DNA of 64,000 nucleotides from Streptomyces humicola (lineage in GTDB: Bacteria; Actinomycetota; Actinomycetes; Streptomycetales; Streptomycetaceae). Below are positions 1 through 64,000 of this stretch, one piece after another. The stretch spans positions 248,001 to 312,000 of the forward strand of contig NZ_JANFNG010000002.1 of the NCBI RefSeq assembly GCF_024436035.1, read 5' to 3'. The notes below the pieces were generated by a model, which saw nothing but the letters and a program-made list of their open reading frames with translations, searched no databases and was not told the DNA's origin. The position numbers were made by a program, and so were the translations under genes. Within the stretch, counting starts at the first letter, position 1. Every line of letters begins with the position of its first letter.

Positions 1-1407
1 GGCGTTGGCGTCGCCCATCTGTGCGTAGGCGATCTGGCCGCCCTTGATCACCAACTGCGGCTTGACGCCGAAGAACGCAGCTTCCCACAGCACCAGGTCG
101 GCGAGCTTGCCCTCCTCGACCGAGCCGATCTCGGGGTCGAGCCCCTGGGCGACGGCCGGGTTGATGGTGTATTTGGCGACATATCGACGAGCCCGATGGT
201 TGTCGGCCCGCCCGTCGCCCGGGAGCGCGCCGCGCCGTCGCTTCATTACATGCGCGGTCTGCCAGGTGCGCAGCACGACCTCGCCGATCCGTCCCATCGC
301 CTGGGAGTCGGAGGAGATCATCGAGATCGCGCCCAGGTCGTGCAGGACGTCCTCGGCGGCAATGGTCGAGGGCCGGATCCGGGACTCGGCGAAGGCCAGG
401 TCCTCCGGCACCGCAGGGTTGAGGTGGTGGCAGACCATCAGCATGTCGAGGTGTTCCTCGACGGTGTTGACGGTGTGCGGGCGCGTCGGGTTCGTCGAGG
501 ACGGCAGCACGTTGGACCGGGAGACGACCGTGATGATATCGGGCGCGTGGCCTCCGCCGGCACCTTCGGTGTGGTAAGCGTGGATGCCCCGGCCGGCGAT
601 CGCCGCGAGGGTGTCCTCGACGAAGCCGGCTTCGTTCAGGGTGTCGGTGTGGATGGCGACCTGTGCGCCGCTCTCCTCGCACACCGTCAGACAGGCGTCG
701 ATGGCGGCCGGAGTCGCACCCCAGTCCTCGTGGATCTTGAAGCCGACGGCTCCGGCCCGCAGTTGGTCGCGCATCGACTCGGCGCTGACGGTGTTGCCCT
801 TGCCGAGCAGGCCGATGTTGACCGGCGACGACTCCAACGCCTCGAAGACACGGGCGAGATGCCAGGCGCCGGGGGTGATGGTGGTCGCCTTGCTGCCCTC
901 CGCGGGGCCGGTGCCGCCGCCGACCAGCGTGGTGATCCCCGAGGCGAGCGCCTCGTCGACGAGCTGCGGGCAGATGAAGTGGACGTGGGCGTCGATGGCG
1001 CCCGCGGTGAGTATCTTGCCGTTGCCGGCGACGATCTCGGTCTCCGGGCCGATGACGAGGGCGGGGTGGACGCCGTCCATCGTCTCGGGGTTGCCGGCCT
1101 TCCCGACGGCGACGATGCGCCCGTCCCGGATGCCGACATCGGCCTTGACGATGCCCCAGTGGTCGAGCACCACGGCGCCGGTGATGACGGTGTCCGGCGC
1201 GCCCTGGGCGCGGGTGACCCGGGACTGGCCCATCGACTCGCGGATCACCTTGCCGCCGCCGAAGACGGCTTCGTCGCCCGCGAGTCCGGGACCGCCGGAC
1301 AGGTCGCGCTCGATCTCGATCAGCAGGTCGGTGTCGGCGAGACGTATGCGGTCGCCGGTCGTCGGGCCGAACAGATCGGCATAGGCGGCACGGGTCAGCT
1401 CGGTCAT
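1..1407 (-). CDS. ureC: urease subunit alpha (partial, C-terminus outside window)
   Basis: Catalytic subunit of nickel urease, which hydrolyses urea to ammonia and carbamate in the cytoplasm. The frame is open from ATG at 1407 to the left edge, 469 of the usual about 570 residues. All the expected active-site motifs are visible: the HVH nickel ligands in [12 protein letters not shown], the carbamylated lysine in [31 protein letters not shown], the flap His in MVCHHL and the Asp in SSDSQAMG. The start overlaps the ureB stop by 4 bases (ATGA), so translation is coupled. Accessory genes ureF, ureG and ureD would be expected beyond the left edge. Confidence 0.97.
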
Positions 1408-1730
1408 GCGTCCTCACCGGTCGTTTCCAGGGGTCCTGCGGTCTCGCCGCGCAGGCCGGCGACGACGCGGTCGCCCGCGATGGCGACCAGTTCGACCTCG
1501 ACGGGGATGCCGGGCTCGAAGCGCACCGCCGTGCCGGCGGCGATCGCGAGGCGGCGGCCCCGAGAAGCGGCACGGTCGAAGTCGAGGCCCGGGTTGGCCT
1601 CGGCGAAGTGGTAGTGGGAGCCGACCTGGATGGGCCGGTCGGCGGTGTTGAGCACGGTCAGCCGGGTCACCGGCTTGCCCTCGTTGAGGGCCACCGGCGT
1701 GCCCGCGTACAGGATCTCTCCGGGGATCAT
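1404..1730 (-). CDS. ureB: urease subunit beta
   Basis: Second structural subunit of the urease apoenzyme, 108 residues and close to the usual size of separate UreB proteins. It begins MIPGEILY and carries the conserved [21 protein letters not shown] block. It lies 16 bases after ureA and overlaps ureC by 4 bases, giving the standard ureABC operon order. The ATG at 1730 matches the family start. Confidence 0.97.
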
Positions 1731-1746
1731 GGTGCGGCCCGTCCCG

Positions 1747-2049
1747 TCAGATGATGGGGTCGTGGACGGTGACGAGCTTGGTGCCGTCCGGGAAGGTGGC
1801 CTCGACCTGCACGTCGTGCAGCATCTCCGGGATGCCCTCCATGACCTCGTCCCGGCTGAGGACCTTCCGGCCGGAGGACATCAGTTCGGCGACGGTCCGG
1901 CCGTCGCGGGCGCCTTCAAGGATGTGTGAGGTGATGAGCGCGACCGCCTCCGGGTGGTTGAGCCGAAGCCCTCGCGCGCGTCGCTTTTCGGCCACGTCGG
2001 CCGCCACATGGATGAGCAGTCGCTCTTGCTCGTGCGGGCTCAGTTGCAC
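1747..2049 (-). CDS. ureA: urease subunit gamma
   Basis: Smallest urease subunit and first gene of the ureABC operon. I place the start at GTG 2049 (product begins [28 protein letters not shown]). A GAGG Shine-Dalgarno lies 8 bases upstream and the product is then 100 residues, the family length. A GTG at 2058 would add three residues but would sit on top of that Shine-Dalgarno. The conserved [19 protein letters not shown] and [26 protein letters not shown] segments are present. Confidence 0.95.
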
Positions 2050-2073
2050 GCGTACCACCTCACGATCACTTGC

Positions 2074-2105
2074 CCGGGATGCGGATTAGTCATACCGGGA
2101 TGCGG
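2074..2105. repeat. 11-bp direct repeat upstream of ureA
   Basis: CCGGGATGCGG occurs at 2074-2084 and again at 2095-2105, a spacing of exactly 21 bases or two helical turns. It lies 25-56 bases upstream of the ureA start, in the leader or promoter of the urease operon. The phasing suggests a protein binding site, but I cannot name the protein. Confidence 0.4.
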
Positions 2106-2156
2106 AAGGCACCGTACCCCCGGTCTTCACGCTCTTGACCAGCCACATCCGAGCAT

Positions 2157-2194
2157 TTTGCATCGTGATTACATCACCGTGTCAGCGGTGTTTC
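2157..2194 (-). promoter_or_regulatory. candidate GlnR-type nitrogen box upstream of ureA
   Basis: On the minus strand four pentamers recur with exact 6-base gaps: GAAAC, GACAC, GTAAT, GCAAA. The family consensus is gTnAC and GAAAC half-sites with the same 11-base period. The match is imperfect (1-2 mismatches in three half-sites). It lies about 110 bases upstream of ureA. GlnR control of urease genes is established in Streptomyces; its action at this site is inference. Confidence 0.42.
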
Positions 2195-2239
2195 ATCCGT
2201 ATGAGACCTCGTATCGAGGTCCTTCCCGGCCGGGCGCGA

Positions 2240-2536
2240 TCAGTCGCGGCGGGCCCGCGATGGGTCGCCGTGCTGGGCCGCGATGCCGAAGCGGTGGCGT
2301 TCACCCGTGGCCGGAACGCTCTGCCGGACGGTGGAGACGGTGCTGACCACCTGCTCCTCCGCGACCTCCGCCGCCGCCTCGCCCTCCTCCAGTCGCCGCA
2401 GGTCGGCGGCGGTGACCAGGGCCACGAGAGGCTTGCCGTGACGGGTGACGACGACGCGCTCCCCGCCGTAGACCACTCGGTTGATCAGCTCGGCGAACTC
2501 GGCGCGGGCTTGTGTCACCGGGACTTCATGGGTCAT
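2240..2536 (-). CDS. Phd/YefM family antitoxin, apparently orphan
   Basis: A 98-residue antitoxin-like DNA-binding protein. The N-terminus MTHEVPVTQARAEFAELINRV followed by ERVVVTRHGKPLVALVTAADL is the classic YefM/Phd fold; the C-terminal half is variable and would bind the toxin. ATG 2536 is preferred over ATG 2545 on family length. No RelE/YoeB, Doc or PIN toxin frame follows: the next gene downstream on this strand is ureA. The gene is therefore either an orphan transcriptional regulator or the survivor of a lost toxin-antitoxin pair. A matching palindromic operator lies just upstream. Confidence 0.88.
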   Translation of the reverse strand: MTHEVPVTQARAEFAELINRVVYGGERVVVTRHGKPLVALVTAADLRRLEEGEAAAEVAEEQVVSTVSTVRQSVPATGERHRFGIAAQHGDPSRARRD

Positions 2537-2554
2537 GCTCCCCATCATAACGGG

Positions 2555-2571
2555 ATGTACGTCCTGTACAT
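2555..2571. promoter_or_regulatory. YefM-type palindromic operator
   Basis: Perfect inverted repeat ATGTAC-gtcct-GTACAT, which contains the TGTACA core described for YefM-YoeB autoregulatory operators. It sits between the divergent antitoxin gene (start 2536) and the ClpP-like gene (start 2609), so one bound protein could affect both. Confidence 0.6.
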
Positions 2572-2608
2572 TTTGACGTGAAGCAGGTTCACCCCGCGGA
2601 GGTGGAAG

Positions 2609-3250
2609 GTGCCAGTGACGAACCCGCCGACCGGCCGCTACGTCGTGCCGGAGTTCACCGAGCGCACGTCGCAGGGCGTGCACACCATGGACCCCTACTC
2701 CAAGCTGCTCTCCGAGCGCGTCGTCATGCTCGGCGCCCCGATCGACGACACGTCGTCCAACGACGTGATGGCGCAGCTGATCCATCTGGAGCACTCCGCG
2801 CCCGGCCAGGACATCCAGCTCTACATCAACTCGCCCGGCGGCTCGTTCACGGCCGCCTCGGCGATCTACGACACGATGCAGTTCCTCTCGTGCGACATCC
2901 AGACGGTGTGCCTGGGCCAGGCCGCCGGGTGCGCAGTGCTGCTGCTGGCCGCCGGGACACCCGGCAAGCGGCTGGCGACGCCCGGTTCACGCGTGGTGCT
3001 GCAGCAGCCCTTCATCGCCGAGCCGACGCGTGGCCAGCCGTCGGACCTGGAGATCCAGGCGGCGGAGGTCGGGCGGCAGCGCGAGACATTGGAGCGGATG
3101 CTCGCCCGTCACACGGGACGCGACATCGAAGGCGTCCACGCCGACATGGAACGGGACACGGTGCTCGACGGCCAAGGGGCGCAGGAGTACGGAATCGTGG
3201 ATCACCTCACGCGCAGCCGCAAGGCCTCGCAGCCGCGCGGCAAGGGGTGA
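2609..3250 (+). CDS. ClpP-like protein lacking catalytic Ser and His
   Basis: A 213-residue ClpP-family protein. The fold-defining segments are intact: [38 protein letters not shown], the SDLEIQAAE helix and the [18 protein letters not shown] handle. The nucleophilic Ser of GQAAS is Gly107 and the catalytic His of HQP is Gln132 (LQQP); the Asp146 position is kept. It should therefore be proteolytically inactive, comparable in principle to ClpR subunits that enter mixed rings. Start GTG 2609 has GGAGG 6 bases upstream. A 100-residue gene follows after 6 bases. A role in a hetero-oligomer with the housekeeping ClpP is inference. Confidence 0.9.
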
Positions 3251-3256
3251 GCGGGG

Positions 3257-3559
3257 GTGCTGCCGGAGCTGCCGAGGATGCCCGCGCTCACCCGGGCGGA
3301 GGGCGAGCTCGTCGACTGCTACCTGGAGGTGGCCGACCTGCTCGGCCGGGTCAACCCCGCCCGGTGCGGGGACACCTACTCGGCGCTGCGGGCGGCGCAG
3401 GCCCTGGTGGGCCGGGCCGAGGCGCTGCGGGCGGCGCTGGAGCGGATGTACGAACGCGGCGAGCGCGAGATGCACGGCGCTCCACTGCTGCGTGCGCTGC
3501 GCGTGCTCGACGGTGAGCGGCGCACCCGGCTGCCCGCGATCCCGTGCGTTCGCGATTGA
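3257..3559 (+). CDS. hypothetical protein cotranscribed with ClpP-like gene
   Basis: A 100-residue protein of unknown function starting at GTG 3257, 6 bases after the ClpP-like stop, so almost certainly cotranscribed. It is predicted helical, with an amphipathic Leu/Ala-rich core (LVDCYLEVADLLGRVN, then ALRAAQALVGRAEALRAALERMYERGEREMHG) that could form a coiled coil. No signal peptide or membrane segment. The pairing suggests it could be an adaptor or partner of the ClpP-like protein. I do not recognise the family. Confidence 0.7.
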   Translation: MLPELPRMPALTRAEGELVDCYLEVADLLGRVNPARCGDTYSALRAAQALVGRAEALRAALERMYERGEREMHGAPLLRALRVLDGERRTRLPAIPCVRD

Positions 3560-3643
3560 ATCACCCGGCAGGCCGACATCCGTACAGACCCCGCCGTGGT
3601 GCGAAGCGACTGCGCGTGTGCGCGACTGTCCCTGGAACGACAA

Positions 3644-3666
3644 GCCCCCGCCGCAGTGGCGGGGCG
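3644..3666 (+). terminator. hairpin after the ClpP-like operon
   Basis: CCCCGCC-gcagt-GGCGGGG (3646-3664), a 7-bp G+C stem with 5-base loop about 90 bases after the last stop. There is no strong U tract, as is usual in high-GC actinobacteria. It separates the ClpP-like operon from the riboswitch-controlled gene. Confidence 0.5.
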
Positions 3667-3689
3667 GTCCCGGCGGACGCCCAATCCTG

Positions 3690-3862
3690 CCGCTGCCCGG
3701 ACGACATGACGATCCGTTTGACGGCAGGAGCGGAGGACCCGCTCACGACCGGGGCCGGCCGGTGAGGCCGACCCCTTGGGGTGAAGCCGCGGAAGCGGCC
3801 GGGCATGACTTCGTCTGTCCGAACCCGACAGGCCACCCTTCGCAGGCGGACGACGAAGGGCC
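3690..3862 (+). ncRNA. c-di-AMP riboswitch (ydaO-yuaA class)
   Basis: Leader of the NlpC/P60 gene with the hallmark ydaO blocks in order: GGCAGGAGCGGAGGACCC (3723-3740), CTTGGGGTGAAGCCGC (3775-3790), TCCGAACCCGACAG (3818-3831) and a terminal AGGCGGACGACGAAGG. This class binds cyclic di-AMP and in Streptomyces commonly precedes cell-wall hydrolase genes such as rpfA. The 5' boundary is approximate. The 3' end runs into the ribosome binding site of the gene, so control of translation or of termination just before it is plausible. Confidence 0.88.
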
Positions 3863-3866
3863 GCGC

Positions 3867-4358
3867 ATGACCGCGCATCTGTACCGACCGGCTGTCCCCG
3901 CGCTGTTCACCCGCATCGGCGCGACCTCCATGCTCACCGCGGCCGCACTCGCCGGAACCTCCCTGATACCGGGAATGACCACGCGGGCCCAGGCCGACGA
4001 GACCTTGGCGATGCGCGCCTACCACATTGCGCAGTCCGAGCAGGGGGCGCCGTTCGCGTGGGGAGCGGCCGGACCCGATGCCTTCGACTGCTCGGGGTTG
4101 ACGCAGTTCGCCTACGAGCAGGCCGGCGAGGACATCCCGCGCACCGCCGAAGACCAGTACGACTACGCCGTGCACATTCGACCCGACCACCGCAGGGTCG
4201 GCGACCTGGTCTTCTTCCACTACGGCGACAGCATCTACCACGTCGGTTTCTACGCGGGACGCGGCGAAGTGCTGCACGCCCCCAAGAGCGGGGGCTTGGT
4301 GCGTCTGGAGCGGATCTGGTCGGACGACGTCTGGTACGGCCGGGTGGACGACGATTGA
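3867..4358 (+). CDS. secreted NlpC/P60 peptidoglycan hydrolase
   Basis: A 163-residue cell-wall endopeptidase. The ORF is open further upstream, but the real start is ATG 3867, with GAAGG 7 bases before it and directly after the riboswitch. Residues 1-43 are a signal peptide (hydrophobic MLTAAALAGTSLIPG, cleavage near AQA). The C-terminal NlpC/P60 domain has catalytic Cys75 in DCSGL, His125 in YHVGFY and His137. There is no separate wall-binding domain, so it is a minimal enzyme likely to cut stem peptides during growth or development. Expression is expected to respond to c-di-AMP. Confidence 0.92.
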   Translation: MTAHLYRPAVPALFTRIGATSMLTAAALAGTSLIPGMTTRAQADETLAMRAYHIAQSEQGAPFAWGAAGPDAFDCSGLTQFAYEQAGEDIPRTAEDQYDYAVHIRPDHRRVGDLVFFHYGDSIYHVGFYAGRGEVLHAPKSGGLVRLERIWSDDVWYGRVDDD

Positions 4359-4413
4359 GCGACGATTGAGCGAGGAATGAGAGACGACTGAGAAAGGTCA
4401 CTGCTGGAGGACG

Positions 4414-4842
4414 TCACCGCGCGGGGACGGCCCAGGGAAGGCTGATCCAGACCGTCTTGCCGCCTTCCTCCGTCGGGGTGACGGACATCCGGCCGCCCGA
4501 CTCGGCGGTGAGGTAACGGATGATCACCATGCCGCGGCCGTTGTCCTGCTGCACGGCCGCGGGCAGCCGCTGCGGCCAGCGCGGATGGCTGTCGGTGACC
4601 CCGATCCTCAACTGCTCGTCGCGGTCGAGGCGCAGGTCGACGGTGAAGGTGGGCGACTGCCCGAAGGTGTGCTGCACGGCGTTGGTGGCGAGCTCCGAGA
4701 CGATCAGCGCCACGGTGTCGCCGGCGGGAGCGTCGTCGGGCAGTCCCCATTCACCGAGGATTGCGGCCACGTATTTGCGAGCCGTGGTCACCGAGGCAGG
4801 GTCGCTCGGAAGGGTGACGGATGCTTCCTGATGGTCTGCCAT
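4414..4842 (-). CDS. RsbW-like ATP-binding protein (HATPase_c)
   Basis: A 142-residue GHKL-type ATPase domain protein like the many small anti-sigma-factor-like kinases of Streptomyces. The N box is IVSELATNAVQHTF, followed by the G1-like GVTDSHPRWPQRLP and the glycine-rich NGRGMVIIRYL. No histidine phosphoacceptor or membrane segment. It is divergent from a broken XRE regulator and a DUF397 remnant, the three-gene set found at whiJ/abaA-type loci. This member is the only intact one here. Confidence 0.9.
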   Translation of the reverse strand: MADHQEASVTLPSDPASVTTARKYVAAILGEWGLPDDAPAGDTVALIVSELATNAVQHTFGQSPTFTVDLRLDRDEQLRIGVTDSHPRWPQRLPAAVQQDNGRGMVIIRYLTAESGGRMSVTPTEEGGKTVWISLPWAVPAR

Positions 4843-5113
4843 GGCGACGTTGTCCCTTTTCCGCCGGCTCCGGGACTCCGGCGGTCGGCGTACCCGAGCG
4901 CTCCCGCGGACGGATATGTCAGCGGCAACCTTCCCGGAGTGCTGCTACGCACCAGAGTGCCATCCATGCTGCCGCCGAACCGGGCGATCCACCAACCTCT
5001 GCATATATCTGTCCCTCAAAGCAGTGAACTCTGCTACGGGAGACCGGATTTGCGCTGCACACTGTCGCCTTGGCGCCCGACGAGGCGTCCCGGATCCGGA
5101 GGTGACGTGGAGC

Positions 5114-5540
5114 ATGGAGCGGGGACCAGCCGTGCGCCGGCGCACACTCGGCGCGGAACTGCGCCGCCAGCGGCAGCTGGCCGGCCTGACCAGCGTCCAA
5201 GCGGCCCAGCGCGTGGGGTGGCACCAGTCGTAGGTCAGCCGGATGGAGACCGGCAGAAGCGCCGCGAACCCAGCCGATGTGATAAGGCTGTTGGCGTTGT
5301 ACGCGACGGCCGAGCCCGAACTGCGGCGTGTGCTCGGGGCACTTGCCGGGGAGCGGCGGACCGGCCGTCGTGGCTGGTGGCAACAGTACCGGGAGTTGCT
5401 CCCGCCCTCCTACCGGGACTTCATCACCCGGAGACCGACGCCTGTCGCGCCCGAACGCTGGAGACCTGCGTCGTCCCCGGCCTGTTGCGGGCCCGCCTAC
5501 GCGAGCGCGGTCACCGCCCGGGCGGCTCTGCCCCATTCCA
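5114..5540 (+). pseudogene. WhiJ-like XRE regulator (HTH + DUF5753), broken
   Basis: The helix-turn-helix begins at ATG 5114 (RTLGAELRRQRQLAGLTSVQAAQRVGWHQS) and is stopped by TAG at 5231-5233. Family members read a Lys there, before the VSRMETGRS that continues in frame, so a single AAG to TAG change explains it. The DUF5753 part then runs to PPSYRDFIT and changes frame near 5430: TLETCVVPGLLRARL is read in another phase. At least one nonsense and one frameshift lesion are present, so the gene is dead unless the HTH fragment alone acts. Confidence 0.85.
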
Positions 5541-5544
5541 GCGC

Positions 5545-5705
5545 GGCGCGAGGTGGATACAGCTGCGGCACCAACAACTGCGTCGAGACCGCCCAGCCGA
5601 GGTGGCGGATGCTCGCCGTACGCGACTCCAGGGCTCCCACCGGCCCCGCGCTACTCTTCCCCGCGGCCGAATGGCCCGGTTCGTCGGCGCGCTCCGTACG
5701 GGGCA
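5545..5705 (+). pseudogene. DUF397 protein remnant
   Basis: The frame reads GGYSCGTNNCVETAQ, then AVRDSRAPTGPALLFPAAEW, clearly a DUF397 domain (normally about 60-80 residues, small and acidic, encoded next to WhiJ-like regulators). It has no own start codon and is joined to the broken regulator upstream. Its end runs up to the convergent bioF stop. Probably non-functional. Confidence 0.78.
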
Positions 5706-5710
5706 TCCGC

Positions 5711-6853
5711 TCAGCTCCGCGGCGCCGTGCGGACGATCGTCTCGAGCGCCTCGGCGATCTGCTCGTCGGTGAGGTCCGCGCGCGCCGACAGGCGCAGCCG
5801 CGAGATCCCGTCGGGGACGGACGGCGGACGGAAGCAGCCGACCGCGACCCCTGCCGCGCGGCACTCCGCCGCCCAGTGCACCGCCGCCTCGGGCCCGGGC
5901 GCGCGCACCGACAGCACGCATGCATCGGGTGCCACGGCGTCGAGTCCGGCGTCGGTCAGCCCCCAGTGCAGGCGGTGCGCGGCCTCGCGGGCGCTCGCCG
6001 CCCGGTCGGGCTCCCGACGCAGCAGCCGCAGGCTCGCGAGCGCTCCCCCGACGACCGCGGGCGCCAGGCCGGTGTCGAAGATGAACGTCCGTGCGGAGTT
6101 GACCAGGTGTTCGATCACCGGCGCCGGGCCGAGCACGGCACCGCCCTGGCTGCCGAGCGACTTCGACAGCGTGACGGTGCAGACCAGGCCGCGCGCTCCG
6201 GCGAGCCCTGCGGCGTCGGCCGAACCGCGTCCTCCCTCGCCGAGTACGCCGAGACCGTGCGCATCGTCGACGAGCAGGGCCGCGCCCGGCTCCCGGCAGA
6301 CGGCGGCCAGCCGGGCGAGCGGGGCGCAGTCGCCGTCGACGGAGAAGACCGAGTCGGTGACGACGAGCGCGGGTCCGTCGTGCGCACCGAGCTCCTTGGC
6401 CACCGCCTCGGGATCGCGGTGCGGTACGACGGTGGTCTCGGCGCGCGAGAGCCGGCAGCCGTCGATGAGCGAGGCGTGATTGCCGGCGTCCGAGACGATC
6501 AGCGTCCCGGCGGCCGTCAGGGCCGTGACGGCGGCGAGGTTGGCCGCGTAGCCGGTGGCGAAGACCAGCGCCGCCTCGAAGCCGCAGAAGGCGGCGAGTT
6601 CGGCTTCCAGTTCGGTGTGCAGCTCGGTGGTCCCGGTGACCAGGCGCGATCCGGTGGACCCCGCGCCCCAGCGCAGCGCGGCGTCGGCGGCGGCCCGGGT
6701 GACTTCGGGGTGGTGGGCGAGACCCAGGTAGTCGTTGCTTGCGAGGTCGAGCACGTCGGCGTCAGCGGGCCGCGGGCGCAGCTCCCGTACCAGGCCGGCA
6801 CGGAGGCGGGCCGCGGCACGGTCGCCGATCCACTCGAACGGGTCGCGGGTCAT
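5711..6853 (-). CDS. bioF: 8-amino-7-oxononanoate synthase
   Basis: PLP enzyme that condenses pimeloyl-ACP/CoA with L-alanine, the first committed ring-assembly step of biotin synthesis. 380 residues from ATG 6853, which has AGGA 5 bases upstream; ATG 6859 is too close to it. Family motifs: LDLASNDYLGLAHHPEV, GSTGSRLVTGTTELHTELE, DDAHGLGVLGEGGRG and the PLP lysine in TLSKSLGSQGGAV. It is transcribed divergently from bioB across a palindrome-bearing promoter region. Downstream it converges on the dead DUF397 remnant. Confidence 0.96.
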   Translation of the reverse strand: MTRDPFEWIGDRAAARLRAGLVRELRPRPADADVLDLASNDYLGLAHHPEVTRAAADAALRWGAGSTGSRLVTGTTELHTELEAELAAFCGFEAALVFATGYAANLAAVTALTAAGTLIVSDAGNHASLIDGCRLSRAETTVVPHRDPEAVAKELGAHDGPALVVTDSVFSVDGDCAPLARLAAVCREPGAALLVDDAHGLGVLGEGGRGSADAAGLAGARGLVCTVTLSKSLGSQGGAVLGPAPVIEHLVNSARTFIFDTGLAPAVVGGALASLRLLRREPDRAASAREAAHRLHWGLTDAGLDAVAPDACVLSVRAPGPEAAVHWAAECRAAGVAVGCFRPPSVPDGISRLRLSARADLTDEQIAEALETIVRTAPRS

Positions 6854-6917
6854 GGCCATCCTGGTGCGTCGGCGGGAAAAGGTCCGGTAGCAACCTAACC
6901 ATCGCGTTCGCATCACC

Positions 6918-6937
6918 GTGTGTGGCGATCCACACAC
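6918..6937. promoter_or_regulatory. palindrome between bioF and bioB, candidate operator
   Basis: Perfect 8-bp inverted repeat GTGTGTGG-cgat-CCACACAC, 64 bases from the bioF start and 67 bases from the bioB start. A further half-like GTGTGTTG follows at 6948-6955. Its central position between divergent biotin genes suggests binding by a biotin-responsive regulator such as a BioQ- or BirA-type protein. The regulator cannot be identified from this window. Confidence 0.5.
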
Positions 6938-7004
6938 CCTGATCGGCGTGTGTTGTGCGGTCCGCCATTGGCCCGGGGCCATGCCGTGAGCGAGGATCTG
7001 CGCC

Positions 7005-8171
7005 ATGGACCTGCTGAAGACGCTGGTGGACAAGGGGCTGCGGCGCGAATTGCCGACCCGCCAGGAGGCGCTGGCCGTGCTGGCGACCTCTGACGACGAT
7101 CTGCTCGATGTGGTGGCCGCGGCGGGGAAGGTGCGTCGCCGGTGGTTCGGCAAACGGGTGAAGCTCAACTACCTGGTCAACCTGAAGTCCGGGCTGTGCC
7201 CCGAGGACTGCTCGTACTGTTCGCAGCGGCTGGGCTCCGAGGCCGGGATCCTGAAGTACACCTGGCTGAAGCCGGACGAGGCGGCGGCCGCCGCTGGCGC
7301 GGGTGTGGCCGGCGGCGCCAAGCGGGTCTGCCTGGTGGCCAGCGGGCGCGGGCCGACCGACCGGGACGTCGACCGGGTCTCGCAGACCATCGAGGCGATC
7401 AAGAGCCGGCATGAGGGCGTCGAGGTGTGCGCATGCCTGGGCCTGCTCTCCGACGGGCAGGCGGACCGGCTGCGTGCGGCGGGCGCGGACGCCTACAACC
7501 ACAACCTGAACACCTCCGAGGCGACCTACGGCGACATCTGCACCACGCACGACTTCTCCGACCGGGTCTCCACCGTCCAGCAGGCGCAAGCAGCCGGCCT
7601 TTCCGCCTGCTCCGGGCTGATCGCCGGCATGGGCGAGTCCGACGAGGATCTGGTGGACGTCGTCTTCGCCCTGCGCGAACTCGACCCCGACTCGGTCCCG
7701 GTGAACTTCCTCATCCCCTTCGAGGGCACACCGCTGGCGGGCGAATGGCAGCTCACTCCCCAGCGGTGCCTGCGAATCCTGGCGATGGTGCGGTTCGCCT
7801 GCCCGGACGTGGAGGTGCGGCTCGCCGGAGGACGCGAGATCCACCTGCGCACGCTCCAGCCGCTCGCCCTGCACCTGGCCAACTCCATCTTCCTCGGCGA
7901 CTATCTGACCAGCGAGGGCCAGGCGGGCAAGGCGGATCTGGAGATGATCGCGGACGCCGGGTTCGAGGTGGAGGGCGCGGGCACCACGACGCTTCCGGAG
8001 CACCGCGCCGGCGCCGGCGGCTGCGGTTCGCATGCCGCCGGCGGCTGCGAGCCGTGCGGAGGCGAGTCCGCCGGGGCGGCCGGGACTGCGTCCGAGGCCC
8101 CCGACGCCCGTACCGATCTGGTCGCTGTGCGCCGCCGCGGTGCCGGCACCGACCTGCCGCCCAATGCCTGA
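7005..8171 (+). CDS. bioB: biotin synthase with Cys-rich C-terminal tail
   Basis: Radical-SAM sulfur insertion enzyme converting dethiobiotin to biotin. 388 residues from ATG 7005. The [4Fe-4S] ligands are Cys65, Cys69 and Cys72 in [12 protein letters not shown]. The [2Fe-2S] positions are present in [30 protein letters not shown] and RLAGGRE. After the catalytic domain (about residue 330) there is a tail with GGCGSH and GGCEPCGG, four more cysteines, which ordinary BioB lacks; similar tails occur in other Streptomyces BioB proteins as I recall. The stop overlaps the bioA start by 8 bases. Confidence 0.96.
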
Positions 8172-9468
8172 GCGGGACACCGTCGGCCGGCTCCTCGCGC
8201 TCGACCGGCAGCACGTCTGGCACCCGTACGGTCCGATGCCTGGCCGCACCGCTCCCCTGCTCGTGGAGTCGGCGAGCGGTGTGCGGCTGCGGATCGCCAA
8301 ACCCGGCGGGGACCGCACCGAGCTGGTGGACGGGATGTCGTCGTGGTGGTCGGCGATCCACGGCTACAACCACCCGGTGCTCAACGAGGCCGCCCGCGGC
8401 CAGTTGGAGCGCATGAGCCATGTGATGTTCGGCGGGCTCACCCACGAGCCCGCCGTGCGGCTCGCCGAGCGCCTCGTCGAGATCACCCCCGAGCCGCTGC
8501 GGCATGTCTTCCTCGCGGATTCCGGTTCGGTCTCGGTCGAGGTCGCCGTCAAGATGTGCCTGCAGTACTGGCGTTCGCGTGGACTCCCCGGCAAGCGGCG
8601 GCTGATGACGTGGCGCGGCGGCTACCACGGGGACACCTGGCAGCCGATGTCGGTCTGCGACCCGGACGGCGGCATGCACCACCTGTGGTCGGGTGCACTG
8701 CCCGTGCAGGTCTTCGCCGACGCCCCGCCCGCCGGCTTCGACGCGGCGCCGGATCCGGCGTACGCCGCGCATCTGCGGGAAACGGTCGCCCGCCACGCTG
8801 ACGAGCTGGCTGCGGTGATCGTCGAGCCCGTGGTGCAGGGTGCGGGCGGTATGCGGTTCCACTCCCCCGGACTGTTGCGGGTGCTGCGCGAGGCGTGCGA
8901 CGAGCACGACGTGCTGCTGGTCCTCGACGAGATCGCCACCGGATTCGGGCGCACGGGAGCGCTGTTCGCGGCCGGGCACGCCGGGATCGCGCCTGACGTG
9001 ATGTGTGTCGGCAAGGCGCTCACCGGCGGGTATCTGACGATGGCGGCCGCTTTGTGCACCACGCGCGTGGCGGAGGGCATTTCGCGCGGCGAGGTGCCAG
9101 TGCTCGCGCACGGCCCGACGTTCATGGGCAATCCGCTCGCCTCGGCGGTGGCCCTCGCCTCGATCGATCTGCTCCTCGGCCAGGAATGGCAGCTGGAGGT
9201 CAAGCGGGTCGAGGCCGGGCTGCGCGAAGGGCTCGCGCCCGCGACGGGCATCGCGGGGGTGCGGGACGTCCGCGTGCTCGGCGCGATCGGCGTCGTCCAG
9301 CTGGACCACGAAGTGGACATGGCGGCGGCGACCCGCGCCGCTGTGCGCGCGGGCGTGTGGCTGCGGCCGTTCCGTGATCTGGTGTACACCATGCCGCCCT
9401 ACGTCACCGGGGACGACGACGTGGCCAGGATCTGCCGCGCGGTGCTAGCGGCAGCGCGTGAGGGCTGA
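8164..9468 (+). CDS. bioA: adenosylmethionine--8-amino-7-oxononanoate transaminase
   Basis: PLP class-III aminotransferase that makes 7,8-diaminopelargonate using SAM as amino donor. 434 residues from ATG 8164, translationally coupled to bioB (ATGCCTGA). Characteristic features: HVWHPYGPM near the N-terminus, [34 protein letters not shown], the [12 protein letters not shown] Asp that binds the pyridine N, and the PLP lysine in [15 protein letters not shown]. Second step of the bioBAD operon. Confidence 0.96.
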
Positions 9469-9477
9469 GGGAAGGCG

Positions 9478-10200
9478 GTGCACGAGATGCCGGTACTCGT
9501 CGTGACGGGGACGGGGACCGAGGTCGGCAAGACGGTGACGACAGCCGCAATCGCGGCCGCGGCACTGTGCCGCGGCCGCACTGTGGCAGTGCTCAAACCC
9601 GCCCAGACGGGGGTGCGCGCCGGTGAGCCCGGTGACACCGCCGAGGCGGCGCGGCTCGCCGGCCCGCTCACGACGGCCGAACTCGCCCGCTACCCAGAGC
9701 CGTTGGCCCCGGCGACCGCCGCCCGGCGTGCCGCGATGCCGCAGATCGGGGCGGAGGCGGTGGCCGAAGCCGCGGAGAAGCTCGCCGCTGGTCACGATCT
9801 GGTGCTGGTCGAGGGCGCGGGCGGGCTGCTCGTGCGCTTCGACGACCGGGGCGCGACGCTGGCGGATGCGGCGGCGCTACTGGGCGCGCCCGTGCTCGTC
9901 GTTGCGCCGGCCGGTCTCGGGACGCTCAACGCGACCGAGTTGACCGTGCGTGAGCTGCGGCGGCGGGGCCTGACGTGTCCGGGCGTGGTGGTGGGCAGCT
10001 GGCCGCGCGAGCCCGATCTCGCCGCCCGCTGCAACGTCGCCGACCTGCCCGGCACCGCCGGGGTGCCGCTGCTGGGGGCGGTTCCGGAGGGCGCGGGCCG
10101 CCTTGCGCCGTCCGCCTTCCGCCGCGCGGCACCCGATTGGGTCGCCGCTGAACTGGGTGGCAGCTGGGACGCGGGCGCATTCGCTGCCGCCGCGGTTTGA
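9478..10200 (+). CDS. bioD: dethiobiotin synthetase
   Basis: ATP-dependent carboxylase closing the ureido ring of dethiobiotin. 240 residues if GTG 9478 is used; ATG 9487 (MPVLVVTGTGTEVGKT) is also possible. The P-loop GTGTEVGKT, the KPAQTG segment and the VEGAGGLLVRF acidic loop are intact. It is the last gene of bioBAD, 9 bases after bioA. Together with bioF the window encodes all four late biotin enzymes. Confidence 0.95.
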   Translation: MHEMPVLVVTGTGTEVGKTVTTAAIAAAALCRGRTVAVLKPAQTGVRAGEPGDTAEAARLAGPLTTAELARYPEPLAPATAARRAAMPQIGAEAVAEAAEKLAAGHDLVLVEGAGGLLVRFDDRGATLADAAALLGAPVLVVAPAGLGTLNATELTVRELRRRGLTCPGVVVGSWPREPDLAARCNVADLPGTAGVPLLGAVPEGAGRLAPSAFRRAAPDWVAAELGGSWDAGAFAAAAV

Positions 10201-10282
10201 TGCGCCTGCCCGGCGGGACAATCCTCACTGAGGGCGGTCACCGACAGGCCACCATCAGGTCATCGACGAAGGGGGCAGCGGC

Positions 10283-10948
10283 GTGAACAGACAGGCGAGC
10301 GCCCCGCGGGACGCCGTGCACCATCCGGTTTTCGCCCGCTTCTACAGCAGGATCGCGCCCGTCATGGACGAGCGGGCGGGCGTGGCGGCATTGCGCCGGG
10401 AGCTGCTGGCCGGGCTCTCCGGGCGGGTGATCGAGATCGGCGCCGGTACGGGGCTGAACTTCCCGCACTACCCGCGTGAGGTCTGCGAGGTGGTGGCGAT
10501 CGAGCCGGACCGCCATCTGCGCCGGCTGGCGCTGGATGCCGCGTGCCGTGCCGGTCTGCCGGTGGATGTGGTGCCGGGTACCGCCGAGGGCCTCCCGGTC
10601 AAGAGCGAGGCCTTCGACGGCGCGGTGGCGTGCCTGGTGCTGTGTTCGGTACGGGATCAGCGGCGCGCCCTCGCGGAGCTGCACCGGGTGCTGAAGCCGG
10701 GTGGTGAACTGCGGATCTTCGAGCACGTCCGGGCGCCTTCGGCCGCTGCCGCGGTGGTCCAGTGGGCGGTGGACCACACGTGCTGGCCCTTGCTGATGGG
10801 CGGTTGCCACACCGGTCGTGACACGGTCGCGAACGTCGAGGCGGCGGGGTTCGGCATGGAGACGCTGCGACGGCTGCGGATCCCGCAGGGGCGGCTGCCG
10901 GTGCCGAGCGCCACGCATGTGCTGGCCACGGTGCGACGACCGGGCTGA
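10283..10948 (+). CDS. class I SAM-dependent methyltransferase
   Basis: A 221-residue methyltransferase of the UbiE/Methyltransf_11 type. SAM-binding motif I is VIEIGAGTGLNFPHYP, followed by the acidic motif II end VVAIEPDRHLRR, and LHRVLKPGGELRIFEHVR as post-motif III. No signal peptide. The substrate cannot be told from sequence. GTG 10283 lies 82 bases after bioD; it may be read from the biotin operon but has its own short leader. Confidence 0.88.
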   Translation: MNRQASAPRDAVHHPVFARFYSRIAPVMDERAGVAALRRELLAGLSGRVIEIGAGTGLNFPHYPREVCEVVAIEPDRHLRRLALDAACRAGLPVDVVPGTAEGLPVKSEAFDGAVACLVLCSVRDQRRALAELHRVLKPGGELRIFEHVRAPSAAAAVVQWAVDHTCWPLLMGGCHTGRDTVANVEAAGFGMETLRRLRIPQGRLPVPSATHVLATVRRPG

Positions 10949-10967
10949 GCCCTGTCCGGCAGCGTGC

Positions 10968-11342
10968 TCAGCCGGCGCTCCAGGTGCGCAGCTCGTCGGC
11001 GATCCGGCCGACGTCCGCCGTGCCGTCCTTCACCAGCCGGGCCAGATCCCGTACTTGCTCGGGCGAGGTGACGACCTTCAGCCCGCTTGCGACGAGATAG
11101 GCGTAGGCGACGGCGGTGGCGAACAGTGCGTTGGAGCGCTCCAACGCGGGGATGTGGACGAGCAGTTGGAGGAGCGCGGCAGCGCGCAGCTGCGGGTCGG
11201 GGTAGACGGGGGTGCCGAAGATCTCACCCTGGTGACGTGCGACGGCGGCCAGCAACGCGCCCCAGTCGGTGACCTGCGGGTCTCCGGGCGTGTTGCGTTC
11301 GGCGACCATGAGGAGCCAAGCGAGGTCGATGGTGAGGTTCAC
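10968..11342 (-). CDS. Doc/Fic-like toxin with degenerate Fic motif
   Basis: A 124-residue protein with the helical layout of Doc/Fic toxins: LTIDLAWLLMVAE, then LLAAVARHQGEIFG and LLQLLVHIPALERSNALFATAVAYAYLVASGL. The catalytic Fic loop HPFxxGNxR is replaced by HIPALERSN; only the His is clearly kept. It starts at GTG 11342, 4 bases after the antitoxin stop, so the pair is cotranscribed. Classic Fic/Doc AMPylation or phosphorylation activity is doubtful. Similar Streptomyces proteins are named Fic-family toxin component, as I recall. Confidence 0.78.
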   Translation of the reverse strand: MNLTIDLAWLLMVAERNTPGDPQVTDWGALLAAVARHQGEIFGTPVYPDPQLRAAALLQLLVHIPALERSNALFATAVAYAYLVASGLKVVTSPEQVRDLARLVKDGTADVGRIADELRTWSAG

Positions 11343-11346
11343 AGGA

Positions 11347-11574
11347 TCAACGGCGGCCTTCTCGCTCCGCGCCGAACTCCTCGGCGAAGACGCTTTCGTA
11401 CTGCTTCATGAAGTCGGCGGCGGCCTGGACGAACGTCCTGCCGCTCTCGCCCTGGTCGCCGAGGACGAGTTCCTCGATGTAGCGGTTGACGCTGATCCCG
11501 CGCTGGGACGCCCGCGCACGGGCGGTCTCCGCGGTGGCCTCGTCCACCCTCACGTTCAGCTGCGTTTTCGCCAT
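11347..11574 (-). CDS. ribbon-helix-helix antitoxin
   Basis: A 75-residue RHH/Arc-type DNA-binding protein: beta strand TQLNVRVDEATAETARARA, then the helix RGISVNRYIEELVLG. The charged C-terminus (FMKQYESVFAEEFG) is the likely toxin-binding part. ATG 11574. It precedes the Fic-like toxin, the usual antitoxin-first order, and has a perfect inverted repeat 9-28 bases upstream of its start, as expected for an autoregulated module. Confidence 0.88.
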   Translation of the reverse strand: MAKTQLNVRVDEATAETARARASQRGISVNRYIEELVLGDQGESGRTFVQAAADFMKQYESVFAEEFGAEREGRR

Positions 11575-11582
11575 GACATAAA

Positions 11583-11602
11583 GCTAGCGCTTATCCGCTA
11601 GC
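11583..11602. promoter_or_regulatory. inverted repeat operator of the RHH/Fic module
   Basis: GCTAGCG-cttatc-CGCTAGC, perfect 7-bp arms, directly upstream of the antitoxin start (11574). It also covers the stop codon of the truncated phosphotransferase (11591-11593), so the module's control region begins where that gene is cut. Confidence 0.65.
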
Positions 11603-11890
11603 ATCGGCAAGGGCGGGCACCAGCCGGTTGTGCGGGTCCGCCGGGCCGCGGGCCGCTCGGGCGACGGCGGGATCGGGGGTGAGCTTGAGGAAGGCGCCGG
11701 TGCCGTCGGCACGCAGGCATGCGATCACGCGCGAAGTGCCGCTGCCGAGCTGCTCGCCGGGCGTAAGCGGCCAGCGGTCGGCGAGCGACGCCACCCGCTG
11801 CGGCGGCGTGTCGCACCACTCGTGCGCCGAGACGCCGAATCGCAGCACCTGCCGGTCGCGTGCGGCCTGCGGCACCATGAGCCCATCCAT
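11591..11890 (-). pseudogene. truncated aminoglycoside/hydroxyurea-type kinase, N-terminus only
   Basis: The 99-residue frame reads QRVASLADRWPLTPGEQLGSGTSRVIACLRADGTGAFLKLTPDPAVARAA. This is the N-lobe start of the streptomycin 6-kinase-like (APH_6_hur) resistance kinases, normally about 280-300 residues. It stops after 20 more unrelated residues, inside the operator of the toxin-antitoxin module. The catalytic lobe is absent from the window, so the fragment is not an enzyme. Confidence 0.72.
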
Positions 11891-11972
11891 GGCCGCCGAG
11901 GCTACGGGACGACGGGAGCGGCAGTGCTCAGGGAAGATGGGGGCGGCAAACCGGAACCCTCAGGAGGCTTGC

Positions 11973-12872
11973 ATGGCACGGCAGTTCAGGTTCGGGATCA
12001 ACTTCCTCGAAGCGGCGTCCGGTCACGAATGGGCGAAGAAGTGCCGTTATGCCGAGTCGCTCGGTTACGACGTTCTCCTCGTGCCCGACCACCTGGGGTG
12101 GCCCGCTCCGTTCCCGTCGCTGATCGCCGCGGCCCAGGCCACCGAGCGGCCCCGGGTGGGCACTTTCGTCCTCAACGCCGGCTTCTGGAACCCCGCGCTG
12201 CTCGCCCGCGAGGTGACGACCGCGGACCGGCTCTCCGGGGGCCGTCTCGAAGTCGGTCTCGGCACCGGCTATGTGCGCTCCGAGTTCGAGGACGCCGGGA
12301 TACCGTTCGGCACTCCCGGCAGCCGCGTCGATCATCTGGAGCACACCGTCGCAGAGCTGGACCGGCTGCTCACGGATCCCGAGTACGAACCGCGCCCGGA
12401 GCAGAGCCCCAAGCCGCCGCTACTGGTCGGCGGCAACGGCAAGCGGGTGCTGCGGCTGGCGGCGCGCCACGCGCAGATCGCCGCGTTCACCGGTGCCGAG
12501 CAGGCACCGGGACAACCCGCCGGGACGATGCGCCTGCTGAGCGCGGAGACGATCGCCGAACGGGTCGCGGCCTTCGGCGAGTACACCCGCGGTCGCGCGG
12601 TTCTGCCGGAGCTGAACATCCTCGTCCAGCGCGTGGCGGTGACCGACGACCCGCAGGCGGCGGCGCACAAGCTGCAGCCGTACGCGCCGCACCTGACGGA
12701 GGAGCAGATCCTGCAGGTGCCGACCCTGCTGGTCGGAACGGTGCGCGAGATCGCCGAGCGGCTGCGGGCCAACCGCGAGCGCTTCGGCTTCACCTACGTC
12801 ACCGTGCTGGAGCCGTCGATGGAGGAGATGGCCCCGGTGATCGCTGAGCTTCGCAGGCAGGACGGTGAGTAA
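11973..12872 (+). CDS. F420-dependent LLM-class oxidoreductase
   Basis: A 299-residue luciferase-like (TIM-barrel) oxidoreductase, probably using F420 (TIGR03621-type by recall). ATG 11973 has AGGAGG 5 bases upstream. Recognisable parts: FGINFLEAASGHEWAKKCRYAESLGYDVLLVPDH at the N-terminus, LLAREVTTADRLSGGRLEVGLGTGY, and PKPPLLVGGNGKRVLRLAARHAQIAAF. The substrate is unknown. Both neighbours face other ways, so it is probably its own transcription unit. Confidence 0.88.
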   Translation: MARQFRFGINFLEAASGHEWAKKCRYAESLGYDVLLVPDHLGWPAPFPSLIAAAQATERPRVGTFVLNAGFWNPALLAREVTTADRLSGGRLEVGLGTGYVRSEFEDAGIPFGTPGSRVDHLEHTVAELDRLLTDPEYEPRPEQSPKPPLLVGGNGKRVLRLAARHAQIAAFTGAEQAPGQPAGTMRLLSAETIAERVAAFGEYTRGRAVLPELNILVQRVAVTDDPQAAAHKLQPYAPHLTEEQILQVPTLLVGTVREIAERLRANRERFGFTYVTVLEPSMEEMAPVIAELRRQDGE

Positions 12873-12913
12873 TCCGCTGGACCGGGGCAGGGCCCGCTGG
12901 TTTGCTGACGACC

Positions 12914-13339
12914 ATGGCTGATGTCGCGATACGTACCGCTGTGCCCGCCGACGTGGACGCCCTGCTCGCCTTCTGGCATGAGGCGGCGGAGGGCACGAGC
13001 ATCAGCGACGACGGGGACGGCGTCGCGCGGCTGATCGAACGCGATGCGGAGGCGGTGCTGCTGGCCGAGCGCGACGGTGTGCTCGTCGGCACGGTGATCG
13101 CCGGGTTCGACGGCTGGCGCTGCCATCTGTACCGCCTCGCAGTACACCCGGATGCGCGGCGTCAAGGCATCGCCTCGTATCTGCTCGAAGCCGCCGAGCG
13201 GCGCTTCGTCGCGCTCGGCGGACGCCGCGGGGACGCGATGGTGCTCGACCGCAACGAGCGGGCGCATCACGCCTGGCGTGCGGCGGGGTATGCGCCCGAG
13301 CCGCAGTGGAGCCGCTGGACCAAGCTGCTCGCCCGCTGA
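12914..13339 (+). CDS. GNAT family N-acetyltransferase
   Basis: A 141-residue single-domain GNAT. The acetyl-CoA loop is VHPDARRQGIASYLLEAAERR (Q/RxxGxG/A type), preceded by the LVGTVIAGFDGWRCHLYRLA beta strands. The start is ATG 12914, without a clear Shine-Dalgarno. Substrate unknown; such proteins often acetylate small amines or ribosomal N-termini. Confidence 0.88.
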   Translation: MADVAIRTAVPADVDALLAFWHEAAEGTSISDDGDGVARLIERDAEAVLLAERDGVLVGTVIAGFDGWRCHLYRLAVHPDARRQGIASYLLEAAERRFVALGGRRGDAMVLDRNERAHHAWRAAGYAPEPQWSRWTKLLAR

Positions 13340-13449
13340 GCGTCCGCCCACACTTTGCTCATCCTTTACTATTGGTGTTTCCGTACCCGACCGCGGCCGC
13401 TGCGCGTGCCGCCCGCCCCTGCCCGATCATGGCAGCGAGGTGTCCCCCG

Positions 13450-14841
13450 ATGATCGAAGTGCTGCTGCTGTTCCTCGCCCTGGCCCTCGCGCTGGCCTGC
13501 GGCGTCTTCGTGGCCGCCGAATTCTCGCTGACCACCGTGGACCGGGGGATCCTGGCCCGGGCGGCGGAGAACGGCGAGCGGGGCGCGGACAGCGCGCTGA
13601 AGGCGGTGCGGGGCCTGACCTTCCAGCTCTCCGGCGCACAGCTCGGCATCACCGTCACCGGCCTGATCATCGGCATGCTCGCCGAGCCATCGGTGGCCAA
13701 GCTGCTCACCGGTCCGCTGCGGGCCGCCGGTCTCGGCTCAGCGGCGTCCTCCATCGCACTGGTGCTGGGCACGGCGCTGTCCTCGGTGGTGCTGATGGTC
13801 GTCGGCGAGCTGGTGCCGAAGAACTGGGCGATCTCCCGTCCGCTGCCGGTCGCCAAGGCGGTCGCCACGCCGCAGCGTGCCTTCAGTGCGGCCTTCCGTC
13901 CGCTGATCGGCCACCTCAACGGTGCCGCCAACCGGGTGCTGCGGCGCATCGGCGTCGAGCCGACCGAGGAACTGGCCTCGGCCCGAAGCCCCGAGGAGCT
14001 CCAAGCACTGGCCAAGCACTCCGCGAAGGAGGGCGCGCTGGAGGCGGACACCGCCGAGCTGTTCATCCGCAGCCTGAACCTGGCCGAGCTGACCGCGGAG
14101 AACGTGATGACGCCGCGCGTTCAGGTCACGGCGCTCGACGCGCGCGCGACCGCGGCCGACGTCGCCGACGCCACCCGCCGGACGGGGCTCTCCCGTTTCC
14201 CCGTCCACCGCGGCGGCCTCGACACGGTGGTGGGGGTGGTGCACATCAAGGACGTGCTCGCCGTCCCGGCGGACCTGCGCGACCGCCGGCCCGTCACCGA
14301 GCTGATGAAGGAGCCGCTCCTGGTCCCGGAGTCGCTCACCGTCGACCGGCTCCTCGACCGGCTCTCCGGCGAGCAGAGCATGGCCGTGGTCATCGACGAA
14401 TACGGCGGCACGGCGGGCGTCGTGACGCTGGAGGACATCGTCGAGGAGGTCGTCGGCGAGGTGCGCGACGAGCACGACCCGCATGAGACGCCGGACCTTG
14501 CGTACCTGCGCGTGACCGGCGACGGCCGCACGGTCTACGAGGTGGACGGCGCGACCCGCATCGACCAGGCGGAGGCGGTGGGGCTGCGCGTGCCGGAGGG
14601 GCCGTACGAGACGCTCGCCGGCCTGGTGGCCACGCTGCTCGGCCGCATCCCCGTGACGGGCGACACCGTGGAGGTGGGCGGGTGGCTGCTCGAAGTGGCC
14701 GACGATACCGGCCACCGCGCCGCACGGTTGCTGATCACCTCGCCGCCGCCCGGGCCGGAGGGTGACGAGCAGGACGACGAACAAGACGAGGAACGGGATG
14801 GCGGCGGGGTCGCCGGAGGTGCCACGGGAGCGGCGCGATGA
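13450..14841 (+). CDS. CNNM/CBS membrane protein (hemolysin C family) with CorC domain
   Basis: A 463-residue membrane protein. Residues 1-170 form the CNNM (DUF21) transmembrane domain with FVAAEFSL, LTFQLSGAQLGITVTGLIIG and MVVGELVPKNWA. Then comes a CBS pair (ENVMTPRVQVTAL to SMAVVIDEYGGTAGVVTLEDIVEEVVGEV) and a C-terminal CorC_HlyC domain (YEVDGATRIDQAEAVGL to LLITSP). The family is linked to Mg2+/Co2+ transport. Start ATG 13450 is chosen over the longer open frame because the CNNM domain begins there. It overlaps the next gene by 4 bases. Confidence 0.93.
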   Translation: MIEVLLLFLALALALACGVFVAAEFSLTTVDRGILARAAENGERGADSALKAVRGLTFQLSGAQLGITVTGLIIGMLAEPSVAKLLTGPLRAAGLGSAASSIALVLGTALSSVVLMVVGELVPKNWAISRPLPVAKAVATPQRAFSAAFRPLIGHLNGAANRVLRRIGVEPTEELASARSPEELQALAKHSAKEGALEADTAELFIRSLNLAELTAENVMTPRVQVTALDARATAADVADATRRTGLSRFPVHRGGLDTVVGVVHIKDVLAVPADLRDRRPVTELMKEPLLVPESLTVDRLLDRLSGEQSMAVVIDEYGGTAGVVTLEDIVEEVVGEVRDEHDPHETPDLAYLRVTGDGRTVYEVDGATRIDQAEAVGLRVPEGPYETLAGLVATLLGRIPVTGDTVEVGGWLLEVADDTGHRAARLLITSPPPGPEGDEQDDEQDEERDGGGVAGGATGAAR

Positions 14842-15860
14842 CCGTTCTCCAGCTGTGCATCGGCGCACTGACGCTGGTCGCCAACGCGTTCTTCGTGGGC
14901 GCCGAATTCGCCCTCGTCTCGGTGCGCCGCAGCCAGATCGAGCCGCTCGCCGAGGACGGGGACAGGCGGGCGCGCAGCGTGGTGTGGGGCCTGGAGCACC
15001 TCTCCGCGCTGATGGCGACGGCGCAGCTGGGCATCACCGTGTGCACGCTGGTGCTCGGCGCCGTCGCGGAACCTGCCTTCGCGCACCTTCTGGAGCCGCT
15101 CTTCCACGCGACGCACGTGCCCGGCGGTCTGGTGCATCCGGTCGCGTTCGTGATCGCGCTGGCCGCGGCCACGTACCTGCACATGCTCTTCGGTGAGATG
15201 GTGCCCAAGAACATCGCGCTGGCCGAGCCGGCGCGCACCGCACTCGCCCTGGGGCCTCCTCTCGTGGCGCTCACCCACGCGCTGCGGCCGGTGGTCTTCG
15301 CGGTCAACGCCTCCGCCGACGCGCTGCTGCGGCTGCTGCACGTGGAGCCGAAGGGCGAGGTGGCCGCGGCGTTCTCGGATACCGAGCTGGCCCGCATGGT
15401 CACCGACGCCGGGCAGGCCGGGCTGCTCGACGAGCGGGCGGCCGAGCGGCTGCAGGACGCCCTGGAGCTGGGACGCAGGCCGGTCGGCGAGGTCGTGCGG
15501 CCTGCGGAGCAGGTGGTGTACGCGCCGCTCGGGATCACCCCGGACGGGCTGGAGCGGCTCGCCGCGTCCTCGGGCTTCTCGCGCTTCCCGGTCGCCGACG
15601 CATCGGGCCGCGTGCTGGGGTACCTGCACGTCAAGGACGCGCTGGACGCCGTACCCCGCCAGGAGCCCTTCGCCGCCTCGGCGCTGCGTCCGATCACCCG
15701 GGTGCGGGCCACGATGCCGCTCGACGACGTGCTCACCGCGATGCGGCGGGGACGGGCGCATCTGGCCGCGGTGGTCGGCGCGGACGGCCGCGCGGTCGGT
15801 CTTGTGACGATGGAGGACGTGCTGCGGGAGCTGGTGGGCCACGCGCCGGCGAGCACCTGA
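14838..15860 (+). CDS. second CNNM/CBS membrane protein
   Basis: A 340-residue paralogue of the upstream gene, overlapping it by 4 bases (ATGA), hence translationally coupled. The CNNM domain is intact (FVGAEFALVSVRRSQIEPL, LMATAQLGITVCTLVLG, LFGEMVPKNIALAEP), followed by two CBS motifs ending in GLVTMEDVLRELVG. It lacks the C-terminal CorC domain, so the pair may work as a heteromer in which only one subunit carries it. Such tandem pairs are common in actinobacteria. Confidence 0.92.
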   Translation: MTVLQLCIGALTLVANAFFVGAEFALVSVRRSQIEPLAEDGDRRARSVVWGLEHLSALMATAQLGITVCTLVLGAVAEPAFAHLLEPLFHATHVPGGLVHPVAFVIALAAATYLHMLFGEMVPKNIALAEPARTALALGPPLVALTHALRPVVFAVNASADALLRLLHVEPKGEVAAAFSDTELARMVTDAGQAGLLDERAAERLQDALELGRRPVGEVVRPAEQVVYAPLGITPDGLERLAASSGFSRFPVADASGRVLGYLHVKDALDAVPRQEPFAASALRPITRVRATMPLDDVLTAMRRGRAHLAAVVGADGRAVGLVTMEDVLRELVGHAPAST

Positions 15861-15924
15861 CCCGGCGTGCGGTGAGGCTCCCTGCGGTGAGGGGCGGAAG
15901 GGCTCCGGATAGGATCGCGGCGCC

Positions 15925-16767
15925 ATGCGATCTGACGCCAATGCCCCGCTCACCAGCTTCGTCGCCGTCGGCGACTCCTTCACCGAGGGAATGTCGGACG
16001 ACCTGCCCGACGGCAGTTGCCGTGGCTGGGCCGATCTCCTGGCGAGTCGTCTCGCCGAGCTCTCCCCCGGCTTCCGCTACGCGAATCTGGCGGTGCGCGG
16101 CAAGCTGATCGGGCAGATCGTGGAGGAGCAGACGCACGTCGCGGCGACGATGGGCGCGGATCTGGTGACCCTGGTTGGCGGCCTCAACGACGTGCTGCGG
16201 CCCAAGTGCGACGTGGAGCTGGTCTGCGAGCGGCTGGAGGAAGCCGTGATCAGGCTTGCTCCCGGTTGCCGACAGCTCGTGCTGATGCGCAGCCCCGCGC
16301 GGCGCGGGCCGGTGGCGACGCGGTTCCTGCCCCGGATGGAACAGCTCTTCACCCATGTCGACGCGCTCGCCGCACGCCACGGCGCAGTGGTCGTGGACCT
16401 GTTCGGGGCCGAGGTGCTCGGCGACCGGCGGCTGTGGGCGGACGACCGGCTGCATCTGAACGCGGAGGGGCACCAGCGGGTGGCCGAGGCCGTGTGGCAG
16501 GCACTGGGTCTGCCGCCGCAGTACGACTGGGACGAGCCGTTGCCGCCGGATGTGCCGCCGGGGTGGGCAGCGCGCCGCGTCGCCGATGTGAGGTTCACCC
16601 GTCGGCATCTGCTGCCGTGGGTCGGCAGGCGGCTGACCGGCCGCTCCTCCGGGGACGGCCGGACAGGCGCGCAGTTTAGCGCTGAGCTGGGCAAAGCCTT
16701 CTGGGTCACCCCTGCGGACCACACAAACCCCGGCTCTGTGACGGACTGGCGACAGGTGGGGCCCTAG
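15925..16767 (+). CDS. SGNH/GDSL hydrolase with altered C-terminus
   Basis: A 280-residue cytosolic esterase-type protein. Catalytic blocks: Ser in GDSFTEGM (block I), Gly in the NLAVRGK region, Asn in GGLNDVL (block III), and Asp/His in DDRLHLNAEGH (block V). The body matches the usual Streptomyces SGNH protein through GRRLTGRSSGDGR. The last 33 residues (GAQFSAELGKAF onwards) look foreign, and the coding end abuts a degraded transposase on the other strand. The C-terminus was probably replaced by a rearrangement. Confidence 0.88.
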   Translation: MRSDANAPLTSFVAVGDSFTEGMSDDLPDGSCRGWADLLASRLAELSPGFRYANLAVRGKLIGQIVEEQTHVAATMGADLVTLVGGLNDVLRPKCDVELVCERLEEAVIRLAPGCRQLVLMRSPARRGPVATRFLPRMEQLFTHVDALAARHGAVVVDLFGAEVLGDRRLWADDRLHLNAEGHQRVAEAVWQALGLPPQYDWDEPLPPDVPPGWAARRVADVRFTRRHLLPWVGRRLTGRSSGDGRTGAQFSAELGKAFWVTPADHTNPGSVTDWRQVGP

Positions 16768-16774
16768 CCCGGAG

Positions 16775-17120
16775 CCCCGCCCGTCGGCCGCACGGGGCAA
16801 CGGGGTGGAGGCCTGCAGCCGCCGTAGGCGGCGCGGCTCCAACCAGCCGCGATTGACCGCGTCGTACATCGCGCCGTGCCCACGCCGGTGCCCGGCTGTG
16901 AGTGTCAGCTCGACCAGCGCGACGTCACCGGGCCGTCCGAGCACAGCACCGCGTCGGTGAGCTCGAAGAGCGCATCCGCCCGGATGTAGAGGCAGCCGTG
17001 GAACTGGACACGAAAGCGGGGCAGCATGCCCAGCGTGGCGTCAGCGGACTGTTCAGGGGCGAGACTCTTCACCAGCGGCCGTTCTTTCACGCGATGTTGC
17101 TCGACACCTCGAAGCGAACG
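16775..17120 (-). pseudogene. transposase N-terminal remnant (IS701-like), frameshifted
   Basis: Minus-strand frames read MLPRFRVQFHGCLYIRADALFELTDAVLCSDGPVTS and then, in another frame after about 16917, VELTLTAGHRRGHGAMYDAVNRGWLEPRRLRRL and PLPRAADGR. Together these are the first about 90 residues of the Streptomyces transposase family with RADALFELTDA and HRRGHGALYDALNRG. A small indel near 16917 breaks the frame and all catalytic residues downstream are missing. No inverted repeats or target duplication were recognised. Confidence 0.75.
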
Positions 17121-17125
17121 GCCGT

Positions 17126-17400
17126 CCTGCTGCCTCAGGAAACGAACCAAGATCAGCAGGTCAGGTGAACCGGCGAGGTCCAACAACAAGCTGATGTCTG
17201 GCTCTGGTGTGCGGGCGAGGCCTGGGCCCGGTCGTTTGGGTGGTGTGATCGCCGTCGCTGTGCATATTCGTGTGGCCCTTTAGAGTCGTTCCGGCTTTCT
17301 TCGATGGCGTCGGCGCGCCCTTGACTGCGTGCGCCGTCTGGCGCCCGATGTGACACAAGCGGGATCCACCGCGTGGCGAGGGAGCCGTGCCTCGAGGAGG
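17126..17400. other. intergenic, no gene recognised
   Basis: About 275 bases between the transposase remnant and the glutamate-synthase-like gene. No frame with recognisable protein similarity and no RNA gene. The left part may be non-coding DNA dragged in with the IS remnant. The right part should hold the promoter of the downstream gene; no convincing -10/-35 pair was found. Confidence 0.4.
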
Positions 17401-17407
17401 AACGTTC

Positions 17408-18952
17408 ATGCAGCCCCGGAGGATCGGCGCCGTCGCCGCAACAGCAGTGGCGCTGGTGGCAGCCCGCGACCTTGTCCAGAAGCGGCACGCACTGCTGCGG
17501 AACTTCCCCGTGATCGGGCACGCCCGGTACCTGCTGGAGACGATCGGGCCGGAGCTGAGGCAGTACATCGTGACCTCCAACGAGGAGGAGCGCCCATTCA
17601 GCCGTGACCAGCGCACCTGGATCTACGCGTCGGCGAAGGAGGAGAACAACTACTTCGGGTTCGGCACCGAGGTCGACGTCGAGCACGTCCAGGGGCACGC
17701 CTACCTGAAGCAGCGCACCTTCGCCGGCGCTCTGCCCGACGCGCACGACCCGCAGGCGCCGCTGCCCTCGGCCAAGGTGCTGGGCGGGCCGCGCGGGCGC
17801 GCCAAGGCCTTCCGGCCGGCGAGCGTCGTGAACATCTCTGCGATGAGCTTCGGCTCGCTCTCCGGCGCGGCCATAACGGCGCTCAACAAGGGAGCGGCGC
17901 TGGCCGGCACGATGCACAACACCGGCGAGGGCGGCCTGTCGCCGTACCACCGCAACGGTGGCGGCTTGGTGCTGCAGATCGGCACCTCGTACTTCGGCTG
18001 CCGCAACGAGGACGGCAGCTTCAACCTCGACAAGCTCAAGGACGTGGTCGCGAGCGCCCCCGTCAAGGCGATCGAGATCAAGCTCTCCCAGGGTGCCAAG
18101 CCGGGCCTGGGCGGGATGCTGCCGGGCGCCAAGGTGACCCCGGAGATCGCCGAGATCCGCGGCATCCCCGTCGGCAAGGACTGCGCCTCCCCGTCGCGGC
18201 ACACCGCGTTCAGCGATGTCGACTCGATGCTCGATTTCGTCGAGCTGCTCGCCACCGAGACCGGTCTGCCGGTCGGGGTCAAGAGCGCGGTGGGCGAGCT
18301 GGGCTTCTGGCAGGAGCTGGCCGCGCTGATGGCGCGTGGTGACCGTGGCGTCGACTTCGTGACCGTCGACGGCAGCGAGGGCGGCACCGGAGCGGCGCCG
18401 CGGATCTTCGCCGACTCGGTGTCGTTGCCGTTCCGGATGGGTTTCTCCCGGGTCTACGGCACTTTCGCCGAGCTCGGGCTCACCGACGAGCTGACCTTCA
18501 TCGGCTCCGGCAAGCTCGGCCTGCCCGAGAACGCCGCGGTCGCCTTCGCCCTGGGCGCCGACATGATCAACGTGGCCCGTGAGGCGATGCTGTCGATCGG
18601 CTGCATCCAGTCGCAAAAGTGCCACACCGACAAGTGCCCCACCGGCATCGCCACCCAGAACCAGTGGCTGGCCCGCGGCCTGGACCCGACCTCGAAGGCT
18701 ACCCGGGCCGCTGTCTACCTGCGCACACTGCGCAGGGAGCTGATGAAGGTCTCGTCGGCTGTCGGCCTCGCCCACCCGGGACTCATCACCGCGGACGACG
18801 TCGAGATCATGAACGGCGACTACGAGGCCCGCACCCTGGCCGGCGTCTACGGCTACAAGGACGGCTGGGGCGAGCTCGGCCCGCACCTTGCCAAGGAGAT
18901 CACCGAGCTGCTCGTCGGCGCGCCGACCTCCACGAACACCCGGCCGGAGTGA
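17408..18952 (+). CDS. FMN-binding glutamate synthase family protein
   Basis: A 514-residue stand-alone GltB-type synthase domain. Start ATG 17408 has GGAGG 6 bases upstream. The N-terminus has a short hydrophobic stretch (RIGAVAATAVALVAARDLV), possibly a membrane anchor. The FMN-barrel motifs are SMSFGSLSGAAITALNKGA, GEGGLSPYH, the VKSAVGELGFWQ lysine and DGSEGGTGAAP. The [3Fe-4S]-type cysteines are in IGCIQSQKCHTDKCPTGIATQ. It lacks the amidotransferase domain, so it is not classic GOGAT; its in vivo substrate is unclear. A hydrolase gene follows after 7 bases. Confidence 0.92.
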   Translation: MQPRRIGAVAATAVALVAARDLVQKRHALLRNFPVIGHARYLLETIGPELRQYIVTSNEEERPFSRDQRTWIYASAKEENNYFGFGTEVDVEHVQGHAYLKQRTFAGALPDAHDPQAPLPSAKVLGGPRGRAKAFRPASVVNISAMSFGSLSGAAITALNKGAALAGTMHNTGEGGLSPYHRNGGGLVLQIGTSYFGCRNEDGSFNLDKLKDVVASAPVKAIEIKLSQGAKPGLGGMLPGAKVTPEIAEIRGIPVGKDCASPSRHTAFSDVDSMLDFVELLATETGLPVGVKSAVGELGFWQELAALMARGDRGVDFVTVDGSEGGTGAAPRIFADSVSLPFRMGFSRVYGTFAELGLTDELTFIGSGKLGLPENAAVAFALGADMINVAREAMLSIGCIQSQKCHTDKCPTGIATQNQWLARGLDPTSKATRAAVYLRTLRRELMKVSSAVGLAHPGLITADDVEIMNGDYEARTLAGVYGYKDGWGELGPHLAKEITELLVGAPTSTNTRPE

Positions 18953-18959
18953 TCGCAAC

Positions 18960-19751
18960 GTGTCCGAAGAAGTGAGATTCAAGAGCGTCGTCGGCCCCGA
19001 GCTGGCCGGGTCGATCGACCTGCCGGAGGGCGAGGTCCGGGGCTGGGGGATCTTCGTCCACGGATTCACGCTCGGCAAGAACTCGCCGGCCGCCTCGCGG
19101 GTCAGCAAGCAGTTGGCCCGCGAGGGGATCGGCATGCTGCGCTACGACAACCTCGGGATCGGCGATTCCGACGGCAACTGGGGTGATGGTTCCTTCACCG
19201 TCAAGGTCCAGGACAGCGTCCGCGCGGCAAACCTGATGGCAGAGCGGGGGACTCCGGCGGATCTGCTGGTGGGTCACTCATGGGGAGGCGCCGCCGCCAT
19301 CGCCGCGGCGACCGAGGCGACCGGCGTCCGCGCGGTCGCCACGATCGGGGCGCCCGCCGACCCCAGCCACGTGGAGCACCAGTACGACGCGGTCGTGGAC
19401 CGTGTGCTCCGCGAGGGGCAGCACGAGTGGTTCGTCGGCGGGCGGACCCTGGTCCTCAAGCGCGCCTTCGTCGAGGACGTCCGCCGTGCCCGTCTGCACG
19501 ACCGGGTGCGTGAGTTGGACCGGCCGCTGCTCGTGATGCACTCGCCCACCGACGACACTGTCGACATCGCCAACGCCGCGGAGATCTTCCGCGAGGCGCG
19601 GCACCCGCGAAGTTTCGTCTCGCTCGAAGGAGCAGACCACCTCCTGACCGCACGAGGGCAGGCGCAGCGAGCCGCCCACATCATCAGCGCCTGGGCCGAC
19701 CAGTACATCCACGCCTCACGACCCGCAGGAAAGGACGTCTTGGGTACTTGA
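18960..19751 (+). CDS. alpha/beta hydrolase
   Basis: A 263-residue cytosolic hydrolase starting at GTG 18960 (MSEEVRFKS), 7 bases after the upstream stop, so likely one operon. The nucleophile elbow is GHSWGG, the acid lies in SPTDDTVD and the His in GADHLL; the oxyanion-hole motif is FVHGFTLGKN. Related proteins are often fused to an OsmC domain; here that domain is absent. Substrate unknown. Confidence 0.88.
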   Translation: MSEEVRFKSVVGPELAGSIDLPEGEVRGWGIFVHGFTLGKNSPAASRVSKQLAREGIGMLRYDNLGIGDSDGNWGDGSFTVKVQDSVRAANLMAERGTPADLLVGHSWGGAAAIAAATEATGVRAVATIGAPADPSHVEHQYDAVVDRVLREGQHEWFVGGRTLVLKRAFVEDVRRARLHDRVRELDRPLLVMHSPTDDTVDIANAAEIFREARHPRSFVSLEGADHLLTARGQAQRAAHIISAWADQYIHASRPAGKDVLGT

Positions 19752-20150
19752 GAGACCGTTTTCGCCTGATCAGAGCAACTTCACGCACGCCAGTACTGCG
19801 CCCTCGCCTCTCGCGTGACAGGCCCGTCCACGACGAGACAAGATCTTAGACTGCATATCTTTGAGCGAAGCAGACTTCGGTGGATGAGACTGGCAAATCG
19901 GGCTGCCGCAGGATCTCATCAGCCCCAGGGGCGCAGTGACGCCTCAGAAGTCACACCTCGGCGGTGGAACTATTTTTCAAGTCCTTGCTCTTGCGCAGGC
20001 GGAGGTCTATGAGAGGCTCGACGGCCATGGGTGTCACACCCTCCGGTGACGGGCGTCCACCCAAGCGGCCGGTGCTGCTGCCGATCGAGCCGTAGGACTG
20101 CACGCCTCCGGCTTGCGCGGACGGCCGTCGGGTGACCGTGGACCGCCCAG
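19752..20150. other. intergenic region upstream of purB
   Basis: About 400 bases with lower G+C than the neighbours, especially around 19800-20000. A minus-strand frame (19951 to about 20110) reads GSSTGRLGGRPSPEGVTPMAVEPLIDLRLRKSKDL, which I do not recognise; it lacks a convincing start. No tRNA-like fold was found. Only the right end has a clear role, as the purB promoter. Confidence 0.35.
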
Positions 20151-20164
20151 TAGACTCTGGACAC
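20151..20164 (+). promoter_or_regulatory. purB -10 element, probable leaderless transcript
   Basis: TAGACT fits the actinobacterial TAnnnT -10 hexamer and ends 8 bases before the GTG of purB. No Shine-Dalgarno lies in between, so transcription probably starts at or next to the start codon. A convincing -35 was not found. Confidence 0.5.
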
Positions 20165-21598
20165 GTGACCTCCAAGCCCCGCATTCCGAACGTCCTGGCC
20201 GGCCGCTACGCCTCGGCCGAGCTCGCCACCATCTGGTCCCCGGAGCAGAAGGTGGTGCTCGAACGCCGCCTGTGGCTCGCCGTGCTGCGGGCGCAGAAGG
20301 ACCTGGGGATCGAGGTGCCCGAGCAGGCTCTCGCGGACTACGAGCGCGTCCTGGATCAGGTCGACCTCGCCTCGATCGCCGAGCGGGAGAAGGTCACGCG
20401 CCACGACGTGAAGGCGCGCATCGAGGAGTTCAACGCCCTCGCCGGTCACGAGCACGTCCACAAGGGCATGACGTCGCGCGATCTGACCGAGAACGTCGAG
20501 CAGTTGCAGATCCGGCTCTCGCTCGAACTGGTCCGGGACCGTACGGTGGCCGCGCTCGCCCGGCTCGCGCGGCTCGCCGCCGACAACGCCGAACTGGTGA
20601 TGGCAGGCCGGTCACACAATGTGGCGGCGCAGTCCACCACGCTCGGCAAGCGGTTCGCAACCGCGGCGGACGAGATGCTGGTGGCGTACGAGCGGGTCGA
20701 GGAGCTCATCGCGCGCTACCCGCTGCGCGGCATCAAGGGCCCGGTGGGCACCGCCCAGGACATGCTGGACCTGCTCGGCGGCGACACCGCCAAGCTCGCC
20801 GATCTGGAGCGCCGGATCGCGGAGCACCTGGGCTTCGCGCGGGCCTTCACCTCCGTCGGCCAGGTCTATCCGCGCTCGCTCGACTACGACGTCGTCAGCA
20901 CCCTGGTGCAACTGGCCGCCGCTCCCTCGTCGCTGGCGAAGACAATCCGGCTGATGGCCGGACACGAGCTGGTGACCGAGGGCTTCAAGCCCGGCCAGGT
21001 CGGCTCCTCCGCGATGCCGCACAAGATGAACACCCGCTCCTGCGAGCGGGTCAACGGTCTCGCGGTGATCCTGCGCGGCTATGCCTCGATGACGGGTGAG
21101 CTCGCCGGGGACCAGTGGAACGAGGGCGACGTGTCGTGCTCGGTCGTGCGTCGCGTCGCGCTCCCTGACGCCTTCTTCGCCCTGGACGGCCTGCTGGAGA
21201 CGTTCCTGACGGTGCTCGACGAGTTCGGGGCGTTCCCCGCCGTGATCGCCCGCGAGCTCGACCGCTATCTGCCGTTCCTTGCCACCACCAAGGTGCTGAT
21301 GGCCTCGGTGCGTGCCGGGGTGGGCCGGGAGGTGGCGCACGAGGCCATCAAGCAGCACGCCGTCGCCTCGGCGCTGGCGATGCGCGAGAAGGGTGCCGAG
21401 CGCAACGAGCTGCTCGACCGCCTCGCCGACGACGAGCGGATCCCCTTGGACCGGGCGGGACTTGACGCACTGATGGCCGACCGGCTCTCGTTCACGGGCG
21501 CGGCCGCCGACCAGGTCGCCGCGGTGGTCCGGCGCGTCGAGGAGGTCGTGGAACGGCACCCGCAGGCGGCCGCGTACACGCCCGGGGCGATTCTGTGA
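20165..21598 (+). CDS. purB: adenylosuccinate lyase
   Basis: Catalyses two steps of purine synthesis: SAICAR to AICAR, and adenylosuccinate to AMP, with release of fumarate. 477 residues from GTG 20165 (MTSKPRIPNVLAGRYASAEL). The superfamily signature GQVGSSAMPHKMNTRSCE is intact, as are the GHEHVHKGMTSRDLTE segment and the GRSHNVAAQ catalytic His region. It is longer than the B. subtilis type, as is usual in actinobacteria. The following gene mug starts 26 bases downstream. Confidence 0.97.
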   Translation: MTSKPRIPNVLAGRYASAELATIWSPEQKVVLERRLWLAVLRAQKDLGIEVPEQALADYERVLDQVDLASIAEREKVTRHDVKARIEEFNALAGHEHVHKGMTSRDLTENVEQLQIRLSLELVRDRTVAALARLARLAADNAELVMAGRSHNVAAQSTTLGKRFATAADEMLVAYERVEELIARYPLRGIKGPVGTAQDMLDLLGGDTAKLADLERRIAEHLGFARAFTSVGQVYPRSLDYDVVSTLVQLAAAPSSLAKTIRLMAGHELVTEGFKPGQVGSSAMPHKMNTRSCERVNGLAVILRGYASMTGELAGDQWNEGDVSCSVVRRVALPDAFFALDGLLETFLTVLDEFGAFPAVIARELDRYLPFLATTKVLMASVRAGVGREVAHEAIKQHAVASALAMREKGAERNELLDRLADDERIPLDRAGLDALMADRLSFTGAAADQVAAVVRRVEEVVERHPQAAAYTPGAIL

Positions 21599-21623
21599 GC
21601 CCGGCGCGCACCACGGGCCGCGC

Positions 21624-22181
21624 ATGACGCCGGAAGAGCTGGAGGCCGCCCGCGGCCGTACGGTTCCCGATGTGGTCGCGGACGGTCTGGACGTGCTCTT
21701 CTGCGGGATCAATCCCGGGCTGCTCTCGGCCGCTACCGGGCATCACTTCGCCCGTCCCGGCAACCGGTTCTGGCCCGTGCTGCACGCCTGCGGTTTCACT
21801 CCGCGTCAGCTGGCTCCGGCGCAGCAGCACGAGCTGCCCGGCTTCGGCCTCGGCATCACCAACGTCGCGGCCCGGGCGACGGCCCGCGCCGACGAGTTGA
21901 CGGCGGCAGAGCTGCGCGAGGGAGGCGAGCAGCTCGCCGCCACCGTGCTGCGTTACCGGCCGCGCTGGCTTGCGGTGGCGGGCGTCACCGCATACCGCAC
22001 CGCGTTCGGTGAGCGGCGGGCACGCATAGGGCCGCAGGAGCGGACCATCGGCTCCACACGCATCTGGGCACTGCCCAATCCGAGCGGCCTCAATGCGCAC
22101 TGGACGCTGCAGACGATGGCCGAGGAGTACGCACGGCTGCGCGCCGCCGCCGGCCATCACTGCTGGTCCGGACCAGGATGA
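21624..22181 (+). CDS. mug: G/U mismatch-specific DNA glycosylase
   Basis: A 185-residue uracil-DNA glycosylase superfamily member that removes U or T mispaired with G. The active-site motif GINPGLLSA near residue 28 and NPSGLNAHWT at the C-terminus are the MUG signatures. Start ATG 21624 follows purB closely, so cotranscription is likely. Confidence 0.93.
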   Translation: MTPEELEAARGRTVPDVVADGLDVLFCGINPGLLSAATGHHFARPGNRFWPVLHACGFTPRQLAPAQQHELPGFGLGITNVAARATARADELTAAELREGGEQLAATVLRYRPRWLAVAGVTAYRTAFGERRARIGPQERTIGSTRIWALPNPSGLNAHWTLQTMAEEYARLRAAAGHHCWSGPG

Positions 22182-22249
22182 CCCCTCGCCGCACCGCCGT
22201 GCGCCGGGTACGATCCGGCCACACACGTGCAAAGGCAGGAGGTCGTACG

Positions 22250-23425
22250 GTGGTGCGGCTCACCGGCGGGGACCCCTCGCTGCTCCGCAGAATCAACTCC
22301 GCGGTGGTTCTGCACGCCCTCCGTGAAGCCCGGCCGCTCACCCTCACCGAGCTGGTGCAGACCACAGGCCTGTCCCGGCCCACGGTCGAGGGGGTGATCG
22401 AGGGCCTGACGGAGGCAGGTCTCGTCGTCGAGGCGGCCGCCGATCCGGCCGACCCCCGCAGACAGGGCCGTCCGGCGCGGCGCTTCCGCTTCCAGGCCGA
22501 AGCGGGCCATCTGCTGGGCATCGAGATCTCTCCGCACCGGGTCCATGTGGTACTCGCCGATCTCGGCGGCAGGGTTCTGGGCCGACACGGTCACGAGCTG
22601 GAGGAACAGCAGCCTGCCGACCACCGTCTGGAGCGGGTGCGCGGCACCGTCGCCGAGCTGCTGCGCAGGTCGGGCGTGGCGCGCTCCACCCTGTGGGCGG
22701 TCGGCGTGGGCAGCCCCGGCATCGTCGAGTCGGACGGCACCGTCAAGCTCAGCACGGCTCTGCCGGGGTGGACCGGGCTGCCGCTCGGGGAGCGGCTGCG
22801 CCGCTCATTCCGCTGTCCGGTCCTGGTCGAGAACGACGCCAATGCGGCCGCGGTCGCCGAGCACTGGTCCGGTGCCGCGGTGGGCAGCGACGACATCGTG
22901 TTCGTCATGACCGGGCTGAGCCCCGGCGCCGGATCGCTGATCGGAGGACGGCTGCACCGCGGATTCGGCGGCGCGGCCGGTGAGATCGGGGCCCTGCATC
23001 TGCTGGGCCGCGAGGCGACGCCCGAACGGCTGCTGTCCACCACGGGCAGACCGCTCGACCCGCTGGACGAGCGGGCGGTGGCCCGGGTCTTCAAGCTCGC
23101 CCGCGACGGCGACCCGCAGGCCCGGGAGGCAGTGGAGCGCTTCGTCACGCGGCTGGTGCACGACGTGGCGGCGCTGGTGCTCGCGCTCGACCCGGAGCTC
23201 GTGGTGATCGGCGGATGGGCCAACGGGCTCGACGGAGTGCTGCAGCCGTTGCGCGACGAACTGTCGCGCTACTGCCTGCGCACGCCGAAGGTCACGCTCT
23301 CTGCGCTCGGCTCGGAAGCGGTGGCCACCGGGGCACTGCGGCTGGCCCTCGACCACGTCGAGGAACAGCTCTTCGCGGTCGAGCAGCCCCCGGGCACCGG
23401 CCCAAGCGCGGGCCCACGACGATAG
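22250..23425 (+). CDS. ROK family transcriptional regulator
   Basis: A 391-residue sugar-sensing regulator or kinase-like protein. N-terminal winged helix (LLRRINSAVVLHALREARPLTLTELVQTTGLSRPTVEGVIEGL), then a ROK domain with GVGSPGIV, the ATPase-type LVENDANAAAVAEHWSG and a degenerate zinc loop. The frame opens at 22178, but GTG 22250 has AGGAGG 7 bases before it and is the better start. The Cys-rich zinc motif of active ROK kinases is missing, pointing to a regulator rather than a kinase. It converges on a GntR gene. Confidence 0.9.
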   Translation: MVRLTGGDPSLLRRINSAVVLHALREARPLTLTELVQTTGLSRPTVEGVIEGLTEAGLVVEAAADPADPRRQGRPARRFRFQAEAGHLLGIEISPHRVHVVLADLGGRVLGRHGHELEEQQPADHRLERVRGTVAELLRRSGVARSTLWAVGVGSPGIVESDGTVKLSTALPGWTGLPLGERLRRSFRCPVLVENDANAAAVAEHWSGAAVGSDDIVFVMTGLSPGAGSLIGGRLHRGFGGAAGEIGALHLLGREATPERLLSTTGRPLDPLDERAVARVFKLARDGDPQAREAVERFVTRLVHDVAALVLALDPELVVIGGWANGLDGVLQPLRDELSRYCLRTPKVTLSALGSEAVATGALRLALDHVEEQLFAVEQPPGTGPSAGPRR

Positions 23426-23453
23426 CGCGTCGCGTGCCCGCGGGCGCCTGCTG

Positions 23454-24236
23454 TCAGGAGGCCTGGCGCTGCTCTGCGCCGTCGTGGTGAGTGATCTCCA
23501 TCGACCCGGTGTCGCCGAAGGTCAGGCGGCAGGTGTCGGCCCGGTACGTCGCCACCGCGACCGCGACGACGCGTCCGGCGGCCACGTATCGGGTGGTCAC
23601 CACCAGAACGGGGGCGCCCGGCAGCCGCTCCAGCTGCTTGGCGTCCTCGGCGCGGGCGGAGCCGAGCTCGACGGCACGGTCCTCGCTCTCCAGGTCGAGT
23701 CGGTTCAACTCCCGCAGCACGGCACGGGGATGGGTGGCCGGGGAGAGCGTCTCCGGCAGCCCCGGGACCGAGGTACGCGGTACGTACAGCAGCTCGGTGG
23801 CGACGGCCTGGCCGTGCATCATCCGCACCCGGCGGACGGTGTGCACGAGGGTGCCTGCGTCCGCGGCGCTGTCGGGGTCCTCGCCCAGCAACCGGGCGAC
23901 GGCGGCAGGCGCCGGGGCCTCGACGCAGCCGACCGTGCGCCACGCGTCGCCCGCCGCCCCCGGCCAACTGCCCTGGGCCGGGCCGATGGAGACGCCCATG
24001 CGCGGCGGTGCGACCGTGGTGCCGACACCGCGACGGCGCTGCAGACGGCCTTCGAGCTCCAGCTGTTCCAGCGCCTGGCGGAGTGTGGCGCGGGCGACGC
24101 CGAAGCGCGCCGCGAGCTCCCGCTCGTTGGGCAGCACCTCGCCCACCGCGAACTCCGAGTCGAGCGCCTCGTTGAGCACGGTCTTCAGATGCCAGTACTT
24201 CGGCTCCTGCACCGGCTCGAGATGCGTGGTCCCCAC
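23454..24236 (-). CDS. GntR family regulator with UTRA domain
   Basis: A 260-residue HutC/DasR-type regulator. The N-terminal winged helix is YWHLKTVLNEALDSEFAVGEVLPNERELAARFGVARATLRQALEQLELEGRLQRRRGVGT. The C-terminal UTRA effector domain ends CRLTFGDTGSMEIT. The frame is open further upstream, but GTG 24236 (GTTHLEPVQEPKYWH) fits the family and has GAGG upstream. It is divergent from a short-chain dehydrogenase across a palindrome, which it may bind. Ligand unknown, probably a phosphosugar-like molecule by family. Confidence 0.9.
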   Translation of the reverse strand: MGTTHLEPVQEPKYWHLKTVLNEALDSEFAVGEVLPNERELAARFGVARATLRQALEQLELEGRLQRRRGVGTTVAPPRMGVSIGPAQGSWPGAAGDAWRTVGCVEAPAPAAVARLLGEDPDSAADAGTLVHTVRRVRMMHGQAVATELLYVPRTSVPGLPETLSPATHPRAVLRELNRLDLESEDRAVELGSARAEDAKQLERLPGAPVLVVTTRYVAAGRVVAVAVATYRADTCRLTFGDTGSMEITHHDGAEQRQAS

Positions 24237-24293
24237 CCTGTCCTCCGCAATCGGCGTGTGCTGCACGGGCCTTGGCCCGCCTCGTGTTTTTCC

Positions 24294-24312
24294 ACCCTTG
24301 TTTATTAAGGGT
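24294..24312. promoter_or_regulatory. AT-rich inverted repeat upstream of GntR gene
   Basis: ACCCTT-gtttatt-AAGGGT with perfect 6-bp arms, 58 bases upstream of the GntR start and in a strikingly AT-rich patch for this genome. It is a candidate autoregulatory operator or part of the promoter. Confidence 0.4.
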
Positions 24313-24446
24313 TGTTTCACTACTACGCGACGATAGGGCCGCCCCCCGCCTTGGTCAAGACCAATGCTCCACTGCCTGACGCCCACGGTCGGCCGGATAC
24401 GATCAGCGTTCACGAGATGTTCGCGAAACGGGAGGTATCAGGCCAG

Positions 24447-25193
24447 ATGAGTCCAGTCACGGTGATCACCGGTGGGAGCCGCGGTATCGGCGCTGCCGTC
24501 GCGCTGCGCCTGGCCCAGCGAGGACACCACATCGGCATCGGCTACGAGAAGGCCGCCGACGCCGCGCAGAAGGTTGCAGGCCAGGTGCGGGCGGCCGGAG
24601 CCGAGTGCGTCACGGTGCAGGTGGACACCAGCGACGAGGCCCAGGTCGACGCGCTCTTCGACACCGTCGGGCAGCACCTCGGACCGATCACCGGACTGGT
24701 CAACAACGCCGGTATAACAGGCCCGTTGGGGCGGTTCACCGAGACGCCCGCCGCCGTGATGCGCCGCGTGATCGACGTGAATCTGATGGGCGTGATCCTG
24801 TGCGCGCGCCGCGCCGTGCTGGAGATGTCCACCCGCCACGGCGGTCGGGGCGGTGCGATCGTCAACATCTCCTCCGGCGGCGCCACGCTCGGCGGCCCCG
24901 GCGAGTACGTGCACTACGCGGCGAGCAAGGCTGCCGTCGACACGCTCACCCTGGGGCTGTCCAAGGAGCTGGCGGCGGACGGTGTGCGGGTCAACTCCGT
25001 ACAGCCCGGCATGATCGTCACCGACATCCACGCGGCGATGGGCGACCCCGAGCGGCCGTGGCGCAATCCCGGCCGGGTGCCGATGGGCCGTCCCGGTGAG
25101 CCCGAGGAGGTGGCGGGCGCGGTCGAGTGGCTGCTGTCCTCCGACGCCTCGTACACCACCGGCGCCGTCCTGCGGGTGACCGGAGGATTGTGA
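24447..25193 (+). CDS. SDR family oxidoreductase (FabG-like)
   Basis: A 248-residue NAD(P)-dependent short-chain dehydrogenase. Cofactor motif TGGSRGIGAA, NNAG at LVNNAGITG, and catalytic Ser-Tyr-Lys in NISSGGAT and YVHYAASKAAVD. ATG 24447 matches the family start although its GGGAGG is 11 bases away; ATG 24418 in frame is an alternative. It sits alone between a divergent GntR regulator and a terminator. The substrate cannot be predicted. Confidence 0.92.
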   Translation: MSPVTVITGGSRGIGAAVALRLAQRGHHIGIGYEKAADAAQKVAGQVRAAGAECVTVQVDTSDEAQVDALFDTVGQHLGPITGLVNNAGITGPLGRFTETPAAVMRRVIDVNLMGVILCARRAVLEMSTRHGGRGGAIVNISSGGATLGGPGEYVHYAASKAAVDTLTLGLSKELAADGVRVNSVQPGMIVTDIHAAMGDPERPWRNPGRVPMGRPGEPEEVAGAVEWLLSSDASYTTGAVLRVTGGL

Positions 25194-25221
25194 CGCACTG
25201 TCACCAACGCGCCGCCGGCGT

Positions 25222-25244
25222 CGCCGATCAGCCGCGGATCGGCG
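25222..25244 (+). terminator. hairpin after the SDR gene
   Basis: CGCCGATC-agccgcg-GATCGGCG, a perfect 8-bp stem about 30 bases after the SDR stop. No U run follows. Confidence 0.5.
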
Positions 25245-25393
25245 GCCGGCCGCGTTGACGCGCGTAGGCGAAGAACCGCAGAAGACACATAAAAGGGACC
25301 GTAAAACGCACAACCCGTGCACAGGCGACACCCTTTACCCATCCGACACGAAGCGTTCGTGATCACGCAACAGGGGTGCGCAACTCTGGAGCC

Positions 25394-26797
25394 ATGAATG
25401 AATCGTCCCGTAATAAGAACCTCCAGGCCCTCCACCCCGGGCACCACTGGCGGCGTGACGCCGTCGAGCTGGCCGCGGTCTTCATTGCGGCCTCCGTCGC
25501 CGACCTTCTCTCCAATCTCGTGGCACACGGCCCCGAGGGCCCTGACCTGCTCATCCTCTCCGCCATGGCCCTGCTGGGCGCTGTCGGGTTCCACACGTGG
25601 TGGGCACGCCGCCACGGTCACTCGCCGCCCGGCGCGGGTACCGCCGCGGCGGCGGCAGCCACATCGGCCGACCCCGACCCCATGCGGGCCGCGGCGGCCG
25701 AAACCACGCTGTGGCGGCTGCGTACGACCGTGCGTGACGCACCTGGCAGCCTGGCCGCCCTGTGCGGAGCGCTCGCCTCAGCCCAGGTGGACATCCTCAC
25801 CCTCCAGACCCACCCGCTCTCCGACGGCACCGTCGACGAGTTCCTCGTCCGCGCCCCTGCGCCGCTGACGGCGCAGCAGCTCATCCGCGTGGTCGCCTCG
25901 GCAGGCGGCCGGGACACCTGGCTGGAGCGGGCCGACGCCCACGACCTGGTGGACACCCCGACGCGAGTGCTCAACCTCGCTGCCCGCACCGCACTTGACG
26001 CCGCCGAACTCCCGCTGGCTCTACGTCAGTTGCTGGGCCGGTGCACGATAAGGTCCCGCCCCTGCGCCGACGGTGACCGACTGCCGCCCCCCGAGGGGAC
26101 GCTGCAGGACACCGTGATGCGGCTGAGGGACCCATCGGGCGGCACAATCACCATCGAGCGACCGTATCTGCCGTTCACCCCCACCGAGTTCGCGCGCGCC
26201 CGTGCCCTTGTCGCCCTCGACTCCCGGCTCGGTCCGCGCGTCCCGCGCCGCCGCGACGTTCTGACGCTCCCCGAGGGCAACGAGATCAGCATCCGCCGCG
26301 CCGACCCCCGCGATCTGCCCGCCGCCCGCGCCATGCACGACCGCTGCTCACGCGCGACGCTGCTGAGCCGCTACCACGGTCCCGTCGGCGACGCCGACCA
26401 CTATCTGCGCCATCTGCTCAGCCCCCGGCACGGCCGTACCCTCGCCGTCGAGACCGCCTCCGGCAGGCTGGTCGCGCTCGGCCATCTGCTCTGGGACGGT
26501 GACGAGAGCGAGATCGCGCTGCTGGTGGAGGACGACTGGCAGCGCCGCGGCATCGGTGGCGAGCTGATGCGGCGGCTGGTCGGCCTCGCCGACGAGGCGG
26601 GCTGCGCCGCCGTCTATGCGGTGACCCGGTCGGTGAACACGGCCATGGTCGCCGCCATGCGCGGACTGGGTCTGCCGCTCGACTACCAGGTCGAAGAGGG
26701 CACCCTCGTGATCACAGCGACCCTGCGGGAGCACGCGACCGCCCCGGCGGGCAGCCCGCACGCCGAGCTGGGACGCGAGGCCGCCCGGCAGGGGTGA
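25394..26797 (+). CDS. membrane-linked ACT-GNAT acetyltransferase fusion
   Basis: A 467-residue protein of three parts. Residues about 20-70 contain one or two hydrophobic helices (VELAAVFIAASVADLLSNLV and LLILSAMALLGAVGFHTWW). Residues 105-175 look like an ACT domain (LWRLRTTVRDAPGSLAALCGALASAQVDILTLQTHPL). Residues 300-450 are a GNAT domain with LVEDDWQRRGIGGELMRRL. ACT-GNAT fusions that acetylate proteins under amino-acid control are known from actinobacteria. The start could also be GTG 25376. A strong terminator follows. Confidence 0.85.
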   Translation: MNESSRNKNLQALHPGHHWRRDAVELAAVFIAASVADLLSNLVAHGPEGPDLLILSAMALLGAVGFHTWWARRHGHSPPGAGTAAAAAATSADPDPMRAAAAETTLWRLRTTVRDAPGSLAALCGALASAQVDILTLQTHPLSDGTVDEFLVRAPAPLTAQQLIRVVASAGGRDTWLERADAHDLVDTPTRVLNLAARTALDAAELPLALRQLLGRCTIRSRPCADGDRLPPPEGTLQDTVMRLRDPSGGTITIERPYLPFTPTEFARARALVALDSRLGPRVPRRRDVLTLPEGNEISIRRADPRDLPAARAMHDRCSRATLLSRYHGPVGDADHYLRHLLSPRHGRTLAVETASGRLVALGHLLWDGDESEIALLVEDDWQRRGIGGELMRRLVGLADEAGCAAVYAVTRSVNTAMVAAMRGLGLPLDYQVEEGTLVITATLREHATAPAGSPHAELGREAARQG

Positions 26798-26822
26798 CGA
26801 CTGATCGCACCGATCCATCCGG

Positions 26823-26859
26823 CTTTGTGCCGCCCCGCTTCGAGCGGGGCGGCACAAAG
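26823..26859 (+). terminator. strong hairpin terminator
   Basis: CTTTGTGCCGCCCCGCT-tcg-AGCGGGGCGGCACAAAG, a perfect 17-bp stem with a 3-base loop, 26 bases after the ACT-GNAT stop. It isolates that gene from the DUF885 gene. Confidence 0.85.
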
Positions 26860-26898
26860 TGATCGACGCGGGCCCGGATCCCGTACCAGGATGTCCGC

Positions 26899-28623
26899 AT
26901 GCCCGATACAACAGATGCTCCCGACGCCCTCCACACGCCGGAGGGCAAGTCGCTGCCGCGCCGGATCGCCGACGCATACGTCGACGCGCTGGCCGACCTC
27001 GACCCCATCACCGGCCAGTACCTCGGCCTCAACCCCGGCGACGACCGTCTGCCCGACTTCTCCCCCGCCGGCCAGGAACGGCATGCCGAGCTGACCCGGC
27101 GCACCCTCGCCCAGCTGGACGCCGCCGAGACCGCCGGCCCCGACTCGCCCGCCGTGCGGGACGACGCCGAGCGCCGCTGCGCCCGGCTGCTGCGCGAGCG
27201 GCTCACCGCCTGGCTCGCCGTGCACGAGGCCGGTGAGGGCCTGCGGCGCGTGAGCAACCTCTTCTCGCCCGTCCACGAGGTCCGCGATGTCTTCACTCTG
27301 ATGCCGACCGCGGCGGACGCGGACTGGAAGGCGATCGCGGGGCGGCTGCGCAATGTGCCCGAGGCGCTCGCCGGGTACCGTGACTCGCTCGCGACAGGTC
27401 TGGAGCGCGGGCTGCCCGCAGGCCCGCGTCAGGTCACCACCGTCATCGGGCAGCTGAGCGAATGGCTCGGCGGAGAGCGCAGCTGGTTCGCCGAGTTCGT
27501 CTCGGCCGGGCCCGAGGCGCGCCGCGACGAGCTCGACAGTGCCGCCGCATTCGCCACCGGGGCCATCGCCGAGCTGCGGGACTGGCTGCGCGACCACTAC
27601 GCCCCCGCCGTCGAAGGCGCCCCCGACGCGGTGGGCCGCGAACGGTACGCACGCTGGGCTCGCCAGTGGAACGGCACCGATCTGGATCTGGACGAGGCCT
27701 ACGCCTGGGGCTGGCAGGAGTTCCGGCGCATCGACGCCGAGATGCGCGCCGAGGCCGAGAAGGTACTGCCCGGCTCGACCCCGCAGCAGGCGCTGGCGCA
27801 TCTGGAGGAGGCCGGCGAGGCGGTCGAGGGGGTCGACGCGGTACGCGAGTGGCTCCAGGGCCTGATGGACGAGGCGATCGAGGCGCTCGACGGCACCCAC
27901 TTCGACCTGGCGGAGCCGGTACGCCGCGTCGAGGCGATGATCGCACCCACGGGCAGCGCGGCTGCGCCGTACTACACCGCCCCCGCCCTGGACTTCTCCC
28001 GGCCCGGCCGCACCTGGCTGCCGACGCTCGGCCGTGACCGCTTCCCCGTCTACGACCTGGTCAGCACCTGGTACCACGAGGGTGTGCCGGGCCACCATCT
28101 GCAGCTCGCCCAGTGGGTGCACGTCTCCGACACGCTGTCGCGCTACCAGGCGACGGTCGGCTCGGTGAGCGCCAACGTCGAGGGCTGGGCGCTGTATGCC
28201 GAGCGGCTCATGGACGAGTTGGGATTCCTCACCGACCCGGGCAGGCGGCTGGGCTACCTGGACGCGCAGATGATGCGTGCGGTCCGCGTCATCATCGACA
28301 TCGGCATGCACCTGCAGCTGCTGATCCCGCAGGATTCCTCCTTCCACCCGGGCGAGGTGTGGACGCCCGAGCTGGCCAGGGAGTTCTTCGGCCTGCACAG
28401 CGGACGCCCCGCCGACTTCCTCGACAGCGAGCTCGTGCGCTACCTGGGCATGCCCGGCCAGGCGATCGGCTACAAGCTCGGCGAACGTGCCTGGCTGAAG
28501 GGCCGCGACGCCGCACGGCGCGCGCACGGCGATGCCTTCGACCTCAAGGCGTGGCACATGGCCGCCCTCTCCCAGGGCGCGCTCGGCCTCGACGACCTGG
28601 TGGACGAGTTGTCCCACCTGTGA
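26899..28623 (+). CDS. DUF885 family protein (putative metallopeptidase)
   Basis: A 574-residue cytosolic protein of the DUF885 family. It contains the zinc-peptidase-like motif HEGVPGHHLQ (HExxxxHH) near residue 398, with a downstream glutamate in NVEGWALYAERLMDELGF, consistent with a gluzincin-like fold. No signal peptide. Family members are annotated as putative peptidases of unknown substrate. It converges on sbcC. Confidence 0.92.
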   Translation: MPDTTDAPDALHTPEGKSLPRRIADAYVDALADLDPITGQYLGLNPGDDRLPDFSPAGQERHAELTRRTLAQLDAAETAGPDSPAVRDDAERRCARLLRERLTAWLAVHEAGEGLRRVSNLFSPVHEVRDVFTLMPTAADADWKAIAGRLRNVPEALAGYRDSLATGLERGLPAGPRQVTTVIGQLSEWLGGERSWFAEFVSAGPEARRDELDSAAAFATGAIAELRDWLRDHYAPAVEGAPDAVGRERYARWARQWNGTDLDLDEAYAWGWQEFRRIDAEMRAEAEKVLPGSTPQQALAHLEEAGEAVEGVDAVREWLQGLMDEAIEALDGTHFDLAEPVRRVEAMIAPTGSAAAPYYTAPALDFSRPGRTWLPTLGRDRFPVYDLVSTWYHEGVPGHHLQLAQWVHVSDTLSRYQATVGSVSANVEGWALYAERLMDELGFLTDPGRRLGYLDAQMMRAVRVIIDIGMHLQLLIPQDSSFHPGEVWTPELAREFFGLHSGRPADFLDSELVRYLGMPGQAIGYKLGERAWLKGRDAARRAHGDAFDLKAWHMAALSQGALGLDDLVDELSHL

Positions 28624-28636
28624 TGGCGCAAGGGGC

Positions 28637-31600
28637 TCAACGGGTCGGCCACGGCACCGTCGTGCGGTGCCTCACGGTCGACCCGTCGCGCTCCTTGACC
28701 ACCTGCAGCTGGGCGGGGACGCGGTGCCGCAGATCGGCGACGTGGCTGACGATGCCCACCGCCCTGTCGCGTTCGCGCAGTTGGTCGAGGACGTCGAGGA
28801 CCTCGTCGAGGGTCTGGTCGTCGAGACTGCCGAACCCTTCGTCGATGAACAGGGTGTCCAGGCGGACGCCGCCCGCCTCGTCGGTGACGACGTCGGCGAG
28901 GCCCAGCGCGAGGGCGAGCGAGGCGAAGAAGGTCTCACCGCCGGAGAGCGTCGCGGTGTCGCGGGCAGTGCCCGTCCAGGCGTCGACGACCTGCAGCCCC
29001 AGTCCGGAGCGGCCGCGGCCGCCGGCGCGGGCGTCGGTGTGGGCGAGGGTGTAACGGCCCGAGGACATGCGGTGCAGGCGGATGCTCGCGGCGGCCGCGA
29101 CCTGTTCGAGGCGGGCGGCGAGCACGTACGACTCCAGCCGCATCCGCAGCTGGTTGTCGGAGGAGGTGCCGGCGGCGAGGTACGACAGCTGCCGCATCCG
29201 GGCGTGTTCCTCGCGCAGCGGCGCGAGCTCGGCGGTGCGGCGTGCGGCCTCGGCGGAGAGCCGGTCCAGCTGTGCGCGCCGGCCACGGGCGGCGGAGTCC
29301 GCGGCGGAGGCACGGGTGAGCAGGCGGGTGGCGGCGTCGAGCTCCGCGCGGCGCGCGTCCGGTGCGGCGGGCGGCGCTGCGGCGGCCGCGCGCGCCTGTT
29401 CATCGGCGAGTTCGGCGGCGACGGCCGACTGCTCGGCGCGCTGGCGCTCGATGCGTTCGCGCAGCTCCTGCCGCGTGTCCTCGTCCAGCATCGCGTCGGC
29501 CGCCTCGCGCGGTGTGGCGAACCCTTCGCGCCGCGCCGTCTCGGCGAGCCGCGCCTCTGCTTGCGCGAGGCGCTGTGCTGTGGCCGTCGCGGCGCGTGCC
29601 GCGTCGGCGGCCTCGGCGAGGAGCCGGGCCTGCTGTTCCACCTCGGCCACGTCGGTTGCGCCGTCCGGCAGTACCTCAGCCATGTCGGCGCTCAGGGAGG
29701 CGAGTTCGCGCTCCAGCGCGTCTCGGCGCGCGGCGCGTGCAGCGGCGCGCGAGCGCACGCGCTGCTGTTCGTCGAGGCGCGCGGCGTGCTCGCGCTCGGC
29801 GTGCTCCAACTGCTCGCGCGCCGCAGGCAGGTCGTCCGCCTCGTCGCGTACGGCGGCGTGGACCCGCCGCGCGTCGTCGAGTTCGACGACGAGTGCGTCG
29901 GTGTCGCGGTCACCGGCCGCGGCGCGGGCCGCGGCTAGCCGCTCCCGTACGGTGTGCAGCTGCGCGTCGGCCCGTTCGCGGGTCGCTTCCGCCGCCCGGT
30001 GAGCGGCGTGCGCCGCCTCCTCAGCCGTACGGTCGACATGCCCGGCGCCGGGCAGCGCCGGTGCCGGGTGGTCGGTCGAGCCGCAGACCGCACAGGGGCC
30101 GCCTTCCTTCAACTCCGCCGCGAGTTCAGCGGCGATGCCGCGCAGCCGGCGCTCCTTCAGCTCCAGCCAGCGCTCGTGGGCGATGGCGGCCGCCTCCCTG
30201 GAGTGCAGCAGTCGCCGGGCGGCGGCGCGTTCCTCGTCGGCGAGGGTGTCGCGCAGGCGCGCCGCCTCGAGCCGCTCACGCGTCACCTCCAGTGCCGCGG
30301 CGAGCTGCTCGGTGCGGGTCGCGGCCCGGTGCGCGGCGTCGATGCGCCGCTGGTGTGCGGCGCGCACGGCCTCCCACTCCGCCTGCCGGGCCGCCGTCCC
30401 CCGCCCGGCGGCCTCGTCCGCGGCCGCCTCCCGGCCGAGCGCGTCACGTTCCCGCACCAGTTCGGCGGCGCGTTGCTCGGCCCGGCGGGCGGCGGCGAGA
30501 CGGCCGAGGTCCCGGCCTGCGCGGCGGGCCTCTTCGGCGAGCACCTCGGCGTCGGCGCCGGACCAGCGGTCGGGCAGCCGTTCGCGTGCGGCGTGTTCGG
30601 CGGCGCGCGCCGCGTCGTGATCGCGCAGTGCGGCATCGCGCACGGCCAGGGCGGGGGCCACCAGATCGGCGGCGCGAGCCCGTTCCAGTGCGTGCTGGGC
30701 CTCGCGGTGAGCCTGCTGGTGCGCGTCGAGTGCGGCGGCGCGGGCGACGGCGGCGGCGTACCGCCGTTGCAGGCGGTCGGTCTCGACGGCCTGTTCCAGG
30801 GCGCGTTCGGCGGCGCGGTGACCGGCCTCGGCGGTGGCGAGGGCCAGTCGCGTGATGTCCGCCTGCTCACGGGCGTCCGCGCGGGCCACGGCGGCCCATT
30901 CCAGGATCCGCTCGGCGAGGCCGGGATCGCCGGGCGCGATCTGCGGCAGCGGTTGGCCGTCCTCGGTAGCGCCTGCAGCCTGCTGCATGCGGTGGGCGAG
31001 CGCGATCAGGTGTTCGTCGTGGCCGCGCACCCGCATCTCGCCGAGCCTGCGCTGCTCGGCGAGCCATTCCTCGGCCGCGGCGAACCGGCCGGTGTCGAAG
31101 AGTCTGCCGAGCAGCACCGCCCGTTCGCCCGCATCGGCGCGCAGGAAGCGTGCGAAGTCGCCCTGCGGGAGCAGGACCACCTGGCAGAACTGCTCGCGGT
31201 TCATGCCGAGCAGCTGGGTGACCTCCTCGCCGATCTCCTGGTGCGAACGGCTCAGTCCCTTCCAGCCCCCGCTGTCCGCCCGGTACTCGCTCATGGCGGC
31301 GAAGGCTTTCTCCACCGTCGTGCCGGTGCCGCGTCTCTTCGGCCGGGGCTGCTCGGGGCGCCGGGTCAGCCGCAACCGCCGTCCGCCCGCGGTGAGTTCG
31401 AGCTCCACCTCGGTGGGGGTGTGCGGATCGGCGTGGTCGCTGCGCAGCCGCATGCCCTGGCGGGCGCCGGGCACGCCGCCGTAGAGCGCGTAGCAGACGG
31501 CGTCGAGCACGGAGCTCTTCCCGGCGCCGGTCGGCCCGTGCAGCAGGAACAGCCCGGCTGCGGACAGTTCGTCGAAGTCGACGGTCGCGGTGCCGGGGAA

Positions 31601-31639
31601 GGGTCCGAAGGCGGTGACGGTCATCCGGTGCAGGCGCAT
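28637..31639 (-). CDS. sbcC: exonuclease subunit SbcC (Rad50-like ATPase)
   Basis: A 1000-residue SMC-like ATPase of the SbcCD complex, which processes DNA hairpins and protein-blocked ends. N-terminal Walker A GPTGAGKSS near residue 37, two long Ala/Glu/Arg coiled-coil arms, a zinc hook CAVC near residue 517, then the ABC signature LSGGETF and Walker B LDTLFIDEGFGSLD. ATG 31639 overlaps the sbcD stop by one base (TGATG). The coiled coils produce long open frames on the opposite strand that are not genes. Confidence 0.96.
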   Translation of the reverse strand: MRLHRMTVTAFGPFPGTATVDFDELSAAGLFLLHGPTGAGKSSVLDAVCYALYGGVPGARQGMRLRSDHADPHTPTEVELELTAGGRRLRLTRRPEQPRPKRRGTGTTVEKAFAAMSEYRADSGGWKGLSRSHQEIGEEVTQLLGMNREQFCQVVLLPQGDFARFLRADAGERAVLLGRLFDTGRFAAAEEWLAEQRRLGEMRVRGHDEHLIALAHRMQQAAGATEDGQPLPQIAPGDPGLAERILEWAAVARADAREQADITRLALATAEAGHRAAERALEQAVETDRLQRRYAAAVARAAALDAHQQAHREAQHALERARAADLVAPALAVRDAALRDHDAARAAEHAARERLPDRWSGADAEVLAEEARRAGRDLGRLAAARRAEQRAAELVRERDALGREAAADEAAGRGTAARQAEWEAVRAAHQRRIDAAHRAATRTEQLAAALEVTRERLEAARLRDTLADEERAAARRLLHSREAAAIAHERWLELKERRLRGIAAELAAELKEGGPCAVCGSTDHPAPALPGAGHVDRTAEEAAHAAHRAAEATRERADAQLHTVRERLAAARAAAGDRDTDALVVELDDARRVHAAVRDEADDLPAAREQLEHAEREHAARLDEQQRVRSRAAARAARRDALERELASLSADMAEVLPDGATDVAEVEQQARLLAEAADAARAATATAQRLAQAEARLAETARREGFATPREAADAMLDEDTRQELRERIERQRAEQSAVAAELADEQARAAAAAPPAAPDARRAELDAATRLLTRASAADSAARGRRAQLDRLSAEAARRTAELAPLREEHARMRQLSYLAAGTSSDNQLRMRLESYVLAARLEQVAAAASIRLHRMSSGRYTLAHTDARAGGRGRSGLGLQVVDAWTGTARDTATLSGGETFFASLALALGLADVVTDEAGGVRLDTLFIDEGFGSLDDQTLDEVLDVLDQLRERDRAVGIVSHVADLRHRVPAQLQVVKERDGSTVRHRTTVPWPTR

Positions 31640-32799
31640 CAGACCGCCTCGGTACGCGGATCGCGCAGGCGTGCGGCGTCCAGTGCGTCGCGCAGCACGG
31701 AGCGCTCCCGCTCGTCCGGGCCGCGGTCGCGCACATGGGTGACGAAGTCGTCGGCGATCTGCTGGTCCGTGCGGCCGCGCAGCCGCTGCGCGTACGACAC
31801 CAGCGGGTCGTCGGGCGCGTCCTGGGGGTCGAAGGCAAGGGCGAGGATGTGCGGGAAGCGCTTGGCCAAGCGGGCCATCGGATCGTGCGGGCGGTGGGCG
31901 TCGGTGAGGGTCGCCTCGACCCAGGCGTCCTGGCTCGACGCGTACGCGGGGGCGGTGAGCAGCTCGTCGAGGGTGCCCCGGATGCGGGCGAGTGGCCGCT
32001 GCACCGGGCAGTCGACGCGCTCGGCGGTGACGCCGCCGTCCTCGCCGAGGTCGACCAGCCACATGCTCTTGTGGTGGCCGGCCTCGGAGAAGGAGTAGGC
32101 GAGCGGGGAGCCCGAGTAGCGGACCCGCTCGGTGATGGTCTGGCAGCCGTGCAGGTGCCCGAGGGCGACGTAGTCGACGCCGTCGAAGATCCCGGCCGGC
32201 ACGGAGGCGACACCGCCGGCCGTGATGTCGCGTTCGCTGTCGCACTCCTCGCCGCCGGTGACGAAGGCGTGGGCGAGGACGACGGAGCGGGTGCCGGGTG
32301 CACGGGCGGCGAGGTCGGCGCGGACGCGGTCCATGGCCGCCCCGAGCACGGCCGCGTGATCCGCGCGGTCGACACCGAACTCGTCCCGTACCAGGGCCGG
32401 TTCCAGATAGGGCAGGCCGTAGACCGCGACGTTCCCGTGCGGGCCGGAGAGGACGACCGGCGCGCCGCAGCCCGCGGGGTCGGTGCGCAGGTGGATGCCG
32501 GAGCGCTCCATCAGCCGTGCGCCGACGCCGAGTCGGCGGGCCGAGTCATGGTTGCCGGAGATCATGACCGTGGGGACGCCGAGCGTCGCCAGCCGGTGCA
32601 GGGCGTCGTCGAAGAGCGCGATGGCCGGCAGCGGCGGCACCGCGCGATCGTAGAGGTCACCGGCGACCAGCACCGCGTCGACGTGCTCACCGCGCACCAC
32701 CTCGACGAGGTGGTCGATGAACGCCTCTTGCGCGGACAGCAGGCTCACCCGGTGGAACGAGCGTCCCAGGTGCCAGTCCGACGTGTGCAGCAACCGCAT
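31639..32799 (-). CDS. sbcD: exonuclease subunit SbcD (Mre11-like nuclease)
   Basis: A 386-residue calcineurin-like phosphoesterase, the nuclease of SbcCD. Metal-binding motifs in order: HTSDWHLGR, AGDLYDRAVPP, ISGNHDS, LAHAFV and GHLHGCQ. It is upstream of sbcC and overlaps it by one base. The start ATG 32799 (MRLLHTSDWHLG) is fixed by the motif at the very N-terminus. Confidence 0.97.
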   Translation of the reverse strand: MRLLHTSDWHLGRSFHRVSLLSAQEAFIDHLVEVVRGEHVDAVLVAGDLYDRAVPPLPAIALFDDALHRLATLGVPTVMISGNHDSARRLGVGARLMERSGIHLRTDPAGCGAPVVLSGPHGNVAVYGLPYLEPALVRDEFGVDRADHAAVLGAAMDRVRADLAARAPGTRSVVLAHAFVTGGEECDSERDITAGGVASVPAGIFDGVDYVALGHLHGCQTITERVRYSGSPLAYSFSEAGHHKSMWLVDLGEDGGVTAERVDCPVQRPLARIRGTLDELLTAPAYASSQDAWVEATLTDAHRPHDPMARLAKRFPHILALAFDPQDAPDDPLVSYAQRLRGRTDQQIADDFVTHVRDRGPDERERSVLRDALDAARLRDPRTEAV

Positions 32800-32868
32800 G
32801 ATCCCCGAGCGTATCGGCAGGGTCCGACAGGCTCGGCGGCAACCGGTGAACCGGGCGCCCCTCGGCGG

Positions 32869-33495
32869 TCATGCCGTCCCGTACGCCTCGCCGGCGAGTT
32901 CGAGCACCGCGGTGCCGGCGCTGGTGTCGGCGAGCCATGCGCGGAAGGCGTCGAGCTCCTGCTCGGGCAGCGCCACCTCGAAGGTGACGGCCTCGGCATA
33001 CCGGACATCGCGCACGACGCACCCGGTGGAGCGCAGGTCGTTCTCCAGCTTCCCCGCCCGCTGGTGGTCGACGGTGACTGTGGCAAGCCGGAACCGCTGT
33101 CGGGTGACGGTGCCCAACGCGTCGAGCGCCTCGCCGACGGCGCCGCCGTAAGCCCGGATGAGCCCGCCCGCGCCCAACTTGACCCCGCCGAAGTAGCGGG
33201 TGACGACGGCCACGACGTACCGCACCTCGCGCCGCAGCAGCATCTGCAGCATGGGCACGCCTGCGGTGCCGCCGGGCTCGCCGTCGTCGATCGCCTTCTG
33301 GATCGCGCCGTCGGCGCCGATGACATACGCGAAGCAGTTGTGCGTGGCGGACGGGTGCTCCTTGCGGATGCGCGCGATGAACTCCTGGGCCTCCTGCTCC
33401 GTCGCGGCCGGTGCGAGCGCGCAGATGAAACGGGACTTGTTGATCTCGATCTCGTGCACGCCTTCGCGCGCGACCGTCCGGTACTGCTCCTGCAT
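32869..33495 (-). CDS. YigZ/IMPACT family protein
   Basis: A 208-residue protein with an N-terminal UPF0029 (IMPACT) domain and a C-terminal DUF1949 domain. The hallmark is NKSRFICALAPAATEQEAQEFIARIRKEHPSATHNCFAYVIG, followed by DDGEPGGTAGVPML and TRYFGGVKLGAGGLIRAYGGA. The molecular role is poorly known; a link to translation or proline peptidase genes is reported for some family members. It is 69 bases upstream of sbcD on the same strand. Confidence 0.95.
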   Translation of the reverse strand: MQEQYRTVAREGVHEIEINKSRFICALAPAATEQEAQEFIARIRKEHPSATHNCFAYVIGADGAIQKAIDDGEPGGTAGVPMLQMLLRREVRYVVAVVTRYFGGVKLGAGGLIRAYGGAVGEALDALGTVTRQRFRLATVTVDHQRAGKLENDLRSTGCVVRDVRYAEAVTFEVALPEQELDAFRAWLADTSAGTAVLELAGEAYGTA

Positions 33496-33649
33496 TCCCT
33501 CACCCTATGCGGGCCCTTCGGTCCCTCCGCCAGAGCCGCACCGGGGACGGTCGGCCCACCACGGTGAGGCCGGGTGGCCCTGTGCCGGGTGGCTCGCGTG
33601 ACCGACGCTGACTCCACGCTGATCGGCAAGGATCCGCACGGAGGTCGCC

Positions 33650-34076
33650 ATGCCGGATCACACCGGTGCCGCAACGGGCAGCCGGCCGTCCCCGCTCCAC
33701 CGCAGCGACACGGGTGAGCGACCGTCGGCGCCGCTCGTCGTGTCCTGCGTCCAGTGGGAGGGATGGTCGGTCGCCTCTGTGGAGGGCGAACTCGACCTGG
33801 CGACCGGCCCCGTGCTCCGCGCCCACCTCGACGAGCGGCTCACCGTTCGTGACGGGCGCGTGAGGATCATCGTCGACCTGACGCACGTCACGTTCTGCGA
33901 CCCGGCGGGACTCGGTGTGCTCGTCGGCGCCCACAGGAGAGCACGCCAGCAGGGGCACATGCTGCGGCTGGTCTGCCCGCAGGGGCGTGTGCTGCGGTTC
34001 CTCAGACTCACGCGGGTTCACCCACGATCTGCCGGTCCACGGGACGCTGGATCGCGCACTCAGGGCGGACGGCTGA
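33650..34076 (+). pseudogene. STAS-domain anti-anti-sigma factor, frameshifted near the end
   Basis: From ATG 33650 (GGAGG 5 bases upstream) the frame encodes a STAS domain: WSVASVEGELDLATGPVLRAHLDERL, RIIVDLTHVTFCDPAGLGVLVGAHRRAR with the phosphorylatable Ser position replaced by Asp/Pro context, and LRLVCPQGRVLRFLRLT. At 34013 one extra base throws it out of frame. Removing it gives GFTHDLPVHGTLDRALRADG and a stop at 34074-34076, the normal family ending (about 141 residues). As it stands the frame reads nonsense to 34498. Either a recent mutation or a sequencing error; the STAS core itself is intact. Confidence 0.75.
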
Positions 34077-34320
34077 GACGGTTGAGCCGCCCGCGGGGCG
34101 AGACTTCGAGTTCGAAGCGGGCGTCGGGATCAATGAGCGCCACAGCGAAGAGCCGCTGCACGCGGCGGAGTCGCCTGCGTGCCGTCTGCGGATGGATGCC
34201 GAGGCCTGCGGCGACCTCGGGGGCGCTGCCGCGATTGGTCTGCAGCCAGGCGAGGAGGGTCAGCTCCGGCCGCTCGCCCCGCTTCGGGGTGAGTGCGGAC
34301 GGCGGCCGCAGGCGCGGCAT
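34060..34320 (-). pseudogene. PucR-type HTH domain fragment
   Basis: The 86-residue frame reads LTLLAWLQTNRGSAPEVAAGLGIHPQTARRRLRRVQRLFAVALIDPDARFELEVS. This is the C-terminal HTH_30 domain of PucR/CdaR-like regulators, normally the last about 60 of 400-600 residues. The rest of the protein is missing upstream. ATG 34320 could start a free HTH peptide, but it is more likely a remnant. It overlaps the end of the STAS gene tail to tail. Confidence 0.65.
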
Positions 34321-34448
34321 GGCGCGTACCGGCGACCGGCGGCTCTGGGGCCGATCCTACGGTTGCCGGTCCCGGGAATCTCCGGGACCCGGCGCCGGTT
34401 GCCGTGCACGAGTGTCGTTCCCATCCACCCCATCCACAGGAGGCAGGC

Positions 34449-34874
34449 GTGTACGGCGACCCGGCGACGATCCGCAAGATCCTCACAGAGGTCGGTGACA
34501 CCTGGGCGATCGTCGGGCTGTCCGGCAACCGGCGGCGCGCGGCGTACGGGGTCGCGGAGGTGCTGCAGCGCCACGGCAAGCGGATCGTGCCCGTGCACCC
34601 GAAGGCCGAGACGGTCCACGGCGAGAAGGGTTATCCGTCGCTGTCCACCATCCCGTTCGACGTCGACGTCGTGGACGTCTTCGTCAACAGCGATCTCGCC
34701 GGTGAGGTCGCCGACGAGGCCGTGGCCATCGGCGCCAGGGCCGTCTGGTTCCAGCTCGGAGTCGTCGACGAGGCGGCGCACGAGCGGGTGCGCGCCGCGG
34801 GGCTGGAGATGGTGATGGACCGCTGTCCCGCGATCGAACTCAACTCCTTGAGCCAGCGGGCTCGGCGCGCGTGA
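34449..34874 (+). CDS. CoA-binding protein
   Basis: A 141-residue CoA_binding (YccU-like) Rossmann domain protein. The nucleotide-binding N-terminus is TWAIVGLSGNRRRAAYGVAEVLQRHGKRIVPVHP, followed by DVVDVFVNSDLAGEVADEA and GARAVWFQLGVVDEAAHERVRAAGLEMVMDRCPAIE. Start GTG 34449 has AGGAGG 5 bases upstream and is preferred over the longer open frame. The precise function of the family is unknown. Confidence 0.92.
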   Translation: MYGDPATIRKILTEVGDTWAIVGLSGNRRRAAYGVAEVLQRHGKRIVPVHPKAETVHGEKGYPSLSTIPFDVDVVDVFVNSDLAGEVADEAVAIGARAVWFQLGVVDEAAHERVRAAGLEMVMDRCPAIELNSLSQRARRA

Positions 34875-35046
34875 CAAGTACCCAACTCGTCGTCCCGGCC
34901 TATGGATCGGGGCTCGTCACGCCCGGCCGTTCCTGACGCGGAGTGCGGCAGGACGGCTCGGTAGTGGGGCGAACGGCGCCCGTTGTAAGGTGACGCTGCA
35001 ATTTCAGGGCCCTGTGCCGGCACGACTACGAACGGGGAGCGGAGCG

Positions 35047-36789
35047 GTGTCTGCGGCACGCCCCGAAGGGGAGCCGAACGGCCGGTTGCTGGCCGGGCGC
35101 TACCGGGTGATCGAACAGCTTGGCCGCGGCGGCATGGGCATGGTGTGCAGAGCCGTCGATGAAGTCCTTGGCCGTGAAGTCGCCGTCAAGGAGCTTCGCA
35201 CCTTCTCGGACGCATCGAGTGCCGAGCTGGCGGATCTGCGGCTGCGGATGCAGCGTGAGGCGAGGGCCGCGGCGCGGATCCGGCACTCGGGCGTGATCTC
35301 CGTGTACGACGTCGCCGAGGAGGACGGCCGCCCGATCATCGTGATGGAGCTCGTCGACGGCCCGTCTCTCGATGACGTGGTTCAGGAGAGGGGAGTCCTC
35401 GATCCACGGGAGGCTGCCGCCATCGGTGCGGAGGTGGCGGACGCACTCGGTGCGGCTCATCGCGTCGGTGTGCTCCACCGCGATGTCAAACCGGGAAACA
35501 TCCTGCTCGAACGCGGTGGCCGAGTGGTCCTCACCGATTTCGGCATCGCGACGATGGACGACCCCGGCGACGGTACGACCTCGAATCTGACGCAGAGCGG
35601 CCAGCTCGTCGGCTCATTGGACTTCCTCGCGCCCGAACGCGCCCAGGGGCAGCAGCCCGGACCGGCCTCGGACATCTGGTCGCTCGGGGCGACCCTCTAC
35701 GCGGCTGTCGAGGGGACGTCACCGTTCCGCCGGACCTCGGCCTGGTCCACCATGACCGCGATCGTCACCGAGCCGCTGCCCGAACCGCGCCGGGCGGGTC
35801 CGTTGACCCCCGTGCTGCGGGAGTTGATGGACAAGGACGCGCAGACGCGGCCCGATGCTCAGCGGGCACGGCAGTTGCTGGCAGCGGTCGCGCAGGGCAC
35901 GTCTGCGCCGCCGGCCACGCCGGACACGGCGGCCACGGACCTGCACACCGCAATGCTGAGGCCGCGCGGTGAGCAGCCGCACTCCCCTGTGCCGCCGCAG
36001 TCACCACGGACCTCGCCCACCGACGCCGACGCCGGCCAAGAGCGAGCCACGCGTCCGGATCTCGGCTGGCGCCCACCGGCCGCCGCCGGCGCCGGCTCCC
36101 CGCGCCCGCCCGTCATACCGGAGCAGGCTCCGGGAAGCGCCCGCCGGCGCCGCAGACTCGCCGTCGCGGCTGCCACCACCGCCGTCGTGCTGGCGGGCGC
36201 CGGGGTGACGTGGGCGATGGCCGGCCACTCCGGTTCCAGCGGCTCGGGACGCAACGAGGCGCAGCCGACCGTCTCCGGCGTCAATCTCCCTGTGGAAGCG
36301 GGCAGTGGCCAGTCCCCCGCCCCCTCGCGGTCGACAGCGCACACGGCCCCTCGGGCGAGTGCATCGCGGTCCGGCCGCCCAGCGCCGGGCGACCGCAGCC
36401 AGGCGTCTGCGGGTGGTGCCGCCGGTGGATCGAACGGTGGCCGCAACGGCGGGGGTGGCTCCTCCGGACCGGGTGGTTCGAGCGGCGGGAACAGCGGTAC
36501 CGGCGGGTCCGCCCCCACGCCGTCCCCGAAGCCGACGGCGAACCCCGAGCCCTGGAAATCCTGCAACTACTACTCCGGGACCCAACTCACCCAGTACGGC
36601 GACACAGGAGAACGGGTCGTCGAAGTCCAGTGCATCCTCCAGGCTCGCGGCTACAGCGTCGGGTCCAGCGGTGTCGACGGGAATTTCGGCCCGGACACCC
36701 GGACCGCCGTCGAGCGCTTCCAGAGCGACCACCACCTCACCGTCGACGGCCAGGTGGGCGTGAACACCTGGGCCGCGCTGCGAGCGTGA
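35047..36789 (+). CDS. Ser/Thr protein kinase with peptidoglycan-binding ectodomain
   Basis: A 580-residue Hanks-type receptor kinase. Residues about 19-280 are the kinase: GRGGMGMV at 26, catalytic Lys48, HRDVKPGN with Asp146, DFG with Asp164, and an APE-like LAPERAQG. A Pro-rich juxtamembrane linker precedes one transmembrane helix (about 371-392). The outside part is a Ser/Gly/Pro-rich spacer of about 110 residues, then a PG_binding_1 domain (511-580) with VVEVQCILQARGYSVG, DGNFGPDTRTAVERFQ and VDGQVGVNTWAAL. PASTA repeats, usual in PknB, are absent. GTG 35047 is the probable start. Confidence 0.93.
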   Translation: MSAARPEGEPNGRLLAGRYRVIEQLGRGGMGMVCRAVDEVLGREVAVKELRTFSDASSAELADLRLRMQREARAAARIRHSGVISVYDVAEEDGRPIIVMELVDGPSLDDVVQERGVLDPREAAAIGAEVADALGAAHRVGVLHRDVKPGNILLERGGRVVLTDFGIATMDDPGDGTTSNLTQSGQLVGSLDFLAPERAQGQQPGPASDIWSLGATLYAAVEGTSPFRRTSAWSTMTAIVTEPLPEPRRAGPLTPVLRELMDKDAQTRPDAQRARQLLAAVAQGTSAPPATPDTAATDLHTAMLRPRGEQPHSPVPPQSPRTSPTDADAGQERATRPDLGWRPPAAAGAGSPRPPVIPEQAPGSARRRRRLAVAAATTAVVLAGAGVTWAMAGHSGSSGSGRNEAQPTVSGVNLPVEAGSGQSPAPSRSTAHTAPRASASRSGRPAPGDRSQASAGGAAGGSNGGRNGGGGSSGPGGSSGGNSGTGGSAPTPSPKPTANPEPWKSCNYYSGTQLTQYGDTGERVVEVQCILQARGYSVGSSGVDGNFGPDTRTAVERFQSDHHLTVDGQVGVNTWAALRA

Positions 36790-37130
36790 GGCGGGCGCTG
36801 TCCGTGCGCAGCCAGACCGCGGTATCGGGCGGCTGCCGGCCCGAGGGCAGCAGCGCACGGAGCAGCACCGCGTCATGGGCGGGCAGTCCGACCGGGACCG
36901 TGGGGAGATTGACGCCGCAGCAGAAGTCCGCACCGCGGGCGAAGTCGAGTACGCCGGTGGGGCGCCTTCCAGCCAGGTCAGTTCGCCGCCTCCCAGACCG
37001 GGTCCGGTGTGCCGCAGGGCGAGCGCCGTTCGGCAGAGGATGAGCGTGGAGGACGGTGGGGCCCCGGCGCACGGCGTCGGGCAGGTTCTCGACCTCCGCA
37101 AGCCCCAACTCCTCGCCCTGGCTGCCGCGT
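36786..37130 (-). pseudogene. GH13 alpha-glucosidase C-terminal remnant
   Basis: Minus-strand frames read GSQGEELGLAEVENLPDAVR, then RTALALRHTGPGLGGGELTWLEG and, in another frame, VLDFARGADFCCGVNLPTVPVGLPAHD and RQPPDTAVWLRT. These are scattered pieces of the C-terminal third of a family-13 oligo-1,6/alpha-glucosidase, with internal deletions and frameshifts. Its end overlaps the kinase stop by 4 bases. The neighbouring MalR-like regulator suggests a lost maltose-utilisation locus. Confidence 0.72.
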
Positions 37131-37139
37131 CACGGTGAC

Positions 37140-37540
37140 GGTGGCGCGCAGCCGCTCGGCGTCCTAGGGGCGGTGATTCCGTCCTCCCGAGCCCCCACCG
37201 ACTGCAGTGATTTGCAGACACTCACAGGATTTTTGCTGATTCTTATTCAGGATATTGTGGCCATCTATACGGGGCCGCACTCACCCCCTTCGCTGCCGGC
37301 GCCGCCAACGGCAGCGGAGCCTCCACCCCGGGCATGACCGAGTACGAGGCCGAGGGAGCCCAGGGCGGCCGTGGCGCTGGCTACGTCAAGCTCACCTTCA
37401 CCGCCAACACGAGCTGGCCCGCAGGGCAGCTCCCCGAGCTGCTGTGCAGCGCTCCGCGCTGCACAGCTCAGGATGCGATTCGTCCCGGACGTTCATTTAT
37501 CCACGGGGTTTCTCGCAAGATCAGGCTGAACCGACCGCAC
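37140..37540. other. intergenic region with unrecognised coding-like tract
   Basis: About 400 bases between the GH13 remnant and the LacI gene. The left part (37150-37270) is AT-rich. A plus-strand frame at about 37280-37440 reads FAAGAANGSGASTPGMTEYEAEGAQGG and YVKLTFTANTSWPAG, resembling a secreted-protein tail, but it lacks a start and I do not recognise it. It ends at the hairpin at 37441. Confidence 0.35.
37441..37467. terminator. hairpin
   Basis: GCTGTGCAGCGC-tcc-GCGCTGCACAGC, a perfect 12-bp stem with a 3-base loop. Probably the terminator of a gene now lost or degraded on the plus strand. Confidence 0.55.
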
Positions 37541-37543
37541 GAG

Positions 37544-37570
37544 ACGGCCCCCGGGCATTCCCGGGGCCGT
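37544..37570 (-). terminator. terminator of the LacI gene
   Basis: ACGGCCCCCGGG-catt-CCCGGGGCCGT, a G+C-rich stem with one bulged C, 17 bases beyond the LacI stop codon. Confidence 0.65.
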
Positions 37571-37586
37571 CCGCCGACTGCGCGGC

Positions 37587-38603
37587 TCAGCGTTGCGTCG
37601 GGGCGACCCCCGTCGACCGGCGTACCACAAGCTCCGGCTCGAAGAGCAGCTCGTCGTGAGCCACCCGGGCGCCGGCGATCGCGCCCGTGAGCAGTTCGAC
37701 CGCGGCCCGGCCCATCGCCTCGATGGGCTGACGGATGGTGGTCAGCGGTGGGTCGGTGCACGTCATGAGCGCGGAGTCGTCGTAACCCACCACCGAGACA
37801 TCGGCGGGAACATCGAGCCGCAGCCGCCGTGCGGCCCGCACCGAGCCCAGGGCCAGCGGGTCGCTGGCGCAGACCAGCCCGGTGGCGCCGTCCCGGATCA
37901 GCCGGCTCGCCACCGCCTGCCCGCCTTCGATGGTGAAAAGCGCATGTCCGACACGGTCCCGTTCCGCCAGGTCGATCCCCTCGCGCTCGGCGAACGCCCG
38001 GGCCGCCGCCAGCTTGCGCTGCGATGGGACGTGATCCGGCGGGCCCAGGACCAGTCCGATCCGGCGGTGCCCGAGCTGCATCAGGTGGCCCATGGCCTGC
38101 TCCACGGCCACCGCGTCGTCACAGGAGACCTGCGGGAAGTCCAGCTCGTCGACGGCGGCGTTGAGCAGCACCGTGGGCAGCCCGCGCTCGGAGAGCTGTC
38201 CGTAGTGGTCGTGCGGGGAGTCGGACTGGGCGTACAGCCCCCCGAAGAAGACCACCCCGGAGACATGGTGCTGGAGCAGCAGCGTCACATAGTCCGCCTC
38301 CGAGACGCCGCCCGCGGTCTGGGTGCACAGCACGGGCGTGAAGCCCTGCTGGGTCAACGACCCGCCGACCACCTCGGCGAACGCCGGGAAGATCGGGTTC
38401 TGCAGCTCCGGGAGGACGAGGCCGACCAATCGCATGCGCTCGCCGCGCAGTTGGGTCGGCCGCTCATAACCGAGTACGTCCAGAGCCGTGAGAACAGCAG
38501 CCCTGGTCGCATCGGAGACCCCCGGTTTGCCGTTGAGCACCCGGGAAACGGTCGCCTCGCTCACCCCGACCTTCTGCGCCACCTCAGCAAGCCGTCGACT
38601 CAT
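37587..38603 (-). CDS. LacI family regulator, MalR-like
   Basis: A 338-residue LacI-type repressor. The N-terminal HTH is RLAEVAQKVGVSEATVSRVLNGKPGVSDATRAAVLTALDVLGYERP, followed by a periplasmic-binding-like sugar domain ending PPLTTIRQPIEAMGRAAVELL and FEPELVVRRSTG. The wording closely matches Streptomyces MalR/Reg1, which controls maltose and maltodextrin genes, and the GH13 remnant next to it fits. No malEFG transporter is present here, so its targets must lie elsewhere. Start ATG 38603; a CGCAAG-CTTGCG palindrome lies 24-38 bases upstream. Confidence 0.92.
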   Translation of the reverse strand: MSRRLAEVAQKVGVSEATVSRVLNGKPGVSDATRAAVLTALDVLGYERPTQLRGERMRLVGLVLPELQNPIFPAFAEVVGGSLTQQGFTPVLCTQTAGGVSEADYVTLLLQHHVSGVVFFGGLYAQSDSPHDHYGQLSERGLPTVLLNAAVDELDFPQVSCDDAVAVEQAMGHLMQLGHRRIGLVLGPPDHVPSQRKLAAARAFAEREGIDLAERDRVGHALFTIEGGQAVASRLIRDGATGLVCASDPLALGSVRAARRLRLDVPADVSVVGYDDSALMTCTDPPLTTIRQPIEAMGRAAVELLTGAIAGARVAHDELLFEPELVVRRSTGVAPTQR

Positions 38604-38626
38604 GAGCACGACTGTAGCGCAATTGG

Positions 38627-38641
38627 CGCAAGCCTCTTGCG
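38627..38641. promoter_or_regulatory. LacI-type palindromic operator
   Basis: CGCAAG-cct-CTTGCG, perfect 6-bp arms, upstream of the MalR-like gene. A further CTTGCG...GCAAG pair extends to about 38660. A natural autoregulatory site. The rest of the 38604-38956 gap carries the divergent sedolisin promoter and no gene. Confidence 0.5.
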
Positions 38642-38956
38642 GCCGTTTGCAGATAGCAAGGCATTCATCCGCCCCCGGCCGCCTTCTCGTTGACGACGAG
38701 CCATGCGAGAAGTTCGAATTCACCCCTTTTATGGAAATTGCCGCTGCGGAGTTTTCCGGTTCGTAAAACTGAGGATGATCTTCCGCAAGCATCTTGTCGC
38801 CGCGCCATCATCTCACTTAACGTTCACGCTCAGCCTGCCACCCCATCTCGGGGTGGCATCAGAATCGGCCACTTCTCCCCAACTGCTGTCAGGGCAACCC
38901 CTTTACACAGTCGCACCACACATGCCCCAGGTAGATCACACTCAGGAGGCAGTACG

Positions 38957-40189
38957 TTGCGCACCACATCGATAACCGCGTCGGTCCGAAGATCAGCACT
39001 CCCGCTGCTGGGCTCCGCAGCGCTTGCCACGACCGGGCTCTTCGCCTTCACCACCCCGGCCGACGCCGCCACCCATGGCGTCTCGTGGGCCCGGGCCTGC
39101 GCCGTGGTGACCACCCCCGGCCAGGAGTACTGCAACGCCCTGCACGTCACCAGCGTGACCGAACACGTCCACGCCGAGGGAGTCACCCCGAACGCCACCC
39201 CCTCCGGTTACGGACCGAGCGACCTTCTGAGCGCCTACAACATCCCTGCCAACGGCGGCGCGGGCCAGACCGTGGCGATCGTGGACGCCTACAACGACCC
39301 GAACGCGGCCTCGGACATGGCCACTTACCGCGCGCAGTACGGCCTGCCCGCCTGCACCACCTCCAACGGCTGCTTCAAGCAGGTCAACCAGACGGGCGGC
39401 ACCAGCCTCCCGCGCAACAACAGCAGCTGGTCCGGGGAGATCTCGCTCGACCTGGACATGGTCTCCGCCATCGCCCCCAACGCGCACATCATCCTGGTGG
39501 AGGCATCCAGCGCGTCGATGACCAACCTGGGCACCGCCGTCAACACCGCCGCCGGCCTCGGCGCCACCGAGATCTCCAACAGCTACGGCGGCTCGGAGTC
39601 CTCCTCCGACACCTCCTACGACAGCAGCTACTTCAACCACCCGGGCATCGCCATCACCGTCTCCTCCGGTGACGGCGGCTACGGCGTCGAGTACCCGGCA
39701 GCCTCGCCCGATGTCACCGCCGTCGGCGGCACCTCGCTCACCCGGGCCTCCAACAGCCGCGGCTGGAGCGAGAGCGTCTGGAACACCTCCAGCACCGAAG
39801 GCACCGGCTCCGGCTGCTCGGCATACGAGCCCAAGCCCGGCTGGCAGACCGACTCCGGCTGCTCCAAGCGCACCGTCGCCGACGTCTCGGCCGTCGCCGA
39901 CCCGGCCACCGGTGTCGCCGTCTACCAGACGTACGGCGCCTCCGGCTGGACCGTCTACGGCGGCACCAGCGTCGCCTCCCCGCTCGTCGCCGGCGTCTAC
40001 GCCGACGCGGGCGCCCACTCGGCGAGCATCCCGGCATCGATCGCCTACGCCCACCCCTCGGCACTCAACGACGTCACGACCGGTTCCACCGCCACCTGCT
40101 CCCCCGCCTACCTGTGCAGCGCAGAGGTCGGCTACGACGGCCCGACCGGCCTGGGCACCCCCAACGGCCTGACCGCCTTCACCGGCTGA
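38957..40189 (+). CDS. secreted sedolisin-type serine peptidase (S53), short pro-region
   Basis: A 410-residue exported acid peptidase. I place the start at TTG 38957 because AGGAGG is 7 bases upstream and a signal peptide follows (SVRRSALPLLGSAALATTGLFAF, cleavage near ADA, residue 37). The catalytic triad is Glu161 and Asp165 in SGEISLD, with Ser338 in GGTSVASP; the oxyanion Asp is 239 in SSGDGG. Kumamolisin-type enzymes have a prodomain of about 190 residues; here only about 50 residues separate the signal peptide from the catalytic domain. Six to eight cysteines may form disulfides. Confidence 0.92.
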   Translation: MRTTSITASVRRSALPLLGSAALATTGLFAFTTPADAATHGVSWARACAVVTTPGQEYCNALHVTSVTEHVHAEGVTPNATPSGYGPSDLLSAYNIPANGGAGQTVAIVDAYNDPNAASDMATYRAQYGLPACTTSNGCFKQVNQTGGTSLPRNNSSWSGEISLDLDMVSAIAPNAHIILVEASSASMTNLGTAVNTAAGLGATEISNSYGGSESSSDTSYDSSYFNHPGIAITVSSGDGGYGVEYPAASPDVTAVGGTSLTRASNSRGWSESVWNTSSTEGTGSGCSAYEPKPGWQTDSGCSKRTVADVSAVADPATGVAVYQTYGASGWTVYGGTSVASPLVAGVYADAGAHSASIPASIAYAHPSALNDVTTGSTATCSPAYLCSAEVGYDGPTGLGTPNGLTAFTG

Positions 40190-40226
40190 CGCCAATCGTC
40201 AACGGCACATCGTCACCGGCACACCA

Positions 40227-40260
40227 GCCGGGCCGTCCCCGCGCGAGGGGGCGGCCCGGC
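40227..40260 (+). terminator. terminator of the sedolisin gene
   Basis: GCCGGGCCGTCCCC-gcgcga-GGGGGCGGCCCGGC, a 14-bp stem with one G-U pair, 38 bases after the stop. Confidence 0.75.
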
Positions 40261-40267
40261 GCTCTGC

Positions 40268-40339
40268 GTTGTGCGGACGCGGTGTTGTGCGGACGCGAAG
40301 TTGTGCGGACGCGAAGTTGTGCGGACGCGAAGTTGTGCG
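40268..40339. repeat. 16-bp tandem repeat, about 4.5 copies
   Basis: The unit GTTGTGCGGACGCGAA is repeated at 40268, 40284, 40300 and 40316, with a partial fifth copy; the first ends GT instead of AA. It fills the space between the sedolisin terminator and the lysR stop codon. A variable-number tandem repeat; there are no spacers, so it is not CRISPR. Confidence 0.85.
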
Positions 40340-41278
40340 TCAGTCCCGCTGACCCGCGTCCGCGTCGTCGAGCCCTCCGCGGGCGGCCGCGGAGCGCAGG
40401 GCGTCGAGCACGGGGCGGATCAAGGGGTGCTCCTCGGCCCCGCGTCGTACCGCGGCGAAGACGCGCCGGGTCGCGCGGACGTCGTCGACCTGGCACACCA
40501 CCACCCCCGACAGATCCGTGCCCCGCAACGCCGAGCGCGGCACGAGCGCGACCCCGGCACCGGCGGCGGCGAGGGCGACCACGGCACGGAAGTCGTCGGA
40601 GGAGTGTTCGAGGCGGGGCTTGAAGCCGGCGTACTCGCAGGCGAGCACCATCACGTCGTGGCACGGGTTGCCGGGGTAGGGGCCGATCCACGCCTCGTCG
40701 GCCAGTTCGTCGATCCGCACCCGGGCCGAGGCTGCGCGCCGGTGGCCGACCGGCAGGACCGCGTCGAAGGGCTCCGCGTACAGCGGAACGCGGGCGAGGC
40801 GTTGGTCGTCCTCGCGCGGCGCGCCGCGGTACTCCACCGCCACCGCCAGGTCGGCCTGTCCGTCGAGGACCATCGGCAGGCTCTCGTCGCCCTCCGCGTC
40901 GCACACCCGCACCCGGATGCCGGGCGAGGTCAGGGCGAGTTGCGCGATGGCGGGGGCGAGGACCTGGGCGATACCGGTGGCGAAGGAGGCGACGGTCAGC
41001 TGCCCGGCGGCGCCGGATGCGTAAGCGGCGAGTTCGGCGTCGGCGCGCTCCAGCTGGGCGAGGACGGCGTTGGCGTGGGTGAGCAGGATCTCGCCCGCAG
41101 CAGTGAGCCGGACGCCCCGCCCGTTGCGCTCCAGCAGCCGGTGACCGGTCTCGCTCTCCAGAGCGGCCAGCTGCTGGGAGACCGCGGACGGGCTCAGGTA
41201 CAGCGCGGCCGCCGCGGCGGTCACCGTCCGGTGGTCCGCCACGGCCCGCAGAATCCGCAGCCGCCGCGCATCGATCAC
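40340..41278 (-). CDS. LysR family transcriptional regulator
   Basis: A 312-residue LysR regulator. The N-terminal HTH is RRLRILRAVADHRTVTAAAAALYLSPSAVSQQLAALESETGHRLLERNGRGVRLT; the C-terminal half is a LysR substrate-binding domain. Start GTG 41278 lies 4 bases after the kbl stop, so it is cotranscribed with tdh-kbl and probably tunes that operon or related amino-acid genes. Its 3' end touches the 16-bp tandem repeat. Confidence 0.92.
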   Translation of the reverse strand: MIDARRLRILRAVADHRTVTAAAAALYLSPSAVSQQLAALESETGHRLLERNGRGVRLTAAGEILLTHANAVLAQLERADAELAAYASGAAGQLTVASFATGIAQVLAPAIAQLALTSPGIRVRVCDAEGDESLPMVLDGQADLAVAVEYRGAPREDDQRLARVPLYAEPFDAVLPVGHRRAASARVRIDELADEAWIGPYPGNPCHDVMVLACEYAGFKPRLEHSSDDFRAVVALAAAGAGVALVPRSALRGTDLSGVVVCQVDDVRATRRVFAAVRRGAEEHPLIRPVLDALRSAAARGGLDDADAGQRD

Positions 41279-41282
41279 CAGG

Positions 41283-42491
41283 TCATCCTGCCAGGGCCTC
41301 CCGGGCTGCGGTGAAGGCGGCCACTGCCTTCTCGACGTCGGCGGTGGAGTGGGCGGCGGAGAGCTGGACGCGGATGCGGGCCTGGCCGTGCGGGACGACG
41401 GGGTAGGAGAAGCCGATGACGTAGACGCCCTGCTCCAGCAGCAGCTCGGCGATGCGCCCGGCGACGGCCGCATCGCCGATCATGACGGGGGTGATGGGGT
41501 GGTCGCCGGGGAGGATGTCGAAGCCCGCCTCCGTCATGCGGGAGCGGAACAGGGCGGTGTTGTCGGCGAGGCGTTGCCGGAGCTCGGCGCCGAGGCCCGG
41601 CTCCCGTCCCTCGATCAGGTCCAGCACCGTGAGGGAGGCGGCTGCGATGACCGGGGCGAGGGAGTTGGAGAACAGGTACGGACGGGAACGCTGACGCAGC
41701 AGTGCGACGATCTCGGCGCGCGCGGCGACGTAGCCGCCCGAGGCGCCGCCGAGTGCCTTTCCCAGGGTGCCGGTGATGATGTCGACGCGGTCCATCACAC
41801 CGTGCAGTTCGGGCGTGCCGCGGCCGCCCGGTCCGACGAAGCCGACGGCGTGCGAGTCGTCGACCATGACCATGGCGTCGTAGCGGTCGGCGAGCTCGCA
41901 GATCTCCTGCAGCGGCGCGACGTAGCCGTCCATCGAGAAGACGCCGTCGGTGACGATCAGGCGGCGGCGCGCTCCGGCGGTCTCCTTCAGCTGCGTCTCC
42001 AGATCGCCCATGTCGCGGTTGGCGTAGCGGTGGCGCCGGGCCTTGGACAGGCGGATGCCGTCGATGATGCTGGCGTGGTTGAGGGCGTCGGAGATGACGG
42101 CGTCCCGCTCGTCGAGCAGGGTCTCGAAGACGCCTCCGTTGGCGTCGAAGCAGGAGGAATACAGGATGGTGTCCTCGGTGCCGAGGAAGCGGGAGAGCCT
42201 GTCTTCGAGCTCCTTGTGGACCTCCTGGGTGCCGCAGATGAACCGGACGGAGGCCATGCCGTAACCCCATCGGTCGAGGGCGGCCTTTGCGGCGGTGACG
42301 ACCTCGGGGTGGTCGGCGAGTCCGAGGTAGTTGTTGGCGCAGAAGTTGAGCACCTCGCCGGGGCGGCCGCCCGCAGTGACGGCGACGGCTGCGCTCTGCG
42401 GGGTGCCGATCACGCGCTCGGGCTTGTGCAGTCCGGCGGCGCTGATCTCGTCCAGGGTGGCGCGCAGGTCGTCGCGCACGGAGTCGAACAT
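41283..42491 (-). CDS. kbl: glycine C-acetyltransferase (2-amino-3-ketobutyrate CoA ligase)
   Basis: PLP enzyme that splits 2-amino-3-oxobutyrate with CoA into glycine and acetyl-CoA, the second step of threonine breakdown. 402 residues from ATG 42491 with AGGAG upstream. Motifs: [45 protein letters not shown] and the PLP lysine in [14 protein letters not shown]. It belongs to the same alpha-oxoamine synthase family as bioF in this window. Located 74 bases after tdh. Confidence 0.96.
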
Positions 42492-42565
42492 GACCGTGGG
42501 TCTCCTAGGGGCGGGGTCCGGGAGTGGGAGAGCAGGAGTGGGAGCGGGAGACAGGGAGGGGATGC

Positions 42566-43594
42566 TCAGGCGGTCCAATCGAGGATGACCTTGCCGCAGC
42601 GTCCGCCGGCGGCATTGTCGAAGGCCTCGTCGAACTCCTGGTACGGGTAGCGGCCCGTGATCACCGGGCTGAGGTCGAGGCCGCCTTCCAGCAGCACCGA
42701 CATCGCGTACCAGGTCTCGAACATCTCGCGCCCGTAGATCCCCTTGATCGTGATCATGGAGGTCACGATCCGGGCGAAGTCGACCGGGAACTCCTGGGAC
42801 GGCAGCCCGAGCATCGCGATCCGGCCGCCGTGGGTCATGTTGGCGACCATGTCGCGCATCGCCTCGGGGCGCCCGGACATCTCCAGACCGATGTCGAAGC
42901 CCTCGCGCAGGCCGAGCAAGCGCTGCCCCTGCTCGATCGAGGTCTCGGCCACATTGAGGGCGAGGCTGACCCCGACCGAGCGGGCGAGCTGGAGCCGGTA
43001 GTCGCTGACGTCGGTGATGACGACGTTGCGGGCGCCGGCGTGCCGGGCCACCGCGGCGGCCATGATCCCAATGGGTCCTGCGCCGGTGATCAGGACGTCC
43101 TCGCCGACGAGCGGGAAGGACAGCGCCGTGTGCACGGCATTCCCGAACGGATCGAAGATCGCCGCTATGTCCAGGTCGACCGGGACCCGGTGCACCCAGA
43201 CGTTGGAGGCCGGCAACGCGACGTATTCGGCGAACGCACCGTCCCTGCCGACCCCGAGGCCGACCGTGCTGCGGCACAGGTGGCGTCGGCCGGCCAGGCA
43301 GTTGCGGCACTTGCCGCACACCAGGTGGCCCTCACCGCTCACCAGGTCACCGGTCTTGACGTCCGCCACATCCGGGCCGGTGTCGACGACTTCGCCGACG
43401 AACTCGTGCCCGAGGACCAGCGGAGCGCGCACCGCCTGCTGTGCCCATCCGTCGTACGCACGGATGTGCAGATCCGTGCCGCAGATGCCGGTGCGCAGCA
43501 CCTTGATGAGCACCTCGCCGGGCCCGATGGACGGCTCGGGTACGTCCATCAGCCACAGTCCGGGCTCTGCCTTCTCCTTGACAAGTGCCTTCAC
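42566..43594 (-). CDS. tdh: L-threonine 3-dehydrogenase
   Basis: Zinc-dependent medium-chain dehydrogenase oxidising threonine to 2-amino-3-oxobutyrate with NAD+. 342 residues. The catalytic zinc site is ICGTDLHI with GHEFVGEV; the structural zinc cysteines are in [15 protein letters not shown]; the NAD-binding [10 protein letters not shown] follows. The product is used directly by Kbl, encoded next. Start ATG 43594. The gene order tdh-kbl is the standard threonine-to-glycine operon. Confidence 0.96.
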
Positions 43595-43703
43595 GGCTAC
43601 GCAATCTGCCCGGCCGGGAGCGTTCAGTCCATCGCGGATTTCTTAAGCGCGGCAACAGCTGAGCTTCACGATGCCTCCCGCAAGCGTGATCCTGCACCTG
43701 GGT

Positions 43704-43709
43704 TAACGT
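43704..43709 (+). promoter_or_regulatory. -10 element, probable leaderless transcript
   Basis: TAACGT fits TAnnnT and ends 6 bases before GTG 43716 of the GNAT gene, with no Shine-Dalgarno between them, the layout of leaderless actinobacterial mRNAs. Confidence 0.45.
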
Positions 43710-43715
43710 GCTCGC

Positions 43716-44219
43716 GTGATACCTGTACGAGCCGCACGCCCCGAGGACGCCGCCGAGCTGGTCCGGCTGCGCCGAGTGATGTTCCAGGCCATGACCGGCC
43801 GTGACGAACCCGGCGACTGGGAGGAGGCGGCCCGTGAAATGGTGCGCGCCCTTCTGTCCGGCAAGGGCACAGCGGAGCTGGGCGCGTTCGTCGTGGACGC
43901 GGACGCGGGCGGGGACGGGGCGGACGGCGCCGGAGGGCTCGCGGCCTGTGCCGTCGGGACCATCGAGCAGCGCCTGCCCGCGCCCGCACACCCTTCCGGC
44001 CGGTTCGGCTTCGTCTTCAACGTCTGTACCGATCCCGGCCACCGCGGCCGCGGCTATGCCAGGGCGACGACCGAGGCGCTGCTCGACTGGTTCGCCGAGC
44101 GCGGCGTGACCCGTGTCGACCTGCACGCCACACCCGAAGCCGAGCGCATCTACCGCGACTTCGGCTTCGCCGAGCATTCCATCGCGCTCTCGCTGGACGT
44201 CTCGGAGCGCGCCGGCTAG
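43716..44219 (+). CDS. GNAT family N-acetyltransferase
   Basis: A 167-residue GNAT protein. The acetyl-CoA motif is FVFNVCTDPGHRGRGYARATTEALLDWF, then VTRVDLHATPEAERIYRDFGFAE. An acidic Gly/Ala-rich loop (VDADAGGDGADGAGG) is inserted before the core strand. Its stop overlaps the convergent YbaK-like gene by 4 bases. Substrate unknown. Confidence 0.88.
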   Translation: MIPVRAARPEDAAELVRLRRVMFQAMTGRDEPGDWEEAAREMVRALLSGKGTAELGAFVVDADAGGDGADGAGGLAACAVGTIEQRLPAPAHPSGRFGFVFNVCTDPGHRGRGYARATTEALLDWFAERGVTRVDLHATPEAERIYRDFGFAEHSIALSLDVSERAG

Positions 44220-44776
44220 ACGACGGTCCCGAGTCCGTCCAGCACGACGGCGCCGGGCAGTGCGGCGAGCGCCTTGCCGGGGACGAGCAGTTTGCCGCGC
44301 CGGCGTCCGCTTCCGATGACGACGTACGGGGTGTCGGTGACGGCGGCGTCGATCAGCAGCGGCCAGCCCGCGGGCAGGCCGATCGGTGAGATGCCGCCGT
44401 ACTCCATGCCGCTCTCGCCGACGGCGGTGTCCATCGAGGCGAAGGACGCTTTGCGCACTCCGAGATGGCGGCGCACCATGCCGTTGACGTCCGCACGTGT
44501 GTGGGCGAGCACGACGCACCCCGCGAGGGTGACCTCCTGGCCGCGTTTGCCTGCGATCACCACGCAGTTGGCGGACTGCTCGGGCGGCACGCCGTAGACC
44601 TCGCCGAAGACGGCGGTGTCGGCGTTGGCCGGGTCGGTGTCGACGTAGAGCAACTGCTCGACGGGGACAGGGCCTTGCCAGGCTCGCAGGGCGGCGGCCA
44701 CTGGCGCGGCGAGCAGGTCGGTGTGCTCGGCGGCGGGCAGGGCTTCGTCGAAGCGCCCGATGGGTGCACTCGTCAT
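44216..44776 (-). CDS. YbaK/ProX-type aminoacyl-tRNA deacylase
   Basis: A 186-residue YbaK/EbsC-like editing domain protein that would hydrolyse mischarged tRNAs in trans. Segments: CVVIAGKRGQEVTLAGCVVLAHTRADVNG, RRHLGVRKASFAS, then the GGISPIGLPAGWPLLIDAAV substrate loop. ATG 44776 is preferred; GTG 44785 would add three residues. Neither start has a strong Shine-Dalgarno. Confidence 0.88.
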   Translation of the reverse strand: MTSAPIGRFDEALPAAEHTDLLAAPVAAALRAWQGPVPVEQLLYVDTDPANADTAVFGEVYGVPPEQSANCVVIAGKRGQEVTLAGCVVLAHTRADVNGMVRRHLGVRKASFASMDTAVGESGMEYGGISPIGLPAGWPLLIDAAVTDTPYVVIGSGRRRGKLLVPGKALAALPGAVVLDGLGTVV

Positions 44777-44819
44777 GGTCCGCACGATAACCCGCTCCGA
44801 CCTGGGCCCGGGAGCGTCC

Positions 44820-45392
44820 TCAGCGCGGAGGGGGAACGGAGATGGCGAGCGTCATCTCGGCCGCGACGGCACCGGCGTTGTGGTAGCCGTGCGGTACCCC
44901 GGCCTCGAAGCTCGCCGTCGTACCGGCCGGGATGAGGTACTCCGTGCCCTCCACGACGAGTGTCAGCTCCCCCGCGTCCACCCGGATCAGCTCCGCGGTG
45001 CCGGGCGGATGGGGATCGGAGTCGTGGCCTTCGCCGGGCATCAGCCGCCATGACCACAGTTCGAGCGGGCCAGGCGCCTCGGTGCCCGCCTGGAGCGTGC
45101 CGTGGCTGCCGGCGGGCGTGCTCCACAGCCGTACCGCCTGGTCAGGGCCGATGAGCCGCACCGGCGGCTTGTCCGCGTAGTCCAGCAGTCCGGCGATGCT
45201 TACCCCGAGGGCGTCGCCGATCCGCACGACGGTGCCGATGCTCGGATTGGTGCGGGCCTGCTCGATCTGGATGATCATCCCGCGGCTGACTCCGGACCGC
45301 GCGGCAAGGGCGTCGAGGGAGTAACCGCGCTCCTGCCGCAGGTGTTTGAGGTTGCGGGCGAGCGACTGCGCGACGATGTCGAGATCTGGCAC
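44820..45392 (-). CDS. XRE family regulator with cupin domain
   Basis: A 190-residue regulator. The HTH is LARNLKHLRQERGYSLDALAARSGVSRGMIIQIEQARTNPSIGTVVRIGDALGVSIAGLL; the C-terminal cupin is ELIRVDAGELTLVVEGTEYLIPAGTTASFEAGVPHGYHN. It is divergent from an EamA transporter, a very common pairing in which the regulator controls the exporter. The start is probably GTG 45392; the open frame continues to 45488 but would run through the shared operator. Confidence 0.9.
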   Translation of the reverse strand: MPDLDIVAQSLARNLKHLRQERGYSLDALAARSGVSRGMIIQIEQARTNPSIGTVVRIGDALGVSIAGLLDYADKPPVRLIGPDQAVRLWSTPAGSHGTLQAGTEAPGPLELWSWRLMPGEGHDSDPHPPGTAELIRVDAGELTLVVEGTEYLIPAGTTASFEAGVPHGYHNAGAVAAEMTLAISVPPPR

Positions 45393-45455
45393 GCTTCCGT
45401 CCCAAGGTCTGGCGTCCAATATTCTGGATGACTCTGTGCACCAAGATGCACTATC

Positions 45456-45483
45456 GTGTGATGTACCACGATGTCCATCACAC
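45456..45483. promoter_or_regulatory. inverted repeats between XRE gene and EamA gene
   Basis: GTGTGATG (45456-45463) and CATCACAC (45476-45483) are perfect 8-bp arms 12 bases apart. A second nested pair, ATCGTG (45453-45458) and CACGAT (45467-45472), overlaps it. Probably the binding site of the XRE-cupin regulator, serving both divergent genes. Confidence 0.55.
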
Positions 45484-45506
45484 TGCACTCTACTGCGGGG
45501 TACCCG

Positions 45507-46370
45507 ATGACAGCAGCCTTCGCCCTGGCCACCAGCCTCCTGTGGGGCCTCGCCGACTTCGGCGGCGGACTGCTGACCCGACGATTCCCGGCGCTGACGG
45601 TCGTCGTCCTCTCGCAGGCGGCGGCAGCAGTGGTGCTCGGCGTGATCGTCGTCGCCACGGGCGGCTGGAGCGAGGCCGGTCCGCGATTGTGGTTCGCGGT
45701 GGCCGCGGGAGTGGCGGGACCCGGCGCGATGCTCTGCTTTTACCGGGCGTTGTCACTTGGCCCGATGGGTGTCGTTTCTCCGCTCGCCACCGTCGGTGTG
45801 GCCGTGCCGGTCGGGGTCGGGCTCGTCCTCGGCGAACGGCCGGTGCCGCTGCAGTGCGTGGGGATCCTCGTGGCCGTCATCGGCATCGCGCTCGCGGGCG
45901 GGCCACAGCTGCGGGGGGCGCCCGTGCAGCGAAAGACGATCACGCTCACCCTCGCCTCGGCCGCCGGTTTCGGCGCGGTGATGGCGCTGATCTCACAGGC
46001 CTCCGCGAACGTCACCGGCCTCTTCCTCGCGCTGTTCGTGCAGCGGTTGGTGAGTGTCACCTTCGGCGGCGCGGCGCTCGCGGTCTCGGCGCGGCGCGGC
46101 GCGCGGACCTTGCCGCCGGACGGGCTCGGCGCGGTGTGGCGCACCCTGCCCGCGCTCGCCTGCGTGGGTCTCACCGATGTCGCCGCCAACGGCACCTACG
46201 CGATGGCCGCCCGCAGCGGTCCCGTCGCCGTGGCCGCCGTCCTCGCCTCGCTCTACCCCGTCGTCACCGCGCTCGCCGCGCGCGGCATCCTCAAGGAACG
46301 GCTGCGCCTGGTACAGGCGGCGGGCGCAGCGCTCGCGCTCGCCGGATCCGTGCTGCTGGCGACCGGCTGA
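45507..46370 (+). CDS. EamA/DMT family transporter
   Basis: A 287-residue membrane protein with about ten hydrophobic helices in two EamA repeats (for example FALATSLLWGLADFGGGLLTRRF and VAVAAVLASLYPVVTALAARGILKERL). Members export amino acids or other metabolites. ATG 45507 is preferred because ATG 45471 lies inside the operator palindrome. Divergent from its likely regulator. Confidence 0.9.
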   Translation: MTAAFALATSLLWGLADFGGGLLTRRFPALTVVVLSQAAAAVVLGVIVVATGGWSEAGPRLWFAVAAGVAGPGAMLCFYRALSLGPMGVVSPLATVGVAVPVGVGLVLGERPVPLQCVGILVAVIGIALAGGPQLRGAPVQRKTITLTLASAAGFGAVMALISQASANVTGLFLALFVQRLVSVTFGGAALAVSARRGARTLPPDGLGAVWRTLPALACVGLTDVAANGTYAMAARSGPVAVAAVLASLYPVVTALAARGILKERLRLVQAAGAALALAGSVLLATG

Positions 46371-46471
46371 CCCGGCCGCTTCACCTCCTTTTCATCCCCT
46401 TTCCGCACCTTTTGCACGCTTGTTCACCGGGTCTAATGTGAAGAGTGGGACTCGGAGTCCAGGAGGTCGTC

Positions 46472-46711
46472 ATGACGAGGAAAGTCGTCGACTGCCGCGA
46501 CTACCCCAGCGAGTCGCACTGCTCGCTCGCCATTTCGGGGGACGAGGAGGAGGTCGTACGGGCCGCCACCGAGCACGCGATCTCGGTGCACCACCACCCC
46601 GACAGCCCGGAACTGCGCATACAGATCCGGGCAAGTCTCAAGGACGAGGTCGTGCCGACGATTCCGAAGTCGGGGCCGCCGCCTCCCGAGGGCGAGATAT
46701 TCGATCTGTGA
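46472..46711 (+). CDS. DUF1059 family small protein
   Basis: A 79-residue cytosolic protein starting MTRKVVDCRDYPSESHCSLAISGDEEEVVRAATEHAISVHHHPD, the DUF1059 pattern with a conserved Cys and C-terminal His cluster. ATG 46472 has AGGAGG 5 bases upstream, so it should be well translated. Function unknown. Confidence 0.85.
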   Translation: MTRKVVDCRDYPSESHCSLAISGDEEEVVRAATEHAISVHHHPDSPELRIQIRASLKDEVVPTIPKSGPPPPEGEIFDL

Positions 46712-46738
46712 GCGCACCCCTCGGGCACAGCCGGGCGG

Positions 46739-47500
46739 CTACGTCGCAGTCGCCGGCGGCAGCGGATCGGGCAGCCCGAGCCCGCGCAGCTGTTCGGCGG
46801 TGACGCCCGCGGGTATCGGCGGGGGCGCCGGGCTGCGCATCGGCGGCTGCCAGCCCTCCTCAGGATCCCATTTGCGCACGATCCGGGCGGGCGCGCCCGC
46901 CACCACCGCGTGATCCGGCACGTCGCCGCGTACGACCGCGCCCGCCGCGACGACCACGTTGCGTCCGAGCCTGGCGCCCGGCAGGATCACAGCTCCCGTG
47001 CCGAGCCAGCTCCCGCTGCCGATCTCCACCGGAGCGCTGCGCGGCCACTGCTTGCCGATCGGCTGAGTCGGGTCGTCGTACGAGTGGTTGTCGCTGGTGA
47101 CGTAGGTGTACGGCCCGCAGTAGACGTCGTCGCCGAAGACGACGGGCTGCGAGGCTATGACGTGGCTTCCGCGCCCCAGCACCACACCGTCGCCGATGCG
47201 TACGACGGGGTCGGGGCCGAGGTCGAGATCCGGCATCATCCCGGCGGTCAGGGTGACCTGCTCGGCGATGATGCAGCACTCGCCGATCTCGATCCATCGC
47301 TCGCCGAAGATCGTGCCCTGCGGGAACGCGAGGCGGGTGCCGGCCCCGATCCTCCGGAAGCAGTACGGCCCCGGCGACTCGGCGCTGACGGCCCCGGCCT
47401 CACGCACCCAGCGCCAACCGGAGTGCACCAGCCGCGACGCGGCACGCCGGCGCCAGGCCGTCAGGGACGGGAACACGTTGCTGTTCTTCGGCACTCGCAC
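46739..47500 (-). CDS. left-handed beta-helix acyltransferase
   Basis: A 253-residue hexapeptide-repeat acetyl/acyltransferase. A short basic N-terminus precedes repeats such as IGECCIIAEQVTLTAG, VRIGDGVVLGRGSHVIASQ and VEIGSGSWLGTGAVILPGARLGRNVVVAAGAVVRGDVPDHAVVAGAPARIVRKW. The end is Pro-rich. The catalytic His is likely in SDNHSYDDP. Similar proteins O- or N-acetylate sugars. GTG 47500 start is uncertain. Confidence 0.88.
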   Translation of the reverse strand: MRVPKNSNVFPSLTAWRRRAASRLVHSGWRWVREAGAVSAESPGPYCFRRIGAGTRLAFPQGTIFGERWIEIGECCIIAEQVTLTAGMMPDLDLGPDPVVRIGDGVVLGRGSHVIASQPVVFGDDVYCGPYTYVTSDNHSYDDPTQPIGKQWPRSAPVEIGSGSWLGTGAVILPGARLGRNVVVAAGAVVRGDVPDHAVVAGAPARIVRKWDPEEGWQPPMRSPAPPPIPAGVTAEQLRGLGLPDPLPPATAT

Positions 47501-47612
47501 ACCGTATCGACCTGTGGCAGGGCTCAGCAGCTCAGGCGGGTGTGACGCGCATCGCCGGTGGGGTTGTACGGTGCAAGCTCCGTACGGAGACGAGGGCGAG
47601 GCGGGTGCGCGG

Positions 47613-48155
47613 ATGACTGAACGGCGTGAGCGGGCGTTGGTCTGTCAGGTGGTGGGGCACGCTCCTGCGGTGGAGCCTGAGGCGTTCGTCGCCCCGACGG
47701 CGGTGGTCCTCGGCGACGTGCACATCGCGGGTGGGGCGAGCGTCTGGTACCACGCGGTGCTGCGCGGCGACTGCGACCGCATCACCATCGGCGCCTCGTC
47801 CAACATCCAGGACAACTGCACCGTGCATGCCGACCCCGGCTTCCCCGCCGTCGTCGGCGAGCGGGTCTCCGTCGGGCACAACGCGGTGCTGCACGGGTGC
47901 ACCGTCGGGAACGACGTGCTGGTCGGGATGGGCGCCACCGTGCTCAACGGCGCGCACATCGGCGCCGGTTCACTCGTCGCCGCGGCCGCCCTGGTGCCGC
48001 AGGGGCTGCAGGTGCCCCCCGGATCGCTGGTCGCGGGCGTGCCCGCCAAGGTCAAGCGGCAACTGACCGACGAGGAACGCGAGATGGTGCGCCTCAACGC
48101 CGAGCACTACGTCCAGCTGGCCCGCACGCACCGCGCCGTCTACGACGGCAGCTGA
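47613..48155 (+). CDS. gamma carbonic anhydrase family protein
   Basis: A 180-residue left-handed beta-helix protein of the gamma-CA/PaaY type. Metal ligands: His in NIQDNCTVHADPG, and VGHNAVLHGC. Hexapeptide turns include IAGGASVWYHAVLRGD and HIGAGSLVAAAALVPQGLQVPPGSLVAGVPAKV; the C-terminal helix follows. Start ATG 47613 is chosen over the longer open frame. Carbonic anhydrase activity is not proven for most of this group. Overlaps dedA by 16 bases, tail to tail. Confidence 0.9.
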   Translation: MTERRERALVCQVVGHAPAVEPEAFVAPTAVVLGDVHIAGGASVWYHAVLRGDCDRITIGASSNIQDNCTVHADPGFPAVVGERVSVGHNAVLHGCTVGNDVLVGMGATVLNGAHIGAGSLVAAAALVPQGLQVPPGSLVAGVPAKVKRQLTDEEREMVRLNAEHYVQLARTHRAVYDGS

Positions 48156-48814
48156 GCCCGCTCCTCCTCCACCGCCGCACGGGCGGCCAGGTTCTGCGGC
48201 TCCTCCCCCGACGACGGACGGGAGCCGGCCCGGCACCGTACGACGACGAACGAGGCGATGCCGAGCAGCACGGCGGCGATCAGCGCCAGGTAGGAGAACT
48301 TCCGCAGCCAGGCTTCGGCGACGAGGCCGATGTAGTACACGCCGGCCGTGGTCCCTCCCGCCCATGCGATGCCGCCGAGAACATTGGCGGTCAGGAATTT
48401 CCAGTAGCGCATCCTCAGCGCTCCGGCGAGCGGCCCAGCGAAAATCCGCAGCAGCGCCACGAACCGGCCGAAGAACACCGCCCACATGCCCCACCGCTGA
48501 AAGGAGCGCTCGGCCTTCGCGAGGTGCTCCGGACCGAAATGGCGGGGGAATCTTCGGCCGATCCGCTCGAAGAGCGGCTTGCCGCCCTTGCGGCCGATCG
48601 CATAGCCGATGGAATCGCCGATCACGGCCCCCGCGATGGCGCACACTCCCACCACCACCGGGTCGACATGGCCCTGCGACGCCATGAGCGCCGCGCTGAC
48701 CAGCACGATCTCGCCGGGCAGCGGCACGCCGAGGCTCTCTGTGCCGATGACGCCCGCGACGAGCAGGTAGATGGTGAGGGGCGGGATGGTCTGAAGCCAT
48801 TCATTAATGTGCAA
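48140..48814 (-). CDS. DedA family membrane protein
   Basis: A 224-residue integral membrane protein of the DedA/SNARE-associated family, now linked to lipid-carrier flipping. Motifs: GTESLGVPLPGEIVLVSAALMASQG, the FFGRFVALLRIFAGPLAGALRM re-entrant loop with the conserved FxRxxxxxR region, and GGIAWAGGTTAGVYYIG. I place the start at TTG 48814 (product LHINEWLQTIPP) with GAGAGGAA upstream; the longer frame to 48847 lacks support. Confidence 0.92.
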   Translation of the reverse strand: MHINEWLQTIPPLTIYLLVAGVIGTESLGVPLPGEIVLVSAALMASQGHVDPVVVGVCAIAGAVIGDSIGYAIGRKGGKPLFERIGRRFPRHFGPEHLAKAERSFQRWGMWAVFFGRFVALLRIFAGPLAGALRMRYWKFLTANVLGGIAWAGGTTAGVYYIGLVAEAWLRKFSYLALIAAVLLGIASFVVVRCRAGSRPSSGEEPQNLAARAAVEEERAQLPS

Positions 48815-48944
48815 GGCCGATTCCTCTCCCCGGATGCCGCAGGCCACCCGATCACCAAAAGCCTAAGCGAACCGCGCAGGGCGGGCGCAATTCTGCGCGT
48901 GTCGCACCCGTGCGGTGAGTACGGCTGGTGAGTGGTGAGCGGTG

Positions 48945-49727
48945 TCAGGCGACGCCGTCCCAGTCCCGCCGGATTCCGAAAGTACGCTCCAGTCCCTCCC
49001 GCCCGGCATCGGTCAGACGGACGATCCGCCGCGCCTCGCCCCGCTGTATCCAGCCCAGGGCGAACAGCCTGCCGGTGATGGCGGCCCCGAGCGCACCGGA
49101 GAGGTGGTGCCGCTGCTCGCTCCAGTCCACGCAGTAACGGATCGCAGGCCGCCGGCGCGGCAACGCGTCCGGGTCCACACCGAATGCGGTGAGCACCTCG
49201 CGCCCACGGTCGGTGAGTTGGTACGAGGCGTCGCGGCCGGGGGCGGACGGCCGGTCGCGGCCGGCCCCGTCAGAGCGGTAGCGGCCGTCGCCGCCGGTGA
49301 GGATGCCGTGCGCGAGCAGGGCGTCCATCAGCTCGACCCCGAGCCGCCCGGCGAGATGGTCGTAGCAGGTACGGCAGCGGCGCAGCGCCTCGGCGCGGGT
49401 GCCGTCGCGCAGCGAGCGCACTGTCTTGGGCGGTGCGACGCGGGCGAGGGCTTCGAGCACGTCGGAGACGTCCGGGCCGCTGAGACGGTAGTAGCGGTGG
49501 CGGCCGTGGGCCTCGACAGTGACGAGGCCTGCGTCGAGAAGCCGCGCGAGGTGTGCACTCGCCGTCGAGGCGCTGATACCGGCCTCGGCGGCGAGCACGC
49601 TCGCGGGCAGCTCACGTCCGTCACCGAGAGCGAGCAGGACGAGCACGCGCGACGGGTCTCCGAAAGCGACGGCGGCGCGGGCGACGTCCGCCTCACGGGC
49701 GGGTGCTGCCGCTGCTTGCGTGTCCAT
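48945..49727 (-). CDS. ArsR family transcriptional regulator
   Basis: A 260-residue winged-helix regulator. N-terminal ArsR HTH: AVAFGDPSRVLVLLALGDGRELPASVLAAEAGISASTASAHLARLLDAGLVTVEAHGRHRYYRLSG. A long C-terminal extension has CRTCYDHLAGRLGVELMDALL, found in a known long ArsR subgroup. It is divergent from an MFS exporter and may control it. No classic ELCVCDL arsenic site. Confidence 0.9.
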   Translation of the reverse strand: MDTQAAAAPAREADVARAAVAFGDPSRVLVLLALGDGRELPASVLAAEAGISASTASAHLARLLDAGLVTVEAHGRHRYYRLSGPDVSDVLEALARVAPPKTVRSLRDGTRAEALRRCRTCYDHLAGRLGVELMDALLAHGILTGGDGRYRSDGAGRDRPSAPGRDASYQLTDRGREVLTAFGVDPDALPRRRPAIRYCVDWSEQRHHLSGALGAAITGRLFALGWIQRGEARRIVRLTDAGREGLERTFGIRRDWDGVA

Positions 49728-49791
49728 GCCCTCAGGGTAGGTCGCGGACGTTTCGACGCACGGCGAAGTGTTCCGATGACACGGTGGAGAT

Positions 49792-51246
49792 ATGCCTTCC
49801 CTGCGTCAACGACCTTCTCTGAACAGGCGTTTCCCTGACATGGATCTCCGACGGCGGCGGTGGCTGCCGCTGGTCGCGGTGTCGTTCGGCTTCTTCATGG
49901 TGATCCTCGACGTCACCGTGGTGACGGTGGCCGTGCCGTCGCTCGGCTCCGATCTGCGGGCCGGTGCCTCGGCGCTGCAGTGGGTGGTGGACGGGTACAC
50001 CCTGGCCTTCGCGGCTCTGATGCTGCTGTGCGGTCGGCTCGGTGACCGGTTCGGGCACCGGCGCACCTTTGTCGCGGGGCTTGTGGTCTTCACGGCGGCC
50101 TCTGCGGCGTGCGGTGCCGCGCCCACGGCCGGGCTGCTGATCGCTGCCCGTCTGGTGCAGGGGATCGGAGCCGCCCTCATGGTCCCGGCGTCACTCGCGC
50201 TGCTGCGCGCCGCTTACCCGGAGCCGGAGGCGCGCGCCCGCGCCTTCGGGGCGTGGGCGGCGCTCTCCGGTCTGGGGGCGGCTGCCGGGCCGCTCGTCGG
50301 CGGTCTCGCCGTGCGGTTCCTGGACTGGCGGGCGGCGTTCGGCATCAACCTGCCCTTCGGCCTGCTGGCGATCGTGCTGACCGTCCGCTCCGTACCCGCC
50401 CCTGCTCCCCGTGCGGGCACATCGCTGCGGCTGCCCGCGCAGCTGCTCGGCATCGCCTCGCTCGCGGCGCTGACCGCCGGGCTGAACGAAGCCGGTGCCC
50501 TCGGGTGGAGCGATCCGCTGGTCACCGGCTGCCTCGGCGCCGGCATCGCGGCGGGCCTCGGATGCGCCGCGCTGGTGCGGTGGCCGGCGCCCCGCCAGCC
50601 ACGGCTGCCGTCCCACCGGGCGCGTGGCTTGGCAGGCGGGACGATGGTCGGCCTGCTGCTGAACCTCGGCATCTACGGCCTGATCTACCTCGCCACGCTC
50701 TACTTCCAGCGGCTCCGCGGCTACAGCCCGCTCGAGGCGGGCCTGGGGTTGCTGCCGCTGTTCGCGGTGATGACCGCCTCCTCGTTCCTGTCCGGACGCC
50801 TCTGCGCGCACACCGGTCCACGGGTGCCGATGGTCGCCGGTCTGCTGGCGGGTTCCGCGGGCCTCGCCGGGTGGGTGCTCGCAGGCCCGCACTCCCCGTA
50901 CGCCTCTCTCGTCATCCCGATGGCGCTGGCCGGGGGCGGGACGGCCTTCACCATGCCCGCAGCGACGACGGCGGTCATGGAGTCGGCGCCGACCGAACGC
51001 GGCGGGACGGCGGCCGCCACCCTCAACACCGCCCGGCAGATCGGCAGCGCGCTCGGTGTCGCGCTCTTCGGCAGCCTGGCGGCGAGCCGCTTCATACCCG
51101 GTCTCCACCTGTCCGCGCTGCTCGCCGCGGGAGCGTTTCTCCTCGCCGCGCTCACGGCCGCGCTCACGGCGCCCGGCGCCACGACCACCCGCGCCGGCGA
51201 CACCGCTACATCCGGTGGCCGCCCAGGTAGAACAGCAGCCAGATGA
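49792..51246 (+). CDS. MFS transporter, DHA2-type drug exporter
   Basis: A 484-residue protein with about 14 hydrophobic helices. Signatures: VILDVTVVTVAVPSLGSDL (motif D1 of DHA2), LLCGRLGDRFGHRRTF (motif A), LVQGIGAALMVPASLALL (motif B) and GAAAGPLVGG (motif C). The start may be ATG 49792 or ATG 49840 (MDLRRRRWLP). The divergent ArsR regulator is the likely repressor. The 3' end overlaps a small membrane protein gene on the other strand. Confidence 0.92.
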   Translation: MPSLRQRPSLNRRFPDMDLRRRRWLPLVAVSFGFFMVILDVTVVTVAVPSLGSDLRAGASALQWVVDGYTLAFAALMLLCGRLGDRFGHRRTFVAGLVVFTAASAACGAAPTAGLLIAARLVQGIGAALMVPASLALLRAAYPEPEARARAFGAWAALSGLGAAAGPLVGGLAVRFLDWRAAFGINLPFGLLAIVLTVRSVPAPAPRAGTSLRLPAQLLGIASLAALTAGLNEAGALGWSDPLVTGCLGAGIAAGLGCAALVRWPAPRQPRLPSHRARGLAGGTMVGLLLNLGIYGLIYLATLYFQRLRGYSPLEAGLGLLPLFAVMTASSFLSGRLCAHTGPRVPMVAGLLAGSAGLAGWVLAGPHSPYASLVIPMALAGGGTAFTMPAATTAVMESAPTERGGTAAATLNTARQIGSALGVALFGSLAASRFIPGLHLSALLAAGAFLLAALTAALTAPGATTTRAGDTATSGGRPGRTAAR

Positions 51247-51418
51247 ACCCGGCGAACAGGTGCGTGGCGAAGACATAGATGAAGACGCGCAGGAACACCC
51301 CGCGCTCCTTGTACTTCTCGGTGCCGGCACCGTTGCTCGCAGGCGCCTCGCGCTGTACCGGCGCAGGGCCGGCCGGAGCGGCGGCTGCCGTCTGCCCTGC
51401 GGTGATGTCCTCGCCCAC
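51206..51418 (-). CDS. small single-pass membrane protein (DUF6126-like)
   Basis: A 70-residue protein with an Ala/Pro-rich N-terminus, a charged patch (TEKYKERG) and one C-terminal transmembrane helix (FLRVFIYVFATHLFAGFIWLLFYLGG). It matches what I recall as the actinobacterial DUF6126 family; function unknown. It overlaps the last 41 bases of the MFS gene tail to tail. Confidence 0.7.
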   Translation of the reverse strand: MGEDITAGQTAAAAPAGPAPVQREAPASNGAGTEKYKERGVFLRVFIYVFATHLFAGFIWLLFYLGGHRM

Positions 51419-51447
51419 GCGGCAACCCTAGCCGAGCCGCGAAGGAC

Positions 51448-52296
51448 TCAGACCGCGGGCTGCCGCGGTCCGGGCCCGGCGGCCGCGGGAACGAGGCCGT
51501 GGTCGGGAAAGCCCGCGGTCCACCACGCGCGGGCGTCACGGGTGACGGCGAAGGCCTCGGTACCGTCGAGCGATGCGGTCCAGGAGCGCGCGGCATCGCC
51601 CATGGCGAAGGCGGCAGTCGCGTACGCGTCGACGTCGGTGAGGTGGCGGCCGACGAGCGTGACCGACAGCAGCGCGCCGGAGGCCGGGGCGCCGGTGCGC
51701 GGGTCGAGGATGTGAGCGCCGCGCTCTGCCGTGCCGGAGGTGGCGACGGCGAGGTCGCGTCCGGTGACGACGGTGGTCAGGTCCCCGGGGTGGAGCGGGT
51801 GGGCGACACCGATCCGCCAGGGGATGCCGGGGGCCGCTTCGCCGCGCAGTTGCAGGTCCCCGCCACCGTTGACGCACGTGTTGCGGGCGCCCGCTCGGTA
51901 CAGGATGTCCGAGGCGCGTTCGATCGCCCATCCCTTGACGATGCCGGACGGGTCCAGGCTGCCACCGGGCGTGTGGCTGAACCAGCCGCCGCTGACGCGC
52001 CCGGCCCACTCGCACAGTCCCATCACCTCGGCCACCTCGGGGTCGCAGTCGCCGAGCCGGATCTCGCCGCTCCCTAGACGGCTGATCTGGCTTCCGGGGT
52101 GATAGGTGGAGAAGACCTCGTCGACGCGGTGCAGCCAGGCGACCGCGTCCCGCAGGGCGTCGGTGACAGCGGGGGTGGGCGTGTCCCGTACGTCGAAGGA
52201 GAAGACGGTACCCATCGCGTGCTCGACATGGCGCAGGCCGCCGCTGCCCGCCTCCGTCGCCGCGTCCCGCTCAGGCACGGGCCTTGTCCAGGGCAC
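51448..52296 (-). CDS. FAD:protein FMN transferase (ApbE)
   Basis: A 282-residue ApbE-family enzyme that attaches FMN from FAD to a Thr or Ser of target proteins using Mg2+. Motifs: HAMGTVFSFDVRD, LDPSGIVKGWAIERA, GGGDLQLRG and the metal-binding TDVDAYATAAFAMGD. No lipoprotein signal is seen, so it may act in the cytoplasm before export of the target. It overlaps by 26 bases the FMN-binding protein gene that is its probable substrate. Confidence 0.93.
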   Translation of the reverse strand: MPWTRPVPERDAATEAGSGGLRHVEHAMGTVFSFDVRDTPTPAVTDALRDAVAWLHRVDEVFSTYHPGSQISRLGSGEIRLGDCDPEVAEVMGLCEWAGRVSGGWFSHTPGGSLDPSGIVKGWAIERASDILYRAGARNTCVNGGGDLQLRGEAAPGIPWRIGVAHPLHPGDLTTVVTGRDLAVATSGTAERGAHILDPRTGAPASGALLSVTLVGRHLTDVDAYATAAFAMGDAARSWTASLDGTEAFAVTRDARAWWTAGFPDHGLVPAAAGPGPRQPAV

Positions 52297-52762
52297 TCTG
52301 CAGGGACTGGATGTAGCCGGCGCTGGTGTACGAGGCGCCGGAGACCGCGTCGATCTGTGCGCTCTGGGCGCCGAGGGCCTCCTGCGTCAGGCGCGGCACG
52401 GCGTAGGCGGCGATCTCCTGGCTGCGGGCGGCGCCGGACGGGGTCTGCAGCGCGGTGACACCGGTGAGCTTGCCGTCGGACATGGTGATCTCGACCTGCA
52501 CGGGCCCGTAGTCGGTCTGCACCGTGGATCCGACGAAGCTTCCGCTGTCCGCGCTGCTCTTCTTCGAGCCCGAGCCCGCCGTCGGCGCGGACGCTGTCGA
52601 GGAGGACGTGGGCGCCGGCGTGCCCGCCCCCTGGCTGGGCAGCGTCGCGGACCCGGCGCCGGATCCGGCGAGCGCGGGGCCGGCGCTGTGGTGCGGCTTG
52701 AGCGACAGCAGCAGGACCACGCCCGCGACGGTCGATGTGGTGGCGATGACGGCTCGGCGCAC
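52271..52762 (-). CDS. membrane-anchored FMN-binding protein
   Basis: A 163-residue protein. An N-terminal signal or anchor helix (VIATTSTVAGVVLLLSL) is followed by a Ser/Ala/Thr/Pro linker and an extracellular FMN_bind domain (residues 78-162). The flavinylation motif is DAVSGASYTS, with Ser144 (or nearby Thr146) as the covalent FMN site. It would carry electrons outside the membrane from the reductase encoded upstream. The ApbE gene that would modify it follows directly. Confidence 0.92.
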   Translation of the reverse strand: MRRAVIATTSTVAGVVLLLSLKPHHSAGPALAGSGAGSATLPSQGAGTPAPTSSSTASAPTAGSGSKKSSADSGSFVGSTVQTDYGPVQVEITMSDGKLTGVTALQTPSGAARSQEIAAYAVPRLTQEALGAQSAQIDAVSGASYTSAGYIQSLQSALDKARA

Positions 52763-52805
52763 GGCCCGGGCCTCCCTTCAGACGTCTGTGACCTGTCTTG
52801 GCCTG

Positions 52806-54167
52806 TCAGAACGCGAACGACTCGTGGTGGATGCGGCGGCGCGGCACTCCGGCGCGCCGCAGCGCATGGATCGCGGCGTCGGTCATCCCCGGTGGCCCGC
52901 ACAGGTAGACGTCGTGGCCGGCGAGGTCCGGGACGAGACCGCGCAGTGCCCGTGCGGTGAGCGGGGAGGAGTACTCCGCCGGTTCGTCAACGACGTAGTG
53001 CACGACGGCGCCGCGGTCGTGGGCTATCGCGTCGAGTTCGCCGCGCAGCACCAGATCCTCCGGGCGCCGCGCCCGGTAGATGAGTGTGACGTCGCCGGGC
53101 AGAGTCTCGAAGAGCGTGCGCAACGGGGTGATGCCGACGCCGCCGCCGAGCAGCAGCACCTTGCGGCGGCTGCGGCGGGCAGCGGTGAACGCGCCGTACG
53201 GGCCTTCGGCCCACACCCGGGTCCCGGGCCGCAGACCGGCCAGGGCGGCGCTGTGACCGCCGACGGCCTTGACGGTGATGCGCAGGTACTGCGGGTGGGC
53301 CGGTGCGGACAGCGAGTACGGGTTGGCGGTCCACCACAGTCCCCGGGTGAGGAAGCGCCAGCGGAAGAACTGCCCTGCCTCGGCGCCGAGTTCGTCCAGA
53401 TGCCGCCCGGTCACATAAACCGAGACCACGCCGGGCGACTCGGGGCGCACCTCGGCGACGGCCAGCCGGTGGCGCAGCCCCCGGCGCAGCGGGGTGAGAA
53501 AGCGGCACCACACCAGCAGCGCGCCGACCCCGATGTACAGGGCGTACCAGGCCAGCTGCGCGGGGCGGTGCCCGACGAAGTCGGCGCCGTTGGACAGCTG
53601 GTGGAAGAAGGCGAGGAAGACCGCGAGGTAGGTGGCGAAGTGCAGGTAGTGCCAGGTCTCGTAGCGCAGCCTGCCGCGGGCGGCGCGTGCGGAGATCACG
53701 CCGGTGGCGAGCAGGAGCAGGAAACCGATCGTGCCCTTGAGCAGGTCCGGGTAGTGGAAGACCAGCGTGGTCGTCTGGCTGACGACGTCGGTGTGCGCAC
53801 TGATCGAGTAACCCCAGATGATCAGCAGGGTGTGGGCGAGCGCAAGCGAGACCGTGTAACGCCCGCCCATCGCGTGCCAGCGCGCCAGCCGGTCACTGCC
53901 GACGCCGCGTTCGAGCAGCGGGAAGCGCGACATCAGAGCGAGCAGCACGGCGCAGGCGTAACCGGCGAGCAGCCCGGTGATCCGGCCTGCTCCGGTGATC
54001 CAGTCGGCGGTGCCGGTCACCGAGGTGGTGTCCATCCACCACAGGCCCAGCACTCCGGCCGCCCCCGCATAGATCAGCAGCTGGGCGAGGGCGGGCACGA
54101 CGTTCCTCGGCCGCGGGGCGGAGCGCAGCGCACGGGTGTCGGTACGGCTGTCGTACGTGGTGGCCAC
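52806..54167 (-). CDS. ferric-reductase-like transmembrane ferredoxin reductase
   Basis: A 453-residue membrane oxidoreductase. The N-terminal half has about six helices with haem-ligand-type His residues (RWHAMGGRYTVSLALAHTLL and YETWHYLHFATYLAVFLAFFHQL), a ferric_reduct/cytochrome b-like domain. The C-terminal half is a FAD/NAD(P)H reductase with RWRFLTRGLWWTANPYSLS, LLLGGGVGITPLRTLFE and YLCGPPGM. It should pass electrons from NAD(P)H across the membrane, probably to the FMN-binding protein encoded next. First gene of the three-gene operon. Confidence 0.93.
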   Translation of the reverse strand: MATTYDSRTDTRALRSAPRPRNVVPALAQLLIYAGAAGVLGLWWMDTTSVTGTADWITGAGRITGLLAGYACAVLLALMSRFPLLERGVGSDRLARWHAMGGRYTVSLALAHTLLIIWGYSISAHTDVVSQTTTLVFHYPDLLKGTIGFLLLLATGVISARAARGRLRYETWHYLHFATYLAVFLAFFHQLSNGADFVGHRPAQLAWYALYIGVGALLVWCRFLTPLRRGLRHRLAVAEVRPESPGVVSVYVTGRHLDELGAEAGQFFRWRFLTRGLWWTANPYSLSAPAHPQYLRITVKAVGGHSAALAGLRPGTRVWAEGPYGAFTAARRSRRKVLLLGGGVGITPLRTLFETLPGDVTLIYRARRPEDLVLRGELDAIAHDRGAVVHYVVDEPAEYSSPLTARALRGLVPDLAGHDVYLCGPPGMTDAAIHALRRAGVPRRRIHHESFAF

Positions 54168-54234
54168 CGGACTCCTGTCTTCGGCTCTTCTTGGGCTCTC
54201 CTCGGCGTGAGGGCCCCACCCTCGCAGCGGAACT

Positions 54235-54287
54235 TCTGAAACGTCTCTGAAGGCCCCGCCTGTAACACGTTCGGAACTGGTTTCAGA
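54235..54287. promoter_or_regulatory. direct repeats, candidate OmpR-type binding site
   Basis: TCTGAA-acgtc-TCTGAA (54235-54251) is an 11-base-period direct repeat, the geometry used by OmpR/PhoB response regulators. An inverted copy TTCAGA lies at 54282-54287. The sites occupy the divergent promoter between the redox operon and the two-component genes. Confidence 0.5.
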
Positions 54288-54334
54288 GGGAACGCAGAGG
54301 AACCCGAGATTCCCCTCTCAGCCCCGGGCAGGAG

Positions 54335-55099
54335 ATGCTGGATCGCATCATGGACACTCCCGGCCCCGAGACCTCCGCCGCTGCCCCCTCCCTGCTGCGC
54401 GCCGACGGCACCCCGCCCCGCGTGCTCGTCGTCGACGACGAGCCCGATCTCACCGAGGTGCTCTCGGGTGTTCTGCGCTACGAGGGATGGCGGGTGCGTA
54501 CCGCCGCGGACGGCGCCTCCGCCCTCGCCGTGGCCCGTGACTTCTGCCCCGACGCCGTCGTCCTCGACTGGATGCTCCCTGACATGGACGGACTGCGGGT
54601 GCTGCGGGAACTGCGCGCAGCACTGGAGGACGTGTGTGTGCTCTTTCTCACAGCGCGCGATGCCGTCGAGGACCGGATCGCCGGGATCACGGCCGGCGGG
54701 GATGACTACGTGACCAAGCCGTTCAGCCTGGAGGAGGTGCTGGCGCGGCTGCGCGGGCTGCTGCGGCGCGCCGGGATGGCGCGTGAGCCGAGCGCCGACC
54801 GGCTGGTCGTCGGGGATTTGGTGATGGACGAGGAGGCGCACGAGGTCACCCGGGGCGGGGAGGCGATCGAACTGTCGAAGACCGAGTTCGAGCTGCTGCG
54901 CTTCCTCATGCGCAACCCGCGCCGGGTGTTGAGCAAGGCGCAGATCCTGGACCGGGTGTGGTCGTACGACTTCGGCGGGCAGGCGCACGTCGTCGAGCTC
55001 TACATCAGCTATCTGCGCAAGAAGATCGACGCCGGACGGCCGCCGCTGATCCGCACCGTGCGCGGCGTCGGCTACGTGCTCAAACCGGACGCCCAATGA
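54335..55099 (+). CDS. OmpR/PhoB family response regulator
   Basis: A 254-residue two-component regulator. The receiver has VLVVDDEPDLTEVL, the phosphorylated Asp in VVLDWMLPDMDG, and Lys in YVTKPFS. The C-terminal winged helix is IELSKTEFELLRFLMRNPRRVLSKAQILDRVWSYDFGGQAHVVELYISYLRKKID. An Ala/Pro-rich tail precedes the receiver; the start is ATG 54335 or, with better spacing, ATG 54350. The stop overlaps the kinase start by 4 bases. Confidence 0.95.
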   Translation: MLDRIMDTPGPETSAAAPSLLRADGTPPRVLVVDDEPDLTEVLSGVLRYEGWRVRTAADGASALAVARDFCPDAVVLDWMLPDMDGLRVLRELRAALEDVCVLFLTARDAVEDRIAGITAGGDDYVTKPFSLEEVLARLRGLLRRAGMAREPSADRLVVGDLVMDEEAHEVTRGGEAIELSKTEFELLRFLMRNPRRVLSKAQILDRVWSYDFGGQAHVVELYISYLRKKIDAGRPPLIRTVRGVGYVLKPDAQ

Positions 55100-56643
55100 C
55101 CGGGCGGGTGATACGAAGGCTGCCGGTGCCGCGGACGCTGCGCGCCCGACTGACGACGGGCCTGGTGCTGCTGCTCGCGGCGGCCTGCCTCGCCATCGGT
55201 GTCAGCACCGTGTGGGCGCTCGAAGGGTTCCTGGTGAGCCGGGTCGACCAGCAGCTGGTCGCATCCGGCGGGCGGTTCGCGGCGAGCCTGGAGCACGAGC
55301 GGAGGCCCGATGCCGACAACCGGCCCGACACCCGCGGCCAGGCGGACGGCACCTTCGGCGCCCGGCTGCTGAAGGGCACGCCCACCCAGGCCGCGGTGGT
55401 GCGAAGCCAGACCGACGCCACCGTGCCGCTCACGGCCGACGACCGGCGGACCCTGGCCGCCCTGCCCGCCAACGGCCGCGGCTACAGCGTCAACCTCTCT
55501 GCACTCGGCCACTACAGGGTGGCCGCGGTCCACGGCGACGACGGCGACATCATGATCACCGGTTTGCCGCTGCACCCGGTCGAGGAGACCGTGGAGCAGC
55601 TGGAGCTCGTCGAACTCGTGGTCTTCGGCATCGCGGTCGCGGCGACCGGAGCCGCGGGCGCGCTGTGGGTGCATCTGTCGTTGCGCCCGTTGCACCGGGT
55701 GACGGCAACCGCTTCCACCGTGGCCGAACTGCCGCTCGCCAGCGGTGAGGTGGCGATGCCGCATCCCGTGCCGGACTCCGATCCGCGGACCGAGGTGGGC
55801 CAGGTGGGGGCCGCGCTCAACCGCATGCTCGGCCACGTCGGCAATGCACTGGCCCGACGCCACGCGAGCGAGGAGCGGCTGCGCCACTTCGCCGCCGACG
55901 CCAGCCACGAACTGCGCACTCCGGTGGCGTCCATGCGCGGCCACGCCGAACTGGCGCTGCGCCACCGCGGCCCGGTCCCCGGCGAGGTGCGGCACGCGCT
56001 GGAGCGGATCGCGTCGGAAGCGAAACGCATGAGCGGGCTCGTCGAGGATCTGCTGCTCCTGGCCCGCCTCGACGCCGGCCGCCCGCTGGCGCGAGAGCCG
56101 GTCGATCTGACCCGGCTGATTCTCGACGCCGCCAGTGACGCCCGCGCGGCCGGTCACGACCACCGCTGGACGCTGGACCTTCCGGAGGACCCGGTGACGA
56201 TCGCCGGTGACGGTCACCGGCTCGCCCAGGTCCTTGCCAATCTCCTCGCCAACGCTCGCTCCCACACCCCCGCCGGTACGGAGGTCACGGTCGAACTGCG
56301 GCCGCGCGGTGACGGGGCCGTGGTCACCGTCACCGACGACGGACCCGGGATCCCGCAGACGCTGCAGGACGAGGTGTTCGAGCGGTTTGCGCGCGCCGAC
56401 CCCAACCGCTCCAGGGCCGCCGGTTCCACCGGGCTCGGGCTCGCCATCGTCCAGGCGGTGGTGAACGCGCACGGCGGCCGGGTGCGGCTCACCAGCCGGC
56501 CGGGGAGGACGCGGTTCGAGGTCGTGCTGCCGGGGTCGCCGCCGGGCGGCGGACCGGGCCCGCGCCTGGCCTCCCCCGACGGCGCGGACGACGGCCGCAG
56601 CACCCCCCGTTCGACTGACGAATCGTCAGGAGTTCGGGCGTAG
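55096..56643 (+). CDS. sensor histidine kinase
   Basis: A 515-residue membrane kinase, partner of the preceding regulator (ATGA overlap). Two transmembrane helices (about 20-45 and 170-195) flank an extracytoplasmic sensor of about 125 residues. Then HAMP, the phosphoacceptor His in DASHELRTPVASM, and a HATPase domain with N box LANLLANARSHTP, G1 DDGPGIP and G2 GSTGLGLAIVQAV. The signal is unknown. Its position suggests it controls the divergent flavin redox operon. Confidence 0.95.
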   Translation: MTGRVIRRLPVPRTLRARLTTGLVLLLAAACLAIGVSTVWALEGFLVSRVDQQLVASGGRFAASLEHERRPDADNRPDTRGQADGTFGARLLKGTPTQAAVVRSQTDATVPLTADDRRTLAALPANGRGYSVNLSALGHYRVAAVHGDDGDIMITGLPLHPVEETVEQLELVELVVFGIAVAATGAAGALWVHLSLRPLHRVTATASTVAELPLASGEVAMPHPVPDSDPRTEVGQVGAALNRMLGHVGNALARRHASEERLRHFAADASHELRTPVASMRGHAELALRHRGPVPGEVRHALERIASEAKRMSGLVEDLLLLARLDAGRPLAREPVDLTRLILDAASDARAAGHDHRWTLDLPEDPVTIAGDGHRLAQVLANLLANARSHTPAGTEVTVELRPRGDGAVVTVTDDGPGIPQTLQDEVFERFARADPNRSRAAGSTGLGLAIVQAVVNAHGGRVRLTSRPGRTRFEVVLPGSPPGGGPGPRLASPDGADDGRSTPRSTDESSGVRA

Positions 56644-57084
56644 CGTCCACACAACGGTCATCTCGCCCGTCGTCGCGCCGTCCTCGCGTTCGATGGTGAT
56701 GGCGACGGGGAACTCGGGCCGCGTCCCGGCGTCGAGTTCGGCGACCACCTCGGACGCGGGGCGGCCCAGCGTGGCAGTGGCGGTGACCGGGCCCATGGCC
56801 ACCTTCTTGTAGCCGATCTCGGCGCGCACGGCGAGCGGTACCGCGCGCGAGAGCTGGTCCCCGAAGGCGGCGAGGACGATCGCGCCGCTCGCCGACTCGG
56901 CGAGGGTGAACATCGCACCGGCGTGCGGGCCGCCGATGTGGTTGTGGTACTCGGGCCGGTCCGGCAGCCGCACCACGGCGCGCTCCGGGGTCGTTTCCAG
57001 GAATTCGAGCTTCAGGGTGCGCGCCATGGGCACAGTGGAGCTCAGCAGCTCGCCGATCGAGGGCACGGTCTCAGACATGCCCAC
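56626..57084 (-). CDS. hotdog-fold thioesterase-like protein (DUF4442/PaaI type)
   Basis: A 152-residue single hotdog domain. The key segment NHIGGPHAGAMFTLAESASGAIVL holds the acyl-CoA-binding loop and catalytic Glu region. Start GTG 57084 or ATG 57078 (MSETVPSIGELL). It overlaps the histidine kinase end by 18 bases tail to tail. The substrate is presumably an acyl-CoA. Confidence 0.85.
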   Translation of the reverse strand: MGMSETVPSIGELLSSTVPMARTLKLEFLETTPERAVVRLPDRPEYHNHIGGPHAGAMFTLAESASGAIVLAAFGDQLSRAVPLAVRAEIGYKKVAMGPVTATATLGRPASEVVAELDAGTRPEFPVAITIEREDGATTGEMTVVWTLRPNS

Positions 57085-57086
57085 AT

Positions 57087-57102
57087 GTTACCAGCGAGTA
57101 GC
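57087..57102. promoter_or_regulatory. imperfect palindrome at the thioesterase promoter
   Basis: GTTAC-cagcga-GTAGC, one mismatch from a GTTAC/GTAAC palindrome, overlaps the thioesterase start region. The shape recalls TetR-type operators of fatty-acid genes in actinobacteria. Weak evidence. Confidence 0.3.
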
Positions 57103-57196
57103 AACCAATGAGTAGCCATCCGTCGGTACGGGCCGGTGTCTCACAGGACGGGGCGGCCGTGGCACGGCCGACCGCCACGCCGTAATCTCTGCGGAC

Positions 57197-58282
57197 ATGT
57201 GGCCCGAAGACCAGCGGCCGGGGGAGCAGTCTCAGGGACACCCCGGCCATCAGCAGCCTCAGCCGCCCAACCCGCAGGGCCCGGCCCCAGGTTACGGCTA
57301 TCCGCAGCAACCGCAGCCGCCACAGCAACCGGGGTTCGGTCCGCCGGCCTACGGACAGCCCGGATACGGACAGCCCGGATACGGCCACCAGCCGGCCTAT
57401 GGACAGCAGCCGGTGTACGGGCAGTACCCGGGCTTCGGTCCCGCACCCCAGTGGGGCGCACCGGTGCCGCCGCCTGCGCCGCCCGGGCCGGGCAGCCGCA
57501 GAGGACCGGTGATCGGTCTGGCCATCGCCGCGGCCGTGGTGCTGCTGGCGGGCGCGGCCGGCGCCGCGGTGCTGCTCGGCGGGCACGACGGCCAGAGGAC
57601 CGTCGCGAACCCGAACTCGTCCGCGACCGCAACGTCCGCGCCGTCCGCGGAGTCGTCGGGGAGCGACGCCACCGCCCCGAACGACGGTTTCAACGGCGAT
57701 CCGCACAGCAGTAACGCCGGCACCAAGCCGGTGGTGCCCGGCTGGAAGGCCGTGGCGCGGGGCGACCGCCAGGTCGCCTTCGACATCCCCCAGGACTGGA
57801 CGGCGCTGAGCTCGGGCACCGACATCGGCTTCGAGGACCCGAACGGCAACCCCGAGGTGGAGATGGGCGGCCCCGCGGAGTACAAGCAGAACTGGTGCCA
57901 GGACAACTCCCTCGCCGCCGCGGGCACCAAGGGCGCGGTGGGCGCCAAGTCGGTTCAGGACGCCGCCGAGACGCAGGCGGCCTCATGGGCCTACTACGGA
58001 TTCACCGACCTCAAGAGCGGGAAGAAGGGCACGCTCAGGGCGACCAAGCCCGTCCCGTTCACCAACGGACACGGAATCAAGGGATACGCGGCATCCGCGA
58101 CCGAGACCGGTGTGCGGAGGACCAACCCGTGCTCCACCGATGGTGCGGCCTACGCCGTCGCATGGGTCGGCGCCGACAACACCCTTACCGTCTGGGTGCT
58201 GTACACGGCCACCGGCGTCCCGGGCCAGGTGCCGGCGTCGACGATCACGGCCATGGAGAACAGCATCCGCCAGATCCAGTAG
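57197..58282 (+). CDS. Pro/Gln/Tyr-rich membrane protein of unknown function
   Basis: A 361-residue protein. Residues 1-100 are low-complexity Pro/Gln/Gly/Tyr, with repeated GQPGYGQPGYGHQPAYGQQ-like units. One transmembrane helix (VIGLAIAAAVVLLAGAAGAAVLLGG) follows, then a Ser/Thr/Ala linker and an extracellular domain of about 190 residues with two or three Cys (NWCQDNS, TNPCSTDG) and several Trp. This layout is common for Streptomyces secreted-domain proteins of unknown role. Possibly cell-envelope associated. Confidence 0.85.
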   Translation: MWPEDQRPGEQSQGHPGHQQPQPPNPQGPAPGYGYPQQPQPPQQPGFGPPAYGQPGYGQPGYGHQPAYGQQPVYGQYPGFGPAPQWGAPVPPPAPPGPGSRRGPVIGLAIAAAVVLLAGAAGAAVLLGGHDGQRTVANPNSSATATSAPSAESSGSDATAPNDGFNGDPHSSNAGTKPVVPGWKAVARGDRQVAFDIPQDWTALSSGTDIGFEDPNGNPEVEMGGPAEYKQNWCQDNSLAAAGTKGAVGAKSVQDAAETQAASWAYYGFTDLKSGKKGTLRATKPVPFTNGHGIKGYAASATETGVRRTNPCSTDGAAYAVAWVGADNTLTVWVLYTATGVPGQVPASTITAMENSIRQIQ

Positions 58283-58304
58283 CCCGCTTGTCCCGGCGCA
58301 GCCG

Positions 58305-58355
58305 GCTCGGGCCGCTCGGGCCGCTCGGGCCGCTCGGGCCGCTCGGGCCGCTCAG
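58305..58355. repeat. 9-bp tandem repeat, about 5.5 copies
   Basis: GCTCGGGCC repeats from 58305 to 58349, then breaks as GCTCAG at the stop codon of the convergent spermidine-synthase-like gene. It fills the space between two convergent genes and may act as a bidirectional terminator. Confidence 0.75.
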
Positions 58356-59197
58356 CCGATGGAGAAGGCGCCGTCCGGCGGTTCCGGGGACAGCACGGCC
58401 TCCTCGTCGCGTACCGGCCGCGCGTCGCCGATGAACCGCCGCACCGCGTCGCCGTATTCGACGCGCGCCGGGAAGACGTCGGCCGCAGTGTGCCGGGCGA
58501 GGTACTGCACCGGCACCTCCCGCTCCCCCGCGACCAGCACGATGTTGCCGAAGCGGCGGCCGCGCAGCACGGACGCCTCGGCGATCAGGCAGACGTGCGG
58601 GAACACCGCGGCGAGCGTGGCGAGTTGCGGACGCAGGAAGGTGAACGACACGCTGTCGGCGAGATTCGCCACGTAGAGCCCGTCCCGCCGCAGCACTCTG
58701 GCGGCCGAGCGCACATACTCCACGGACGTCAGATGGGCGGGCACCCGCCGGCCGCCGAAGACGTCGGCGATCAGCACGTCCACGAACCGCTCGGGCGCGC
58801 CGCGCAACCATGCACGGGCATCGGCCGCATGCGTCGTGATGCCGTCCCCGGGGCGGGCAGGCAGGTATTCGGCCACCAGCGCCACGAGGCCGCGGTCGGC
58901 CTCCACGACGTCCTGACGCGATCCGGGGCGGGTGGCGGCGACGTAGCGCGGCAGCGTCAGCGCGCCGCCGCCGAGGTGCAGCACGTCGAGCGGCGCGCCG
59001 GGTTCGGCTGCGCCGTCGACGACGTGGGCGAGACGCTGCACGTACTCGAATTCCAGGTGCCCGGGGTCGTCGAGGTCGACGTACGACTGCGGCGCGCCGT
59101 CGACGGTGAGCAGCCAGGCGTGCGGCCGGTCCACGTCCGGCAGCAGCCTCGCCGTGCCGAAATCGACGTCACGTGCGACGGGTACGCGTTCGTCCAT
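58352..59197 (-). CDS. spermidine synthase-like methyltransferase-fold protein
   Basis: A 281-residue SpeE-like protein. The motif LHLGGGALTLPRYVAATRPGSRQDVVEAD is the nucleotide-binding core, and DVLIADVFGGRRVPAHLTSVEYVRSAARVLRRDGLYVANL follows. The acidic polyamine-binding residues of true SpeE are not clearly kept, so spermidine synthesis is uncertain. Streptomyces usually carry such proteins of unknown role. ATG 59197. Confidence 0.85.
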   Translation of the reverse strand: MDERVPVARDVDFGTARLLPDVDRPHAWLLTVDGAPQSYVDLDDPGHLEFEYVQRLAHVVDGAAEPGAPLDVLHLGGGALTLPRYVAATRPGSRQDVVEADRGLVALVAEYLPARPGDGITTHAADARAWLRGAPERFVDVLIADVFGGRRVPAHLTSVEYVRSAARVLRRDGLYVANLADSVSFTFLRPQLATLAAVFPHVCLIAEASVLRGRRFGNIVLVAGEREVPVQYLARHTAADVFPARVEYGDAVRRFIGDARPVRDEEAVLSPEPPDGAFSIG

Positions 59198-59230
59198 CAG
59201 TCCATTCTCGCCGCCCGCCGGCGCTTCGGA

Positions 59231-60067
59231 TCACGCGTTCCACACCGCGGCAACGGCCTGGGCGCAGGCCGCGGCCTGGGCTCGCCCCGCTCGTGCCGCG
59301 GCCGCCCGGCGCGCCGGATCGAGTGGATTGCGCCCGAAGGCGCGCCGGGCCGCGGTGTCCGCGACCACCAGCGCCGCCTGCGAACCGTTCTCGGTCAGCT
59401 GCGCGACCTGGCGTGCGGCGCTCGGTCCGTACCCCCTGCCCATGGGGGCGAGGACGACGACACGGCGGTGGCCCTCGGCCAGGTCGGCGTTGGCGACGGT
59501 GCGCACGCCGCCGTCGATCCACCGGCGGCCGCCGATCGTGACCGGCGGCCATACGCCGGGAACCGCGCAGCTGGCGGCGACCGCGTCGACCAGCTCGGCA
59601 CCGCTGCCGGAGTCGAAGACGGTGAACTCACCGCTGTGCGCATCGACCGCCGTGGTCCGCAGCGCGCGGTCGGGCCAGTCGGTCACCGGCAGCCGTGAGG
59701 CGATCACCTCGCGCCGCTCGGCCTCCGGGACGGTGCGGGCGGCGAGCGCCATACGTCCGAGATTTCTGCCCACCGCCTCGGGATCGCGGGCGGCGAGCAT
59801 CGCCCACGCCACCCTGGCGACGAGGGCGGGCGGGATGCGGGCGCCGATCTCGCTCTTCGGTTCCGCGAGCTGCCGCTCGTACAGCTCGTCGAGCGACATC
59901 CCGGAGCGCAGCTGCGCTCCGACGACCGAACCCGCCGAGGTCCCGATCACCACATCGGCGGCGCGTAGATCGACACCTGCCTCGGCGAGCCCGGCCAGCA
60001 TGCCGATCTCCCACGCGACGCCCGTGATCCCGCCGCCGCCCAGCACCAACGCGGTCTGCGCCGTCAT
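59231..60067 (-). CDS. patatin-like phospholipase
   Basis: A 278-residue serine lipase of the patatin/RssA type. Oxyanion motif LVLGGGGITGVAWEIGML, nucleophile Ser in GTSAGS, and Asp of the dyad in WIDGGVRTVANADLA. No signal peptide. The start is ATG 60067, although the frame is open to 60772. Located 33 bases upstream of the SpeE-like gene on the same strand. Confidence 0.92.
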   Translation of the reverse strand: MTAQTALVLGGGGITGVAWEIGMLAGLAEAGVDLRAADVVIGTSAGSVVGAQLRSGMSLDELYERQLAEPKSEIGARIPPALVARVAWAMLAARDPEAVGRNLGRMALAARTVPEAERREVIASRLPVTDWPDRALRTTAVDAHSGEFTVFDSGSGAELVDAVAASCAVPGVWPPVTIGGRRWIDGGVRTVANADLAEGHRRVVVLAPMGRGYGPSAARQVAQLTENGSQAALVVADTAARRAFGRNPLDPARRAAAARAGRAQAAACAQAVAAVWNA

Positions 60068-60120
60068 CTCCGCCCCGCCCCTTCCGTCGACGACTGTCGT
60101 ATCGGACGACGTCGTGGAAC

Positions 60121-60735
60121 TCAACCCTCGCGGTGGCCCGGCCAGTCCGCGTACCGGATCCGTGAGATCTCCAGCACATCGCCGACCGTGCCCCACTCGT
60201 CCTTGCCGAGCCGGGTCAGCGGCCGCAACGCGCGCACGTCGGGGTGCCCGTCGGCGAGCACGGCGTCGTCGACCACGGCGTGCACCACCCGTCCGAAGAC
60301 GACTGTGGAGTCCCCGAGCCCGAGCGTGTTGTGCACCACGCACTCCAGCGCGACCGGCGAGGCGGCGACGCGCGGCGGCTTCACCCGCGTACTGGGCTCC
60401 CGCTCGATGCCCACCGCGTCGAACTCGCTGACGCCGTGCGGGAAGTCCGTGGCGGTCGCGTTGATCTGCTCGAAGAGCCGCTCGGGGGCGAGGTTCACCA
60501 CGAATTCCCCGGTCTCCTCGACGTTGCGCAGCGAGTCCTTGCGCCCCACCGAGGTGAACTGCACGATCGGCGGGCTGACGCAGGCTACGCCGAAGAACGA
60601 ATGCGGCGCCAGATTGGCGGAGCCGTCCGCCGAGACCGTGGACACCCAGGCGATCGGGCGAGGCACCACCGTCGCGGTCAGCAGCTTGTAGAAGGAGGTC
60701 CGGCCCATGACCGCGGGATCGAAGTCGACACGCAT
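60121..60735 (-). CDS. flavin reductase-like FMN-binding protein
   Basis: A 204-residue split-barrel flavoprotein. It begins MRVDFDPAVMGRTSFYKLLTATVVPRPIAWVSTVSADGSANLAPHSFFGVACVSPPIVQF, the flavin_reduct signature, with LRNVEETGEFVVNL. Such proteins reduce FMN for partner monooxygenases or act on small electrophiles. The neighbouring LLM monooxygenase would be a natural partner but is broken. Confidence 0.92.
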   Translation of the reverse strand: MRVDFDPAVMGRTSFYKLLTATVVPRPIAWVSTVSADGSANLAPHSFFGVACVSPPIVQFTSVGRKDSLRNVEETGEFVVNLAPERLFEQINATATDFPHGVSEFDAVGIEREPSTRVKPPRVAASPVALECVVHNTLGLGDSTVVFGRVVHAVVDDAVLADGHPDVRALRPLTRLGKDEWGTVGDVLEISRIRYADWPGHREG

Positions 60736-60852
60736 ACCCGCCAGTATCCATGCCGCCGGGCGTGCATCCCAACGGCGGATCGTGGCCGCGCCCAGCGTCG
60801 CGCAGGGTGCGCCCGCCGGCCCCTCATGGCTGCCATCGCTTTGCCCCTCGCT

Positions 60853-61924
60853 TTACCCTTCCCTTCGGCGTGGCCGTGCCGCGGGGTACCGGCAGGCCCA
60901 GGTGGTGGCGCAGGGTGGGCCGGAGTATTCGGTGCGGAAGACGCCGCCTTCCTGGAGCAGCGGGACGACGTCGTCCACGAAGTCGTCGAGTCCGCCGGGG
61001 GTGAGGTGGGGTACCAGGACGAAGCCGTCGGCTGCATCGGCCTGGACGTGTGTGGTGATCTGAGCGGCGACGGAGGCCGGGGTGCCGATGAAGGACTGGC
61101 GTCCGGTGAGTTCGATGACGAGTTCGCGGATGGTGAGCTTCTTCTCCGTGGCGGCGGCGCGCCACTGCGTCGCCGTGCCGAACCGGTCGCCGGAGTGGAC
61201 CCAGCCGTGTGCGAGGTCCCTGTCGGGTACGGGATCGACGTCCGGCAGCGGCCCGTCCGGGTCGTACGAGGACAGGTCACGGCCCCAGACGTTCTCCAGG
61301 TGAGCGATCGCGGTCTGCGCGCTGACCTGCTGGCGCCGGATGTGCGCCGCGCGTTCCTGCGCCTCCTGCTCGGTGTCGCCGAGCACGAACGTGGCCGCAG
61401 GCATGATCTTCAGCTCGTCCGGTTTGCGGCCGTAGCGGGCGAGTCGGCGTTTGACGTCGGCGGAGAAGGCGCGGCCCGCCTCGAGGGTTCCGTAGCGGCT
61501 GAAGACGATGTCGGCGGTGGCGGCGGCGAACTCTCGGCCCTCGTCGGCGTCGCCGGCCTGGATGAGCACCGGGTGGACCTGGGGAGAATGCGGAAGCGTG
61601 GCACGGGCGGTGATATCGAACTGGGGTCCGGTGTGGTGCACGGTCCGCGGAGTGCCGCCGGGCGGCCAGGACTCCCACAGCGCCCGGGCGATCTCGAGGA
61701 ATTCGGCGGCACGGGGTGTAGCGGTCGGCGTGGTCGAGATATCCGCCGCGGCGGAAGTTGGCGCCGGTGAAGGCGTCGGAGGTGGTCACCACGTTCCAGG
61801 CGGCGCGCCCGCCGGAGAGGTGGTCGAGGGAGGAGAGGCGGCGGGCGAGTTCGTAAGGTTCGTTGAAGGTGGTGCTGACGGTCGCCGCGAGCCCGAGGGC
61901 GCGCTGCCCGGGTGAGAACCGCAT
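60853..61924 (-). pseudogene. LLM-class (NtaA/SnaA/DszA-type) monooxygenase, truncated and frameshifted
   Basis: The sequence starts inside the domain at about residue 100 of family members (GQRALGLAATVSTTFNEPYELARRLSSLDHLSGGRAAWNVVTTSDAF). A C4 tract at 61713-61716 has one base too many: RYT is followed out of frame by RAAEFLEIARALWESW. The main body (GPQFDITARATLPHSPQVHPVLIQAGDADEGREFAAATADIVFS) then runs to a second shift near 60925 (SGP-TLRHHLGLP). N-terminus missing and two frameshifts, so non-functional. Confidence 0.85.
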
Positions 61925-62003
61925 GGGCGGCGAGCGGCGGCCGCCGGGGTGCCGAGCCGGAAAATCATATGCGGATCGGCCATTCGGTTGACAGGCTGAG
62001 ATC

Positions 62004-63227
62004 ATGAACGGTCGGCACGACGACGTCCCCGGGCCCTCCACCACACCCCGGCCGACGGACTGGATCACCACACCGATCACGGCGCACCTCCTGCGCGGTG
62101 CGCTCGACCTGGAGCGCACCGAGCACGGCGTGCTGCCGCACCGGCTGCCCGCCCGGGCCCGCTCACAGTGCGCCGACGGGCAGCTGGCCATGGCGGAGGC
62201 CCAGCCTTCCGGCGTACGGCTGGTCTTCCGCACCCGGGCCACCGCTGTCGAGCTCGACACGCTCGCCACCAAGACGGTCTATCAGGGTGCCCCGCCTCGT
62301 CCCGACGGCGTGTACGACCTGCTTGTCGACGGCCGCTTGGCCGGCCGGGAGAACGCGCCCGGCGGCAACGTCCTGATCGTGGACATCACCACCGGCTCCG
62401 CCGAGACCCGGCCCGGCCCGGTCGGCACCGTCCGGTTCGCGGATCTGCCCGACCGTGTGAAGGACATCGAGATCTGGCTGCCGCACAACGAGATCACCCA
62501 GCTGGTCGCCCTGCGCACCGATGCCGCCGTCGAGCCCGTACCGGACACGGGCCGCAAGGTGTGGCTGCACCACGGCAGTTCGATCAGCCACGGCTCCGAC
62601 GCCGAAAGTCCCAGCACGACCTGGCCCGCGCTGGCCGCATCCCGCGGCGGCGTGGAGCTGATCAATCTGGGCCTGGGCGGCAGCGCCCTGCTCGATGCGT
62701 TTACCGCCCGCGCCCTGCGGGACACTCCCGCGGAGCTGATCAGCGTGAAGATCGGCATCAATCTGGTCAACGCCGACCTGATGCGTCTGCGTGCTTTCAC
62801 CCCGGCGGTGCACGGCTTCCTCGACACCATCCGCGAAGGGCACCCCAGCACGCCGCTGCTGGTCGTCTCACCCATCCTCTGCCCCATCCACGAGGACACC
62901 CCCGGCCCCAGCGCCCCGGACTTCATCAACCTCAACGCCGGGAAGCTGCAGTTCCGGGCCGCGGGCGACCCCGCGGAGCGCGCGGCCGGGAAGCTGACGC
63001 TCAGCGTCATCCGTGAGGAACTTTCCCGCATCGTCAAGCAGCGGGCGGTCGAAGACCCCAACCTGCACTACATGGACGGCCGCGACCTCTACGGCGAGAA
63101 GGACTTCGCCGAGCTGCCGCTGCCCGACCAGCTCCACCCGGACGCCGCCACACACCGCCGCATCGGCGAACGCTTCGCCCGGCTGGCCTTCGGGACCGGC
63201 GGACCGTTCGCCGCCGAGTGTGCCTGA
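62004..63227 (+). CDS. SGNH/GDSL esterase with N-terminal beta domain
   Basis: A 407-residue cytosolic esterase. Residues 25-180 form a beta-rich carbohydrate-esterase-like domain (VRLVFRTRATAVELDTL, DIEIWLPHNEITQLVALRTD). The SGNH domain has Ser in LHHGSSISHGSD, Gly in LGLGGSALLD, Asn in KIGINLVN, and Asp/His in LPDQLHPDAATH. Similar two-domain proteins deacetylate sugars. No signal peptide is seen. Confidence 0.9.
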   Translation: MNGRHDDVPGPSTTPRPTDWITTPITAHLLRGALDLERTEHGVLPHRLPARARSQCADGQLAMAEAQPSGVRLVFRTRATAVELDTLATKTVYQGAPPRPDGVYDLLVDGRLAGRENAPGGNVLIVDITTGSAETRPGPVGTVRFADLPDRVKDIEIWLPHNEITQLVALRTDAAVEPVPDTGRKVWLHHGSSISHGSDAESPSTTWPALAASRGGVELINLGLGGSALLDAFTARALRDTPAELISVKIGINLVNADLMRLRAFTPAVHGFLDTIREGHPSTPLLVVSPILCPIHEDTPGPSAPDFINLNAGKLQFRAAGDPAERAAGKLTLSVIREELSRIVKQRAVEDPNLHYMDGRDLYGEKDFAELPLPDQLHPDAATHRRIGERFARLAFGTGGPFAAECA

Positions 63228-63380
63228 GGCAACGCCCATCGGGCCGCAACCGTTCACAGGGGCGGCGTCACGCAGGAGCCGCCGCAGCGGTGGCCCACCG
63301 CTCGTGTTGCGAGCCCGCCGCAGTGGGGCCGACGCTTCTGATCAGGGGGGACGCGCCGGTCCGCAACCGGGAGGTGCGCC

Positions 63381-64000
63381 ATGAAGCCGGTGACCGCTTT
63401 GGAGCGGATCGCGTTCTTCTTGGAGCGTGCCCAGGCGCCGACCTACCGGGTCAGGGCATTCCGCCGCGCCGCCGCGGTGGTCCGGCAGCTGCCCGAGGCC
63501 GAAGTGGAGCAGCGGGCAGCGGCCGGAACGCTGGAGAGGCTGGCGGGGATCGGGCCGACGACGGCCCAGGTGATCCGGGAGGCCGTGGCCGGACGGACAC
63601 CCGGCTATCTGGAGCGGCTCGAGAACGAGGCGGGCGCAGCCGCCACCGGCGAGGGCCGGTCGCTGCGGGCAGCTCTGCGCGGGGACTGCCACCTGCACTC
63701 CGACTGGTCCGACGGCGGCAGCCCCATCGAGGAGATGGCCCGCGCAGCCATCGATCTCGGCCATGAGTGGGCGGTATTGACCGACCACTCCCCCAGGCTC
63801 ACCGTCGCCCGCGGGCTGAGCCCGGAGCGTCTGCGGCAGCAGCTGAGGGTCGTGGCTGAGCTCAACAAGGAGTTGACGCCCTTCCGGCTGCTCACCGGCA
63901 TCGAGTGTGACATTCTCCCGGACGGATCACTCGACCAGGAGCCCGCTCTGCTGGATGAGTTGGACGTGGTCGTCGCATCGGCCCACTCCCAGCTGCGCAT
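63381..64000 (+). CDS. PHP-domain protein (partial, C-terminus outside window)
   Basis: Open from ATG 63381 (GGGAGG 6 bases upstream) to the right edge. The N-terminus resembles the helix-hairpin-helix part of DNA polymerase X: YRVRAFRRAAAVVRQLPEAEVEQRAAAGTLERLAGIGPTTAQVI. The PHP phosphoesterase domain begins at about residue 105: GDCHLHSDWSDGG, LTDHSPRL, and GIECDILPDGSLD. This is the layout of the PolX C-terminal PHP unit without the polymerase. A role in DNA repair or nucleotide hydrolysis is inference. Confidence 0.85.
   Translation, partial: MKPVTALERIAFFLERAQAPTYRVRAFRRAAAVVRQLPEAEVEQRAAAGTLERLAGIGPTTAQVIREAVAGRTPGYLERLENEAGAAATGEGRSLRAALRGDCHLHSDWSDGGSPIEEMARAAIDLGHEWAVLTDHSPRLTVARGLSPERLRQQLRVVAELNKELTPFRLLTGIECDILPDGSLDQEPALLDELDVVVASAHSQLR

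Follow-up and report, generated by a model that had tools for sequence, protein, structure and literature searches.

Can a ClpP protein that has lost two of its three catalytic residues still have work to do? The question is raised by a gene at 2609..3250 on the plus strand of a 64,000-nucleotide stretch of Streptomyces humicola DNA (the window), which encodes a ClpP2-type protein of 213 amino acids from a GTG start. Alignment with relatives places Gly107 (codon GGG, 2927..2929) at the catalytic Ser position and Gln132 (codon CAG, 3002..3004) at the catalytic His position, with the triad Asp kept (Asp183, codon GAC, 3155..3157, all on the plus strand); the three residues align with positions 97, 122 and 171 of E. 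coli ClpP. The protein lacks the Ser-His-Asp set of an active peptidase. A preliminary description of this DNA had reported both replacements and the retained Asp, together with a ClpP reading frame at 2609-3250 and, after a gap of 6 nt, a reading frame for a 100-residue protein at 3257-3559, and the present analysis agrees on every one of these points. The most familiar inactive ClpP homologues are the ClpR class found in cyanobacteria, plastids and apicoplasts; in Streptomyces, Clp proteases matter for development and for ADEP antibiotics.

The encoded protein matches the CLP_protease family profile PF00574 at 208.7 bits (cut-off 20.2) and NF009205 at 246.7 (cut-off 228). Its structure model (pLDDT 77.7) finds its closest solved structures in M. 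tuberculosis ClpP2, with a TM score of about 0.8 and an E-value of 1.9e-26. Identity is 61% to the ClpP2 of its own genome and 42% to the ClpP1, and the nearest relatives among the sequences compared are actinobacterial ClpP2 proteins. Three ClpP genes are present in the S. humicola genome (7.07 Mb): the clpP1-clpP2 operon, both of whose products have a complete Ser-His-Asp triad, and the gene in the window. Streptomycetes mostly carry three or five ClpP proteins, described as P1P2, P3P4 and P5, with clpP5 called "monocistronic" (PMC9765437). The orthologue group of the gene in the window is very probably Streptomyces ClpP5, the third clpP locus of S. lividans, to which it is matched by description and gene counts; we use the name ClpP5 because the ClpP counts fit this published three-or-five pattern. 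Whereas the S. lividans gene is described as monocistronic, clpP5 in the window is followed by the gene for the 100-residue protein (below, small). We came across no ClpP5 literature that describes triad loss or the partner.

The main set for comparison consists of 84 loci bearing the partner gene (L038, L148-L229 and the window). Two have no clpP5 (L177, L199), leaving 82 clpP5 loci, and in two others it has decayed (L187, L198), leaving 80 full-length clpP5 genes. Where flanks are readable, the order is urease genes, a phd gene, clpP5, small, a C40 peptidase gene, a gene for an SspH-like ATPase and biotin genes, with insertions in some loci; the neighbourhood is annotated in plasmid record NZ_CP139046, and SspH/SCO1241 is covered in PMC9137472. 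For L148 and L149, the records that carry the urease-clpP5-biotin block are labelled as linear plasmids (NZ_CP139046 and NZ_CP081497; 0.58 and 2.8 Mb). Elsewhere in the window, at 5081-5800, an HTH/DUF397 pair that is intact in relatives has been ruined: a stop codon interrupts the HTH gene in frame, and a deletion fuses it to a DUF397 remnant.

The triad reads Ser-His-Asp in 45 of the 80 full-length ClpP5 proteins and is broken in 35, in more than 20 residue combinations; since the loci were chosen non-randomly from best matches and include near-duplicates (L149/L165, L148/L194), these fractions are not population frequencies. Among 79 separately fetched control loci of the ClpP2 type, the triad is changed in one (L096). 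On a ClpP5 tree computed with the triad columns removed, two-state reconstruction gives 9 triad changes (8-10 across bootstraps, at least 4 of them forced by well-supported branches), and the best tree requires 13 losses when regain is disallowed. With four dead and very diverged copies from three more genera (L261-L264) included, the count is 12 losses and the window gene falls inside a larger clade of dead copies (98/97), subject to a long-branch warning. Judged from the sequences, the triad appears to have been lost in about 12-13 independent events.

The window's own clade (support 98/99) spans three genera and includes L150, L151, L152 and L153, with AEA, SEV, SDA and SEA as triad residues; the His is absent from all members. 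A sequencing slip or a mutation of a single strain is ruled out by this His loss, common to relatives from two other genera, and a pseudogene by the absence of stops and frameshifts in the window gene and by dN/dS below 1 against relatives. The preliminary description had asked whether the loss is conserved among orthologues, and would have taken orthologues with an intact triad to mean that this copy is just a mutant. Loss of the His is shared throughout the window's clade, and 45 orthologues have Ser-His-Asp. Intact orthologues are thus plentiful, but the conclusion attached to them fails, because the loss is common to a well-supported clade and recurs, some 12-13 times by the estimate above, in reading frames that are mostly under selection.

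One member of this clade, L150 (genome G006), is probably ClpP3 of S. cattleya DSM 46488 (SCATT_03550). Co-expression of S. cattleya ClpP3 and ClpX in E. coli reportedly shortened the half-life of RelB2 (PMC4989188). If the two are the same protein, it is triad-less and cannot itself cut RelB2, and the simpler account would be overexpressed ClpX acting together with the ClpP of the host.

One explanation of the dead copies is that ClpP5 is redundant and on its way out under relaxed selection, the triad going first and truncation or deletion following, with the dead copies unused. Nei-Gojobori dN/dS over chosen pairs is 0.16-0.45 for broken ClpP5, 0.12-0.29 for intact ClpP5 and 0.08-0.35 for the partner, and the rise in broken over intact copies (p = 0.002, on hand-picked pairs) is what such decay would produce. 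So are the casualties: L187 has a frame-broken clpP5 and a stop in the partner gene, L198 has an internally deleted relic, clpP5 is gone from L177, L199 and L237 (where phd, the operator-like element described below and small are still there, as they are beside the L198 relic), the L261-L264 copies are very diverged, and a sister genome, another genome of the window's genus, has no phd-clpP5-small module. Yet all 35 broken copies are still full-length reading frames, their dN/dS is well under 1, broken clades hold several genera, the core of the operator-like element is almost constant, and it is the catalytic residues that vary while structural ones are kept. Because the triad itself separates the intact from the dead group, the informative columns are the remaining ones. 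There the ring-forming residues are retained (E. coli numbering): Glu141, Arg144 and Arg146 in 35 of 35 broken copies and Arg170 in 33 of 35; both glycines of SPGG are kept as well. The dead copies are somewhat relaxed yet non-neutral, and most are under purifying selection. In the window copy the triad is gone and the reading frame is under selection, as would be expected of a ClpR-type protein. We regard decay as a somewhat unlikely explanation; both it and the toxin-antitoxin-like reading discussed below are live rivals, as minority lineages have lost ClpP5 or its partner.

The partner gene (3257..3559, plus strand, GTG start) lies 6 nt after clpP5 and encodes a predicted three-helix bundle, with helices at residues 13-30, 37-68 and 75-94. 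Searches of Pfam, NCBIfam and PDB found no relative (the top Foldseek match has E 0.67, the top PDB profile match 0.98). The partner gene is 72-82% identical between the window and its nearest relatives in two other genera, and occurs in 250 of 396 Streptomycetaceae genomes. It follows clpP5 on the same strand at a gap of 4-9 nt in all 82 main-set clpP5 loci, so the expectation that it always follows clpP5 is borne out there; it breaks down in L261 and L262, which have phd and clpP5 and no small. Because each has been found lost alone, clpP5 and small are individually dispensable in some species. The preliminary description had proposed that the small protein is an adaptor for ClpP5. This is not established: the protein matches no known family and persists in four genomes without a complete clpP5. 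A known adaptor of the MecA, ClpS or NblA type, or a known toxin, is rejected, there being neither profile nor fold match, and a strictly ClpP5-dependent adaptor is weakened by persistence of the gene in L177, L199 and L237 without clpP5 and in L198 with a relic. Relatives of the 100-residue protein also occur in another family (L230-L232), with no clpP or phd adjacent and with LysR and acetyltransferase-like genes nearby.

Two further features, a divergent phd gene and an operator-like element, add to the preliminary account. The gene at 2240..2536 on the minus strand encodes a 98-residue antitoxin-type protein of the Phd/YefM family (PF02604, 1.4e-13, 50.8 bits against a cut-off of 29.8) and is transcribed away from clpP5. 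No toxin gene lies between ureA and phd, or beside phd, in the window, and in most loci phd faces clpP5 in the same toxin-less arrangement. The N-terminal domain of Phd is nearly invariant across loci, while the C-terminus, the usual toxin-binding part, shows little conservation outside one short motif.

Between phd and clpP5 lies the element TGTACGTCCTGTACA (2556..2570, plus strand), its sole exact match in the genome. The core TGTACRTCCTGTACA, followed by a run of T, is exact in 78 of 82 loci, 24-158 nt from the clpP5 start, and has no match in the other 770 kb of these loci. YefM operators have TGTACA as their core (PMC7730913); the clpP5 element differs from the paired-TGTACA operator of yefM-yoeB in its spacing, 9 bp centre to centre rather than 12 bp. 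Five genomes have phd at a distance of about 7-50 kb, and in these the element remains at clpP5 with none at phd. Because the element does not follow the relocated gene, Phd as the binder of TGTACRTCCTGTACA is only a guess. A wider TGTACRTCCTGTACA regulon is unsupported, with one exact genomic site and 47 degenerate sites against 32 in a reversed control, not far above background. In L253-L256 the relocated phd is preceded by a different, similar-looking stretch (CTGGTCCACCGTGG...GTCCAGGTCAG), perhaps the site of another regulator. In L236 (G103 C27, about 3300-5650) a second cluster of phd, a hydrolase gene, a clpP with intact triad and small carries the same TGTACGTCCTGTACA element outside the urease-biotin locus.

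A Phd-family protein beside a small protein brings to mind a toxin-antitoxin-like pair, in which Phd would be antitoxin and repressor, the 100-residue protein its partner or effector, and ClpP5 an accessory that tunes repressor turnover and is therefore expendable. There is no other toxin beside Phd, the phd-operator-small arrangement survives without clpP5 (L177, L199, L237) or with a relic of it (L198), and the Phd of P1 is cited in PMC4963847 as a ClpXP substrate. The two genes also co-occur: both are present in 56 genomes, phd alone in 2, small alone in 2 and neither in 61, counts that are uncorrected for phylogeny. On the other hand, the small protein is unlike any toxin in profile or fold, phd is sometimes far from small, two genomes have phd and clpP5 without small, and the Phd C-terminus is, bar its one motif, poorly conserved. 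We consider this pairing unlikely. A third possibility gives the ClpP fold a new use outside the Clp protease, for instance as corepressor or scaffold of Phd and small, with no ring role. This would suit the missing pocket residue 82 in several broken clades and the recurrent linkage with a DNA-binding protein in several genera, but is very improbable given that about half of the orthologues are triad-complete and all of these have both aromatic docking residues (45/45), an indication of descent from a Clp-ring subunit and of a ring role still kept.

This aromatic docking pair (62/82) is also present in 24 of 35 dead copies, including every member of the window's clade; in the window protein the two residues are Tyr and Phe. 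ATPase docking cannot be general to broken ClpP5, since 11 of the 35 lack an aromatic pocket residue. In the ClpP1P2 core of Streptomyces, catalysis comes from ClpP1 and ATPase docking from ClpP2; in S. hawaiiensis, ClpP1P2 with ClpP2-S131A is fully active, and the pocket mutations S94/Y96/Y116 of ClpP2 abolish ATPase-dependent degradation (all PMC9765437). A paralogue of the ClpP2 type is therefore able to function after losing its triad, and this would account for a gene that survives while its catalytic site is lost again and again.

The reading we favour, at a probability of roughly 0.5, is that clpP5 encodes a non-catalytic ring subunit of the ClpP2 type in a Phd-switched operon, docking the ATPase while ClpP1 cuts, together with its three-helix partner. 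ClpP5 would form a ring with active ClpP1, with or without ClpP2; it would supply the docking face for ClpX or ClpC and leave cutting to ClpP1, so that its own active site could be dispensed with. The operon would be switched at TGTACRTCCTGTACA by the divergent Phd/YefM-type repressor, and the three-helix protein, presumably co-translated, may assemble or steer the ClpP5 ring or may fill the toxin slot on Phd. That most broken copies are intact reading frames with a fixed partner, a repressor-like gene and the element suggests a ring part with a non-cutting job. The ClpR-like structural or regulatory subunit of the preliminary description is still the best reading, the triad being lost and the reading frames mostly selected.

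More tentatively, and with some doubt, phd, operator, clpP5 and small might form a novel regulatory module in Streptomycetaceae, with a repressor of the Phd type governing both a ring subunit that is not proteolytic and a new three-helix protein. Dead subunits swapped into the core would reroute or brake Clp-ATPase traffic, and the catalytic site would have gone many times over, since only assembly and docking would matter. With loss repeated in one bacterial family and dead orthologues occurring next to intact ones, ClpP5 offers a natural experiment on the role of a ClpP that does not cut. A paralogue with almost no literature also gains a partner gene that can be tested and an operator-like site of its own.

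Several known systems resemble this locus in part. Streptomyces ClpP2 shares with ClpP5 its fold, 61% identity and the docking positions, and the hetero-14-mer can do without the catalytic Ser of ClpP2 (PMC9765437); ClpP2 differs in that its triad is kept nearly everywhere and its gene lies beside clpP1, whereas ClpP5 loses the triad repeatedly beside phd and the partner gene. The yefM-yoeB and phd-doc systems have a repressor of the Phd/YefM fold and a TGTACA-containing operator (PMC7730913), while the clpP5 locus is toxin-less and divergent, has the 9-bp rather than the 12-bp spacing, and has a clpP as its presumed target. ClpP-ADEP of S. hawaiiensis is likewise an extra ClpP, which remodels ClpP1P2 and forms complexes with ClpP2 (PMC12607617), but unlike ClpP5 it is ClpP1-like, catalytically used and linked to an antibiotic cluster. 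The ClpR proteins of cyanobacteria, plastids and apicoplasts are also triad-less ClpP homologues, and mix with ClpP in cores (PMC7966870). ClpR, however, is described as a stable inactive class, while ClpP5 is ClpP2-like, has lost its triad in many separate lineages beside intact orthologues, and is linked to phd and small.
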